Of a stretch of 64,000 nt of DNA, positions 1 to 64,000 are shown one piece after another. The stretch is from NCBI GenBank assembly GCA_963082975.1, contig OY720344.1, positions 72,816,546 through 72,880,545 of the forward strand, given 5' to 3'. Below the pieces are notes generated by a model. That model did no database searches. It was not told the origin of the DNA and saw nothing but the letters and a program-made list of their open reading frames with translations. Made by a program: the position numbers and the translations under genes. The DNA comes from Labia minor. Lineage: Eukaryota; Arthropoda; Insecta; Dermaptera; Spongiphoridae. Positions within the stretch are counted from its first letter, which is position 1, and each line of letters opens with the position of its first letter.

Positions 1-104
1 TATATATAGATCAATTATAAACAGAACGAGTTAAGGACATTAAAATTCGATTACCTAATTTTCTAGGAACTCGTTTTTTATTCCGCCATAAACTCCAAAG
101 ATAT

Positions 105-108
<4 letters not shown>

Positions 109-136
<28 letters not shown>
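109..136. repeat. (AT)n microsatellite
   Basis: A perfect run of alternating AT lies in otherwise unremarkable AT-rich sequence near the window start. No open frame of note lies around it. Confidence 0.9.
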
Positions 137-139
<3 letters not shown>

Positions 140-210
140 AGCAGTGCCTCTATGATCTAGCATTGTAACTAAACTATTATTAGGTAAATACCACCCCCTG
201 GACACACCTT

Positions 211-354
211 ACCAATTAGCGGTTTGATAATAAAATAAAAATCTTCTTTGAGACCTACTGAATATGCATAAAAAATTTCAAATTACCAATTAGCGGTTTG
301 ATAATAAAATAAAAATCTTCTTTGAGACCTACTGAATATGCATAAAAAATTTCA
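211..354. repeat. 74-bp tandem duplication, two units
   Basis: Two adjacent units (211-284 and 285-354) both begin ACCAATTAGCGGTTTG and read alike over about 70 bases up to AAAAAATTTCA. The near identity points to a recent local duplication. No coding content. Confidence 0.9.
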
Positions 355-436
355 TAAGAATCGGTCCAACCGTTTCGGAGGAGTAGGATTTCAAAATTTT
401 GTGACACGAGAATTTTATATATAAGATTATCCAATC

Positions 437-515
437 AATCGTGGCTCAAGTGGTAAGAGACGAAATTAGGAAATGATCTTTAAAATCCCGCTAGTAAACA
501 TGATTCAAAATATAA
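437..515 (+). other. tRNA-like (possible SINE head or tRNA relic)
   Basis: TGGCTCAAGTGGTAAGAG resembles a pol III A box / tRNA D arm. About 45 bases on, GATTCAAAAT is a weak B-box match. I cannot fold a full cloverleaf, and no known tRNA is recognised. A tRNA-derived SINE head or an old tRNA pseudogene would both fit; chance similarity is possible. Confidence 0.3.
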
Positions 516-641
516 AATTGATGTTAATTATAAAAATGGAAAATTTTAATAAAGATGAAATGAGATTAGATCCCAAAATCTACAAAAGAAATATTCTTCT
601 AAATCGGGGGTTCATAACCTAAACGTAAAGCAGGCTTAATT

Positions 642-1095
642 CTTGAACGGCTCAACGGATTTTGATGAAATTTGGTATATTTACTTAACGCATCACAGTA
701 TGATGAATTGATCAACTTTTTGAAAATCCGGAAATCGGAACTGGTAGTATTAGCGATCGACGATAGGAAGGCAAGGGTTATTTTCACACCAAATTTCACA
801 TGAGGAGATTTTTACATATCACCACGAATCATGCACTTTGTGGTGCTTTTATTCTCGAGAAAAATCATCTTTATTAGTTTTTTTATTAATTTAAAATTAT
901 ATGACGTCATCCAGCCATTCATGACGTCACAGCCTGGTCTTACATATATATTATAAATAAAATAAAATTAAAAATATTTATGTTATATCCATATCTGTTT
1001 TTATTACTTTAATAGATATATTAAAATTATTTGAAATTGTTTCTGTAGCTGGAAATTAATTTATTTCAAACCGTCGGTCGGTCAACTTATTTTTT
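642..1095 (-). mobile_element. Family A short element, truncated copy
   Basis: This matches the reverse complement of the complete family-A copies (for example 27654-28274): the segment with the GCGATCGACGATAGGA motif, the paired TGACGTCA sites and the terminal CCGTCGGTCGG motif. The end with the central CGGA/CAGA microsatellite and the terminal hairpin is missing, and a short internal deletion removes the CTGGCCACAGG block near 1085. It encodes no protein. Confidence 0.85.
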
Positions 1096-2734
1096 TTTAT
1101 TATGTTTCATGTTATTCACCTTCAAAAGCCTAAGACTAAACCAAAAATATACAGTCCACTACATTAAATTATTTATTTATTTTTTTATTCTTTATTTATG
1201 TTGTGAAAACAGAAACAATGAAATTAGCAAGAGGAGTATAGAAATACATCAAAATATATGGTTAAATTTATAAGATAATTCTTTCAAAAGTTAATACAAC
1301 TGTTTGTACACAAAATATATACAGAAAAAAACAAATAATAAATACATATTTGGTTTCAGAATTATACTAAAAAAATGTTTTGTAACTTAATGATGAAAGA
1401 CAGGATAGTCAGACAATCAAGTCTTTTTGGATTATTCTTTGGAATTAAATTCTAAAGAAATGCAGTGAATTTCCGACAATCTCTAAGCCACACTTAGATT
1501 AACTTCTAGGTTTTTTTTTCTTTTTCTTTTTCTTTTTTTTTTAGAAAAAAATAAACGGGAAAATAAAATAAAATTTTGACAGTTTTAAAAAGTTTTTACA
1601 AGCATGAAAAAAACAACGGAAAAAAAGATGTCCGAAAAGATAAAAATGGAAAGTTGAAAATAAGTTTTGTGGTTACCTCAATTATATACATAGATAATTT
1701 TATAAAGTGTATAAGTTAATAAAATCTTACTCGAGTAGAAAAACCAAGCCATTAAGAGATGAGATATTATCGACTGTTCCATTCATTTGGCATACTTCAC
1801 TTGCTAATTGTCTTGCAAATTTGAAATAATTTTCTTGAAACTAAATTCTTTTATTATTATTGCGTTTTTTTTTTTAAAGAAACATACCTAATTATATTAT
1901 GCAAAATCTATATGAGTTAAGAGATGAGGCATAAGGTAGAAAATATAAAGGGTATTTTCAATATTTCGTTCAGAAAGTATTAAGTACTATCAAAATGCAT
2001 AGTACATTTAATCTTCGTCCTGGGTCAACCAATCTTTAGGCAATCATGTAGTGAAATATTTTATTATTTCAAATCGATCTGAAACACCACGAGTTTATCA
2101 ATCTATTGTAGAAAGAACGACAAATAAAACTCCTCGTCAAAATCAAATTATTTTTTTAATATTGTTATAATGCAGATATTTATTACTAGTAGTTAGTTAT
2201 TGTGGAGTTAGTGGTTTGGTTTAATCTAAAACCGTTCTCAAAATTTAATTTGTTAATAAGCGGCGAGATTAAATGTTTGTCATCGTTGCATTAGCCCATA
2301 CTAAATTTCAAATTTATGCGTAATTTGTATTTTAATGTAGTGTACCTCCCTATTTCAGATTTATATGTAATAATATTAACTAAAAAATCTAAATAGAAAT
2401 TTATTAATATTTTATAAAATATAATACAGGAAACGATAATTGTAGTATTAATTGATAGAGTAGTAATTTAATAGGATGAGTTTATCGAAAATGAGCAGGG
2501 TTGAGCGAGGCTGATTTTTAAAAGGGAAACCACTCATTATTTAATTTTTAATTGGATTGTCATATTGACAGACGAGACAGTGCGAGAACTAAAATTAATA
2601 TTTGAGTTTAAAGACAGATTAAGGTTCGTTCCCTGAGTAATAGAAAAATATAAATCGAGGGAAAATTTTCAAAAAGGAGGATTTAAGTGTAATTTGAAGC
2701 TATTTTCTTTCAATTTGTGAGAGTAGATTAAAAG
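1096..2734. other. AT-rich spacer without recognised genes
   Basis: No long open frame, RNA gene or repeat matching the rest of the window was seen. The only compositional feature is a pyrimidine-rich CTTTTT tract near 1505-1545. Confidence 0.6.
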
Positions 2735-3050
2735 ATTGTTAATCATGAGAAAAACTATCAAACATATATCTTTATTTTTATGGTCAATTTAGAGGAAAAA
2801 AAATGAAAACGTGATAGGTAATGACCCTCTTCCGAAAAAGCTACATTTCCCAAAAGTTTGTAGAAAACTATGAATTTTGAATAATGCCCGTGTACACACA
2901 CACAGAGAGAGAGAGAGAGGGAGAAAGAGAGAGAGAGAGAGAGAGATTTTCAAACTTAGTGAAAATGACTCAGGAACCTTCAAAACGTATAAAAACATCA
3001 AAATCTCGACACCGAAAATTTTAGTGATTGCAATACTATGTAAAAATGCA
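2735..3050 (+). mobile_element. Family B short element, partial copy
   Basis: Collinear with the inner part of full family-B copies: the ATCATGTGAAAAACTATC-like block, the GGTAATGACCCTCTTCC block, an (AC)/(AG)n microsatellite (about 2893-2946) and the AACCTTCAAAACGTATAAAA block. It stops at ATACTATG, where complete copies have the 3' stem-loop, so both ends are missing. The open frames here are read-through of the microsatellite, not genes. Confidence 0.85.
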
Positions 3051-3725
3051 CGGTTATTGAGCGTAGAAAATATAAATAAAATAAAATGTCATTTGATAGG
3101 TTTGGAAATTTACCTATCGAAGGAAAGATTAAATGGAAATTTTTATAGAAATACACTTGATATATATTTTAAATTAATTATCTCACATTTATCACAATAA
3201 TTAGAAGCTAATGGAGCAATTCCCATCAATTAAATTATCGAAAGGTTTTTCTGATGGTCAACGATTTATCTTCAAGTGGTTTCCATAATGAAATTGATAG
3301 CCGTTGGACCGAAAGTGGATTTCGATTCTCCCTCTCCTACAACTTTATTCTTCTCTCCAATAAGACTCAAAAAACAATTTAATACTTTGTTGGAAATGAT
3401 TGAAATTTATTATAATATCAAAGGAAAAATGTTTTTCATTGATTGATAAATACTACTTGGAAAAAAGTTGAGATTGGGTAAATTGGGTATTTCCTTGTAT
3501 TTATATGAATAATATTGTAATATGTATATGAATTATATGATTAATATAGAAATAATGAATAAATGATTACGAAAAGTATTGTATCATTTGATTCAATTAT
3601 TATTAAAAATTGTTAGGAGTATTTATTTTTTTGTTTTTATAAATAAATTGGAATAAAGCGAGAGAAACCTAAAAGAAATGAATTTTTTATGAGTTTGTAA
3701 ATCTTTCTTTGGTGCATATCCAGAA
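3051..3725. other. AT-rich spacer without recognised genes
   Basis: No coding frame with recognisable similarity and no repeat shared with the rest of the window was found. Confidence 0.5.
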
Positions 3726-5112
3726 ATCATGCACTTTGTGGTGGTTTTATTCTCGAGAAAAATCATCTTTATTAGTTTTTTTCTTAATTTAAAATTATAT
3801 GACGACATCCAGCCATTCATAACGTCACAGCCTGGTCTTACATATTATCACGTTTTACTTAACTTGTATTCTTGTCTGTGAATTGTTTGTATGCGTCAAA
3901 TCTTGCAATCGATTTTTCGACGACTTCCAATCATCGGATTTTCTTGAAACTTCACCAACAGCTTTGCTCTCGATGACAATACAATATTAACATTTCTATG
4001 AGTTTCTAATTGCTACAATTTGAATGAAATAATCCAAAATTATTCCTATATATAAAAATTCAAAATGTCGGATGTAAACAAAAAAAATGTAAACAAAAAA
4101 ACATAAAATCCCCAACTTTATAAATAAAAATATTTAGTACACATTCATTTCTTAAATTATACTTCATAAATTTAATTAATATGAGTAAACTAAAATCGAT
4201 TGCAAAATTTGAAGACTAAAAAGTAGAAAATAATACTTAAAAAAAAAAATTTAAAAAAACCACGTTTTACTAAAGGACTAAAAAGGAGAAAATAATTTTT
4301 TTCTGAAAATCCATACTGACATTACATACAAGAGATCTGATTTTAATCAAACTGTCCATAACGTAAAACGTGGGGCGCAAATATGTCTAAAATATCCTGT
4401 TTCTAATAAAAATATAGAAAATATATAAATCTCAAAATAAACATTAAAACCACGCATAATATAATTTGACGAAGGAATATTGATGTTTATCAAAAATATT
4501 AAATTTAATGCTCGAAAGAATTTAAATTAAAAAAAATCTATTGGACTACTAATATTATTCCCTTTTACAAATGGTCTAATAAAAAATTTGATATTTGAAA
4601 AGTTTGATAGTATAAGTTAGTATCTTAAACAATTTTTAAATATATTAAATATACGATAAATTTTCTAATCGTATTACTAATAAAATTCCCTTCTACAAGA
4701 ATTTTGGTGAAAACTTAAGCCTTAAAAAATACAACGATTGATGCTAAATAAAAATTAATAAAGGAAATCATATTTGAATAGAAAAATTATTATTTGTTGC
4801 GCCCCACGTTTTACGTTATGGACAGTTTGATTCAAATCAGATCTCTTGTATGTAATGTCAGTATGGATTTTCAGAAAAAAATTATTTTCTCCTTTTTAGT
4901 CCTTTTGTAAAACTTGGTTTTTTAAAAAATTTTTTTTTAAGTATTATATATATTATAAATAAAATAAAATTAAAAATATTTATGTTAAATCCATATCTGT
5001 TTTTATTGCATTAATAGTTACATTTAATTTATTTGAAATTGTTTCTGTAGCTGGAAATTAATTTATTTCAAACCGTCGGTCGGTTCAGCACCTGGCCACA
5101 GGTCAACTTATT
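3726..5112 (-). mobile_element. Family A short element, split by an insertion
   Basis: The left part (3726-3847) and right part (4945-5112) are adjoining segments of a reverse-oriented family-A copy. The break falls in the CTTACATATATATTATAAAT stretch that is continuous in other copies. The right part carries the CCGTCGGTCGG and CCACAGGTCAACTTATT end. The microsatellite/hairpin half is missing on the left. Confidence 0.85.
3848..4944. mobile_element. Insertion with ~150-bp inverted arms (MITE-like)
   Basis: This segment interrupts a family-A copy. It contains two inverted arms, 4229-4380 and 4797-4944, which match nearly throughout; both inner ends read GCGCCCCACGTTTTACGTTA in inverted orientation. 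The 416-bp centre has no coding frame. The leftmost part (3848-4228) is outside the arms and may be a second, older insertion. No transposase and no clear target duplication, so the superfamily is unknown. Confidence 0.6.
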
Positions 5113-5820
5113 TTAAAGTAGTATCTCCAAACCAAAGATACTTTCATTGGAATAGATGGAGGGCATTGATCGAATGACAACAAGGTTTTTTCTGATGATG
5201 TCATCTTTATGTAGTTTTGTCATTACCTAGAATCCTATTCCATAGTAACTCTAAGGGTCTAACTTCTAATTCACTTCTTCTAAATTTCCCATATTTTTCA
5301 AAATTTGTTATATGAATATTTAATGTTTTTTAATCTTTAATCCCCGAATTAAACACTGCGCCCTGTGTGGAGTGGTTGTTCACCTTTTATGGACTATTTA
5401 TTTATCCTTTATTTACAATTTATAAAAAAAAATTCATCTTGATAAAAAGAAGAAATATCAATTTTTTTTTATTTAATAACAAAAAAAAGAAATGTTCGTA
5501 GGAAAGATAAGATTTAAGATTTTTATGATATTTTATAAATGTATGTATCTCTTAATATGAGAGATAAATATCATTCAATTGATAACTTGATTTACATTTA
5601 TATTTGTAATAACTATTTTTAACATAAATATTAAAAAGCTTAAAACTATTTTAAAAAAAGAAAGGAATGAGCTTAATATTTTTCAAGAATATAGAATAAC
5701 TGATGATTACTAATTCATGATTTCTCAGGGTACAGATAAGACAATTTCTCCAACAAGTATAGAAGATGATAATTACAGCGAAGTAAATGTTGTTTATTTG
5801 AGCCAACATAAGATGAAATG
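5113..5820. other. AT-rich spacer without recognised genes
   Basis: No recognisable coding frame, RNA or repeat. It ends where the LTR-like segment of the BEL/Pao element is inferred to start. Confidence 0.5.
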
Positions 5821-6268
5821 TTGTAGTTAACGCCTATCGCTTAACTGCCTGGATTTATTAATTTGCTTCAATTAAAATTCCCTCCTTGAGAACATTTTTT
5901 AATTTCTCAAGTTGGTTGGTTTGACTCCCTCCTTAAGTGCAAGTTTTCTTATTAAAATTTATAAGAATTTTTATTTCTTTTTCTTATCCTGAAGCCAAAC
6001 CGATTATCAAAAGGATTGGATTTTTTATAACTTGGAATCTAATGTAAAAGAAATCCAATTGCTGAATTTATCATTCTCTTAAGCTAAGGCACCCTTACAG
6101 CAACTTGGGTTTGCAACTATTAAAGGACTAAGAAACAACCTGATAATCTTTGGAACCTTCCCTTTTAGTATTCGCCCGATTGAAAAATCTTTGTAATTTT
6201 TTCTACTACTCATTGTGGTGCAGTGCGATTGATATTTACCATATCTCATTTTGGCTTTAGCACCCATT
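5821..6268 (+). repeat. Probable 5' LTR of BEL/Pao element
   Basis: It lies just upstream of TTAGCGACCGTGACAGGA, which resembles a tRNA primer-binding site, and of a gag start at 6352. The proposed left edge begins TGTTGTAGTTAACGCC, a common LTR opening. About 80 bases of its right part (6180-6257) recur at 13757-13836, as expected for LTR sequence. The exact edges are inferred because no complete second LTR exists here. Confidence 0.55.
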
Positions 6269-6351
6269 ATATTTAGCGACCGTGACAGGACACTTAGTCT
6301 TTTAGCAAAGCCTAGTGTTGTCTGAGGTCCTTAAAACCAGAGAAAGGAAAA

Positions 6352-6566
6352 ATGTCTTTAACAATTGAACATCTGATGGCTAAAGTTCAGTCCCTCATAA
6401 TTTTGTTTCAACCAGTACTTGATTCAATCAACTTAACAGTGCGATTCGCATCAAGACATGCAGATTATTATCTTCATGAAATTGAGGGTATCATCAAACA
6501 ATCAGCGGAACTCTTCGAAGCAATCTTGGAAATCAATCATGTTACAACTAAGAAATCAACATGTAT
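6352..6566 (+). pseudogene. BEL/Pao gag, N-terminal part (5' of insertion)
   Basis: An ATG preceded by AAGGAAAA opens a frame that runs into the end of the DNA transposon at 6567. After one copy of the 4-bp target repeat is skipped, the frame is in phase with the gag frame that resumes at 9541, so the insertion split a formerly continuous gene. This N-terminal part is helical-looking with no catalytic motif, as expected of a capsid-type protein. Confidence 0.7.
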
Positions 6567-6903
6567 GGGTCATTCCAGGTCAATTCAACAAAAAAATAGT
6601 CATTTTTTCACCCAAAATCTCAGATTTTTATGAAAATTGGTAAATATGTTCTATTTATAAACATGAAAAACACCACCAAATTTTAATTTTTTATCTCACA
6701 TAGTTTTTGAGTATTGGCACTTTAAAGATTGGCGTTTTTAAATTTCCGAGCCTCGTATAAGGCCAGATAAACGTGTATTGGAGTAGAAAATAATTTTTCA
6801 TTCACTTATTTAACCTCCTATCTTGTTGAAATTTTTAAGGCATGTTCTTATAACTATGAGGAATTGTAAAAAAAATGTAACGGACCCCAAAATATTTTAA
6901 AAA

Positions 6904-7539
6904 TAAGTTGACCTGTGGCCAGGTCCGAACCGACCGACTGTTTGAAATAAATTAATTTCCAGCTACAGAAACAATTTCAAATAATTTTAATATATCTATT
7001 AATGTAATAAAAAACAGATAGGCATACATAAATAATAAATATAAACATTTTTAATTTTATTTTATTTATAATATATATGCAAGACCAGGCTGTGACGTCA
7101 TGAATGGCTGGATGACGTCATATAATTTTAAATCAAGAAAAAACTAATAAATATGATTTTTCTCGAGGATAAAACCAATACAAAGTGCATGATTCGTGGT
7201 GATATATAAAAAAATCTCCTTTGGTGTGAAAATAACGCTTTCCTTCCTATCGTCGATCGCTAATACTACCACTTCCGGTTTCCGGAATTGCACCAAAAGT
7301 TGATCAATTCATCCCACTGATGCATTAAGTAAATATACCAAATTTCATCACAATCCGTTGAGCCGTTCAAGCTGTACACATCTATACGGACGGACGGACA
7401 GACGGACAGACGGACGGACAGACATCATGCTAAAAATACTTTTTTCTGTTTAGAAAATGCATGATTCGTGGAGATATGTAAAAATCTCCACATGTGAAAT
7501 TTGGTGTGAAAACAACATCCCTTACTATCGTCGGTCGGT
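6904..7539 (+). mobile_element. Family A short element, near-complete copy in a transposon arm
   Basis: Runs from TAAGTTGACCTGTGGCC to ATCGTCGGTCGGT and includes paired TGACGTCA sites, a CGGA/CAGA microsatellite (about 7390-7425) and the GTGGAGAT...ATCTCCAC stem-loop. It sits in the left arm of the long-arm transposon. The unfilled site survives in the right arm (near 9205-9222): an A8 tract there, against A5 on each side of the insert here. See the findings. Confidence 0.9.
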
Positions 7540-7983
7540 AAAAATTATATGTTGGACATTATAAAAATTTAAAATTACAAACAAGGTTTAGCGTAAAATG
7601 AAATATCACAAGGGAATGAGATAATCAAGAACTTTTTTTCCCTAAATTATCTACATGAAATGGGCTTTAATTTAATAAAATAAAAGTTTTGTGTATTTGC
7701 CTCCTTCTATTTACTAAGACCACTGCAAATTACAACATATTAATTATGAGCAATATGAGAGTCTCAATGGCTGAATATTGTTAATAATTAGACATTTTAA
7801 TATTAAATAAAATATTTTTACCTAAAAATGCCCATCGAAGGAAAGTTTAACAGCATTCTTACAAACAAAGTTTTAAAACTATGAGGAAGAAGATAGGATC
7901 GAATTCAAACAGTGGGTAACTACAGACAGGACACAGATGATAACCCAAACTTCAACCACACACATTGATGAATTTATTGATGA

Positions 7984-8742
7984 ACTAACAACAAAAATAG
8001 AAAAATTGATACCACATTCACGAATGTTCACTATTTCAGTGACGGATGCACAGGACAGTACAAAAATAAATATAACTTTATGAATCTTTCACTTCATGAA
8101 AAATACTTTAAAATCAAAGCCCAGTGGTCATTCTTCGCTACAAGCCATGGGAAAACGGAATCTGACGGTATTGGAGGAACTGTTAAAAGGTTGGCGAGAA
8201 AAGCAAGTCTCCAAAGGCCTCTTCAAGATCAAATACTGACTGCAACTACCTTTTATCAGTTATGCATATCCACCATTTCAAAAATAAATTTCCACTTCAT
8301 CTCTAAAGATTCAACAGATCTCATTCGCCGCCAGCTTGAAAAACGCTTTGAAAACTTGAATACACTTCCAGGTACAAGAAGTTTTCACAACTATAGACCA
8401 CTGGACTCTTATGGAACATTAGAAGCAAGGAGAATCAGTACTGATGAAGAGCCTAGTCTAACATACAATTTAAGAAGAGGGTTGACTTTAAATGTAAAAG
8501 AAAAAGATTTGTACCCCTCTCGCTACATCGCTTGCAAATTCGACAATCTCTGGTACTTTGGAATAATAACGAATGTTTCCAAAGAAGATGGGGACGTAAC
8601 AGTGAAGTTTCTTCACCCAGCAGGACCATCCTCCTCATTTTACTGGCCAAAACGAGATGATATCTGTGATGTGCCGATTCCTCACATCCTTGCAGTAGTA
8701 GAGCCACCTCATACCTCAACGGGAAGGAAATATCAATTTTGA
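7984..8742 (+). CDS. Transposon-encoded protein, C-terminal half (SDG / ATSHGK family)
   Basis: The frame is open from 7984; the first ATG is at 8080, but the similarity I recognise begins upstream of it. Visible motifs in order are HYFSDGCTGQYKNKYNF (about 8029-8079), FFATSHGK, DGIGGTVKRLARKASLQRP, then PGTRSFHNYRPLDS and a C-terminal SH3/Tudor-looking stretch with a WYFGII core. Proteins with this motif order recur as repetitive genes in aphids, cnidarians and fishes, from memory only. The Asp in SDG could be one residue of a DDE-type site; that is inference. An N-terminal half is missing upstream (frames from 7840 to 7983 are broken). It is the only protein of the surrounding long-arm transposon and so probably a transposase remnant. 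Confidence 0.65.
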   Translation, partial: TNNKNRKIDTTFTNVHYFSDGCTGQYKNKYNFMNLSLHEKYFKIKAQWSFFATSHGKTESDGIGGTVKRLARKASLQRPLQDQILTATTFYQLCISTISKINFHFISKDSTDLIRRQLEKRFENLNTLPGTRSFHNYRPLDSYGTLEARRISTDEEPSLTYNLRRGLTLNVKEKDLYPSRYIACKFDNLWYFGIITNVSKEDGDVTVKFLHPAGPSSSFYWPKRDDICDVPIPHILAVVEPPHTSTGRKYQF

Positions 8743-9540
8743 AAGGAGTGCCTAGTATTAATTGAAAAACTGATGATTCATTAAAAATGCCTTCACAGAG
8801 AACTGTTTCCCACATATTTAAGTGTAGTTTATTCTTAATTAAACAGCTGTACCCAGCAGGAGAATTATTATTGTTATTATTAATTATTAATGTATGCTTT
8901 TCATGCACACAGTTTCTTAGGTAAAAATATTTTATTTAATATTAAAATGTCTAATTATTAACAATATTCAGCCATTGAGACTGGCACAACCTCATATTGC
9001 TCATAATTAATGTGTTGTAACTTGCAGTGGTCTTAGTAAATAGAAGGAGGCAAATACACAAAACTTTTATTTTATTAAATTAAAGCCCATTTCATGTAGA
9101 TAATTTAGGAAAAAAAAAGTTCTTGATTATCTCATTCCCTTGTCGAGATATTTCATTTTACGCTAAACCTTGTTTGTAATTTTAAAATTTTATAATGTCC
9201 AACATATAATTTTTTTTAAAATATTTTGGGGTCCGTTACATTTTTTTACAATTCCTCATAGTTATAAGAACATGCCTTAAAAATTTCAACAAGATAGGAG
9301 GTTAAATAAGTGAATGAGAAATTATTTTCTACTCCAATACACGTTTTATCTGGCCTTATACGAGGCTCGGAAATTTAAAAACGCCAATCTTTAAAGTGCC
9401 AATACTCAAAAACTATGTGAGATAAAAAATTAAAATTTGGTGGTGTTTTTCATGTTTATAAATAGAACATATTTACCAATTTTCATAAAAATCTGAGGTT
9501 TTGGGTAAAACGGCCTGGATGAGTTGACGTGGAATGACCC

Positions 9541-10790
9541 GTATTGAAGTTGAAAATTCTCTAACTGATTTTCTTACTATAGTGCAGAACGCGAAGCTTA
9601 AGATTATACATAATGTGACTGTAGAGGAAAAACCATTATTGTCCCAACTCGCTTCAATACAGCAGGCGGCAATATTTACTCTTCCCACACTATCCTTAAA
9701 GAAATTTGATGGGGCGGAGGAGAATTTTGTGGCGTTCATGAACTCAGTTGTGGCTAACAATACTCAGCTAACGGGCTCTCAAAAGCTCCAGTACTTGAAG
9801 ATGTACCTGGATAGAAGTCCCTTATCAGTCATTGCCCAGCTGGAGAATATAGATACCAACTTCAACATTGAAATCCAGCTATTGGAGGATAAGTATAAAA
9901 ACTCCAGAAAAATTAAATTTAATTTAATTGACCAGTTTGTAGATTTAAAAATTTCCTATAATGATAACAAGCAAAGGGATTATACTTCCCTAGTCTACAG
10001 ATTCAAAGAAATTCTTTTACAACTGAAAAATCTCAAAATTGAAGTGGAAAATTCAAATCCCATCCTTGTTCGCATTGTTATGAACAAATTGGGCCCCCAA
10101 TTAAAAAGAAGGTGGCTCTTATCTCTTGAGAAAGAGGAAATTCCTCCTCTCGACAAATTGTTTAATTTCATATTAAAAGAAAACGAGGCTTTTCTCGATT
10201 CTGCTGTTAAAAGTGTCTCAGTTGAAAATAAAGAAAATAATTCAACTTCTATAAAAAGATTGAACATTATAAAAAGTGATAATTCTTCTAAAAATAAACT
10301 TAAAAATGACAATTTTAATAATATTAAAGAGCATAGATTTAAAAATAGTTTAAGCTTCAAAAAATGTTTTTATTGTTCTCAGAACCATTTCTTATTCAAA
10401 TGCAAATCCTTTCTTGATCTTTCTTTGAATGAGAAATATAACTTTATTAATAGCCATAAAGTATGTAAAAAAATTTTAAATTCTTTACATGATTCTAATA
10501 AATGTGTTTTTAAAAGGTGTTTTAGATGTAATAAAGACCACAACATAATTTTGCACTCAAACCTTGCAAATGTATCCAAAAAGGAAATTAAAAAGAATGA
10601 TTGTTTTATACAAGAGGAAGGGCCGGAATTACTGACTTCTACTGGGGGAGATGGACGAGTAGTTCAAACCAACCATGTAACTGCTGAGATGGAAAATTCT
10701 GTTCTTCTTCCTAGAGCTTTAATTACTTATAAACCTCCTAAAGGTGAGAGAATGGTTTTTCATGCTTTCATGGTTCGGAAATTAATTTAA
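9541..10790 (+). pseudogene. BEL/Pao gag, main part (3' of insertion)
   Basis: A long frame continuing gag after the DNA transposon. It contains the LPTLSLKKFDGAEENFVAFM stretch typical of the DUF1759-type gag of BEL/Pao elements, then cysteine/histidine clusters CFYCSQNHFLFKC and CFRCNKDHNIILH that act as nucleic-acid-binding knuckles. The last ~60 residues (LLPRALITYKPPKG) begin the protease region, after which the frame breaks. The product would form the particle that packages element RNA. It cannot be made whole because of the insertion. Confidence 0.8.
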
Positions 10791-11290
10791 TCAGGTCTCA
10801 AGCTGCTGAACAAATTGAGGCCGTCCCTTTTCGTTTACGAACTCAGGTTCAGGGATATAATTGTACCCCCCTCGTCGATTCTAAACAATCACTTAAATTT
10901 AGATTTGGCTCAACAGTCAATCCTTGGTTTAATATGTTAGCAAATTTTTCCATAGTTGATAAAATGAGTATCAAAACTCCCTCTGTTCCTCTTAATCCAG
11001 GTCAGTTTGAATTTACTAAAGGATTGCCTTTAGCTGATAATGATTTTTTTTAAAACCTCAGCCTGTGCAAATTATTATTTGGGCTCCTTTGTACGCTAAA
11101 CTTATTATGGGAAAGATTAGAAAAGATTCTAAGTCCAATTTAGTTGCCATGAGTGTTAGTGATTCAATCAATAAGAAAATGTTTCACATTGTTTCTTCAG
11201 ACATTAACTCGTCCCAGAATAACAATTTAACTTTAAAAAAAAAATTTTAATAATTCAAGGGAGATAGATCTTTATTAAAATACACATAAA
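10791..11290 (+). pseudogene. BEL/Pao protease-region remnant
   Basis: Short frames interrupted by stops and shifts. The segment at 11065-11250 (IIWAPLYAKLIMGKIRK and following) resembles the region after the aspartic-protease core of Pao-type polyproteins. I see no intact catalytic Asp motif. No reverse transcriptase follows, so the polymerase is lost. Confidence 0.45.
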
Positions 11291-11730
11291 TATTCATCTA
11301 TAGAACCCTCTTTTGTTAAGAAGTATTTTCCAAAAAAAATGTGAAAATTCTTCCTTTTGAGTAGAACCCAAGCGATACTACCCTCTCTTATATCTCATGA
11401 ACTATTGGAAAGTTCTTATGAGAAATTTTTAGCTATTTTTAAAGAATTTTTAAAAAATAATCAATTTAATATAACGAATATTTATCTTCTTATATTTCAT
11501 TACCTAAATTTAGGTGTATTTTTCTTCTGAATATGTTTTTGACAGGAACATGCAATCATTTAATCTTTTTAAATTGTAAAAGAGATATATAAGATGAATT
11601 GGTTGACCTAAATATTGCAATGCAATTAAACAAAGGTCTTTACTCAATAGTTTGCCTTGTGGTCTTGTCACATTAACTACACTAAGTTTAACGCGTAGCA
11701 CAACTCGCACAATACTCTGCTTTGCACTAT

Positions 11731-12720
11731 TCACTTTCTCACTAACTCAAAAGGTTTCCTTCTCTTGAGCCTTCTTATCTGGTTTGTGTTGTCTAGGAGC
11801 TGGATAACCTCGACGTTAAGTAACCTTTGTTCCTGGCTACTAGCAAATTTAGCAATAGTTTGGTCAACAGTATCCATTTGTAGGTCCCGATGGATATCTC
11901 TGTTTCGGCAGTACCAAGGTGCATCAACGATACTTCTTAGTACTTTGTTCTGAAATCGTTGGATCACTTCAATGGTGCTTTTGCTAGCACAACCCCAAAG
12001 TTGGATGCCGTAGGTCCAAACAGGTTTTAGTATTTGCTTGTACAGAAGCAGTTTATTGAATGTAGACAACTTGGAATTTCTGCCAAGAAGCCAGTACATT
12101 TTTTTCAGTTTGATTCCAAGTTCATCACGTTTCTTTTTAAAATGCACTTTCCAGCGTAGTCTCGCGTCAAGTGTCATTACCAGATATTTAGCAGAGTCAA
12201 CATGGGGGATCTGGGTATCGTTGATTCGGATGGGTAAATGTTGACTTCGTTTATTGGTAAAGTCTATATGCACAGACTTGGTTTCATTTAACTTGACACG
12301 CCAAGTTTTGGTCTAGGTGTTAATTTTATTGATAGAGGTTTGAAGTTTCTCAGCAGCCTCTTCATGATCTTGCCCGACAGCCATGACTGCAGTATCGTCA
12401 GCAAATGTTGCTATTATGTCTTGTTCTAGGTCAGGGATATCACTGGCATATAATAGGTAGAGTATTGGACCCAACACACTACCTTGCGGTACCCCTGCCT
12501 TGATTTCTTTTAGTTCAGAATATACATCCTCTTGTTTAATTCTGAAATATCTATCTGGCAGGTAGGATTGCAACAACTGGGAAAATTCTTGAGGCAGAAA
12601 CAAGTTCAGTTTATGAAACAAACTTTCGTGCCACACTTTGTCAAAAGCTTGTGCATCAAGGAAGACAGTCAAACAGACTTTTCTTTCTTCTAATGTCTTT
12701 TCGATGACGTTTGTTATTTT
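11731..12720 (-). pseudogene. Jockey-type reverse transcriptase, C-terminal two thirds
   Basis: Reads FLDAQAFDKVWH (palm motif A, with AQ where DI or VE is usual), GVPQGSVLGP, then FADDTAVMA (catalytic Asp pair, F for the usual Y), then the thumb region with TYGIQLWGCAS. One in-frame TAG at about 12313 sits where a Trp codon is expected; otherwise the frame is continuous from 12719 down to 11731. The fingers and everything 5' of them are on the other strand or lost. It would copy LINE RNA into DNA at a nicked target. Confidence 0.8.
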
Positions 12721-13465
12721 TTGGCTAAACAGATAAGAATACTAGAATGGAATGCCAATGGGCTGCTGCAACATCAGCAGGAGTTGCAAGCAGTCCTTGA
12801 AATAGAAAAAATTGATTGTTGCCTCATCTCTGAGACTCACTTCACGAAACAGTCGTTCATCAAATTTAAAGGGTACAAAACCTACCTTACAATCCATCCA
12901 GATAATGCAGCAAAAGGAGGAAGTGCAATCATCATTAAGGAATCTATCATACATCATCAAGAAATGGATTATCAAACAGATGAAATACAAGCTACGTCTG
13001 TCAACGTCAGAACTAAATTACACGATGTAATAATAACGGCGTTATACTCTCCACCAAGGCATGATATAAAGAAGGAACAGTATGTAGACTTTCTAAACAG
13101 TCTAGGAAATAGATTCATAATAGGCGGTGACTTCAACGCAAAGCACACTCACTGGGGAGCAAGATTGACTACATCTAAAGGTAAAGAACTTTTAGCAGCA
13201 ACTAACCAGCTTAAATGTGAAGTGCTATCAACGGGGAAGCCTACATATTGGCCTACTGATCCTAGCAAAATTCCTGATGTCATAGACTTCTTTGTAATCA
13301 GGAATATTTCATCTAATTATGTCCAAATTGAAGATGCATGGGATATGAATTAAGATCATTCTCCAATACTTCTAACATTAAGTGATACTGTAATCAGAAA
13401 AGAAAATCCACCGAGATTATCTAATACGAGAACAGATTGGGAAAGCTTCAAAATTCAACGTGAAT
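12721..13465 (+). pseudogene. Jockey-type AP endonuclease (inverted 5' segment)
   Basis: Starts MAKQIRILEWNANGLLQHQQ, the usual opening of an apurinic-like endonuclease. Catalytic motifs seen: WNANGL, ISETH, GGDFNAKHTHWG. A TAA at 13351-13353 precedes DHSPILLTL, the terminal DH motif in the same frame, so one stop separates the last motif. The spacing is that of a normal LINE endonuclease. Its position head-on to the minus-strand reverse transcriptase marks it as the inverted part of the same insertion. Confidence 0.8.
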
Positions 13466-13756
13466 AACCAAATATCGGAACTCATTCCACTATCAAGTGG
13501 GATAAGACAGGGCGACTCCTTAACCCCTATGCTTTTTAATCTCATTATGGACAAAATAATAGCATACCTGTCACCGGAACTTGGCTATAAAATGGGAAAT
13601 AAACTTGTGCACGCCGTGTGTTACGGTGATGACGTGGTTTTAATAGCAAACAGCAAAAGGAATTTACAAACTCTCCTATCACAATTCGATGAAATTGCGG
13701 AAAAATTAAATATGAAAATATCTCTAGAAAAAACGAAATGCCTTGTGATATCTGAT
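13466..13756 (+). pseudogene. Non-LTR reverse transcriptase fragment (RTE-like)
   Basis: Encodes GIRQGDSLTPMLFNLIMD, then CYGDDVVLIA, where G replaces the usual A between Y and the Asp pair, then LNMKISLEKTK. This is the palm of a different LINE from the Jockey copy on its left. Both ends are cut: the endonuclease of another element on the left, LTR sequence on the right. Confidence 0.7.
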
Positions 13757-13836
13757 TGAGGAATCTTTGTAGTTTTTTCTACTACTCATTGTGGTGCAGT
13801 GCGATTAATATTTACCATATCTCATTTTGGCTTTAC
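13757..13836 (+). repeat. BEL/Pao LTR fragment
   Basis: About 80 bases match 6180-6257 with few changes (TTTTTTCTACTACTCATTG and TTACCATATCTCATTTTGG in both). It probably derives from the downstream LTR of the same or a related element. The rest of that LTR is absent. Confidence 0.65.
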
Positions 13837-14251
13837 CAGTTGTCCAGAGCATTTTTTATGAAATCAAAAGTTCTCGAATTGATGCCAGGTAATATGAAAA
13901 ATGTGGCGATGAAAAGTTGTATAAATGAGTCGTTTACAATGAAAATATATAAAGTCAATTATTTATTTCCAGTTACTTATGGTTAATTGTACAACTACAA
14001 GTTTGAGTAAATACAATAATTCTGGATTCAAGACAGTTTTCAGAGTTGGTTCAATAATTGAATCGTTTACTTTGAAAGTGATCTATATAAGATAGAATTT
14101 TTAAAATGGTAAAGAATTCAAATAGAATATTACTAAACTGGATAAAATGTGTTGGATGTTTAACCAGAAATTAAAGAATGTGAAGAATTCTGTACATAAT
14201 ATCGATGACATTTATGACATAGTAGTCAATATTCAGTCAGAATATGCATGT

Positions 14252-14779
14252 TGTTCAGTCGTGAAGTCTCACGCCATCTAGTGGTTCTTGCACGTGTCAC
14301 CGTTCCCCCTCAAGGCCTGATTCCGGCCGGCCGTCGACAGCGCGACTATTTCACTCCCACCTCTCTACGCCACCACATCGCCTTCCTGAATAACCTTTTA
14401 TACAAAGAATTCCTCAACCGCCATCTTCCTTTATCCCTTTTCTACACTTCTTTACCCCCCCTTTATGACTCATCACACCACACCAACCCCACGTCTCTCA
14501 GCCAACCCTTGTTGCTGAGAACTCCACCGCTTACTAGCCTCTTTCCAAATCTCTCATTATACACCTACACACAACAGCTATCTCTCTCTCTCTCTCGCCC
14601 TTGTATATCACCCGATTCGCACCCTATCATCCTCCCCTTCGTGTCCTTTCTATCGTAATTTGTAATAAATAAACCAATTCGCTGTATATAAATAACTGGA
14701 TTGTTCAAATAAACAATTCACATCACATATCGCCTTTTATTTTTAATTTTGCTTTTCACCCGGCCTTCAGCCCTTTACA
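14252..14779 (+). repeat. 5' LTR of gag-only BEL/Pao element
   Basis: Begins TGTTCAGTCGTGAAGTC and ends CCCTTTACA. It is nearly identical over 528 bases to the 3' LTR at 16501-17027. TGGTCCTTCGACAC follows at once, the primer-site context usual for Pao-type elements. A polyadenylation-like AATAAA lies at about 14663. The long apparent reading frame inside is not a gene. Confidence 0.95.
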
Positions 14780-15156
14780 TGGTCCTTCGACACACCAGAT
14801 ACCAGTTGGAAATACAACTTCTATCGCTAGGTAGCTGTTTCAAATATTATTTCTATAAAATAATAAATTGTTTAATTTTTTCATATATAAAATTTTCTTA
14901 ATCTCTAAATACAATTCTATTTATATATCATAAGCATATTATATAATTATCTTCATAATACTTTATATTTGAATTTTATAAGCTTTCATTCCAAATATTT
15001 TCTTATATTATATCTAATCATTCATAATTAATTTGTCATTTTTAAAATTTATTTAAAAAAAAAAATCAATCCATATTTCATCGCATTGGATTTCGTTCTT
15101 CGCTATTGAACCTTCAAATAAAATATTTTGTATATATATTTAATTTCATATTCGCC

Positions 15157-16500
15157 ATGGCTCATCCCGCAACTAAAATTTCCAAGCAAGAGAGTGAAGG
15201 CAACATTTGTGAAATGGAGATGGAGGAATTGCTGTCTTCGGTCACTTACCTGTCGTGTAAGGAAAAGGAGATCACTCCAGCTAACGCACATTCCTTCCAA
15301 TCCATTCTCACCCGGCTCTGGAATATGTTGAATCAATTAGATAAATTGACAAAGCGGTGTATAGCTCACAACGCCTCGGTGGAACCCGAGAAACGAGTTA
15401 AATTTTCCCATATTCAAATCCAAATCCTACAAAAGGTGTCGGAGTTTGAACTTACATATAATCGGTGCTCTGAAGTTCATAAGGTTATCCCACCAGCTCC
15501 TCATTATGATCCTTCTCCTCGACTAGCTGAGCTCAGGCTTCCTACATTTTCAGGCAGTTTTCGTGACTGGCCGCAGTTCAAACACATAGTTTCCGTGATG
15601 CTTCTCAGTCACTCCACCGCCTCGGAAGCTCAACGATATAATTGCCTTTTTCGTCAGTGCAAGGAGAGGCGCGCCAACTTATCACCTCTTTGGGTATGGT
15701 CGCTTATTGCTTCTCCCGGGCATGTAAAGTGCTTAGCCTCCGATATGATCAACCCAAAATGATCAGTTATTCATTCATGGACGCTTTATTGGACATCTCC
15801 CCACATTCATCGCAGAGTCCTGCTCATCTACGCCCATTTCTTAATTCTTATTATGAGAATATGGAAGCTCTTCGGGCTCAACCTACCTTAAAGACTGTTG
15901 TTGAATCATGGGCCGAATCCTAATGCGACAACTCCCCGGTGAACTCCGAAGGAGGTTCGAAGAGTTTTACGGCTCAGAGGCGTTATCCACAGTCAATGAC
16001 ATATTGTCATTTATAGAACGCATCTGCCGAGAATCAGAGGAAGCTTCAGTCACAAAGGTTCCTATTGTTCCATCTCGATCGAACTCGTGCAACAAAACTC
16101 AGGTATCCAAAACCTCTCCACCTTCCATCCCTTCCAATTACTCATCAGTGATGCAAACGCGGCAGCCGTTGATGTCCAGTAATGCCACTAACTATGGATC
16201 AGCCTGTGTCTTTTGTCAAGGTCCCCATCATCTCCGACAATGTTCTAAGTTTCGGAGCTTGATTCATAGTCAACGTGCACAAATCTGTAGAGAATTTCAG
16301 CGATGCTTTAATTGTTTAGGTTCACATCCTATCGATCATTGCCCGTCCCATGACAGATGTCATATTTGTCACGCACATCGTCAAACTCTCCTTCACCTTC
16401 CATCACCTCAATTCTTACCTACAGATTCTGAGACTCCCTTCTCACAACTCCTACCAATACTTCTCCCCGCGCAATCTCATCTTTCAACGGCCCGGGAGGA
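15157..16500 (+). pseudogene. gag of non-autonomous BEL/Pao element
   Basis: Probable start is the ATG at 15157 (GCCATGG context). The first frame runs to about 15650 and includes LRLPTFSGSFRDWPQF (DUF1759-like). It shifts frame near 15650 and again near 15910. The last frame carries knuckles CVFCQGPHHLRQC and CFNCLGSHPIDHC, then CHICHAHRQTLLH. Gag would coat the RNA. With two shifts it is unlikely to be made whole, so the element depends on proteins from relatives. Confidence 0.85.
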
Positions 16501-17027
16501 TGTTCAGTCGTGAAGTCTCACGCCATCTAGTGGTTCTTGCACGTGTCACCGTTCCCCCTCAAGGCCTGATTCCGGCCGGCCGTCGACAGCGCGACTACTT
16601 CACTCCCACCTCTCTACGCCACCACATAGCCTTCCTGAATAACCTTTTATACAAAGAATTCCTCAACCGCCATCTGCCTTTATCCCTTTTCTACACTTCT
16701 TTACCCCCCCCCTTTATGACTCATCACACCACACCAACCCCACGTCTCTCAGCCAACCCTTGTTGCTGAGAACTCCACCGCTTACTAGCCTCTTTCCAAA
16801 TCTCTCATTATACACCTGAACACAATCTCTCTCTCTCTCTCTCTCGCCCTTGTATATCACCCGATTCGCACCCTATCATCCTCCCCTTCGTGCCTTTCTA
16901 TCGTAATTTGTAATAAATAAACCAATTCGCTGTATATAAATAACTGGATTGTTCAAATAAACAATTCACATCACATATCGCCTTTTATTTTTAATTTTGC
17001 TTTTCACCCGGCCTTCGGCCCTTTACA
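16501..17027 (+). repeat. 3' LTR of gag-only BEL/Pao element
   Basis: Same sequence as 14252-14779 apart from a few substitutions and a small change in a (TC)n run near 16830. It is flanked on the right by the CATGT target repeat. Confidence 0.95.
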
Positions 17028-17870
17028 CATGTTTAACATGCAAAAAATATATTATAAAACATCAAGTGCTAAAACTAGCAACAAGTAACGATTTAAAATT
17101 TTCCCAGATACCAGATTGTATAGATAAATTATCGCCACTAGAAGAACAAATGTGCTCTTATATAAATTTCATGCAAATAAGACCTCTTAAATCATATGCT
17201 TTAAATGCACAGCTTGGTCAAAAAGGAAGTGTAGTTAACATACCAATTAACTTGAACCAAATATTAAATGTACTACCTCGATCATTTGATCAAATGCACA
17301 CAATCCAAGATAAACTGAAGCGTCACATTGAACACAAATCCAATTACATGTTTGAAACTATTCAACCAGCAGTTGTATATAAATGAAGCTTTGAAATTTT
17401 TAATTCAGAGTCCTCTTTACAAAAAACATAATATTCAAATTGATCAAAGATATTTAGAAATCAATGTAGAGAGCGATCAGCAACTACCATTTATTGTTGA
17501 TAATGAAGACGGAGAAACTGATAATAATCAACAAGTAGATCAACTTAACTTAACGGAAACCGAAATAACAGTTTTAATAAATTCTGACTTGGAAGAATCT
17601 GCTGTGAACAAACAAATTGGTGCAAATGATAACGATTGTCAGAATGAAGATTTTAATTTGGAGGATAATGAAGAGGGCCTTGTAGTAAACAACAACTATG
17701 CCGAAGAACACGATTCAATAAGAATAACAGCTCCTGGACAAAATAGTGAGCCAGTACCGTGGCATTTAATAGAAGATTTGCAGGAGTTATCTTTTCCAAA
17801 GATATTTGCAGGACATTCATTTAATAATACCATCTCCTATAATGATCGAGCCAAATCAGAAGCCAGGTCC
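17028..17870 (+). pseudogene. Helentron protein fragment (DUF6570-like region)
   Basis: The first frame (to 17386) contains FMQIRPLKSYALNAQLGQ, VVNIPINLNQILNVLPRSF and KLKRHIEHKS, a pattern found near the N terminus of Helitron-like proteins. A shift near 17383 leads to the second frame with ALKFLIQSPLYKKHN, an acidic stretch and LSFPKIFAGHSFN. The same motif order occurs in the other Helentron at 43700-44340. It breaks off at about 17870, where a mariner fragment begins. Confidence 0.75.
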
Positions 17871-18025
17871 GGGCCCGGTGGATGCATTAGGACTTCCCAA
17901 CCAAGCTCCCCGAGATTTTGGCGAGTCACTACGGAAGTGTGTGGCCAGGCGTTGTTCTGATGGAACACAATTCCTCTTCTATTGGCCAAAGCTGGCCGCT
18001 TCTGGGCAATTGCTTCCATCCGACG
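17855..18025 (-). pseudogene. mariner transposase fragment
   Basis: The minus strand reads KRPALANRRGIVFHQNNAWP then a GWEVLMHPP-like block, the second catalytic block of mariner. The expected HDN/QDN Asp is Asn (HQNN), and the following SPDLAPSD motif is damaged by a small deletion. Only ~50 codons survive, so it is inactive. Confidence 0.75.
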
Positions 18026-18762
18026 GTATGTATATGTATATTGAAAGTCAGATAAAAGAAAATTGATTATAAATATTTTATTATAAATATATATGAATTT
18101 ATAAACCAGTATTAAGAAGAATATGATTTCTGTAAGTTTATTAAAATGAAGCAATTCTTTGATTTATGAACCTGTCAAATGATATATATACATTTTTTCA
18201 AAAGAGAAAATAAATAAATAAAAAAATGAAATAAAAAATGAATAATGACAATAAAAAAAATAATTTCACATTAATACTTATTGATTTTAGAGAACAAATA
18301 ATACAAACAACCCAATTGTCGAGATAATTAGAAAAAGCACAAATTCTAATTTCTTTATTCATTCAATGCATCATAATATAAAGCCATGAGAATAATAGGA
18401 TTGATCCAACAAAAAGAGCTTTACAAGTCCACTATATAAAATTGATTAATATTGCGGGATTCGGAAATAAAAGGAAATTCACATATTGTTAATAATCCTA
18501 TTAAATAACTTTTTTACTTCTAAATGTATGATTTTATTTTAACATACATTTATTACTGGATTTATGAACTCACAATTCCGACTTTTATTTTATTCATATT
18601 GAATCCATTCGAAATGAATTTTAAAATGAATCAAACTTTTTATTATTATTAATAAAGCAATGTATTATAATCAAAATGAAAATTATTTAATACTAAACTA
18701 GTTCCTTAGATTATATTCATATTAATTTTGATCCGATTTTATATTTAGATTTAATATTAGTA
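18026..18762. other. AT-rich spacer without recognised genes
   Basis: Very AT-rich; no coding frame or repeat shared with the rest of the window was recognised. Confidence 0.5.
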
Positions 18763-19404
18763 CCGGGACCCCAAGCCTCGGCTCGGTACTTAAGTTAAAA
18801 AAAATGATTCATTATTATTGGGGTTGGCTGGTAATATTAATACCTGGGACACCGAGCCTTTAAAAAATATTAATATACAATTCTTTAATTATTTATTACA
18901 ATTATTAAATGTTGCATCATTGAATCAATCTGATTAAAATGAATTGAACTGGGGTCCTCAATAATACATAAATATGTATTATTAGGTATGTTTCTAAGTG
19001 CATGAATATTTTTTTATTGGAAGAATGATAAATATATATCGTAATTTATAATTATAAAATATTATTAAAATATATATTTTTAATTTTATTTCGAAATTAA
19101 ATAAAAAATTTTAAAATATTTTAAATATAAAAAAAATATTAATACAATATCCTTTAAAAAAAGGCGGGTGTCAAATTTCAATATGGATGTCATTTGTGAT
19201 GTCATCCATATATAAATTTAAATTAAGAAAAAACTAATGAAAATGTATTTTTCCAGAGATATGAACAATAAAACTCAATTTTTCTTTATAAATACTATAT
19301 CTAGTGTGAATTTCAAAAAAATCGTTAGAGCGGGTTTTGAGAACACATGGCTATATATACAAACAATTTTAGCTAGCATAATAAGATAAGATAAGATAAG
19401 ATAC
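18763..19404 (+). mobile_element. Family C short element
   Basis: Begins TACCGGGACCCCAAGCCTCG, a GC-rich palindromic head in an AT-rich body, and ends in a TAGCTAGCATAATAAGATAA block with reiterated GATAA. It is collinear with 26112-27573. An inner part (AAATTAAGAAAAAACTAATG after a TGATGTCAT motif) resembles the same position in family A. No coding capacity. Confidence 0.8.
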
Positions 19405-22400
19405 GAGAGCTAATCTCTATGATTGTACCTCAATCAAACTCTATGTACATAATCTTGTAAATATAAAATTATATGTATATAGAGGACTTCTTTTTCTTAC
19501 CCTTTCTCCTAGTTATTCTATTAAACCTAATTTTCCCCTCCTTATTCTTATTTCACTTCTCCCCCTTCCCTATCTTTCCTTTTATAAGATTAGCAAAACT
19601 TATTGACGCTCAATCCTTTCACCACCCCTATCTTCCCTTGTAAAGGAGAGCTGAAACCTCTCCCTACAAGCTCCCCTTCCTGAGGCGACAGACCTGAAAA
19701 CCCCTCCCTTCCCCCATCTTTCTCTTGCCTTGTATGGGTGGGACGACGGACATCTATCCCCCAACTACAATTGTTTATTTTATATGGTTAATATTATACC
19801 AAAAATGAATAAGTAGAACTACGGTCAAGATGGTTATTTTCTTTGTTTCTATGTTTTCTTTTAATTATTAGTTGTTTTTCAATTATTAGTTGACAATATT
19901 TATTATTTTATAAAACGTTTCTTCAATTTGGGATCGTTTTGTTTTATTAAATGACACATATTCATACACCTCACAGAGATCTGTCTATTAATGTCTAGAT
20001 GAAAGTTTCAAAGAATATTAAGAACGAACGAAAATTAATTAATCAATCACGTTTAAATTAAGCCATAAATAAATTTTTTTATAAATTTTTAGCTTCATTC
20101 AATGGCTATATATGGGTTAAAATATAGTAAATTTTCCTCCCGAACAAAAATGAAAACTTCCACTCCCTCTTCTAACCCATATCCTTCTTCTCACACTACT
20201 TTTGAGTTGATCAACTTTTTATTTCACGATTAATTCCAAGTTCCCTCGGGACTATAAATCTCACTTGATATTAATTTTCAATAAAATACTTTTGAGACAC
20301 TTTATTATGATATCCACTTGCCCAATTGTTATTGAATGTTATAAATTATTTAAAATTGAAAATGAGATAAAATTTATCCAAATAGCACCTCTTCCCATAA
20401 CCATTATTAATACTCATTAATTCTTGTTCTGCTTTTGAATGCTCTCGCTGTCGTAATTCATCCCGTTATGGGGGAATTTGATTTAATATACATTTATTTA
20501 ATAATCATTGGTTACTTTTGCTTAAAATGTTAAATAAAAGTATATATATATATATATATATATCGAAGCAAAAAACTCATTAAATCTAACTTATCGAATT
20601 ATTTCTACGTGATTAATTTTCCTGCAACAAATTGTATTCTAACAACCGGAGCTATGCCGTTGGGTAGATAACCAAATTAAACGGTTTGGAAGCAACAATA
20701 AATGAACAGACATATGGATTTCGAAAAAGCTCCAATTATTTTTAACAATATAAAAATATCACCATAACAGCCTGGATTAAAAAAAGCTAAAATGAGATAA
20801 TTAAAATATATCCATTTTTCACAAATTTCTTAATTATTCAATTATTATAGTTATAGTATTATGTTTTAAATTAAAATTATTATAAGATAAATGATACGGA
20901 TAACATTTAATCACTATATAGTACTATATTTATATTTGGACCAGTTATTTTGTTAGGCAAAATCGTAGAATGTTGGCAATGGAATGTTGCTGAGCTAAGG
21001 TGAGAGAATGAATTTTCTGATTTTAAAATTTTTAAGACCGAATTAAACAATAGTTGAGTGAAAATGCCTTGAAATTCGAAATTTTTCTCATGAACAAAAT
21101 TTTTCACACCCGATTGGTAAACATGCAGTTTGCTTACTTTCCACTGACTTCATGTTGTTTTAACCTATATATAAATTAATATATAAATAAAAGGTTAAGA
21201 ATATTATTACAACTTAGAATTCAAGTAAACAAGAAAAAAGTTAAATTAAAAGCAAAAAAATTTATATATTAAAAAGAAATATTTAAAAAAGGATAAATAA
21301 AGTGAATGAATTAGCATAGAAGTGTGAAAAAAATGAAAATGTGATTATTGTTGTACTGTTTCATTTGTTGTTTGCTACTAAAAGAAATTTAGAAGTAAAA
21401 CGTCGTTTACCTTTTTGCTGGAATGCCGATGATAGCGGGTGGGGTGGAGCATACATGTATATCTGTCAATTGCCATACAGATGAGAATCACGGCACTCTG
21501 TTGACTCAACGCGCCGCGCAACAAAGACTATAACAAGAGAAAATATTTTTATTATCGTTGTGAAATAATAATTACAATATCCAAATGAACATGTTAATAG
21601 ATTAGAACAGTGGTTCCGACCTTTTTTACACATTTTTTTTAAGAACAAAGAAGTAAAATAATTAATCCATCTTAATCATTTCATTACAATACCTAGATTT
21701 TTATAATGAATGTTCGAACAAGATTAATAATTTCTAATAAAATTTTAATCCTCAGCCCTTTGAATATCCATCGCACCCAAATCACCTCCATTTATTTATC
21801 GCTCCGGGTTGGGAAACTGAGGATTAGAATATATGATAAATTAAAAAGAAAAAAAATTAATTTGTTTTATTATTTATTTACTACATCAAAGCCTCGTTTT
21901 GTACTGTTAATTGAGATTGAAAAAGCTTATTTATTTTATTGAGATATAATGCACATATAAATAGAAAATATGCAGAGAATAATATTACCACAATCCCCAT
22001 AATTCTTTTCTCAATTAATTTTTTCATTTTAAGAAATTGCCGGCAAAAATTTTTTAGCAACAATTTGAGAATAATCTAAATTCTATTCTAATAGAATCAG
22101 ACATATAGTAGACAAGAAGAAATTCTGAAAAAAAAAATTTGAAAGGTCCTTTAATAAAATAATTGTCTCAACTGTGGAGAATTAATTATACTATCTTGAA
22201 TTATAGGACTTAAATAATTTGTATTTTTATTTTTTTATTTAAATCATATTTTAAAAATTATAATCAAATAGGGAGATGAGATATTAAACAAATATAACAA
22301 ACTGAGTTTATTATCATATCAACAAAATCAGTGTGACGTCGCCACAGTTATGATCTCCAATGGTAATCGAGTTGTTAAACCAATTGCCTCAAAAGGTTTT

Positions 22401-23312
22401 AGACTAAGCTTTGTTAAAAGTGTAAAATTTACTATTATATTAATATCTAAGAAGACATGTGTTTTGTATTTAAATAGAAAATTTTAGAATAACAATATAA
22501 ACAACTATTATTAAGCACACAATATTACAGAATATCCGACTATATAAATATATTTGAGGTCAAATATTTCCCATGACCTAGATTCTTATTTCTTGCATAA
22601 AGATAAAGCAAATCCTTAAACATTCTGTGAGTCAATTTTATCAACCCCTAAGATAAACTTTTTTTTATTATTATTATATATATAAAAAAAAATCCATCAA
22701 TGTAAAACTTATTCAATAAATCGGGCCGTTTACGTGAGTGTTCTTTTTTATTTTGAAAAGTATGGGTTTTTATAAACCCACATTTAAAATATATATGTAT
22801 ATATATTTAAAATAAAACAGGCATTGTATCCATTTATTTATTTTTTTTCTTTTTGAATGAAACTGAAAACTGAAAACTTAGGGTTAACGGTGTTAACATA
22901 CATCCTCGTGGTCCTGGTCCATGAAAGGGAATTTCTCTAGCTGTGGTCTATGAAGCGGAGCCCACCCAGCCCTGGAATAAAAATTGGGAATCTACTTGAT
23001 AAAAAATAGTGTTTCCGATCAAGAAATATAAGATAAAGATAGGACCCCTTCCACTGATCATAGTACACCTAACCCGGATAACTGATATGATAGGTACTGT
23101 CCTCACAAAGAATTAATAGTTTTTTATGCTTATAAAATAATACGCTAATAAAGTGGTTCTTAACCTTTTCGTAACATCGGAACATTTGTAAGGCCGAAGA
23201 TTTTTGACTCTGAACTATTATTGAGATAAAACTATTATTAAGAGGAAAAAAATAAAAAAGCATTATTTATTAATTAATACATTATTTATATTTATGATAT
23301 ATGACAATGGTG
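19405..23312. other. AT-rich spacer; two less AT-rich patches
   Basis: No recognised gene. A pyrimidine-rich patch at 19500-19770 contains an imperfect hairpin at 19637-19670 (CTTGTA...TACAAG arms) and looks like decayed LTR or UTR sequence. A second patch at 22880-23090 is less AT-rich but has no open frame. An (AT)n run lies at about 20540-20564. Short open frames here show no recognisable motifs. Confidence 0.5.
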
Positions 23313-23356
23313 GTCAAACTGTGGCTCGCGAGCCACATGTGGCTTTTTGAGTATAA
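23313..23356. repeat. hAT-like terminal sequence with 16-bp palindrome
   Basis: GTGGTCAAACTGTGGCTCG followed by its palindromic completion GTGGCTCGCGAGCCAC (23321-23336) resembles a common hAT-type end. No matching second end was found. Confidence 0.4.
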
Positions 23357-23384
23357 TTAAAAAATTATAAAACACACGATTTCA

Positions 23385-23948
23385 TTTTTTTTTCCTCTAA
23401 ACTGAACGTAAAAATAAAGATATATGTTTGATAGTTTTTCACATGATTAAAAATTGTTTAAAACTGCTATATATAAAATTTCAACTTGATAATCTGAAGT
23501 GTATTATATTATTATATTATATTTAAATTATATAAAATTATAAATTATATAAAATATTTTTAATTAATTAAATTATAAATTAAAATTAATAACTATATAT
23601 TGAACCAGCGCGTGTTTGGCTCTTTGTTGATCGCACCACGTCACGTGGCGCGTGTTTTGAAAGTCATGTTAAAAAATTAATTCCGGTACTTTCAGCGATT
23701 CAATCAAACTGAAATTCTATATATAGCAGTTTTATCCAGATTTTAATCATGTGAAAAACTATTCAAACATATATCTTTATTTTTACGGTCAGTTTAGAGG
23801 GGGGAAAAAATCAAAACGTGGTAGGTAATGACCCTCTTAAGGATGAGCTTCATTTATCAAGTGGAAAACTACGAATTTTGAATAATTCCCGTGTACCAAA
23901 TTTCATGATTCCAGCTCAAACCGTTTTTGCGTAATCTTGTCTACATAA

Positions 23949-23983
<35 letters not shown>

Positions 23984-24003
23984 CAAATAGATAGACATTT
24001 TAT
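23385..24003. mobile_element. Two family B copies in inverted arrangement
   Basis: 23385-23490 is the reverse complement of the family-B block from TTTAGAGG back to ATCAAGCTGAAATT. From about 23500 a plus-strand copy runs through the same block and on to an (AC)n/(AT)n microsatellite (23948-23983). The 3' stem-loop is missing. Confidence 0.8.
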
Positions 24004-24530
24004 TGAATTATCTTTTTCTTCATCTTGAGCTTTAATTATGTTTAAAGTTTATTATAATAGAAAATTAATTTATATTATTTTAGGTTTTTTTTCCCCTTTT
24101 TTTTTCTTTGAATTTTACAGAAATTTAATTAACTGTGTAGGATTTAATTAAAATGTCAAAGACCATGCTATGGCAAATAAGAGAGAAGAAAAAATTAAAA
24201 TATCATTGATAGGATATCAAAAGTATTGTATCCGCTTGATACATCTAACAACGGCTTGTAAGGCCTAAATAATCAAAGAAAACTTTTGTTCCTGAAAAAT
24301 CGAAAGTGGGATGAAATGGAATGGGATGAATCCTTAATATCTATTAATTTTGCTCGAAGGGCTAAAAAGAGGAATTAATTAAAATACGATAGATACCTCC
24401 TCACACCACAATTTAACATAATAATAAAAGATTAATTATATTTAGGATCACCTAAATATATATATAACAACTTAAATCTAATATTTAATATAATTCAAAG
24501 GGGAGGATATAAGTCGACTTATCTGTTTTT
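24004..24530. other. AT-rich spacer without recognised genes
   Basis: No coding frame or shared repeat recognised. Confidence 0.5.
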
Positions 24531-24985
24531 TGACCACGGGAATAGGGGAAAGGGAATTCGCCGTCTCGCGTGTCTTGGATGATTGCCCTGCTGCAGATTG
24601 ATTGTCAATTAATCCAGATATCAATTGGATTTGGAAACCCTTCAAGTTTGCAACGGATTAACTGGACCCCAACGGATCCAACGTGTCAGAAATGGTCCCC
24701 CTCAGGAACCAATGGGTTTGCCATCTCGGAACAAATTCGGGAGCACAGGGCCGGCAGTTGAAGTCTGTAGCGTAGATGATCCCAAATTGCACCGCGTTCA
24801 AGTTGTAAATTTGAACGGGCCAAATGCGAGCGAAACTGGCCGAGTAAGGCGTCGGCGGGCAGTCTTAGACAACAAGGCAGGCAGAACAAGAAGGAGCTTC
24901 AGAGGGTGCTGTCCACTTTTTATATGATGATATGTAAGAGGGGGAATGTCACTGATTAGGGGTGGTAAGGGAGGGAGGTGGTCAA
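24531..24985. other. GC-richer island, possible host sequence
   Basis: Base composition changes sharply to mixed or GC-rich with several CG dinucleotides, unlike flanks on both sides. Plus-strand frames at 24570-24761 and 24625-24927 are open, but neither product has a motif I recognise, and a minus frame is also open over the same span, so codon evidence is ambiguous. Nothing similar occurs elsewhere in the window. It could be a host exon, a promoter-proximal CpG-rich patch, or part of an unrecognised repeat. Confidence 0.4.
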
Positions 24986-25185
24986 ACTTTTAGTTTATTT
25001 AAATTAAAATAAAAGGCTTAAAATAATAATAATTGAAAATAAGTTTAAAATATTAATATAAATTATATAATTACCTAACATTAACATTTATAATTACTTA
25101 ATTTGATTAATCTATAAACATAGTCGGTAATTCAAATTATTTGAATTTAGGTTCCATGCGGAACCAAGTATGTTCATTTCTTATT

Positions 25186-25232
25186 ACTATCTCGTAAATG
25201 CGAGATAGTCGAGTGGAGACACTCCAGCTTAT
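25186..25232 (-). repeat. Family B terminal fragment
   Basis: GCGAGATAGTCGAGTGGAGA followed by CACTCCAGCTTATT is the reverse complement of the family-B 5' end. It is preceded by ACTATCTCG, so the two subterminal motifs here lie almost back to back, as if the element body had been deleted. Confidence 0.75.
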
Positions 25233-25449
25233 TTTTTATTTACAGTTAATTTTTTTCTGGAAAATATAGAAAATAATTATCTATTTAGATGAAAAAAACA
25301 AAACCTTCCCTTCCTATCGTCGGTTGACGAAAAAAAAATAATCAACCATTAATTAATAATGTTTTTGTCAGTATAGAGAGATTATAGTAAATTAATAATC
25401 CTAAACACTAAGTCTTTAAATTCTTATCCAATATTATTATCCTTTGTAA

Positions 25450-25612
25450 TTATTGAAAATATGTATTTAAATTTTTATCCATTTTCAAATTCTACATTTT
25501 GTATGTTAACACTTTGTGTGTTAATAATGTTTTTCTCTTTTACTAAATATTTTGTTTTATCCCTATTAATTTCAATCCCCATCTTATTTCCTGCCTCAAT
25601 TCCATCATACAT
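25450..25612 (-). pseudogene. RTE-like LINE fragment
   Basis: The minus strand reads IEAGNKMGIEINRDKTKYLV then EKNIINTQSVNIQNVEFENG, matching the segment after the Asp-Asp motif in the LINE at 42536-43350 (LEINNAKTKYLV, NSINTQNLNIQDLEFQN). About 55 codons survive. Confidence 0.75.
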
Positions 25613-26047
25613 TACGTGTATACATAAGTGTCGGTTAAGTGAGAATTTTTTTTTTTTGATGTTCAATTGTTTTTGTTTATAATTCTAAATTACTAAGTGT
25701 CCGTTAAGTAAGAAATTTCTATTTTTTGTTTCTATGACAGCAAAAAGTAAACGAATTACATACATACATACAAACAGTCTCCTTTATATATATAGATAAA
25801 ATAAATAATAATTATACATCATAATAATAGAAATAAATATGAAATATGATATTGAATTTTAGAAAGCAACAAAGTTCAATATTTCATATTACCAATTTAA
25901 TATTTTTTTTTCTGTTTTATATTAGAAAAATAGGTAAGCTACAAAATATAAATACATAATCTTGTATTTTTAATTTTAATTTTGTTTATAAAAAAGAAAT
26001 ATATATTATATTATTTAGAGAGTTGTGTGTTATCTTTCAAATAAAAA
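25613..26047. other. AT-rich spacer without recognised genes
   Basis: No recognisable feature apart from short A/T runs. Confidence 0.5.
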
Positions 26048-26111
26048 GATTTGCAGTTTTCAAAAATTAATTCTGGTACTTTCAGAGAATCAATCAAGCT
26101 GAAATTATATA

Positions 26112-27573
26112 TAGTACCGGGACCCCGAGCCTCGGCTCGGTACTTAAGTTAAAAAAAATGATTCATTATTATTGGGTTTGGCTGGTAATATTAATACCTG
26201 GGATACCGAGCTGTCGCTCGAAAAAATGTTTAGACATTATTATAGACATTTTCATTCTGTAAATTAAATAATTTTATTTCATTTAAATAAATATCTATTT
26301 TTAAATAATTTTTCTCTCTACATTATTTATCTAATTCTGACAATATATTAAGATCACACCGGGACCCCGAGCCTCGGCTAGGTAATTAAGTTAAAAAAAA
26401 ATAATTCATTATTATATTGGGTTTGGCTGGTAATATTAATACTTGGGACACCGAGCTGATATACAATTCTTTAATTATTGATTACAATTATTAAATGTTG
26501 CATCATTGCATCAATCTGATTAAAATGAATGGAACTTGGGGTCCTCAATAATACATAAATATGTATTATTAGATATGTTTCTAAGTGCATGAATATTTTT
26601 TTTTTATTGGAAGAATGATAAATATATATCGTAATTTATAATTATAAAATATTATTAAAATATATATTTTTAATTTTATTTCGAAATTAAATAAAAAATT
26701 TTAAAATATTTTAAATATAAAAAAAATATTAATACAATATCTTTTAAAAAAAAGGCTGGAGTCAAATTTCAATATGAGTGTCATTTGTCCATATATAAAT
26801 TAATAATAAATAATATTAATAAATATTAAATTTAATAAAAGAACAATGAATAAATAAATATAAAATAGTAATTTATTAAAAAATAATAGATAAAAAAAAA
26901 AAAAAAATTTTTTTCCGCCGGTTTCGATCCTGCTAAGTTGACTATTCAAAACATTGCCTTTACCCATTAGACTGATATATTTAGTTTATTAATATGACAT
27001 TTTTACTCTCTTTGCAAGAATTATATGTTTTTTTGTTTTTGTTTTTGTTTTTTTTGAGAGTGATTAATAAATATATATATATATTTTATTAAAGATAAAT
27101 ATTTTTAATTTTATTTCGAAATTAAATAATGAATTTTAAAATATTTTAAATATATAAAAAAATGTTAATACAATTCATTTAAAAAAAAGCGGGAGTCAAC
27201 CAACCGTTTTATTTTGTTAATAATTAATTAATTAAGATTAATAAATATATATATATATATATATATTATTAAAAATAAATATTTTTAATTTTATTTCGAA
27301 ATTTATTTTATTTTAAAATATTTTAAATATAAAAAAAATATTAATTGAAGTAAAATTGATGACGTCACACCCATATATAATTTTCAATTAAGAAATTAAT
27401 AATGAAGCTGTAAGTTTCAAGAGATGTGATCAATAAAACTCAATTTTTCTTTATAAATACTATATCTAGTGTGAATTTGAAAAAAATCGTTAGAGCGGTT
27501 TTTGAGAACCAATGGTTATAGAAAGAAATATAGATATATATATACAATTTTAGCTAGCATAATAAGATAAGAT
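26112..27573 (+). mobile_element. Family C insertion, composite with a duplicated head
   Basis: Starts with the TACCGGGACCCCGAGCCTCG head; a second, diverged head (CACCGGGACCCCGAGCCTCG) lies at 26357. From there the body follows the copy at 18763-19404 to the TAGCTAGCATAATAAGATAA end. The interval between the heads (26225-26355) recurs at 41799-41945. Probably one C copy inserted in or beside another. Confidence 0.75.
26895..26965 (-). other. tRNA-like sequence (possible SINE head)
   Basis: The reverse complement reads AGTCTAATGGGTAAAGGC (A-box/D-arm-like) and, about 30 bases on, GGATCGAAACC (B-box-like), followed by GGCGG and an A-run then a T-run. A complete cloverleaf does not fold convincingly. 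It lies within the composite family-C region. Confidence 0.35.
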
Positions 27574-27653
27574 AGCAGTTTTATACAATTATTAATCATG
27601 TGAAAAATTATAAAACATATATCTTTATCTTTACGGTCACTTTAGAGGAAAAA

Positions 27654-28274
27654 TAAGTTGACCTGTGGCCAGGTCCGAACCGACCGACGGTTTGAAATAA
27701 ATTAATTCCAAGCTACAGAAACAATTTCAAATAATTTTAATATATCTATTATTGTAATAAAAAACAGATAGGCATAAACATAAATATTTTTAATTTTATT
27801 TTATTTATAATATATATGTAAGACCAGGCTGTGACGTCATGAATGGTTGGATGACGTCATATAATTTTAAATTAAGAAAAAACTAATATAGATGATTTTT
27901 CTCGAGGATAAAACCAATACAAAGAGCATGATTCGTGGTGATATATAAAAAAATCTCCTCTTGTGAAATTTGGTGTGAAAATAACCCTTCCCTTCCTATC
28001 GTCGATCGCTAATACTACCACTTCCGGTTTCCGGATTTGCACCAAAAGTTGATCAATTCATCCCACTGATGCATTAAGTAAATATACCAAATTTCATCAA
28101 AATCGGTTGAGCCGTTCAGGCTGTACACATCTATACGGACAGACGGACGGACAGACATCATGCTAAAAATACTTTTTTCTGTTAAGAATATGCATGATTC
28201 GTGGAGATATGTAAAAATCTCCACATGTGAAATTTGGTGTGAAAACAATACCTCCCTTACTATCGTCGGTCGGT
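27654..28274 (+). mobile_element. Family A short element, complete copy (reference)
   Basis: Runs from TAAGTTGACCTGTGGCCAGG to ATCGTCGGTCGGT. In order: subterminal ACCGACCGACGG motif, a pair of TGACGTCA sites (about 27832-27863), a first hairpin-plus-CTATCGTCGATCG module (about 27922-28010), a CGGACAGA-type microsatellite (28135-28157), then a second module with the perfect stem GTGGAGAT/ATCTCCAC and the terminal CTATCGTCGGTCGG. A5 lies on each side; uninterrupted B copies have A8 here. No protein is encoded. Confidence 0.95.
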
Positions 28275-28532
28275 AAAAATCAAAACGTTGTAGGTAATGA
28301 CCCTCTTCCGGTTGAGCTACATTTCTCAAAAGTTGATAGAAAACTACGAATTTTGAATAATGCTCATGTACCAAATTTCATCATTCTAGCTCAAACCGTT
28401 TTTCCGTAATCTTGGTACATACACACACACACAGACATTTATTCAACCTTAGTGAAAATGATTCAGGAACCTTCAAAACGTATAAAAACATCAAAATCTC
28501 ATTATCGAAAATTTTCGATAGTAAAAATTATA

Positions 28533-28855
28533 ACATCCATACAGGTATCTATTTAGTTTTTTTTTTTTTTTTATTTGATGATTATAACTTTAAACATTAA
28601 AAAAACAATAAATAATCAATCAATAATTAATAAAGTTTTTGACATTAAGAGGGATTATAATAAATTAATTAATGTAAACACTATAATTCATACCTGTATA
28701 ATCAATCTACTTTGATAAAATTTCTCTTAAAATTATTCATAAATATAAATAAAATTAATCAATTTTTAACTGTTGCAAAAAATAATTTATGATTGAACAT
28801 TAATCTAAATTTATTAATTAATCATTGTATTTATTTTGTTTTCATAATTTTTGAC
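28533..28855. other. AT-rich spacer without recognised genes
   Basis: Only A/T runs; nothing recognised. Confidence 0.5.
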
Positions 28856-29962
28856 CCAAATGCCTTTAAATTATAACGACTCTGAAGACGAAATATTTCT
28901 ACCTGGAGAAGAATCATTACGAGTCATTACATTAAGAAACATTACGAACGAAACAGTTATCTTAGAAATAATTAAATGTGTAAGACGAGCATTTGAAAGA
29001 AATGCTCCGGTCAAAGAAATATCTGAAAATCTTGACCTTACAAATTAAAAAAAAAAATTATCTATAATAATAAAAGCAAGTGTAATGTGTCTGTCTGTCT
29101 GACCGAGCTCTCCAGCAAAAACTATCGCACACAGGGACCTGGAATTTTTTACACGGAAGCACAAAGGGGCTGGCCACCAGACCTCGAAGCCCGATTTTCG
29201 ATTTTTGAATTAGAAAAATTTTAAAAAAATTATAAAGAATATATTATAGGCGGGTAGTAGAACAAAAATATGTCAATAGAGGCGCTGGTGGCGATAATTT
29301 GGCGGTAATTTAAATTCTGAGCAATGTGCAGATAAAAATCTTTTTATATATCTATTGATATTTACAATATCTCAATTGCTAGTAAATTAATAAAAAAAAA
29401 AATAGGCGATGAAAAAAAGTACCATCTCAAAGACCCTTAAAACCATGAAATTATACTAGGAAGAGGCTGGTCAGAATTCCAATGGAACGAAACAACCAAA
29501 GAACAGTTGAAAGTAGTCAACTGTATGTAAGAGGTATAGAATACTTTAATGTCCTAAATATGATTATTTTAGATGAAACCTGAGTTTGTCAACACCAAAC
29601 TCGTATAATATTATACGCCCATAAATGCCAAATCTTACAAACTGCTCAAGGCTAACAGAGGAACAAATATCAGCTGTATGGTGTCAATAAATATAATAGG
29701 GGTTGCTTGTTATGAAATAAAAGACGGGGCTTATATTGGTGATGAATTTATTATTTTTATAAAAAATCTTTAGTATTTTAGTAACTTTAAATCGCAGGTT
29801 CCAGCATTTGTAACTATAAATACATCGAGTTTAGAATTGAAAAAAAAAAATAATTGAAATTTTAAATGATAGAGTAAATTTTGATGGATGGTTTAGAAAT
29901 ATGAGAAGGTGGTTACTTAAAACTTTATCAAGAAAAAATTTCATCTAATTTTAATTAAAAAA
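28856..29962 (+). pseudogene. IS630/Tc1-like transposase relic
   Basis: 28859-29048 encodes LRNITNETVILEIIKCVRRA then NAPVKEISENLDLTN, resembling the N-terminal helix-turn-helix of IS630/Tc1-type transposases. After ~400 bases of unrelated sequence, 29530-29780 reads FNVLNMIILDET (first catalytic Asp context) and, in another frame, NRGTNISCMVSINIIGVACY with DGAYIGDEFIIFIKNL, typical of the DDE_3 core. Stops and shifts abound. No terminal repeats were found, so family assignment is tentative. Confidence 0.5.
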
Positions 29963-30230
29963 AATAGTGAAAATGTTTTATAGGTATTTTTAAATTTTAA
30001 ATTTTATTATAGCTTGTTCTATTGTAAAAAACTTAAATAAAGCTTTGTTTAAATTTATTTTGATTTTATTTATATTAATGCATAGCCTTGTAAATTGTAC
30101 AAATATATTACTTATATTAATTTAAATTTGAATTAAATTAAATTAAAGAAAAAGTATATTTAAATTCAGAATTAATAATATAAACCAAATAAATAAATGA
30201 TAAGGAAAACTTGTTTATTTATCAAAATAA
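29963..30230. other. AT-rich spacer without recognised genes
   Basis: No recognised feature. Confidence 0.5.
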
Positions 30231-31031
30231 TGGTATATATACTATGGCCCCTAGTCGTAGAATTTGATGAAACTTCGCCAGTTGATTCTTTGATTAATTC
30301 TAAGAAACTTTTTCCTTAGGCAATTCTTGGGGAAACTTCTAGTTTTCGAGATAAAAAGGATTAAAGATTGGATATAAATCCATTGATATCCCATTTAGCA
30401 ACCATGTCTTATCAGTTTGACCAGCAGAGGGAACGGCTAATTTTCGGTTTTTTTTTCAGTTCGGATTGTATATAGAAAAATTAAAAAATTAATTAATTAA
30501 ATAATTTCCCTATATCCAAACCGAACAGAAAAAACCAAAAATTAGTGAATATGTGAATAATTAGTGAATTAGTCAATGAAAATTTCTTAATGCCTGCACC
30601 AGTGGCGCAACCAGGGGGGTGTTTTGTGGGTCAAAACCCCCCCCAGGAGAGAAAAAAAATATACATTGCTGTATATCATGTACTATATTACAAATAGAAA
30701 AGAAAAAATATAATCCTTCTTTTTATTTGAAAAAAAAAATAATTCATAAAGTATAATTTAGTGTATAATAAGTAAGTTTATTTTATTTTAAAATAATTTT
30801 AACAAAAATAAAAATTGCTTATTTTTTCGTACAGAATTAAATATAAGAAATAAAAAATTATTTATTATTTCTCCTAAATCACATAAAAAACAAAAGACTT
30901 AATATAAGATTACTAGATGATTGTGAAATTTTCCAATTTGACTATTATTTAAATATAAAATAAAGAAAAATATTACTCAAATTCTAAATATTTCATAAAA
31001 ATTATGAAGCGAAGATTAATTTTTTCAAAAT

Positions 31032-32197
31032 GGAAACGGGTAAAAATCCCTAAAGGAAAAAATCCATAAAAGTCAAAACTCTCTCTCCCTAAAACCAAAT
31101 ATCACTAAAAAGAAAAATCCTTAAAACCGAAAATCCCTAAATAAAAATATCCATGACTCAAAAAATCCCTAAAAGAAAAAATCACTAAAAACAAAATTTT
31201 TCATTTTTGTATTAATTTTAATTGTGATTAAGAAAATTTAATTACAAGGTAAGCATGACACCCAGTTGCCTGAGACACGAGCTCCCAAGGAGGTAATCGA
31301 GCCTGGACCGAAAGTATGGAAAAATAGGTAAAAAAATACATACATATGGCCCAGACACGTGATTTTTCCAAAAAAATAGGGGTGTCAAATTCGTATGTAA
31401 AATAAAGGGAATTTACTCAAATTTCGTTTATTAGCATACGTTTTAATAGCTTAATGATTCCAAATACAAAATACACCATTTGCACCGTATATTTCACCAG
31501 GGAATATATAACGCAATTTGTGAAATTTACAATCATCAGAGGTTGTCTTTTTCATTTTGCTCAATGCATTTATAGAAACATCAAATCAATGCCAGAAGTT
31601 TTGAAGCTCTATAATGATATAGATAATCCTGACAACTCCACTCATTTACAAACTCTTGCAGCTTTGATTTTGGTACCACCATCAAAAGTCATTGTAGCCT
31701 ACCAAGCATTAGCTGGACGACCAACAGGGTAAAACTTCGTGATCTTTTTTCTTCCTTCGAGCGCACTTGGCTAGGTGAACAATTTTTTGACCCCGAATTC
31801 GACATTGGAACATTGGAACATCTACGATGCCACTTTGATGGGTTTACCTCGAACAAACAATGCATTAGAAGGTTATAAGACATCAGTATGGGTCACCTGA
31901 TTAAGCAAATCCATATTGAGCATAACCTTATCTCTTTGGAAATCTGTCGTGATGTTCTTGGTAAGAAGCCTGATCCACCAAGGAAACGATTCAGCGACTC
32001 GCATGATGAGCTTCTGACCATAATGAAGGCAAACCATGAAAAATGGGACGCTAAAAAACCAGATGGAACAGATGTGATGACACCAAGCATAACTACCTCA
32101 TTCAAGACTCTTCGGCTTTTCATTATTAAATAAGTACAAAAAAATTAGGGAAATTGTTTATTTAGGGATTTTTTCTAAGGGATTTTTACATGATATC
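31032..32197 (+). mobile_element. MULE (Mutator-like) element with 9-bp target duplication
   Basis: TTTCAAAAT lies at 31023-31031 and again at 32198-32206. The ends share GTAAAAATCCCT at the same distance (8 bases) from each edge in inverted orientation, with further CCCTAAA-type repeats inside (31040-31200 and 32150-32190). A 9-bp duplication and MULE-like protein remains inside agree on the assignment. Confidence 0.8.
31454..32133 (+). pseudogene. MULE transposase, C-terminal half
   Basis: Frame one (to 31732) has RGCLFHFAQCIYRNIKSMPE then LQTLAALILVPPSKVIVAYQ, the end of the MULE catalytic domain in FLYWCH-associated families. After a stop, GLPRTNNALEGYKTS follows in the same frame, a typical MULE motif. 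A shift near 31885 leads to the last part (LIKQIHIEHNLISLEICRDV). The N-terminal zinc finger and first catalytic Asp are not present. Inactive. Confidence 0.75.
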
Positions 32198-32252
32198 TTT
32201 CAAAATATCCTGCCACTACGGGCGGACGAAAAGCTTTCGAAATCTTAAAGTA

Positions 32253-33429
32253 CTTGGGGTGTCCCATAAGTTTCTTCGCTTTTTTTGATGCGAAATGAAT
32301 ACACAATATTTGTTGGTTAAGGTTGATTTATTATGTTATGTATGAACCATTCTGTTCTATAACCTTCTTCCATCTCCCAGGAAGCCTGATTATGCCCTCT
32401 TTCCAAAATAGTTGAGGCTTACTTTCAAAATATTCATTTAGGTGCGTTTTTATTTCGATTATGGATTTGAAAGATTTACCTCGGAGAGAGATTTTTAAGG
32501 AGAGGAACAAGTAATAATCGGATGGAGGAAGGTATGGGGAGTATGGAGGATGAGGTAGAACGTCCCAATCAAACTGTAATAATATTTGCCTTACGATCAA
32601 CGCAATAAGCGGCCTTGCGTTGCCGTGATGGAATACTACACCTCGTCGGTTCGCCAATTCTTGCCGTTTTTCTGCTATGGCGGTTTTTAGTTAATTCAGT
32701 TGAGTGCAATATTTGTCAGCATTGATCATATCACCTTCAGGAAGGAGCTCGTAGTACAGTACACCCTTCCATCAAATGCACAAAAGAACCTTCTTCGGAT
32801 GAAGCCCAGACTTCGCAACAGTTGAAGGTCTATTTTCTTTAGACCAAATCCGTTTTCGATCCACATTTTGATACAAAATCCAAGTCTCGTCTCCAGTGAC
32901 AAGACTTTTTAAGAAATGATTTCTTTTGTGTCGCTGTAGAAGCAAATCGCACGTAGGGACGCGCTTTATAAGGCCGGTCTCCGTCAATTGGTGTGGAACT
33001 CAAACTTCATATTGATTCGCATATCCCATTTTGATTAAATGCTTATGTGCCGTTGTTTTGGGAATGTTAGTTTCACCAGCTATCTCGCGCACACATCGTT
33101 GATCTTCAGCATGCACAGTCTTGATAATATCCGTCGTTGCTGGGTGCCCAGCTCTAAATTTTTTAAACCAATTGCGGACGGTCCTAATAGTCGAAGCACC
33201 AATCCCGTAAACGGTGCAAATCTCTTCTGCCGCAAATGATCTTTTGGCTCTCCATAGTAGAAAAATTTTAAAGAGACTTTGTCACCAACGAAACGAATTC
33301 TGAAAAAGCTCTGGGATGATTAAATAAGATGCCATAAACGGCTAAGAGATAAGCCTGCATGTTTATATATATATAGGCAGTTAGATTCATTCATAGCGTG
33401 ACGCGGAAAAAACTTATGGGACAACCTAA
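32253..33429 (-). mobile_element. mariner transposon with both ends
   Basis: Inverted ends share GGT(G)TCCCATAAGTTT-type sequence (left CTTGGGGTGTCCCATAAGTT, right complement TTAGGTTGTCCCATAAGTTT). TA flanks both sides (32251-32252, 33430-33431), the mariner target. Total length 1177 bp, near the usual 1.3 kb. It holds one transposase pseudogene on the minus strand. Confidence 0.95.
32331..33300 (-). pseudogene. mariner transposase
   Basis: The N-terminal helix-turn-helix is recognisable (EEICTVYGIGASTIRTVRNW), then WVPHQL context, TGDETWI (first catalytic Asp kept), WSKENRPSTVAKSGLHPKKV, then VFHHGNARP where the second catalytic Asp is Gly, and SPYLPPSDYYLF with the third Asp kept. Three in-frame stops lie near 33000, 32772 and 32693; two replace Trp codons. 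The C terminus is complete. It would have cut and pasted the element at TA sites, and is now inactive. Confidence 0.9.
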
Positions 33430-34310
33430 TAGTTTTTTATAAATAACTCCTTTATTATTAAGATTAGGTAAACATGAATATAATGAAACTTTTAGTAAAT
33501 TCGATTCCCTATAAATTTAATACGATAGTATGATAATTCTCATAAAAATCGGTATTTATTGAGAAAATCAATAAAATATGCTTTGACACATCTTTAAACT
33601 ACCCTTACTTATGGTCCGATCTTGTCCAACAACAATCCAATCCCCGCCCATCATTCCCAAAAAAAAAACATCTAAATATCAAATTTCAATACAATATCTC
33701 ATTTTGATTAGACGTAATCTCGGTAACGAGCCGGTTCAAAAAATTTTTTTTGCAGTTTTGGATTCAGAACCGTCTGAAAAGTGAAAATCTCAAAGAATCT
33801 CGGAGCAAAAATTTTCAAAATTTTCCGATCATCGTATAAGCTATCCTTATTTCATGAGGAAAGCTAAAATGAATTACTTATAGCTGGAAAAAAAATATTT
33901 TCTTTCTAAAACTGTGAATACGAGTAAATAAAATACAAAATTAAATTTTTTTACCAGATTTTGTAAATTCAGTGTTTCATTTACAAAACTTTTTTAAATA
34001 TTTAATATAAAAAAAAATCTTAATGAAAAATTTGTCTTTGAGAGAGCCCGGGGGGGGGGGGGGCGCCATAGGAAGGTGGAGCGGCTAGTCAAAACCCCCC
34101 CCAGGATCAAATCCTGGTTGCGCCACTGGCCTGCACATTTCAACATTCATAACCATCTAATTTATATCCAATCTTTAATCCTTTTTATCTTGAAAACTAG
34201 AAGTTTCCCCAAGAATTGCCTAAAAGTTTCTTAGAATTAATCAAAGAATCAACTGGCGAAGTTTCATCAAATTCTGCGAGGTGTAGGGGCCATAGTATAT
34301 ATACCAATTA

Positions 34311-34972
34311 TTCAATAATAATATAAATAATAAATATTTAAATGATAAAACAATAGAGAATATATAAATATAAAATTAAATTGAAAATATAATATAAGTA
34401 TAAAAGATACTTAATAGTCTGAATTTTTTTTTTAGGTTAATAAATTTATAATTCTACTTACAATTAGCTTAAAAGCACAATATTCTTCTAAGAAAGAAAT
34501 TGACTCGATCTTATTCAATAATATATTATTGAATTGTTGAATTGATCGAATTGGAACACTAATTCAAAAATAAACTTTTAAACTATTATTTGAATTTGGG
34601 TTAGATTAAAATCACTTCACGATTAAACGTTGAATGAGCCGTAGGGATGTTAAGAAATTAGCTTAGCTTGACAGACGACCCTAAACGTCACACGTCACGT
34701 GACAAGTTGACAAGTTCAGAGTGGGTGTTTTTTTTTACCAGGGAGGTAGGGAGAGAAGCTTTAAAATAAAAGTTGTCGCCTATATGACGTCACAACCGCC
34801 ATATTGAGAATAGCAAAACATTATATTTTCCATTGATCTTCATGTTAATATAACATCAAATTTCGGGCCTTTTTTGTGGAACATAATGTGAGGAAAAATT
34901 TTTAATCTCTTTAAATTTTATTTTATTTCATCTGCAGGTCGTTTTGATATGGAAATATGTATATAAAAAATT
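34311..34972. other. Spacer with a TGACGTCA-containing stretch
   Basis: No gene. 34760-34860 (CTATATGACGTCACAACCGC, then an AATAGCAAAACATTATATT-like block) partly mirrors 36735-36830 in inverted orientation, hinting at another old repeat. Confidence 0.45.
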
Positions 34973-35613
34973 AGCTGGAGTGTCTCCACTCGACTATCTC
35001 GCAATTTGAATTGGATTAAATAACATAATATATTATATCTAAATTAAATTTAATTAATTATAAATTATAAATAATAAATAATAAATATTAAACCAGCGCA
35101 TGTTTGGCTTTTTGTTGATGGCACCACGTCACGTGTTGGCGCGTGAGATTTGCAGTGTTAAAAAATTAATTCTGGTAATTTCAGCGAATCAATCAAGCTG
35201 AAATTCTATATATAGCAGTTTTATACAATGTTTAATCATGTGAAAAATTATCAAACATATATCTTTATTTTTACGGTCACTTTAGAGGAAAAAAAATCAA
35301 AACGTTGTAGGTAATGACCCTCTTCCGGTTGAGCTACATTTCTCAAAAGTTGATAGAAAACTATGAATTTTGAATAATGTCCATGTACCAAATTTCATCA
35401 TTCTAGCTCAAACCGTTTTTGCGTAATCTTGCCTACATACATACATACACACATACACACATACACACATACACACACACATACACACACACAGACATTT
35501 TTCTCAACCTTAGTGAAAATGATTCAGGAACCTTCAAAACGTATAAAAACATCAAAATCTCAACATCGAAAATTTTCGTGATCGCAATACTATCTCTGGC
35601 GAGATAGTAAAAA
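34973..35613 (+). mobile_element. Family B short element, complete copy (reference)
   Basis: Starts AGCTGGAGTGTCTCCACTCG with a GAGTG-TCTC-CACTC hairpin, then subterminal ACTATCTCGC. The middle holds a (CATA/CA)n microsatellite (35433-35495). It ends with the perfect stem-loop ACTATCTC-TGGC-GAGATAGT (35589-35608) followed by AAAAAT. The 3' arm repeats the subterminal motif inverted. Non-coding. Confidence 0.95.
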
Positions 35614-35904
35614 TTAATGATAATGATTAGTCAATTAAAAAAAGAAATTATCATTAATTTAATAAAAAAATCATTACAAAAAACAAAATATAAACAAAAA
35701 ATATATTTATTAATGTATTTTAGATTTATTGGAAAGGTCAAAATATTTATTGAAATCCCTAAAAACAAATAATGACCAGCTACTAATGTACCATCCAAAA
35801 AAAAAACAGAATTGTTAGGTAAGGTTTGCATCTTGCAAATAAATTGAAAACAAGTCATAATAGAAAAAGTAGGATAAAAATTTGGATTTTATAATGTATG
35901 AGAA

Positions 35905-36541
35905 TAAGTTGACCTGTGGCCATGTCTGAACCGACCGACGGTTTGAAGTAAATTAATTTCAAGCTACAGAAACAATTTCAAATAATTTTAATATATCTAT
36001 TAATGTAATAAAAACAGATATGGATACATAAATAATAAATATAAACATTTTTAATTTTATTTTATTTATAATATATATGCAAGACCAGACTGTGACGTCA
36101 TGAATGGCTGGATGACGTCATATAATTTTAAATTAAGAAAAAAACTAATAAAGATGATTTTTCTCGAGAATAAAACCACCACAAAGTGCATGATTCGTGG
36201 TGATATATAAAAAAAATCTCCTCATGTGAAATTTGGTGTGAAAATAACCCTTCCCTTCCTATCGTCGATCGCTAATACTACCACTTCCGGTTTCCGGATT
36301 TGCACCAAAAGTTGATCAATTCATCCCACTGATGCATTAAGTAAATATACCAAACTTCATCAAAATCGGTTGAGCCGTTCAGGCTGTACACATCTATACG
36401 GACGGACGGATGGACGGACAGACATCATGCTAAAAATACTTTTTTCTGTTAAGAAAATGCATGATTCGTGGAGATATGTAAAAATCTCCACATGTGAAAT
36501 TTGGTGTGAAAACAATACCTCCCTTACTATCGTCGGTCGGT
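35905..36541 (+). mobile_element. Family A short element, complete copy
   Basis: TAAGTTGACCTGTGGCC to ATCGTCGGTCGGT with all blocks of the reference copy, including paired TGACGTCA sites, CGGACGGA microsatellite (about 36400-36420) and the terminal stem-loop. Flanked by GAGAA on the left and an A6 run on the right. Confidence 0.95.
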
Positions 36542-37867
36542 AAAAAATGTGCTTATTACTAATACCCTTGAAAATGAGTTAATTTAAAATCTAATAAACA
36601 ACAATTAAATATAAATTGAATTATTAAAAACTATTTCTAATGGTTAAATATATTAACTAAACTTAAAACAAAGAAGAAATAACTAAGAATAACTTTCAAA
36701 AATACGAGAAAATTTGAAACAAAATTGTTTTATATCCTGTATAAAATTCAATGTTTTGCTATTCACAATATGGCCGACAAGAATTTCTCCCTACTTTATT
36801 GGGGCCATCCCCCACTCCTTCAAACAAACGTTAGTGTCTCTGCTTTTTACTAACAATTTATTCTTCTCATTAAATCTTATAAATAAAAATGACTTTCGTA
36901 ATTGCATCACTCAATAACGCCTGGACCAATTTTGACAATTCTTTTTTTAAAATGTTCGTTGAAGTCCAAGGATGGTTTTTCCGGCGAGAAAAAATCGAAT
37001 AATTGTCGGGAAAACCCTAAAAACAGCCCTTTTCTTTACATTTTCTTATTGATGACGTCACAGCAAGGGAGGACGAACATTTGGAATAAAAGTTGTGCCT
37101 ATCTAACCTCCCTACCACTCCGAGAAATTCTCACAAAAAATGTTTATAATATTTTTACTTATTAAATCAAACTAAATATTATTTTTTATTTCAATATTTT
37201 TAATGTTAATACAATAATTTTTATTTTATAATTTTTAATGTTAATACAATAATTTTTATTTTATAATCTATAAAATAATTTAATTATTTTAAAAAACGGC
37301 GGTCTTCATTTTTTTTACTCTCTACTGACTGTGACTGTAAGGATGCTCTGTGCTGTGAATCCCTTCCTTCTCAGTGTCGAATAGAAATAGATGATATTAC
37401 TTGGATAAATAATAATAAGATAATTAATTAATTTTATCAAATAAATATCTAATTATTTTCAGGTAATTTTATATATATTTTAATATTATTATTATAGTTT
37501 TAATTTTTTTAAGTAATTTCTTTTTATTTTAATTTTTATATTTAAGCTAAATATCATTTAATATTTTTTAAATTTAATAATTTAATTAAATACATTTGTT
37601 TAAAATTGTTTTTCATAATATCAATTAGTTTTAATTTCTATTTAAAACGTTTTATTTATTTAATTTAATTTTATTTATTTTTTGATCATATTATTTGTAT
37701 TTTTATATTAATAATTGTTTTTTTTTAGATAATTTAAAACATTTCAATTGCCTTTTTTACTTGATTAATTTTGAATTTTGATTTTATTTATTTATTTACT
37801 TAAAAATTTAATTTTATTAAATAAATATCTAATTATTTTCAGGTAAGTTTATATATTTTTTATTTTT
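36542..37867. other. AT-rich spacer with a repeated splice-like motif
   Basis: No gene recognised. A ~50-base segment is repeated at 37432-37480 and 37812-37860; each copy contains AATTATTTTCAGGTAA, an acceptor-like and donor-like junction with no exon between. 36860-37130 is less AT-rich and resembles repetitive sequence (one TGACGTCA). Confidence 0.5.
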
Positions 37868-37985
37868 TAATCTCATTATGCTAGCTAAAATTGTTTGTTT
37901 GTATTATTGAGGACCCCAGTTCAATTCATTTTAATCAGATTGATGCAATGATGCAAAATTTAATAATTGTAATAAATTTCTATCT
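37868..37985 (-). mobile_element. Family C fragment
   Basis: ATTATGCTAGCTAAAATTGT, then TTGAGGACCCCAGTTCAATT and TGATGCAATGATGCA, reverse complement of separate blocks of the C copy at 18763-19404, here brought together by an internal deletion. Confidence 0.75.
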
Positions 37986-38195
37986 TGAAAATTGTTACAT
38001 ATTATTTAGGATATTATAAAAACAATTTCTTTCTTTAATTAATATTCATTTAAAATGATAATTAAAGAATATCTTATTCAAAATAAACTATTGAATAAAT
38101 ATGATCTAATATTATTAAATCTTATCTTATAATATCTCTCTTATAATCTTATCTCTTATAAATCTTTTATTTTTATTTTGTTTACTTTGTTTTTT

Positions 38196-38852
38196 ACCGA
38201 CCGACGATAGTAAGGGAGGTATTGTTTTCACACCAAATTTCACATGTGGAGATTTTTACATATCTCCACGAATCATGCATTTTCTTAACAGAAAAAAGTA
38301 TTTTTAGCATCATGTCTGTCCGTGCGTCCGTCCGTCCTTCCGTCTGTCCGTATAGATCCGTATAGATGTGAACGGCTCAACCGATTTTGATGAAATTTGG
38401 TATATTTACTTAATGCATCAGAGGGATGAATTGATCAACTTTTGGTGCAAATCCGGAAACCGGAAGTGGTAGTATTAGCGATCGACGATAGGATGGGAAG
38501 GGTTATTTTCACACCAAATTTCACATGAGGAGATATTTTTACATATCATCACGAATGTATTGGTTTTATCCTCGGGAAAAATCATCTTCATTATGTTTTT
38601 CTTAATTTAAAATTATATGACGTCACCCAGCCCTTCATGACGTCACAGCCTCCGTATTATGATCACGGGCAACGCCGGCTACTTCAGCTATATATTATAA
38701 ATAAAATAAAATTAAAAATATTTATGTTCTATGCCTATCTGTTTTTTATTACATTAATAGATATATTAAAATTATTTGAAATTGTTTCTGTAGCTGGAAA
38801 TTAATTTATTTCAAACCGTCCGTCGGTTCGGAACTGGCCACAGGTCAACTTA
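38196..38852 (-). mobile_element. Family A short element, complete copy
   Basis: Reverse-oriented copy from ACCGACCGACGATAGTAAGG to CCACAGGTCAACTTA with stem-loop, microsatellite (38310-38350, TCCG/TCTG units), one perfect TGACGTCA and the subterminal motif. Between the TGACGTCA region and the AT-rich part, 38652-38693 differs from other copies and contains GATCACGGGCAACGCCGGCT, possibly a small Helitron-type end. Confidence 0.9.
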
Positions 38853-38984
38853 TTTTTAAATAAATTAATAACATTTAAAGTAGCATAAAAAAATAATCGA
38901 GGCAGGAAAAGTGATGGGGTTTGAAATTAATAGTGATAATGCAAAATATAATTAGTATCAGAGCGAATAATACTTGCAAAGAAT

Positions 38985-39425
38985 TTAAATCGAGGTTGCA
39001 ATCGGGAAATTATTATCAAAGGGGATCAAAATTAAAATATATAAAACAATTATTTTTTCTGTTGTATTATATGGGTGGGAGGTATGGTCTATAACCCTGG
39101 GAGATGAGAGTAGATTCAAAGTATTTGAGAATAGGATTCTTCCCAGCATTTATGGGCCAAAGAAAGATGAGGACACCGGGGAATAGCGGAGACTGCATAA
39201 CAAGGAATTGCATGACCTCTATGCATCTCTAGATATAGGTCATAAAATAGAGAAGGCTGGGATCGGCAGGGCACATGGCTAGAATGGGAGAGGAAAAATA
39301 TATTGGTGGGGAGTTCGATTGGAAAACGTCCGTGTGGAAGACCAATTGTGAACAGGGTGGACAATGTAGGAAGGAACGTGAGTGAGATGGGACAGGGTAG
39401 GAGTTAGATGGTTATAGCTCAGAAT
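38985..39425 (+). pseudogene. RTE-like LINE 3' remnant
   Basis: Plus-strand nucleotides match the LINE at 42536-43350 (GGGAGATGAGAGTAGATTC, GCATTTATGGGCCAAAGAAA) but the frame is broken throughout by small deletions. It ends at GACACTCGGGG, where Helitron-like terminal sequence begins. Confidence 0.7.
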
Positions 39426-39503
39426 AGGGACACTCGGGGGGGGTACAGGGGGCGGAGCCCCCGTCTAGGTGTGGAGAGCGCCGAAGGCGCTCGGAGCAGC
39501 TAG
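39425..39503 (+). mobile_element. Helitron-type 3' terminus
   Basis: Two GC-rich hairpins: GGGGGCGGAGCCCCC, then GAGCGCC-GAA-GGCGCTC with a perfect 7-bp stem, followed after seven bases by CTAG and T. A stem-loop close to a CTRR end is the Helitron 3' signature. A diverged inverted copy lies at 39656-39715. The rest of the element is not identified. Confidence 0.55.
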
Positions 39504-40351
39504 TTATAAATATAAATATAAAAAAACTTATAAAAAAATTATTTTATTATTTTTAGTCCATTGGAAAAACGTTATTTTATAAATGTTTTTTTTTTATATT
39601 TATATAATTTTATTCTTTTTAGTGGAATTTTAATTTGATAAATTTATTTAATATAACAAGAGAGCAGGCGCTCTGCGAAGCTAGACAGGGAGCTCAGCCC
39701 CCTATGCCCCCTGTGTAATACATACTAATTTGTTGAAAGTATGTATGCGAAAGGTTTTAATTCATTTTAATTCAATCAGTATATTTTTTATTTCATTTGG
39801 ATTTTCGTTTCCACTCAAATTTGTAAATTGAACTATTTTTTAAAATATAAATTTAAATATAAATAATATTGCTTACTTTGTTTTAGGAAATATTAATCAA
39901 TAGTCGAACCCGTTGCAAACGGTGTTTGCAATTTCAGTTTTAAACTTAATTTATCGTGGTTTGCAGCACTTAATTAAATAGTTCTTTGAACACAATATTT
40001 TTCGTATACCAATCATCATAATAATTATAATATATTATAATAATAATAATAAGATAGAAAAGATAGATATCATCATTCATGTGAAAAATATATTAATAAA
40101 CATTTGTATAAATTTGAGAAATACAAACATATTACAGATAATTGATATTTATCTTAAATTTCTCCCATAATCTAAAAGCAATTATTCAAAGAAAATATAC
40201 TGTATAAAGATTTCATCATTCCAATAAAGAATATAAAAATAAACATTTGTATAAATTTGAGAAATACAAATATATTACAGATAATAAAAATTTAGCTTAT
40301 ATTTCTCCTATAATCTAAAAGCAAGTTGTATAAATATAATATAATTAAGTA
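39504..40351. other. AT-rich spacer with inverted copy of the hairpin end
   Basis: 39656-39715 (AGAGCAGGCGCTCTGCGAAG, CTAGACAGGGAGCTCAGCCC) is a diverged inverted copy of 39425-39503. Otherwise no feature. A ~55-base segment (AACATTTGTATAAATTTGAG) is repeated at about 40100 and 40242. Confidence 0.5.
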
Positions 40352-41075
40352 CAGTGGCGCAACCAGGGGGGGGGGAGTTTTGGGGGTTAAACCAATCGAT
40401 ATTTTGATGAAACTCATTGTATCGATAGGGAATCACGACAAAACTTTCTGGGTAATCGGAAAACGTGCACTACTCAATCATTCGCGAGAAAATTGTAATT
40501 ACAAATCAGAAAATGGTAGTTGAAAAATCGCAAGCGTTTATGAACTTAATTTAAAAGCTATATCGTATACAATTCCCATTTTTGACGTTGCTGGAGATTT
40601 GAACCAGCAACGTCAAAAATGCTAGTCCAGGGCACTACTGTTATAGATATGGGAATTGTATACGAAATAGCTTTTAAATTAAGTTCATAAACGCTTGCGA
40701 TTTTTCAATTACCATGAAATTATTTTTTTTTTTTTAATGATTTTTTTAATTAATATATTAATACAATTTTTAAACAAAATTAATTATTTCTTTATTTTAT
40801 TGTTAATCCGTAAATATCCTGTGAAAATAAATGTATAAACGCCAAATAAATTTGACACATTTTATTTAATAATTTTTATAATTAATATATTAATACAATT
40901 TTTAAACAAAAGTAGTTCATAAACGTTTGCGATTTTTCAATTAGGATTTTTTGATTTTTAAATATTATTTTCTCGCGAACGGTTGAGTAGTGCAGTTTTT
41001 TCGATTACCCAGAAAGTTTTGACGTGATACCCTATCGATTCACTAAGTTTAATCAAAAACGATTGGTATCACGTC
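40352..41075. mobile_element. Foldback repeat with nested inverted arms
   Basis: Begins with the same CAGTGGCGCAACCAGG end as 30600, then a G run. Outer arms: about 40391-40548 and 40914-41068 (CAAAACTTTCTGGGTAATCG against CGATTACCCAGAAAGTTTTG). Inner arms: 40519-40583 and 40650-40712, with a GACGTTGCTGG/CCAGCAACGTC core at 40594-40618. No protein. The matching right-hand CAGTGGCG end was not found. Confidence 0.8.
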
Positions 41076-41713
41076 GTGTCCTTCCCTTGTAAGGATAAAA
41101 TATAACCATTCCATCTTTAAATTTGTTACAACAAAAGATATCAATATCAACAAACCGCTTCCATTTCAAAACCCAGGCATATAATTAGAAAAAAAAATTG
41201 AAATGGTTGAAGTCAATGATCCATGGACTAAAAGTTAGCCATTATAAAGAAAAAATTGAGGAGTCTGCTATATTCAATCGTGTGCTGTTGTTTTCGAACT
41301 GTTGTTTTTTTTCATAACTATTTATACAAGTGATAGAGCTAAGAATTTACACCCGAAGGGAAATCCAAATTTAAGTTGGATAAAAAAATAATAAAAAATA
41401 GAATTGATGTTCCGTTACAAGTTCTTTCTTTTTTTTATTCCACCCGTTTGCCAAAGCCAAATATTGAAAGTAATATTGATTGAACTGTATGGGGGAAGTG
41501 GGAATTCAAAAGGGATTAAGAGAAAGTTTTTCGATAAATAAAATATAAATAAATATATAAATAAAAAAGAAAAGAAAATAATCTGAGATATAATAATAAT
41601 AATAATATCCAATGTAGAGATTTTTATTTTTGAGGAGTGGTGAGGGTATAGAGGAGGGGATAAACTTTCTTTCTCACAGAATAAAATAATAGAATAAATA
41701 CTAAGAAGACTAA

Positions 41714-41754
<41 letters not shown>

Positions 41755-42535
41755 TAACTGCTCAGAGCGCCTTCAACAATACCTCCCTTACTATCGTCGG
41801 TAGATAAAAATGTTTAGATATTATTGTAGACATTTTTATTCTGTAAATTAAATAATTTTATTTCATTTAAGTTAATATCTATTAAATATATTTTGCTCTC
41901 TACATTGCTTATCTAATTCTCACAATATATTAAGATCATATAAATTGGAATTATTTATTAATTATTTATGTCAACTTATTTAAAATTTGATATCTGAATG
42001 TTGTCATTCAAAGAATGTTTATATTTATATTTTTTATGTTATATTTATATTTATAATTTATTTTTTTTAATATTGGCCTTTTTAAATTATTTATAAAACA
42101 CTGAAAACATTCAAGATTATATGAATAAATAATTTTAATTTTGATCTCATTTTTTAATTTTCAAGTAAGTAAGATATTATTATGGGTGGATTCACAATAT
42201 ATGAAGGGACACTTTTAGAAATGTGGATGTTGATATAACATTTACAATAATAATATATAATTAATTTACTGATTAAATTAAAATATATTAAAATTAAAAA
42301 CACAAAAACAAATAAATGTTTTATCTAATATACTGATTGAACAGCTAGTATAGTATAGTATTTTATATTTACGCAGTCGCTGTATAATAAATTGATAACG
42401 TCATTTAATTCTCCTATATCGAATCGAATAAAGATAAATCTTCTAAACGTTGTGAAATAATTTCAATTTAAATGCTCATAGTATCTATGTTCTCCAAACC
42501 TAATTTGACACAGATTGTTTCGCAATTTACCCAGA
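41076..42535. other. AT-rich spacer with (AT)n and repeat remnants
   Basis: No gene recognised. (AT)n at about 41719-41752. 41757-41805 contains CTGCTCAGAGCGCCTTC and then CTCCCTTACTATCGTCGGT, scraps of the hairpin end at 39473-39503 and of family A. 41799-41945 matches 26225-26355. Confidence 0.55.
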
Positions 42536-43350
42536 TATGCATTAAAGACTGCTAGGAATTGCTTAAGGGGGCCAACGACTGTATCTATCTATCTCTGTGA
42601 CTCTACGGAACTCGAAAGTTCTTGGCTGCAACAACCACACCCCTCCAAGTATTCCTATTCTGAGCCACAACCTTCCAGTCCCTATTCTCTCCCATCTCTC
42701 TCACATCCTTTCCCACATAATCCACCCACCGTGTCCTTGGTCTTCCAAGAGGACGTGTTCCACTCAGTTTCCCTACTAATATATTTTTTGCCATTCTATC
42801 TTCTCCCATTCTAGCCACGTGTCCTGCCCACCGTAGCTTTCTCAATTTTATAATTCTAACTATATCTGAAGTTGCATAGAGGTCATGCAATTCCTCGTTA
42901 TGCAATCTTCGCCATTCCCCGGTGACCTCAACTTTCTTTGGCCCATAAATGCTTCGCAGAATCCTATTCTCAAATACTCTAAATCTACTCTCGTCACCTA
43001 AGGTCATAGACCATGCCTCACATCCATATAATACAACCGGTAAAATAATTGTTTTATATATTTTAATTTTTATCCCCTTTGTTGAATGTAACCTCGCTTT
43101 AAACTCATCTCGAATATTATTATCTTTCGTTATCACAGAACCTAAGTATTTAAATTTTTCTACATTTTGAAATTCTAAATCTTGTATATTAAGATTTTGT
43201 GTGTTAATACTATTCCTCTCTGTTACTAAATACTTTGTCTTAGCATTATTAATTTCTAGTCCCTCCTCTTTTCCTGCTTCAATTAATTTTTCTACACTAT
43301 CTATAAATGCAATTGCCGAATCTCCTATTATATTTAAGTCGTCTGCTTAA
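42536..43350 (-). pseudogene. RTE-like LINE, reverse transcriptase 3' part
   Basis: The minus strand reads a stop-ADDLNIIGD stretch (a stop codon replaces Tyr of YADD), then NNAKTKYLV, YLGSVITKDNNIRDEFKARL, VLYGCEAWSMTLGDE, LRKLRWAGHVARMGEDRMAK, GRPRTRWVDYVGKDVREMG. This order is the thumb and C-terminal region of RTE-type elements. It ends VVVAAKNFRVP and is followed by a (TATC)n-like tail at 42580-42600. The 5' part is missing. Other copies: 25450, 38985, 56715. Confidence 0.85.
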
Positions 43351-43424
43351 CCTAATACTTGATTTTTTTTTTGTTTAATTCGATTCATACTCTGCTCTTC
43401 TTCAGAATTGCTCTGCTCACAGAC

Positions 43425-44178
43425 AATTTGAAAAAGATTTTGTTGAAAACAAATTTGGTTTGGCTTGCGACATTTGTGGTAGATTGTGGTTTAAAAATGA
43501 TTTGAAATATTTATCGAATAACGATACTACTACAAATATTGAATTTATAAGAACATTGCTCTCAAGCATTGATATACTGCAAATAAAAATATGTTCGACT
43601 TGCTTTACATACATCAATTCAAAAGCAAAATATTCCACCACTATCAGTTTACAATGGATTTAAGTATCCTCCACTTCCAGACTGTCTTAAAGAATTTCCT
43701 TTGGATTTGTTGTCTGAAAGACTTATATCACCAAGGATTCCATTTATGCAAATTCGTAGGCTTCGGCATATTCATGGTCAATATGGAATTTATGGGCAAG
43801 TAATAAATGTTCCAATCGAAGTAAATACAATGGTGAACCTGTTACCAAGACATTTTGATGATGGCCATTCCATAACAGTCCATATTAAAAGGAAAAAAAA
43901 TCACAAATCCAGCTACGTATAAGGTATAATCAAAAAAAGAAAAATAAAAGTTTGGTTACGATATTTAAAAGATACTCCTCTTTACAAATCCTATAACATT
44001 TGCATTGACGAGCATTTTTTAAACGATAGCAATTATGATGTTGAGCATGAAATTATCTTTGATGAAGATGGTGACAATGACATTTTAGAACAAATCCCCA
44101 TTGAGGAAAGTTTAATTGCACAGCAGCAAACCTTAATGTGGAACGACGAGATGTACTTGAGAATCGCTCCAGCAGAAG
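43425..44178 (+). pseudogene. Helentron N-terminal region (DUF6570-like)
   Basis: Opens with LACDICGRLWFKNDL (a CxxC pair followed by a second pair CSTC). After a shift near 43650 follow MQIRRLRHIHGQYGIYGQVI, NVPIEVNTMVNLLPRHFDD and HIKRKKNHKSS. A stop at 43920 interrupts; the same frame continues as KVWLRYLKDTPLYKSYN and an acidic stretch, ending at GCAGAAG before a GT-AG intron. The role of this region in transposition is not established. Confidence 0.8.
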
Positions 44179-44276
44179 GTAGTTTTTAATTTTATTTTTA
44201 TTTTAATATTTCTTTGTGATTTATTTAAATATAATAAAATATAAACTGTAGATATTTACTTTTGTTTTATTTTCAG
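44179..44276 (+). other. Probable spliceosomal intron in the Helentron gene
   Basis: 98 bases, GTAGTT at the start and a pyrimidine-rich TTTTATTTTCAG at the end, very AT-rich, with an in-frame stop at its start. Removing it joins a frame ending in an APAE context to one that continues NVPKNLLFDEHAEELSFP in phase, matching the unbroken order in related proteins. Confidence 0.75.
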
Positions 44277-45683
44277 ATAATGTTCCAAAGAATTTGCTAT
44301 TCGATGAACATGCTGAAGAATTATCTTTTCCACAAATATATTTGGGGCAATTCAGAGAATTCAGGCATGGCCTATCGGTCACACCCTTCATGATGGCAAC
44401 AAGTGAACTTACGCGGTCTGATAGACGAGGAGTAACTCCGCAACACTTGTTATATATAGCTATGAAAATAATGAGAATTAGAATTAAGGATTCTCTTAAT
44501 ATTGCATTCAAGCATGTTGGCCAAGGTATTACAATAACTAAAGAGCAAATACAATCTGATGATTATGTTCATGGCTGTATTGAAACTAATTTGGCTTTCC
44601 TGCCCTCCATTCCGAATTCAGCATACTATTGGGCAGAAAGAAAAAGAGATCTTTTTGCTATGATTCGTCAATATGGAAAGCCAACAATTTTCTTTACGAT
44701 AATTTAAAAAATAAAACGGATATGTCGGCTGAAGAAGCTGCAGATTTGCATTTTATTGAGCAAAGCACTCTTATTAATGAAGATGCCGTGACATGCGCTA
44801 TATACTTCAATAAGTTGGTCAATGTTCTTTTAAAATCGAAAAGGTACAGTCCATTCAAAAAATACAGGCTTTTGCATTATTTTAAGAGAATCGAATTCCA
44901 ACATAAAGGTAGTCCACATGCGCATATTCTAGCTTGGTTGGCCATTGCCGCGGAAGACGCCCTTGGAAAAGATTACAATAAAGTAATCGATCTCATTGAT
45001 TTTCTAATATCAGTATCTGCTGCAGAGGCTTCTGGTATTATCCGATTGCAAACTCATAAGCATACTCTTACGTGCTATAAAGGTATAGCGTCAAGGCGAC
45101 AACAAAAGTGTAGATTTGATGCTCCATTATGCCAGTTAAGACAACCATGATTTTGACACCTATGCCAGATACAGAAGATGGTTTCAAACAGTACAAACTT
45201 AAATATAATGCAATCCGAAGAAACTTGGAAAATTACGAATACAATAGTTTTCAATCGTTTTACGATGAAAATGATATTGCTTCAGATGAAGAATATGTCA
45301 ATATTATTCGAGCAGGAATTAACAGACCAGGAGTTTTTCCAAAACGTGAATCTTGTGAGAAATGGAATAATCCATTTAATCCATTTATACTTCACGTTGT
45401 TAGATCTAACACAGATTTTCAATTCATCACTGAAGAGTATTCTTGTGTAGCGTACGTAGTTGAATATGTGAATAAAACTAACAGAGGTGTTAGTAATTTA
45501 CGAAGGAAAATTATTGAAATAATGGATGAACATCCTGAGTTTAATTTATTTGACATCACTAAGAACATTAGCATTAATCTTTTAAATCATACTGAGATGA
45601 CAAGTCAAGAGGCTGCATGGTATTTATTGAGAGAGTCAATGTCAAGAAGTTCAAGTATTGTAGTCTATATTCCAACCATATAG
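44277..45683 (+). pseudogene. Helentron Rep nuclease (HUH, two Tyr)
   Basis: LSFPQIYLGQFREFRHG opens the domain, then KRDLFAMIRQYGKPTIFFT. A shift near 44695 precedes IEFQHKGSPHAHILAWL, the HUH metal-binding motif with both His kept. A second shift near 45140 leads to EYSCVAYVVEYVNKTNRG, holding the two Tyr used for strand cleavage in Y2 rolling-circle transposases. Catalytic residues look intact, but the two shifts prevent a full product. Confidence 0.85.
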
Positions 45684-46382
45684 CCGATTGAAAGGCAACG
45701 AATTAAGAAAACAATGAAACAAATAAGTGAACTAGAAGATGATTCAACAGACATTTGGAAGGAAAATTGATTTGATAAATATGAGAAAAGACCTGAAGAT
45801 TTAGTGGATATTTCTCTTGTTCAGTTTGTGACTAAATATTATAAAAATAACAAGGGTAAATACGTACTTAGAGAAGAACCAAAAGTTATACGATATCGTA
45901 ATTATGATATGGCTACAGACTATAACGAGTACCGAAGAGAAATGGTTACTTTGCACCTTCCATTTCGTCATGAAGAAGAGGATATTCTTGCAAAATCACG
46001 ATACCTTCAGTTATACGAAGAAAATGAGGCACTTATTCTAGAGAGAAGAAAAGAGTTCGAATCAAATATCGACATCCAAAAAACATTGGAAATATGCAAA
46101 GAGTTATGCCGTGAAAATGTTCCAGTTGATGAAGATAATATAAATGAAGTCGTTGGTAGAATACCTGGTGAAAATCCATTTGCTGAATTATATGAAAATC
46201 CAAACGCTTATTTAAATGATGATTTAAGACTTGCATTGTTCAATAAACTAGGAGCCATCGCGAAAAAGAAAGAAAATATCTTATCTTATCCCGACTTTTA
46301 TGCACTTATGCACAAAGCAAACGAAGAGCAGCGAGAAATTTTGTTTCACACTATGCATCATTTAATATCAACAAACGAGTAA
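45684..46382 (+). pseudogene. Helentron linker between Rep and helicase
   Basis: Continues the Rep frame after a TAG at 45681; another stop lies near 45768. VDISLVQFVTKYYKNNKGKY, EEPKVIRYRNYD and VTLHLPFRHEEEDIL follow the usual pattern between Rep and helicase in Helitron proteins. A TAA at 46380 separates it from the helicase in the same frame. Confidence 0.75.
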
Positions 46383-47838
46383 ATGCAAGAACCATTACAG
46401 ATATATTTGACTGGGAGTGGTAAAACGTTTGTGATAAAAGCACTTATGGAAATTTATAATAGATTTTCTGATACCGATGGAATTTTCATCGCATACATTG
46501 CATGTGCTTCAACTGGAAAAGCTGCTTCAGCTATAGGTGGAACAACGGTGCATAATGCTCTAAGTATATCACTGTCACGGCTATTACCGCTGAACCTTGA
46601 GAAAGCTCATCAATACAGAGCACTATTTGAATTTGTTAAGGTTGTTATCATTAATGAAGTAAGCATGGTTTCAGCAGAATTATTAGAGCAAATCGACGCA
46701 CGTTTGAAACAAATTACTGGCTTGTTTACAAAAGCTTTTGGTGGATTAGACATAATACTTATTGGAGATTTGCGTCAATTACCACCTGTAAAAGCCACGC
46801 CTATCTTCAAGCAAATTAAAAAAAAAATTACTGCTGAATCACTTTGGCGAAAATTTAAACAATTTTAACTTAAGCAGGTAATGTGCCAAGAAAATAAAAT
46901 CTTTTCTTCAATTTTAACAAAGATTGGGGATGGAATCATTCTAACAGAAGAAGAAATAAATGTGATAGAATCTAGATTTGGACCCAAAGAACTTGCATAA
47001 ACAGTATGTCCGGAAGGAATTAGACTCATGTTTACAAATGCTGGAGTAAACGAATACAATTCTTTATATGTAGAACAGATTTGAAAATAAAACTATGTCA
47101 TTGGCATCGGATGTTTTCGTTGGTTGCCGAAATGGCGAGCAAGAAACTTTTGTTAGGCAGAAGTTACATAAAATGAAACTAGACGAGACTGGTGGATTAC
47201 CTTATGAATTAATTCTGGTTATTAATACAACTTATATGATAACTACAAACATAGATGTTGCAGATGGTTTATCTAATGGCACAGTAGGAAAATTACTTTT
47301 CATAGAATATGATGAAAATGGTAAAATAACAAGACTTTGGTTTAAATTCCCAAAATCTATTGGTAAAAAACGTGCAACAAAGTATAGAGGTGATATTGCA
47401 CGTTTGAAAATTGACAAAGATGCTGTTCCAATTTCGTCACAAACATCGTCAATACCACTGAACAACAATAAAACTATATTGGCGAAAAGAAAACATTTTC
47501 CGTTAATTTCTGCTTTGGCAATGACTATTCACAAATCACAAGGAGGTACTTTTGATGCTATTGTTTATGAATACAATCGTTGTCACTCCAGAGAATTGGT
47601 ATATGTTGTGCTATCAAGAGTAACTAATATAGAAGGTTTATTCTTAGTTACTAAAGAAAACACACAAGAGAGCTGGAAATTTTATCATGGTAGAGTAGGA
47701 AACGCACAGACGGAAGATTCAAACTTAACAAAACATCAAAAGAAATCATCAACTTATCGAGAAGATTTATCTATTGAATTAAAAAGATTATACGTGACAA
47801 TCCTTTGCAAACCATCACTAGAACTCTCCTTGATTTGA
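46383..47838 (+). pseudogene. Helentron PIF1-type helicase
   Basis: The Walker A region reads YLTGSGKTFVIK, apparently shorter by about three residues than the usual GGAGTGKT form. Then CASTGKAASAIGGTTVHNAL, VVIINEVSMVS (Walker B, N for D in the DE pair), IGDLRQLPPV. Stops at 46866, 46998 and 47082 and a shift near 47090 interrupt the middle. The last part has NIDVADGLSNGTVGKL, ALAMTIHKSQGGTFD and YVVLSRVTN (motifs V-VI). It would unwind DNA during rolling-circle transposition. Confidence 0.85.
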
Positions 47839-48580
47839 TTTCTAAGAATAATACACTGTCAATTTTTACATTCAATTGTCAAAGTTTACATATGCATATT
47901 CAGAAGAAGATGAATGTGTTAATTTTATCAGAAACTCATATGGGTAGCGATGAAATAATTGATATCCCACATTTTAACTTTGTTGCAAGTTTCAAAAGAA
48001 ATAATCGGCCAGCAGGAGTAGCTATATATCAAAATATGGACACACATTATTATTGCACAAATTACATGAATGTGCATGCGCAATACGCCAGCATGTTCAA
48101 CACTACTACTTCTGATATCGGCGATATGTGTATATGTCGTTGCCACACTGGTGATAATCAGTTGATCATTATGGTTGCCGTTTACATTTCTCCGGATAAG
48201 TCATTACGTGCTATACAAGACTTTTTGTATGAACATTTATTTATATATTCTCATGACGCATCTGCATTGCTTCAAAAAAAAAAATGGAAAAAGATATGAT
48301 GATTTGCCAATGATTTTGAGTGAAGATTTCAACATAAACTTTGCAGACGATAAAAATATATCATTAATTGAATTTTTAAATAATGAATTTGATTTAAAAA
48401 TGTCAAATGATCGCAATCTAAGTACTACGAAATATAAAACTACAATAGATGCAACTTTACAAGACATTTACATAGATTTCAATCAAAATTGTTCATTTCT
48501 TACTGTAGATACCATAAACCTATTGTATCAGTTTTACAAATTGATGATGATGGTCGTCAATATGGTGAAAGTATTGTAGA
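47820..48580 (+). pseudogene. Helentron C-terminal AP-type endonuclease
   Basis: After a shift, IFTFNCQSLHMH, VLILSETHM, RPAGVAIYQN, IIMVAVYISPDKS; then after a second shift near 48290 in an A9 run, ILSEDFNINF (Glu for the Gly of GDFN), and KTTIDATLQD. This is the exonuclease/endonuclease/phosphatase fold also used by LINEs. Its placement right after the helicase defines the Helentron type. The last motif is not clear. Confidence 0.75.
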
Positions 48581-49471
48581 AACTGTACATGAAAGTTTAT
48601 TTTTCAAAAGTATAAAATGTTTTTAAATATTGCAATAAAAGCATATTGTATTGTAATATAAATTATAGATGTAAAAATTTTGTACGGAAAAGAAATAAAA
48701 GAATATTATATTTTAATATATGGGTGACCCAGCCAGTAGTTGAACAAATAAAGCCAGTTTACCACGGATCCTGTTGTAAGTTCTATACTATTAGCCGTAA
48801 AACTAAGCTAATGGATTTTTAACAAAGCTTTATTATTGTAGTTATTAAAAAAAATATTAAACAGTGCTTAACTGAAAAATAAAAAGCAAAAAAAAATTCA
48901 CATTTTTTATGATTTTTTTCCAGTGGTTGAACAGACATGTCCAGTTTCTGAACGCTCGATATTCCAGTAATTGAACACCTGTTATTTCATAGTTTTTTTT
49001 TTATTTTAAGTTTAGGTACACATCCAAAACGACTTAACAAATATCTAGGCCTAGAGCTTGAGTACTCATAACACAATACAAGGCTAATTCACATTCCAAA
49101 CATTGCTCAATGTTTAAATTATAATAATAATAATAACAATAATACATATATTTATTTATTAATTTATTTCAAACAAACACCAATCGGCAATATACATATA
49201 AGATACAAAATTAAAAATATTTTTAAAATTTTTTAAACTTTTGATACGAAATTGCTTAGGGAGTCGAGTCCCGGTACTGCATACAGATTCCTAGTTTTAC
49301 TGATTTTTGTCCGCTCACAATGGGAAACAATGCTTTCCCAATTATAAAAAAGAACATCTTTTTTTTGGCCATTTCCATTGATTTGGCCATTGAGGACACT
49401 TCTGCACCATCTTCATCGATTTTCAGTATTATGCCTGGGAAATATTTGTCCTCGTATACAATAATCACATG

Positions 49472-52007
49472 AGGTAATGGGATCCTTTTATGATTTATTA
49501 AACAAAATTATACGGGAACACCCCAACTCACATAACCACAAGTTGATAATTATGGTCGACTTCAACAGTCAAATCGGTAGAAGAATGGAAGAAGAAAATA
49601 GAATGATTGGTCCTTATGGCTATGGAAAAAGAAACGACAGAGGGGAGAGATTGGTACAGTTCTGTCAAGAAAATAATTTTAAAATAATAAACACCTATTA
49701 TAAGAAAAGAGCGGGAAAGAGATGGACCAGGATCGCTCCTAACGGTGTATTTAAGAGTGAAATTGATTTTATGGTAACTTCACACCTTAAATTAATAAAA
49801 AAAAATTGAAATAGTTGATAAATTTCCATTCTTCAGTGACCATAGTCTTTTAAAAATTGAAATACTGACAAATAATATTAAAAAGTGCCCACATCCTAAA
49901 TGGACTAAAAAATACCAATCAGGGGTAGAAAATATTAAAATAGAAACGATAAAAAATTTCAAGCGGGAGCTAATAAATATAGATTTCACACAAAAAGACC
50001 AGTTGCAAAATCAATATAATATATTAGAAAATTTACTAACAAACGCACAAAATGAATCCTATGAAATAAGTGAAACAAAAACAAAACTATCCGAAAAAAC
50101 AAAAGCCCTCATTGAAAGAAGAAATAAATTAAAAACGAAAAGAAATTCTAAAGTAGGACAAATTGAACATAATCTAATGTGTAAAACAGTTAAATATAAC
50201 ATAAGGAGCGATATACAAAGATACAACAATGAAATTATAAAAAAGTTAATTGAACCACATACTTCAGTAAAACAGATAAGACAAATGATATTTGAGGGAA
50301 AGCAACTAATTCCATGTCTGATAAACAAAAATAAAAATATTAACTATGCGCGTAAAGAAATAGTTCAAATAGCTACAGACTACTATAAAGAATTATATGA
50401 GGGCGAAAGTACCAATAAGTTTTACAACAAAAAACGCTCAAATGAAAACATTCCTGAGTTTTTAGAATCAGAAATTGAAAACGAGATAAAAAACTTAAAA
50501 TCTGGTAAAGCGGCCGGCATAGATGGAATAAAAAATGAAATACTAAAACAACTCATTAATTTTATAATAAAACCATTAACGTCCATATATAATAATATTT
50601 TAATAACAAAAACCATACCAAAGAAATGGCAAAAGTCTAACATTATAATTATGTACAAAAAAGGCGACCCGAAAGATATTGTCAACTATAGACCACTTAC
50701 TCTAACATCAAATATGGGAAAAATCTTTGCAAAACTCATCCAGAGAAGAATTGAGAGAACTATAATTAACAACCAACCAATAGAGCAAGCCGGCTTTAGA
50801 ACTGGATATTCCACAATAGATCATTTACACGTGATAGGACAGATCTTAGAAAAATCTAGAGAATATCAATTCACAATATATTTAGCATTTATCGATTTTA
50901 CCAAAGCATTTGACTCTATAAACCAGGCTTGCATCCTGGAAGCTCTGATCTATCAAGGAGTAGATATAAACTACGTTGAGATTATTGAGAATCTATATAA
51001 GAAGTGTGAGGCTAGAATTCTCTTGGATGAGCCGGGACCCTTCTTCCCTGTAAGAGGCGTAAGACAGGGTGATCCACTTTCACCAATTTTATTTAATTAC
51101 ACAATGGAGCAAATGTTTAGAAAATTTAATTGGGAGGGGAGGGGATTGAATGTCAATGGTACCTTCTTGAACAACTTAAGATTCGCGGACGACATAGTCC
51201 TGATTGGGAAAAGCAAAGAGGAAATAACCGAATTACTGAGAGACTTGAACAAGGAAAGTAAAAAAGTGGGTCTAAGGATAAATGAGAAGTCAGTAATACT
51301 TACAAATGGTTGTCAAGAAAAAATAAAATACGATGATAAAAAATACATAGAGTGTAGGGAAGAAGTGGTTTATCTTGGTCAAACAATACCTTATGAAAAT
51401 AGAACAACGCTAGAAATAAATAGAAGGATAAACTTAGGTTGGAAAAAATTTTGGTCTACGGCCTTTATACTAAAAAATAAAGAAATAAACCTAGACTCAA
51501 AAATCAAGGTTTTTAAAAAATGTATTATACCAGTGATGACTTATGGTGCACAAACATGGGCATTAACAAAGAAAAACATGAATAAATTGGAAACAGCTCA
51601 ACGATCCATGATAAGGAGTATTCTTGGTTTTACAAGAAGAGATAGGAAAAGAATAAAAGAAAAATATAAAATAACAAATATGGACAACATCAACATTTAT
51701 ATAAGAAAAATAAAGTGGAAGTGGGCCGGACATACAGTAAGAACACATGACGAAAGATGGTCTAAGAGAATTTTGGAATGGCATATACTGGAAGAAAAAA
51801 GGAAAAGAGGCAGACAAGTAAAAAGATGGTCGGATGAAATTCACGAAACAGCGGGAACGGATTGGCAGAGGATCGCAAGACGAAGAACCGCTTGGAGAAT
51901 TTTGGGAGAGGCCTATGCCCGCAAGGGCCTGGTTCTGTCATAACAAATAAATCAATTAAATTTTTGTATATATATGTGTTATGTAACCAAATAAAGGCAA
52001 TAAATAA
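49472..52007 (+). mobile_element. RTE-type LINE with 16-bp target duplication
   Basis: ATACAATAATCACATG lies at 49456-49471 and at 52008-52023. The element is cut 5' inside its endonuclease and ends in ATAAATAAA-type sequence 64 bases after the stop codon. Perfect duplication and one near-intact frame point to a recent insertion. Confidence 0.95.
49477..51943 (+). pseudogene. RTE-type endonuclease/reverse transcriptase polyprotein
   Basis: Frame one (to 49809): FYDLLNKIIREHPNSH, IIMVDFNSQIG (Val for Gly in GDFN), KRNDRGERLVQFCQENN, EIDFMV. An A9 run at 49796-49804 shifts the frame. Frame two continues FFSDHSLLKIEI, then GKAAGIDGIKNE, YRPLTLTSNMGKIFAKLI, AFIDFTKAFDSI, GVRQGDPLSPILFN, RFADDIVLIG (Asp pair kept), VVYLGQT, TYGAQTWAL and KWAGHTVRTHDERWS to a TAA at 51941. 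Only the truncated N terminus and one shift disable it. Confidence 0.9.
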
Positions 52008-53257
52008 ATACAATAATCACATGCTCTTCTACTTGCTTCTGTACTGGCTGCTAGTTATGCCCATTGTCATCACTCTCGGATTCGTGCACGACGATACTTA
52101 GACGCTAGACTCAGAGCTATCAGGGGTACTGACACGTCGCTGTCGTTTACTAGAAACTCTCGAAGTTTTTCTTGCTTCTTTTTATCGAGTTTCTCTTTCT
52201 TATCTAGCATTTCCTGAATTCTTCTTTTCTTTTCCTTTTCCTTCTCTGCTTATTCTTTCTTCTTGACTTCAAAAGACTTAATCCATTGCTTTGAAGTTGT
52301 TGCGTAAGGTAAGCGTCGCCTTGTTGTTTTAGTCTTTAGTGGAGATTCATGTGGCCATAATATAACGTCGGCAAATGCAGGACTGACTTCAGTCCTTACG
52401 ACTTTAGGTGAGTCCGTTTGTCTTGAAAGTGTTGCTTGGATTGCACTAACATTCAATGCTGAAGGTGAGGCATCAAAATTATGATTAATTTCGGGCTCTT
52501 TTTCAATACACTCAGACAAAAGGCCATTTGTCTGAGTTTCATTAAGACATTTGCTCCGAAGCCTTTTCCAAAACTGAAACAGTTCACGGGCCTCAATATT
52601 ACCCTCCCACTCTTCCCCTGCACTTTTCTAAATTCTTCAGGCCTACCCTTGGGGAAGAGGGATTCAAGGTATAAGAGGGATTGAACATTCACAGTCTGGT
52701 GATCTTCGATGGCGGGCACCGTTCACCACTGTTCAATTACTAGAATTTGTGCATTATAACAGTGCCATTTGTTGAACAGTCAGTTTAGAGCTCTAAAAAA
52801 TAAAAAATATCTATACCTTAATATCATGCTTCAAAATGTAGTCCTTTAGCTTTAATTTAAGACCAATTCGGTAAAAATATCCCTAAAAATGACTAGGATG
52901 CTCGTGGATTACTTTTACTTACCGTATTTTCAGTAGACTAGTCGTGAATGCAAAAACAAGCATTTCATTTGAGAAAAAAAATAATATCTCTGAGTACTTA
53001 AGTCACGTGCAGCAGACGATAGGTGTTTCAGTTGTGACAACATAACAACTTAAAAATAAAATAAAATTCCACGTTCCAAGGATGTTTCCTCTTGAGATTT
53101 TGGCGGATTTTTGGTAATTTGTTCAACTACTGGAAGGGGTTCAACTACTGGCTGGGTCACCCTAAATGATGTTATTTTCTATTCATACACATCGTATTTT
53201 TAATATTTTTGTAATAATAATCAGTTTGCTGAAAAAAATAATTATGAATTTTATATA

Positions 53258-54213
53258 CACCCAAGCCTCGCTATACGGCCGCTCTTTATACGGCCTTTCG
53301 CTATAACGGCCCTCTTTATTTAAGGTACGTTTTCGATATACGACCTAAAATGTTTTGCTATAACGGCTTTTTTTTGAATTTTTTGAGGATTGGTTCAAAG
53401 TCAAAAAGTCAAGTTCAAGTCAAAAAATATTTACGAGACAATAACTTAAGCAACAAGGCTTTGCTAATTTTAGATAATGCACCAGGGCATCCTACTAATT
53501 TATCCGATCTATCAGAAGATGTGATGATTGAGTACCTTCCTAAAAATACAACAGCTCTGATCCAACCAATGGATCAGGGTGCAATAGCCACGTTTAAAGC
53601 ATATTACCTACGCCCAACATTCCAACAACTATATATAAGTGAAACCGATGGTACATCATCAATTAAAACGTTTTGGAAAAACTATAATATCAAGGATGCT
53701 GTTGAGAACATTAGTGAATCCTGGAAGGAATTAAAATCGACAACAATGAACCATGTTTGGAAAAAAATATGGCCAGAATGTATAAAAACTACCGATGCAG
53801 AAGTTAATTTCCTTCCTGAAGTTAGACAAAACATTTTGGATTTAGCACATGATCTCGGTTTTGAAGATTTAAACGAATCTGATGTGCTGGATCTACTTGC
53901 AGCTGATAGGGAACCCCTTTCATATGAGGAACTCATTCAGTTTCATTTTTATTTAAAAATTATGTAATGTTTTTGGAGTTTTTTATTTTATGTAAAATTT
54001 ATGTTCTTGTTAAATATGTTTATAATTTAAACAAAATAAAAAAATAAAATGCCTTTTGAATGATAAACAATATTATATATTTATCAAATTTGGAACCGAT
54101 CCCATTGAATTTGTATGAATACGTATTAGAATAATTGATTCGTTATACGGCTTTTCGCTTTACGGCCAAGTTTCGCGGAACGTATCTAGGCCGTAAAGCG
54201 AGGGGTTTGGGTG
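53258..54213 (+). mobile_element. Tigger/pogo-like element, internally deleted
   Basis: Ends CACCCAAGCCTCGCTATACGG and complement CACCCAAACCCCTCGCTTTACGG flanked by TA on both sides (53256-53257, 54214-54215). 956 bp, far shorter than an autonomous copy. Repeated ATACGGCC/AACGGCC motifs fill the first 90 bases. It holds the second half of a transposase. Confidence 0.9.
53395..53967 (+). pseudogene. Tigger/jerky-type transposase, C-terminal part
   Basis: KKYLRDNNLSNKALLILDNA then PGHP (second catalytic Asp), IEYLPKNTTALIQPMDQGAI with the third acidic site (PMDQG), then FWKNYNIKDAVENISESWKE. This is the second half of the DDE_1 domain. The CENP-B DNA-binding part and the first catalytic Asp are deleted, so it cannot act as a transposase. 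The frame that remains is open to TAA at 53965. Confidence 0.85.
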
Positions 54214-54215
54214 TA

Positions 54216-55717
54216 TATATACGTATAAAAATTTCATTTTTCTCGTGAAGCTGGTGCGCATTCCGTCGGCTTTCAAATTTCTTACGCACAAGTTTTCACT
54301 TCTCTCGGCCAGTCCCACGAATGCCAATGTTTTTTTTGTTTTTGTTTTTTTGAGGCAGGCAATACAAAAAATAAACTAAAATGAAATTTCATATTAAAAG
54401 AATTCTTCATAAAAAAGTGGAAAAAGTTCATATGTTCCTAGTTTATTGAAAATCAAGATTTTCGATTATAACTCAATAAACTCGAATGAAATTAAAAAAA
54501 AACTAACGAAAGATATTAAATTAAACTACAGATTGTATGGCAATTAATGTAGTATAATGTATTTTATATAAAGTGGTGTACCTTGACAAGTGTGTAAATT
54601 AATTAATGAAAAGGCTTAACATTTTCAATTTTTGCGATTTTTATCTTTGTTAAGTAGGATAGTTGAAATTCCTTTAAGCAATTGAAAACACATATAGAAA
54701 AGATCAGAAAAAATGTCTATTTTTTTCTTAAACCACCTCGAATTTTCCTATCCCAGGAACGATTTGAATGGACTAAAAGAGTAAATAAAAAAAATAATAA
54801 ATTTCTTACAGAGCGATTTCATTTAAATTATTTCCGCAATTTTGAAAAAAAAATTTTATTCGAAAAATGAAATTCTGTAAGAATAACATATAGTTCTAAA
54901 TTACCCATAATTAAACCCCTTTCATTATTTCAATATATATTTTTCAATAATAACAATAATAATAACGCAATTTCAAATTAAATCAAATATTATCACATTA
55001 ATAATCAATTACTTTTCATTTTTTTTCTATTCTAATTTTATTTTTTAAGTTTATTATTGAATATATTTTAAGATTAAAAAAAATGAATTAAATTTTCTTA
55101 AATTAAAATTAAATTTCTTATTATTTTTTCCTATAAAATCAATATTATTTTGATTTCCTGAGATCGGTTTGTTGACAGTAAATTAATCTCTGGAATAAAC
55201 GTGGATCGATAGAGAAAAGTCCGCGCGGGGTTCCCTCATCTCTCCCTTTCTCTCTCCAACCCACTTTGTCCCACTCCTCTATAGTGAATCTTAAAGTGGT
55301 ACACACGAGTTGGCTTCCTTTTCACAGCTAAAAGGTCTCAAAAGAAGTGAGAGGAAGAATGCCCTCTTGGCACGAAATGAACATCCAGGGTAAAAAACAA
55401 CAAAACAACCCCTGCGACAACTGCTTTCTAGTTGTCCAGAAAGTAAAGACGACACATTGTTCACAGCGAGAAAAAAAAAAAGTAAAACGATGAATAATTT
55501 ACGCAAATGGACAGTCGCCTGGATAGGTTTTTATCCGGGTAGATGAATGAAATGTGAGTTTTATTAAGCTTAGTACTAGAGAATATATTTAAAAGAGTGA
55601 TTGATCGATTTCAAATGCCAATCAGAAAATTCCGTTTATCTTATTTAATGGGATTATTCAACGACGTTAGAAAAATAGTAAATTCTACAAAGTTATCCGT
55701 CCTGCATTAATATCGAT
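54216..55717. other. Spacer; mixed-composition stretch at 55190-55560
   Basis: No repeat of the window matches. 55190-55560 is less AT-rich, has a CT-rich tract (TCTCTCCCTTTCTCTCTCC near 55240), a TTTTCACAG acceptor-like site at about 55328 and CCAGGGTAAAA donor-like site at about 55388. An exon of ~60 bases is conceivable but unproven. Confidence 0.4.
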
Positions 55718-56371
55718 TAGGGCTTACAATACCGGGATCCCGGACGATTTTTGTCCGGTATTAAAAACCGGTATTTATATAAAAATACCGGTATTTTGGT
55801 ATTACGAATTTACAAAATGTGTATGATTTTTTAATGACAATAGTGCCCACAAGTGTAGAATCAGAAAGCTTTTTCGGCCGCTGGTTATTTTTGTACGAAA
55901 ATTCGGTCCTCGCTTGATGATGAAACGCTTGATTCGTTGTGTTTTTTAAGAGCCTACTTTAATAAACAAAACGCAAGTTATTAATATTAAATACTTTCAA
56001 TTTATATTTTTATATTTTTTACTTCTTTAATTATATTTAATTCTTTAATTATATAATACCATATGAGCCTATTATATGTAAAATGTAACATAGAATTTAA
56101 TATTTACTTTATTTTACTTGCTCGTTTTTTTGTATCTATCTACTCCTACTCTCTATGTAATAAAATAAATAATATCTACTCATTTCAGAACAATATTTAT
56201 TGGATTTCATATATTATTTGTTAAAAAGTCAATATAACAACTGAGGTAAGATGAAATATAGCTAGTAAATTTATTATTAATAATACCGGTATTAATACCG
56301 GTATCCCGGTATTTCAAATTTCAAATACCAAATACCGGTATTCAGATTTTAGTTCGGTATTGTAAGCCCTA
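55718..56371 (+). mobile_element. hAT element, internally deleted
   Basis: Inverted ends TAGGGCTTACAATACCGG and complement, flanked by ATATCGAT on both sides (55710-55717, 56372-56379), an 8-bp hAT duplication. The interior repeats ACCGGTATT many times. About 55838-55960 encodes PTSVESESFF and, in another frame, SSLDDETLDSLCFLRAYF, the C-terminal dimerisation region of hAT transposases. 654 bp; non-autonomous. Confidence 0.9.
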
Positions 56372-56714
56372 ATATCGATTATTCTATAAATAAAAGAATG
56401 ATTTATTTATTCTAAAATTGACCTTTTGAAATTTTAAAATTAAAATTTCTTAATAAATTATAAAATATATAATATAAATATCATATATAATATTTATACA
56501 ATATTTATCATATAGAATAATCATTTCAATTAAAAATTTATCTATTTTTTTGGTGTCACTGAACAATTTGCCAACAATTAAATTCCCCTAATCGTCCCTA
56601 GCATAAGCAATAGAATTTTATTTCATATTTGATTTGATTTTTCTATTACATTCTTCGCCTATATGCTTTTTTCATGTGGTTTAGTTTGGAACTACACTAG
56701 CGAACAAAAAATAA

Positions 56715-57425
56715 GTTTCATGCTAATTGTATTATATGGGTGTGAGGTGTGGTCTATGACTTTGAGGAACGAATAAATTCACAGTAGTTGAAAATAGGCC
56801 TATTTTTAGCATTTTAATGCCTAAGAAAGATGAGATCACTGAGAAATGGCGTAAACTGTAAACTGAATACTGAAGCAATTGAAAGACCTCTATGAATTTT
56901 CAAAAATATGGTCATAAAATCGACAAAGGTTGCGATGGATAGGACACCTGGGTAGAGTGAATGAAAAAAAGATTAGCGAGAAAAACTTCTTTGACGGGAG
57001 ACCGGCTGGATGATGACAAAATGGAGGTTAGTGAGTTGGGAAAGAATAGTAGCTGGATGGCGGTAATTCAGATAAGGTAGTGTTCTCAACCTTTTTGGAC
57101 CAAACGCCCACATCATTCATAATTCGCCCCCTATAAATTTTAACAGAAAAAATTGCATGATAATCCCTAATATAAGGTAGGTCCTCTTAGTGATGCTTAG
57201 AGGCATATTGAAAAATCGAGTTTCAGAACTTGATCGCAAAATCATCTTATCTTTTTTTTAGAGTTGAAAATTATTTCGCCCCCCAAAAGCGTATAGTCAA
57301 ATAATCGCCCCCTTTAAGATGTCGATCGCCTCCCAGGGGGCGATATCGCCCAGGTTGAGAATCACTAAGATAAGGGATCATTGTAAAATGCGGATGCTGA
57401 GGCTAAGAAGTTTCAAGTTCCGTAG
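56715..57425 (+). pseudogene. RTE-like LINE 3' remnant, split by a hAT MITE
   Basis: GTATTATATGGGTGTGAGGT and GCCTAAGAAAGATGAGATCA match the LINE 3' region at 42536-43350; after the MITE, GCTAAGAAGTTTCAAGTTCC and AGATAGATAGAG match its very end. The frame is broken in many places. Confidence 0.75.
57078..57367. mobile_element. hAT-type MITE
   Basis: Ends TAGTGTTCTCAACCT and complement of TAGTGATTCTCAACCT; AGATAAGG on both sides (57070-57077, 57368-57375) is an 8-bp duplication. 290 bp with no coding frame. Internal CGCCCCC motifs are typical of this kind of element. Confidence 0.9.
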
Positions 57426-59759
57426 GTTCAGATAGATAGAGTTAGGTAAATACTGGATTTTTTAACCAAGTAACTTTATTTTTATTTTTTTAATAAATTT
57501 TATTCATTAAGAATCACTAATCATTTGGCTAGCAGCTATTTTATATATATATATATAATATAAATTGTTTATGAATTTGTCTAATAATGTTTAAATTTAA
57601 TGATCATTAAAGGCTTTATTAAATGCTTAGTATTCCACATCTAATCCCTAGGGTTATTAGACCATTCTCATTATTTTTCTGATATTATTAGTATTTCTTA
57701 TATAATATATGCAAATAAATTTAAATAATTTGAGAATTAATAAAATTTTAAAAATAAATAATAATCGTTTAGATTAAATGGAAAAATGTATCTAATACAT
57801 GAAATTGAGTAGTTAGTATATTAGGTTCAGAAATAAATATTATTACATTTCAGTGCAAATCAACCTAATAAAATTAGGACCTGGATTATTTATTTATTTT
57901 TATTATTTTATTTCAAATATTATTTTCTTCTTCACAAACTTTATAATTAATATTATAATTATTAATCTTGAAAAATTTGAAGCAACTCTAAAAATAAAAA
58001 TTAATCAATCAAACAATAAAAATAAATCTATCCAAGTTGATATATAACTAGATTTCGACAAGTATTTAAAAATTTATGAACAATTTTAAAACGCAGTGTT
58101 TGATTTAAATAAATTTACAGACGCAAAAAAAACGATGTTATTCATTTATTCTGTTATCGTTATCACGCATGAGCTGCCTCTCCAAAGGCCAAAAACAAAC
58201 TGATTAATGTTTCTGCCAACTCGATTCTATACAGTTACTTCGTCATGAGAAATAAATATTGAATTTTGTATTTGTACATATTAACTTTTATTAGAGAGAT
58301 TTTCTTAAATACCCCTAAATATATAAAATTTATAGAAATATCTTTAAAATATTTGTCTTATTTATGGTTCAATTTTGTTAAATTTGTAATTCTAAAATAT
58401 TTTTCATTTTTTAGAAAATGTTTCTTATAAAAATAAATTCAATTAATGCAATCAGATAAAAAATAAAAAATAAAAAAAAATATTCAATTAAATAGAAAAA
58501 AATTGAAAAAAAAGCAAAATGTGCAGCATCGTACACGTGGCGGAAGTGAAACTTCTTACAATCTAGAGAATAAGATAAATTTTAGTTGAGAGTGTGAGTG
58601 AGAGAGAAATAGAGAAAAATAAACCACACTGCCCTCTCCTACAAAGAATATTTCCAAGCACATACAATTAACAAGTCCACCCTTGCAATTTTCAATTGAA
58701 TGACTCTCGCCAAGTGTTTTACCTGCTAAATGCTAAGAACCTTAATTTTAAGAGGTTGATTGATACATTGCAAATTATGTCGAATCATAAACTTACTATT
58801 TCAATTGTAATGTTCACATGTGGAAGTGTGAACGTGACAAACATAACTTACTTATTCTTAATTGTAATGGACACATGTGGGAGCTTGACATTATAAGCCT
58901 TTCTGGGAAATTGCAAAATGTGTTTATTTTTTTATATAAATAATGATCATGCAAATTACACTAAATATTAAAAAATTATTAGCTATAATAAACTATTATT
59001 GGCTATAAATTAATTATAATTAATTAAATTAATAAAAATAATTTAAAGATACAACTCGTTGAGAAATGAACTTATAATTAACATTTCCTTTAAAACTGTT
59101 TAAAACCCCAGAGTGGACGCTGACAATTTGGGTTTTTCCTGGTAAGACTGTCCCCCCCCTGGTTTTTCCCAATAACAAAGTGAAAGAAAATTCCCTTATG
59201 TTGCCTCCCCTTCCGACCCCCTAAGAGGGGTTATTTTAAAGGAACAATCGGAAAATAATTTTAAATGAATGAATAAATGAAAATTCAAATTTTATATATA
59301 GTTTTTTATATATGTTTATTTATTCACAAAAAATTAATTAAATTGTAATTTAAATTCTTATAGTTTTATTAAATAAATCATTTTTAGTTATAATTTTATA
59401 TAAGCATTTTTTAATTGAACCTATTCAATCTTGTCATTCCCTAATCAGCATACGCGGTTTCAATAACCCTTTTAATTATTCTAAATTCAATCTTTAATTA
59501 AATCTAATTTAACACACAACAATTCCGTCTCATTATTGTAATACAAAGTTAGAAATATTAAGTTAATATAATTAATATTATTTATTTATTAATACCAATT
59601 AATAATATTAATTACTTATAAATAATTCATAATAATAATAAATTGTGATACCAACTTATAGGAATATTAAAATAATATAATTATTATTTTACATATATAT
59701 GAATATAATATAAATATTTTTAATTTTATTTTAAGAATAGATATATATCTAAAAGGCGG
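57426..59759. other. AT-rich spacer without recognised genes
   Basis: No gene or window repeat recognised. 58500-58700 and 59100-59240 are less AT-rich. 58805-58885 holds a twice-repeated AATTGTAATG..CACATGTGG motif. Confidence 0.5.
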
Positions 59760-60010
59760 TAACTGTGAGGTCACATACTAATTTTTATTCTTTGACCCAG
59801 CAAGGGTGAGAAATATTATTCCGCGTCAACGTACTAGCGCGCATGCGCGCCGTGGACTTTGGACCTAGCGAGAGGGTATTAGAACGAAAGACAGCACAAA
59901 ACGAAGACGCAGATAGCCTCTTTCTCAAGAACGAAAGACCGGACAAAAGAAAGACGCAGATAGCAAGAACGAAACACCGCACAAAAGAGAGACGGAGATA
60001 GAGGCTATCT
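59760..60010. promoter_or_regulatory. GC-richer island with NRF1/EWG-type palindrome and triplicate repeat
   Basis: GCGCGCATGCGCGC (59837-59850) is a perfect palindrome containing GCGCATGCGC, the consensus half-site pair bound by NRF1 (EWG in flies), found at many housekeeping promoters. Downstream, a 35-base unit starting GAACGAAA and ending GAGATAG or CAGATAG occurs three times (59882, 59929, 59967). Several CG dinucleotides, unlike the flanks. No gene start could be tied to it. Confidence 0.4.
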
Positions 60011-60407
60011 CATTCTCACTCGTTATATCTATATCTTTTTTCTCTCTTGCGTTACGAATGCGTTACGAAATTTCAATTTTTCAATTCACTCTCCATTCTC
60101 AACCAAATGTCAGGACGCCGCTAAAGAAGTTTCACTTCAATATTTAAAACAATAATAATAATAATAAAAATAAATCAAAACAAATTTGAAAATTAAATAC
60201 TTTCATGGTTATTTGAAGTTATGTTAATTAATATTATAAATAGAACTGTATTTTAATAAAATAACAATAACAGAATATTAGTGTGCAGTAATAAATTTGC
60301 AAAAATGAAGAATTATTTATTTATGTTTAAGCATCCACTATGTGTAACTGTGAACAATCCATTGAGAAGTTGTTTTTAACTATGTACTTGTATTGCTAAA
60401 TGTTATA
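60011..60407. other. AT-rich spacer without recognised genes
   Basis: Nothing recognised beyond short A/T runs. Confidence 0.5.
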
Positions 60408-61122
<715 letters not shown>

Positions 61123-61867
61123 TGTACAAAAAATTTCAATTTTACAATATTTACTTACATTGTATAGTCACTTAAGAAAAGATATAAAATCATTATAGTA
61201 AATTATAACTATAGATATATTGTACTTAAATAAAATAAAAAAATAACAATTTAATGAAATCTTAAATTGAAAATCTATGTATTTTTAAAATATTCAAAAA
61301 TATTTTAAAACAATTAAAAAATAATCAAATGAATAAAAATGAGAAAGGTAGATGAATTCGAATAAAAACACAAGGCACGTGATTCAAATAAAAAAAGTCC
61401 AATTTACTTTTCATTATTATTTTTTTTATATAAAACTTCTTGCTCAGTCAAGATGAAAACAAATTTTAAACCCACCCACATCACTAGCAGCAATTATGCA
61501 GACTCTGACTCCATGCAATTTACTGATTTAATTAAAATCGACTTTAAAAAAAAATAATTCTGATTTGCATGAATATATCTTAAAGCATTTATATATAGAA
61601 AAAACTCGTTTTATTAATTACTTTTTAGTGAATGAATTAACTCTTTTTCTCTTAATTTACTGACTTATTTATGTAGAATATTTAATAAAATTCTAATAAT
61701 TAAAAAAAAAGAATGTTTAATAATATTTTTTCCATTGATATCAATTCTAATAAGCATTAATCTCCAAACTATTATATTCTTTGTCAGAATGGTCATTTAA
61801 ATTTGAATCATAATTCTAAGGACAAAGTAAATAAATGATTCAATAAATATATATATATATATATATA
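61123..61867. other. AT-rich spacer ending in (TA)n
   Basis: No gene recognised; ends in an alternating AT run (61846-61867) that is the target of the next element. Confidence 0.5.
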
Positions 61868-62757
61868 TAGACTTGCCATACGTCCCGGTTTCGCCGGGAC
61901 AGTCCCGGATATACTGGGTTGTCCCGGCGTCCCGCCCGGTTGTTGAAATTGTCCCGGTTTAGATTCAGGGCACAGTTTCTTGAAAATAATTGAGCAAAAT
62001 TATTAGATCAGAGAATGATTAATCTGCTCTTGTGTGATTAGTAACGTATTGTCAAGTAACACAGTAATACAAATTTTTTGAACCAAAATTTTCATTTGGA
62101 AAAACCAAATGTGAGGCTATAATATTAAATGTAATAACACCTTTAGCGCTGGAAAAATTAAAGAATGATTTAATAAATGCAAATTTTGTTGCACTAAGTA
62201 TGGATGCTTCCAAAAGAAAAGAGGTTAAACTTGTCCCCATAGTTGTGGGTTATTTTAAACAGGTATCTGGAGAGCAAGTTAAACTAGAATTTAAATCTGT
62301 ATCTGGTGAAATTGCAGACATATTACCAAGTCATCTTGTGACTGTCATCAGGGAAAATAAACTGGAAGCTAAAGTAGTGGGCTTTTGTGGTGACAATTGC
62401 AACATAAACTTTGGTGGAGTCAAGAGGGCAGGGAAAAACATTGTTTTACTCTTGTAAAGAAAGCACTGGGGAGAACAATAAATGGTATTGGTTCTGGAGC
62501 TCACATTGTCCACAACGCAGTCCAGACTGCAGTAGATAGCACATCTATGGGAAGCACTCCCATTAGAAAACTGTTTTGTAAAAATATCATGTTTGTGTAC
62601 CATTATGAATAAAATAACAAAGATTATCTCTATTCTATATTTTAAGTGTTTTTTACATTAATGTTTTCATATAACCCCCCGAAACCGACATCCCTAAACC
62701 TAAAGTAAAATAGACAGAACTGCCCCGGTTAGTCCGTGAAAAAATATGGCAACCCTA
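61868..62757 (+). mobile_element. hAT element inserted in an (AT)n run
   Basis: Inverted ends TAGACTTGCCATA and complement TAGGGTTGCCATA, each flanked by TATATATA. The left end is rich in GTCCCGG repeats. Inside is a hAT transposase fragment (62086-62612). 890 bp, so internally deleted. Confidence 0.8.
62086..62612 (+). pseudogene. hAT transposase central fragment
   Basis: SFGKTKCEAIILNVITPLAL, then LSMDASKRKEVKLVPIVVGY with the first catalytic Asp (MDAS) and VVGFCGDNCNINFGGVKRAG with the second (CGDN). A shift near 62440 leads to LGRTINGIGSGAHIVHNAVQ, the CxxH-like region after it. The zinc-finger N terminus and dimerisation C terminus are absent. Confidence 0.85.
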
Positions 62758-62844
62758 TATATATATATATATTAGAAATTAAGTGAATAGAAAAAAAAGG
62801 TTTCATAAAATTCAATTAAAATCAATTAAGGTTATCTTCTAGGC

Positions 62845-62884
62845 CAGAGGTGGCCAACCCAAATGATCTTGCGGGCCACTTTGG
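62845..62884. repeat. hAT-like end fragment
   Basis: CCAGAGGTGGCCAACCCAAA and CTTGCGGGCCAC resemble a common hAT terminal sequence with a GTGGCC/GGCCAC stem. It abuts the R1-type LINE remnant, and no partner end was found. Confidence 0.4.
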
Positions 62885-63770
62885 AAATGCATCATAACTT
62901 GCAGCTTGCAGAACAGAAAACTGAGGTTTTACTCATCTCAAGCAGGAAGATTAGGGAGAGTATAACCGTTCAAGTTGGCGGGCACGATATTGTTTCCCGA
63001 CCATCCATTAAATATTTGGGTGTGATTTTGGACGATAAATTAACGTTCAAAGAACATATCGTTAACTGTAGTGAGAAAGCGTCAAAAATAAATTTGGCTC
63101 TATCCTGGATTATGCCTAAAATGGGAGGTCCAAAACATAATCGAAGAAGATTATTAGCCAATGTAGTGACATCTGTCATGTTGTATGGAACACCTATTTG
63201 GGCCGACATTTTGCGATTTAAATCATCTGCTCGCAAAATCGAGTCGGACTACCGATCAAGCGCTATACGAGTGGCGTCTGCATTCCGTACAATCGCATCC
63301 CTTGAGTCAACGTCATAGCAGGGATGCCTCCGATTGTCATCTTGGCAAACGAACGCCGAAGAAGAAATTTTAAGAGATGAGCTGGTCGGCGTGATAAAAT
63401 CCGAATCACTCATAGAATGGCAGAGGACCTGGAACACCTCCGAAAAAGGAAGATGGTCGCATCGGCTAATCCCAAATATAGAGAGGTGGATAGGGCGTCG
63501 CCATACTGTCCGGCCTGTGATGATATGGTCGAGGATGCGGAGCACGTGTTCTTCGTCTGTCCGCATTTTGCTGTGCAGAGAGAGGAAGTCAAAAACTTAT
63601 TGGAGGTGTGGCCTGGCCCAGATAACATCGAGGAACTAATAACTACTACTCGTATCCATCGAGGGCTGGGCTGCAATACGCCAATTTGCAGAGGACGTAA
63701 TGATACAGCTCAGAACGATCGAGAGAGAGAGAGCCCAGCTCAGAATTACGGAGTGAGAAAAGCTTGTTAA
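62885..63770 (+). pseudogene. R1-type LINE, C-terminal reverse transcriptase and zinc motif
   Basis: First frame: LAEQKTEVLLISSRK, IKYLGVILDDKLTFKEHIV, LLANVVTSVMLYGTPIWAD, IRVASAFRTIA. After shifts near 63316 and 63355: LIEWQRTWNTSEKGRWSHRL then IPNIERWIGRRH, typical of R1-clade elements. A small deletion then joins to YCPACDDMVEDAEHVFFVCP, a CxxC...HxxxxC zinc motif near the C terminus. The catalytic palm is missing. R1-clade elements are mostly known from arthropods. Confidence 0.8.
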
Positions 63771-63935
63771 AGCTATATGGCCTCTCATGTGATGCTAAAC
63801 CTAACGCATGAGAAGAAAGGTCGCTGGCGGCAAAGGGAGGTGGTTTTAGTGGGTACAAATCCCACACGCTGGTGAGTACGGGCTTATCAGTGTCTTTTGA
63901 AGATTTCCCCTACCCTCGTAGAAAAAAAAAACAAA

Positions 63936-64000
63936 AAACACACACACACAGATATTTTTCTCAACCTTAGTGAAAATGATTCAGGAACCTTCAAAACGTA
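63936..64000 (+). mobile_element. Family B copy, cut by the window end
   Basis: (AC)n followed by TTTTTCTCAACCTTAGTGAA and CAGGAACCTTCAAAACGTA, the 3' half of family B. The 3' stem-loop would lie just beyond the window. Confidence 0.85.

Follow-up and report, generated by a model that had tools for sequence, protein, structure and literature searches.

The 64,000-nucleotide stretch of Labia minor DNA analysed here, hereafter the window, carries at 27654-28274 a 621-base repeat, family A, which lies on the minus strand in Helentron orientation. An earlier note, made from the letters alone, had described it as a protein-less element with complete copies at 27654, 35905 and 38196, shared end motifs and a CGGA/CAGA microsatellite, all of which are present, with the copy at 38196-38852 on the opposite strand. 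The label 'protein-less' is fair, since the longest stop-free frame in the element spans only 85 codons. The copy at 6904, which had been called near-complete, is actually complete, and its left motif contains one mismatch. The features discussed below are, in window coordinates:

27654..28274, minus strand: family A element, read here as a composite HINE (Helentron-associated element), with borders common to 30 of 30 full copies and 1.1% from the 30-copy consensus
28275..28279, no strand: A-run (T-run in Helentron orientation) on the 5' side of the insertion
28264..28274, minus strand: 5' subterminal repeat ACCGACCGACG, at the 5' tip
28201..28224, minus strand: hairpin GTGGAGAT/ATCTCCAC of the earlier note, a 5'-side feature 51-74 bases inside the 5' end
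28135..28157, minus strand: (GTCY)n microsatellite, short, reading CGGA/CAGA on the plus strand
28011..28134, minus strand: core of the first unit (..AACGGCTCAACCGATTTTGATGAAATTTGG..), with a similar module, by eye, in host repeat B
27926..28010, minus strand: internal decayed 5'-end copy (AGCGATCGACG..., stem broken), with TT before it
27700..27925, minus strand: AT-rich middle part of the second (monomer) unit, in alignment with three monomers of 350-362 bases
27679..27689, minus strand: 3' subterminal repeat CGTCGGTCGGT, ending 25 bases short of the 3' tip, with part of it in a separate small hairpin
27660..27675, minus strand: 3' terminal hairpin GACCTG-GCCA-CAGGTC, set 6 bases in from the 3' tip
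27649..27653, no strand: A-run on the 3' side of the insertion
35212..35411, plus strand: unfilled site (A8) for the 27654 insertion, inside host repeat B
6904..7539, minus strand: complete family A copy, 636 bases, 90.6%, with an unfilled paralogue at 9091-9331
35905..36541, minus strand: complete family A copy
38196..38852, plus strand: complete family A copy in opposite orientation
644..1082, plus strand: family A copy in which the 5' module is missing, as is most of the 3' hairpin segment
4946..5110, plus strand: 5'-truncated family A copy with intact 3' end
43385..48721, plus strand: decayed Helentron (Rep with GSPHAH, Pif1 helicase and, by eye, an endonuclease-like tail)

Copies and insertion sites of family A

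Over the genome of 604,477,936 bases, the window-right (5') end has 25,553 exact 16-base matches and, as a 20-mer including AAAA, 22,385 exact occurrences; the window-left (3') end is represented by 20,389 exact 20-mers, and reversed control sequences gave no matches. With about 20,000 copies, each about 0.62 kb long, family A would make up roughly 2% of the genome. Within the window, ACCGACCGACG occurs 10 times with up to one mismatch against an expectation of 0.07. A DNA search with family A yielded 1,838 candidates, 40 of which were scored, and all of these, the window copy included, matched over the full length at 94-100%. Measured against the consensus of 30 full copies (the four of the window and 26 in the fetched loci L029-L048), the window copies show Kimura distances of 1.1, 2.8, 2.8 and 5.6%, and the median for all 30 is 2.0%, a low divergence that is biased because L029-L048 (20 of 38 candidate regions) were picked as the best matches to the 27654 copy. 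An exact 22-base piece of the core had no match in one scan of viral contigs, and no match to two core strings of family A was found in the literature.

The left border, AA followed by TAAGT, and the right border, CGGT followed by AAAAA, are seen in all 30 full copies, with TAAGTTGACC and GGTCGGT each exact in 28 of them. The A-runs are 2-6 bases long on the left and 5-7 on the right, and the flanks beyond them appear unrelated by eye. Insertion into A or T runs, as the earlier note had supposed, is thus borne out by the borders of 30/30 copies. In the fetched DNA we counted 64 5'-like matches (up to three mismatches), of which 36 are preceded by 5-7 T; the other 28 have only TT, and of these 26 are instances of an internal copy (see below), one is a monomer (L043) and one a solitary fragment (L037). 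At least TT follows 33 of 34 3' ends. The target preference is strong, given that an AAAAA starts at just 1.16% of the positions in the window, and the insertion in TT or T-rich DNA that characterizes HINEs is also seen in the exact 5' ends at large, 22,385 of 25,553 being followed by AAAA.

Two window insertions had been reported to have readable unfilled sites, at which A8 became A5-element-A5 with a gain of two A, and both are real: the 27654 insertion as compared with its two closest paralogues (window 35212-35411, 95.5%; L040 6249-6448, 96.5%), and the 6904 insertion as compared with window 9331-9091 (95.9%). Two A were likewise gained at L044 5078 relative to the closest unfilled paralogue (93.8%), and there was no net gain at L042 4592, either against its closest unfilled paralogue (96.0%, 50 bases) or against two more diverged ones. 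This tally takes only the closest paralogue or paralogues per site at identity above 93%; the L030 and L034 6170 sites (best paralogues about 80-87%) and chance AT-rich matches were left out. More diverged paralogues of the 27654 site differ in their number of A, that at L034 2424-2588 (90%) having A10. As to the claim that no target duplication accompanies insertion, no ordinary one is seen, and the close unfilled sites show none beyond a possible AA; however, the gain of two A also fits a 2-base AA duplication, which is indistinguishable from two element-borne A/T because every site is a homopolymer. The same ambiguity and a variable number of T are described for HINEs in the accessible part of PMC4067079.

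The repeat that received family A at 27654, host repeat B, lies at window 35000-35560, 60500-61000, 23386-23919 and 2735-2895. It has a GT-rich microsatellite followed by a core that, by eye, is like that of family A (..GATGAAATTTGG..ATCAACTTTT..CCGGAAG..), and on account of these two features it may be another HINE-like family.

Orientation and terminal structures

Family A reads opposite to the direction that had been proposed for it, and the HINE plan fits only on the minus strand, because the 3' hairpin and the inner repeat sit at window-left and the tip repeat at window-right. On this strand the T-run is followed by ACCGACCGACG at the 5' tip, then by (GTCY)n, which falls in the left part of the element, by CGTCGGTCGGT, by the GACCTG/CAGGTC hairpin close to the 3' tip, and finally by TT. 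In mite HINEs, as far as PMC4067079 was accessible, one subterminal repeat is set 2-4 bases in from the 5' tip; measured from the 3' tip, its partner lies at 38-60 bases and a palindrome at 8-35. In terminal copies of family A, ACCGACCGACG directly follows the T-run, and the inner 3' repeat and the hairpin lie 25 and 6 bases (8 with TT) from the 3' tip.

The 3' hairpin, which reads GACCTG-TGGC-CAGGTC on the plus strand, had been overlooked and is stronger than the stem described earlier. Folded as single-stranded DNA, the last 47 bases form two hairpins with a z-score of -3.79 (0 of 200 shuffles as good), and, counting G-T, all six pairs of the terminal hairpin are kept in 26 of 34 3' ends and five in the remaining 8. 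The GTGGAGAT/ATCTCCAC stem, thought to be perfect and about 50 bases from the 3' end, does exist, but it is a feature of the 5' side and is imperfect in three of three monomers (see below). Its region folds with a z-score of -1.07 (25/200 shuffles as good); when G-T is counted, 28 of the 30 full copies have 8/8 pairs and two have 7, and with Watson-Crick pairs only, 26 have 8/8 and four have 7.

Truncated family A copies are of both the 5'- and the 3'-truncated kind, and for this reason truncation is no proof of direction. Solitary 5' ends of about 30 bases, stopping near TATTGTT, are found at L048 3754-3785, L037 2930-2960 and window 41775-41801, and look as if copying had halted early. There are also three head-to-head pairs of family A elements with 5' tips about 70-215 bases apart (C1:725654/725882, 1790734/1790956 and 3116081/3116162), in which the T-run at one 5' end was perhaps a target for the next element.

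Composite build of the 621-base form

The 621-base form is a head-to-tail composite, in which a 5' module with microsatellite and core, lacking a 3' end, is fused to a complete monomer of about 350 bases. The internal 5' end at 27926-28010, also missed in the earlier reading, is about 85% alike to the outer one; its subterminal repeat is altered to AGCGATCGACG, and its stem is found in 29 of 30 copies, with 6/8 pairs in 21 and 5/8 in 8. The fetched DNA contains three monomers of 350-362 bases, at three different places, each consisting of 5' module, middle and 3' module. Of 8 possible pairs their 5' stems form 5, 5 and 7, which suggests that a perfect stem is unnecessary for movement.

The exact fusion junction occurs 16,850 times genome-wide. 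To pair the ends we used the first 100 of the 25,553 5' ends, together with 74 3' ends and the listed junctions, in C1:0-2.99 Mb. Inward of 41 of these 100 5' ends lies an exact junction at a distance of 182-312 bases; one of the 41 has two junctions, at 312 and 594 bases. A correctly oriented exact 3' end lies within 1 kb of 50 of the 100, as against 2 in the flipped control, and the lengths so delimited are 307-369 (8 cases), 601-675 (41) and 968 bases (1). Monomer, dimer and at least one trimer are still present for comparison.

Elements with multiple 5' ends and one 3' end are explained in PMC5148889, in the part accessible to us, by self-insertion, after which the outer 5' end and the first 3' end delimit the stretch that transposes. 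By this route, a related HINE upstream, or one that received an insertion, would have lost its 3' end to give the dominant 621-base form; a nick at the outer 5' end with a stop at the sole remaining 3' hairpin would have moved both units as one, and the inner 5' end would have decayed afterwards. Template switching or unequal exchange between tandem copies, in place of self-insertion and end-bypass, is a possible though doubtful origin of the composite: the 968-base form with its two junctions 282 bases apart would accord with it, but the inner unit begins exactly at TT followed by AGCGATCGACG, which is the normal insertion register. Returning to self-insertion, one may speculate, with little confidence, that growth on the 5' side was stepwise, monomers of about 350, dimers of about 620 and trimers of about 970 bases all moving with one 3' hairpin, each new outer 5' module serving as origin while the inner one decays, and that a dimer with a perfected outer hairpin out-competed the monomer.

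Class, Helentron machinery and known systems

As judged from sequence, family A is very probably a HINE, i.e. a rolling-circle transposon of the Helentron/Helitron2 group that is not autonomous and is moved in trans by the Rep-helicase of a Helentron. Two fixed asymmetric ends with a subterminal inverted pair, the 3' hairpin, an A/T-run target at a fixed register, the lack of an ordinary target duplication, a copy number in the tens of thousands and the presence of Helentron-type Rep genes in the genome agree with the Helentron-associated class named in the earlier note. In such a scheme Rep would nick the T-run beside ACCGACCGACG, the helicase would unwind the strand, replication would halt at the 3' hairpin, and a T-run would then be joined by the copy, in single-stranded or circular form. 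With class and direction of family A now placed, the direction decides where the gene of its partner is to be sought.

GSPH, with S for L, is given as the Helentron signature in the accessible part of PMC4067079. Nineteen of the 20 strong PF14214 loci (L009-L028) have the Helitron-type motif RGLPH, none being seen in L028, and the Helentron-type RGSPH is present in 4/4 weaker PF14214 loci fetched for the motif test, which have open frames of 1,785, 1,754, 2,181 and 1,489 aa. The decayed Helentron of the window has a GSPH-type motif at 44872, then a Pif1-type helicase and then the endonuclease-like stretch, which was judged by eye and has no Pfam match. Its shared right border (48721) and left border (43385) are both, by eye, unlike family A; the left one may have been cut by another repeat. 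Looking for inverted 11-mers and hairpins did not reveal the ends of this Helentron. Only two relatives of its Rep region exceed 50% identity. Window 48070-48721, the 3' part of this Helentron with the endonuclease-like coding included, is a high-copy repeat: of 445 candidates 40 were scored, and 38 of these, besides the window and one longer copy, match at 88-97%, with 37/38 beginning at window 48070-48091 and about 31-32 reaching 48719-48721.

That family A is instead a non-autonomous element of the Helitron2 type, moved by a Rep-helicase without endonuclease and not by a Helentron proper, seems rather unlikely. Its asymmetric terminal inverted repeat, the hairpins on both sides of the long form and the TTTTT upstream would all suit such an element, the last when compared with the insertion of Helitron2 between TTTT and T or C described in the accessible part of PMC5148889. 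Against this, the 5' hairpin is imperfect in the 3/3 monomers, the decayed window Helentron has a tail that looks endonuclease-like by eye but lacks a Pfam match, and Helentron-type Rep motifs are found in the genome, as seen from the motif alone in those loci. A MITE, i.e. a deletion derivative of a cut-and-paste transposon with terminal inverted repeats (TIRs), is very improbable: family A is short, protein-less and of high copy number and has an inverted repeat near both ends, but the pair is asymmetric, at the tip of one end and 25 bases inside the other, with no duplication beyond the possible AA. A SINE or other retroelement, with the A-run at window-right (at least 5 A in 30/30 copies) as its poly(A) tail, is hardly tenable, since the A-run predates insertion (A7 or A8 in close unfilled sites), both ends are fixed and there is no duplication of 7-20 bases.

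Neither the symmetric terminal inverted repeats and fixed duplication of TIR transposons and MITEs, nor the added poly(A) tail and 7-20 base duplication that are the hallmarks of SINEs, are seen in family A. Canonical Helitrons begin with 5' TC, end with 3' CTRR and insert between A and T; family A has the ends (TT)ACCG and CTTA and inserts within T-runs.

No autonomous element carrying family A ends was found in the PF14214 loci, Helentron flanks or end-pair sample examined. In the 3.5 kb stretches of L009-L028, family A ends gave no match at E 0.01 and weak AT-rich matches at E 10. The Helentron family at C9:34498524 and C2:71968315 has a 5' end, TTTT followed by TAGTTATACGAGGG, that is unlike family A. 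About 1.9 kb upstream of the likely start codon of the Helentron at C1:47868109 contained no family A 5' end, and its 5' side has only a 143-base family A fragment (93%). Furthermore, family A end pairs 1-12 kb apart show no excess in a 3 Mb sample, where 14 were counted and the flipped control gave 23. The comparison of ends with those of Helentrons in the genome, which the earlier note had called for, gave one family whose 5' end differs and, over the upstream stretch covered for another, no family A 5' end.

The searches also drew in a Helitron family with RGLPH at six places (C9:43358460, 43365333 and 45506044, C10:14925745, C1:82181971 and C5:81088381), all with the same PF14214 score and with open frames 1,651-1,652 aa long; two of the places lie within 7 kb in opposite orientation, and the family was probably active recently. 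At C5:46739897-46792979 we noted a cluster of repeated broken PF14214 matches, several spaced by about 5.7 and 9.8 kb, which suggests a tandemly amplified Helitron segment.

The HINE class is already known, and for the composite form an explanation has been published. As far as the accessible part of PMC4067079 describes them, the HINE of Metaseiulus occidentalis and DINE-1 of Drosophila share with family A a repeat near the 5' tip, its partner near the 3' tip with a palindrome after it, a T-rich target in which TT flanks both sides and the number of T varies, a microsatellite, and the lack of a protein. No duplication is evident in them, and in family A none beyond the possible AA. In contrast to them, family A has its 5' end duplicated internally, and its 3' repeat, 25-36 bases from the tip, lies slightly nearer than the 38-60 bases of the mite HINE (PMC4067079). 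The Cg_HINE elements of Crassostrea gigas likewise have subterminal repeats of 11-12 bases, a palindrome after the right repeat and a T-rich target, and several have a (GTCY)n-type microsatellite in the left part; the accessible part of PMC7492417 names no related autonomous partner for them either. They differ in having a satellite-like central array (PMC7492417), where family A has a second HINE unit; no such array is reported inside 27654-28274. Similar in build to the composite is FoHeli of Fusarium oxysporum, which has asymmetric inverted repeats and several copies in which multiple 5' ends go with a single 3' end, the duplicated 5' sequence being typically under 200 bases (PMC5148889, accessible part). 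Family A presents a high-copy case of this 'several 5' ends, one 3' end' composite known from Fusarium Helitrons (PMC5148889), and, unlike in FoHeli as described there, the fused form is the commonest length class, in a family with about 20,000 exact ends.
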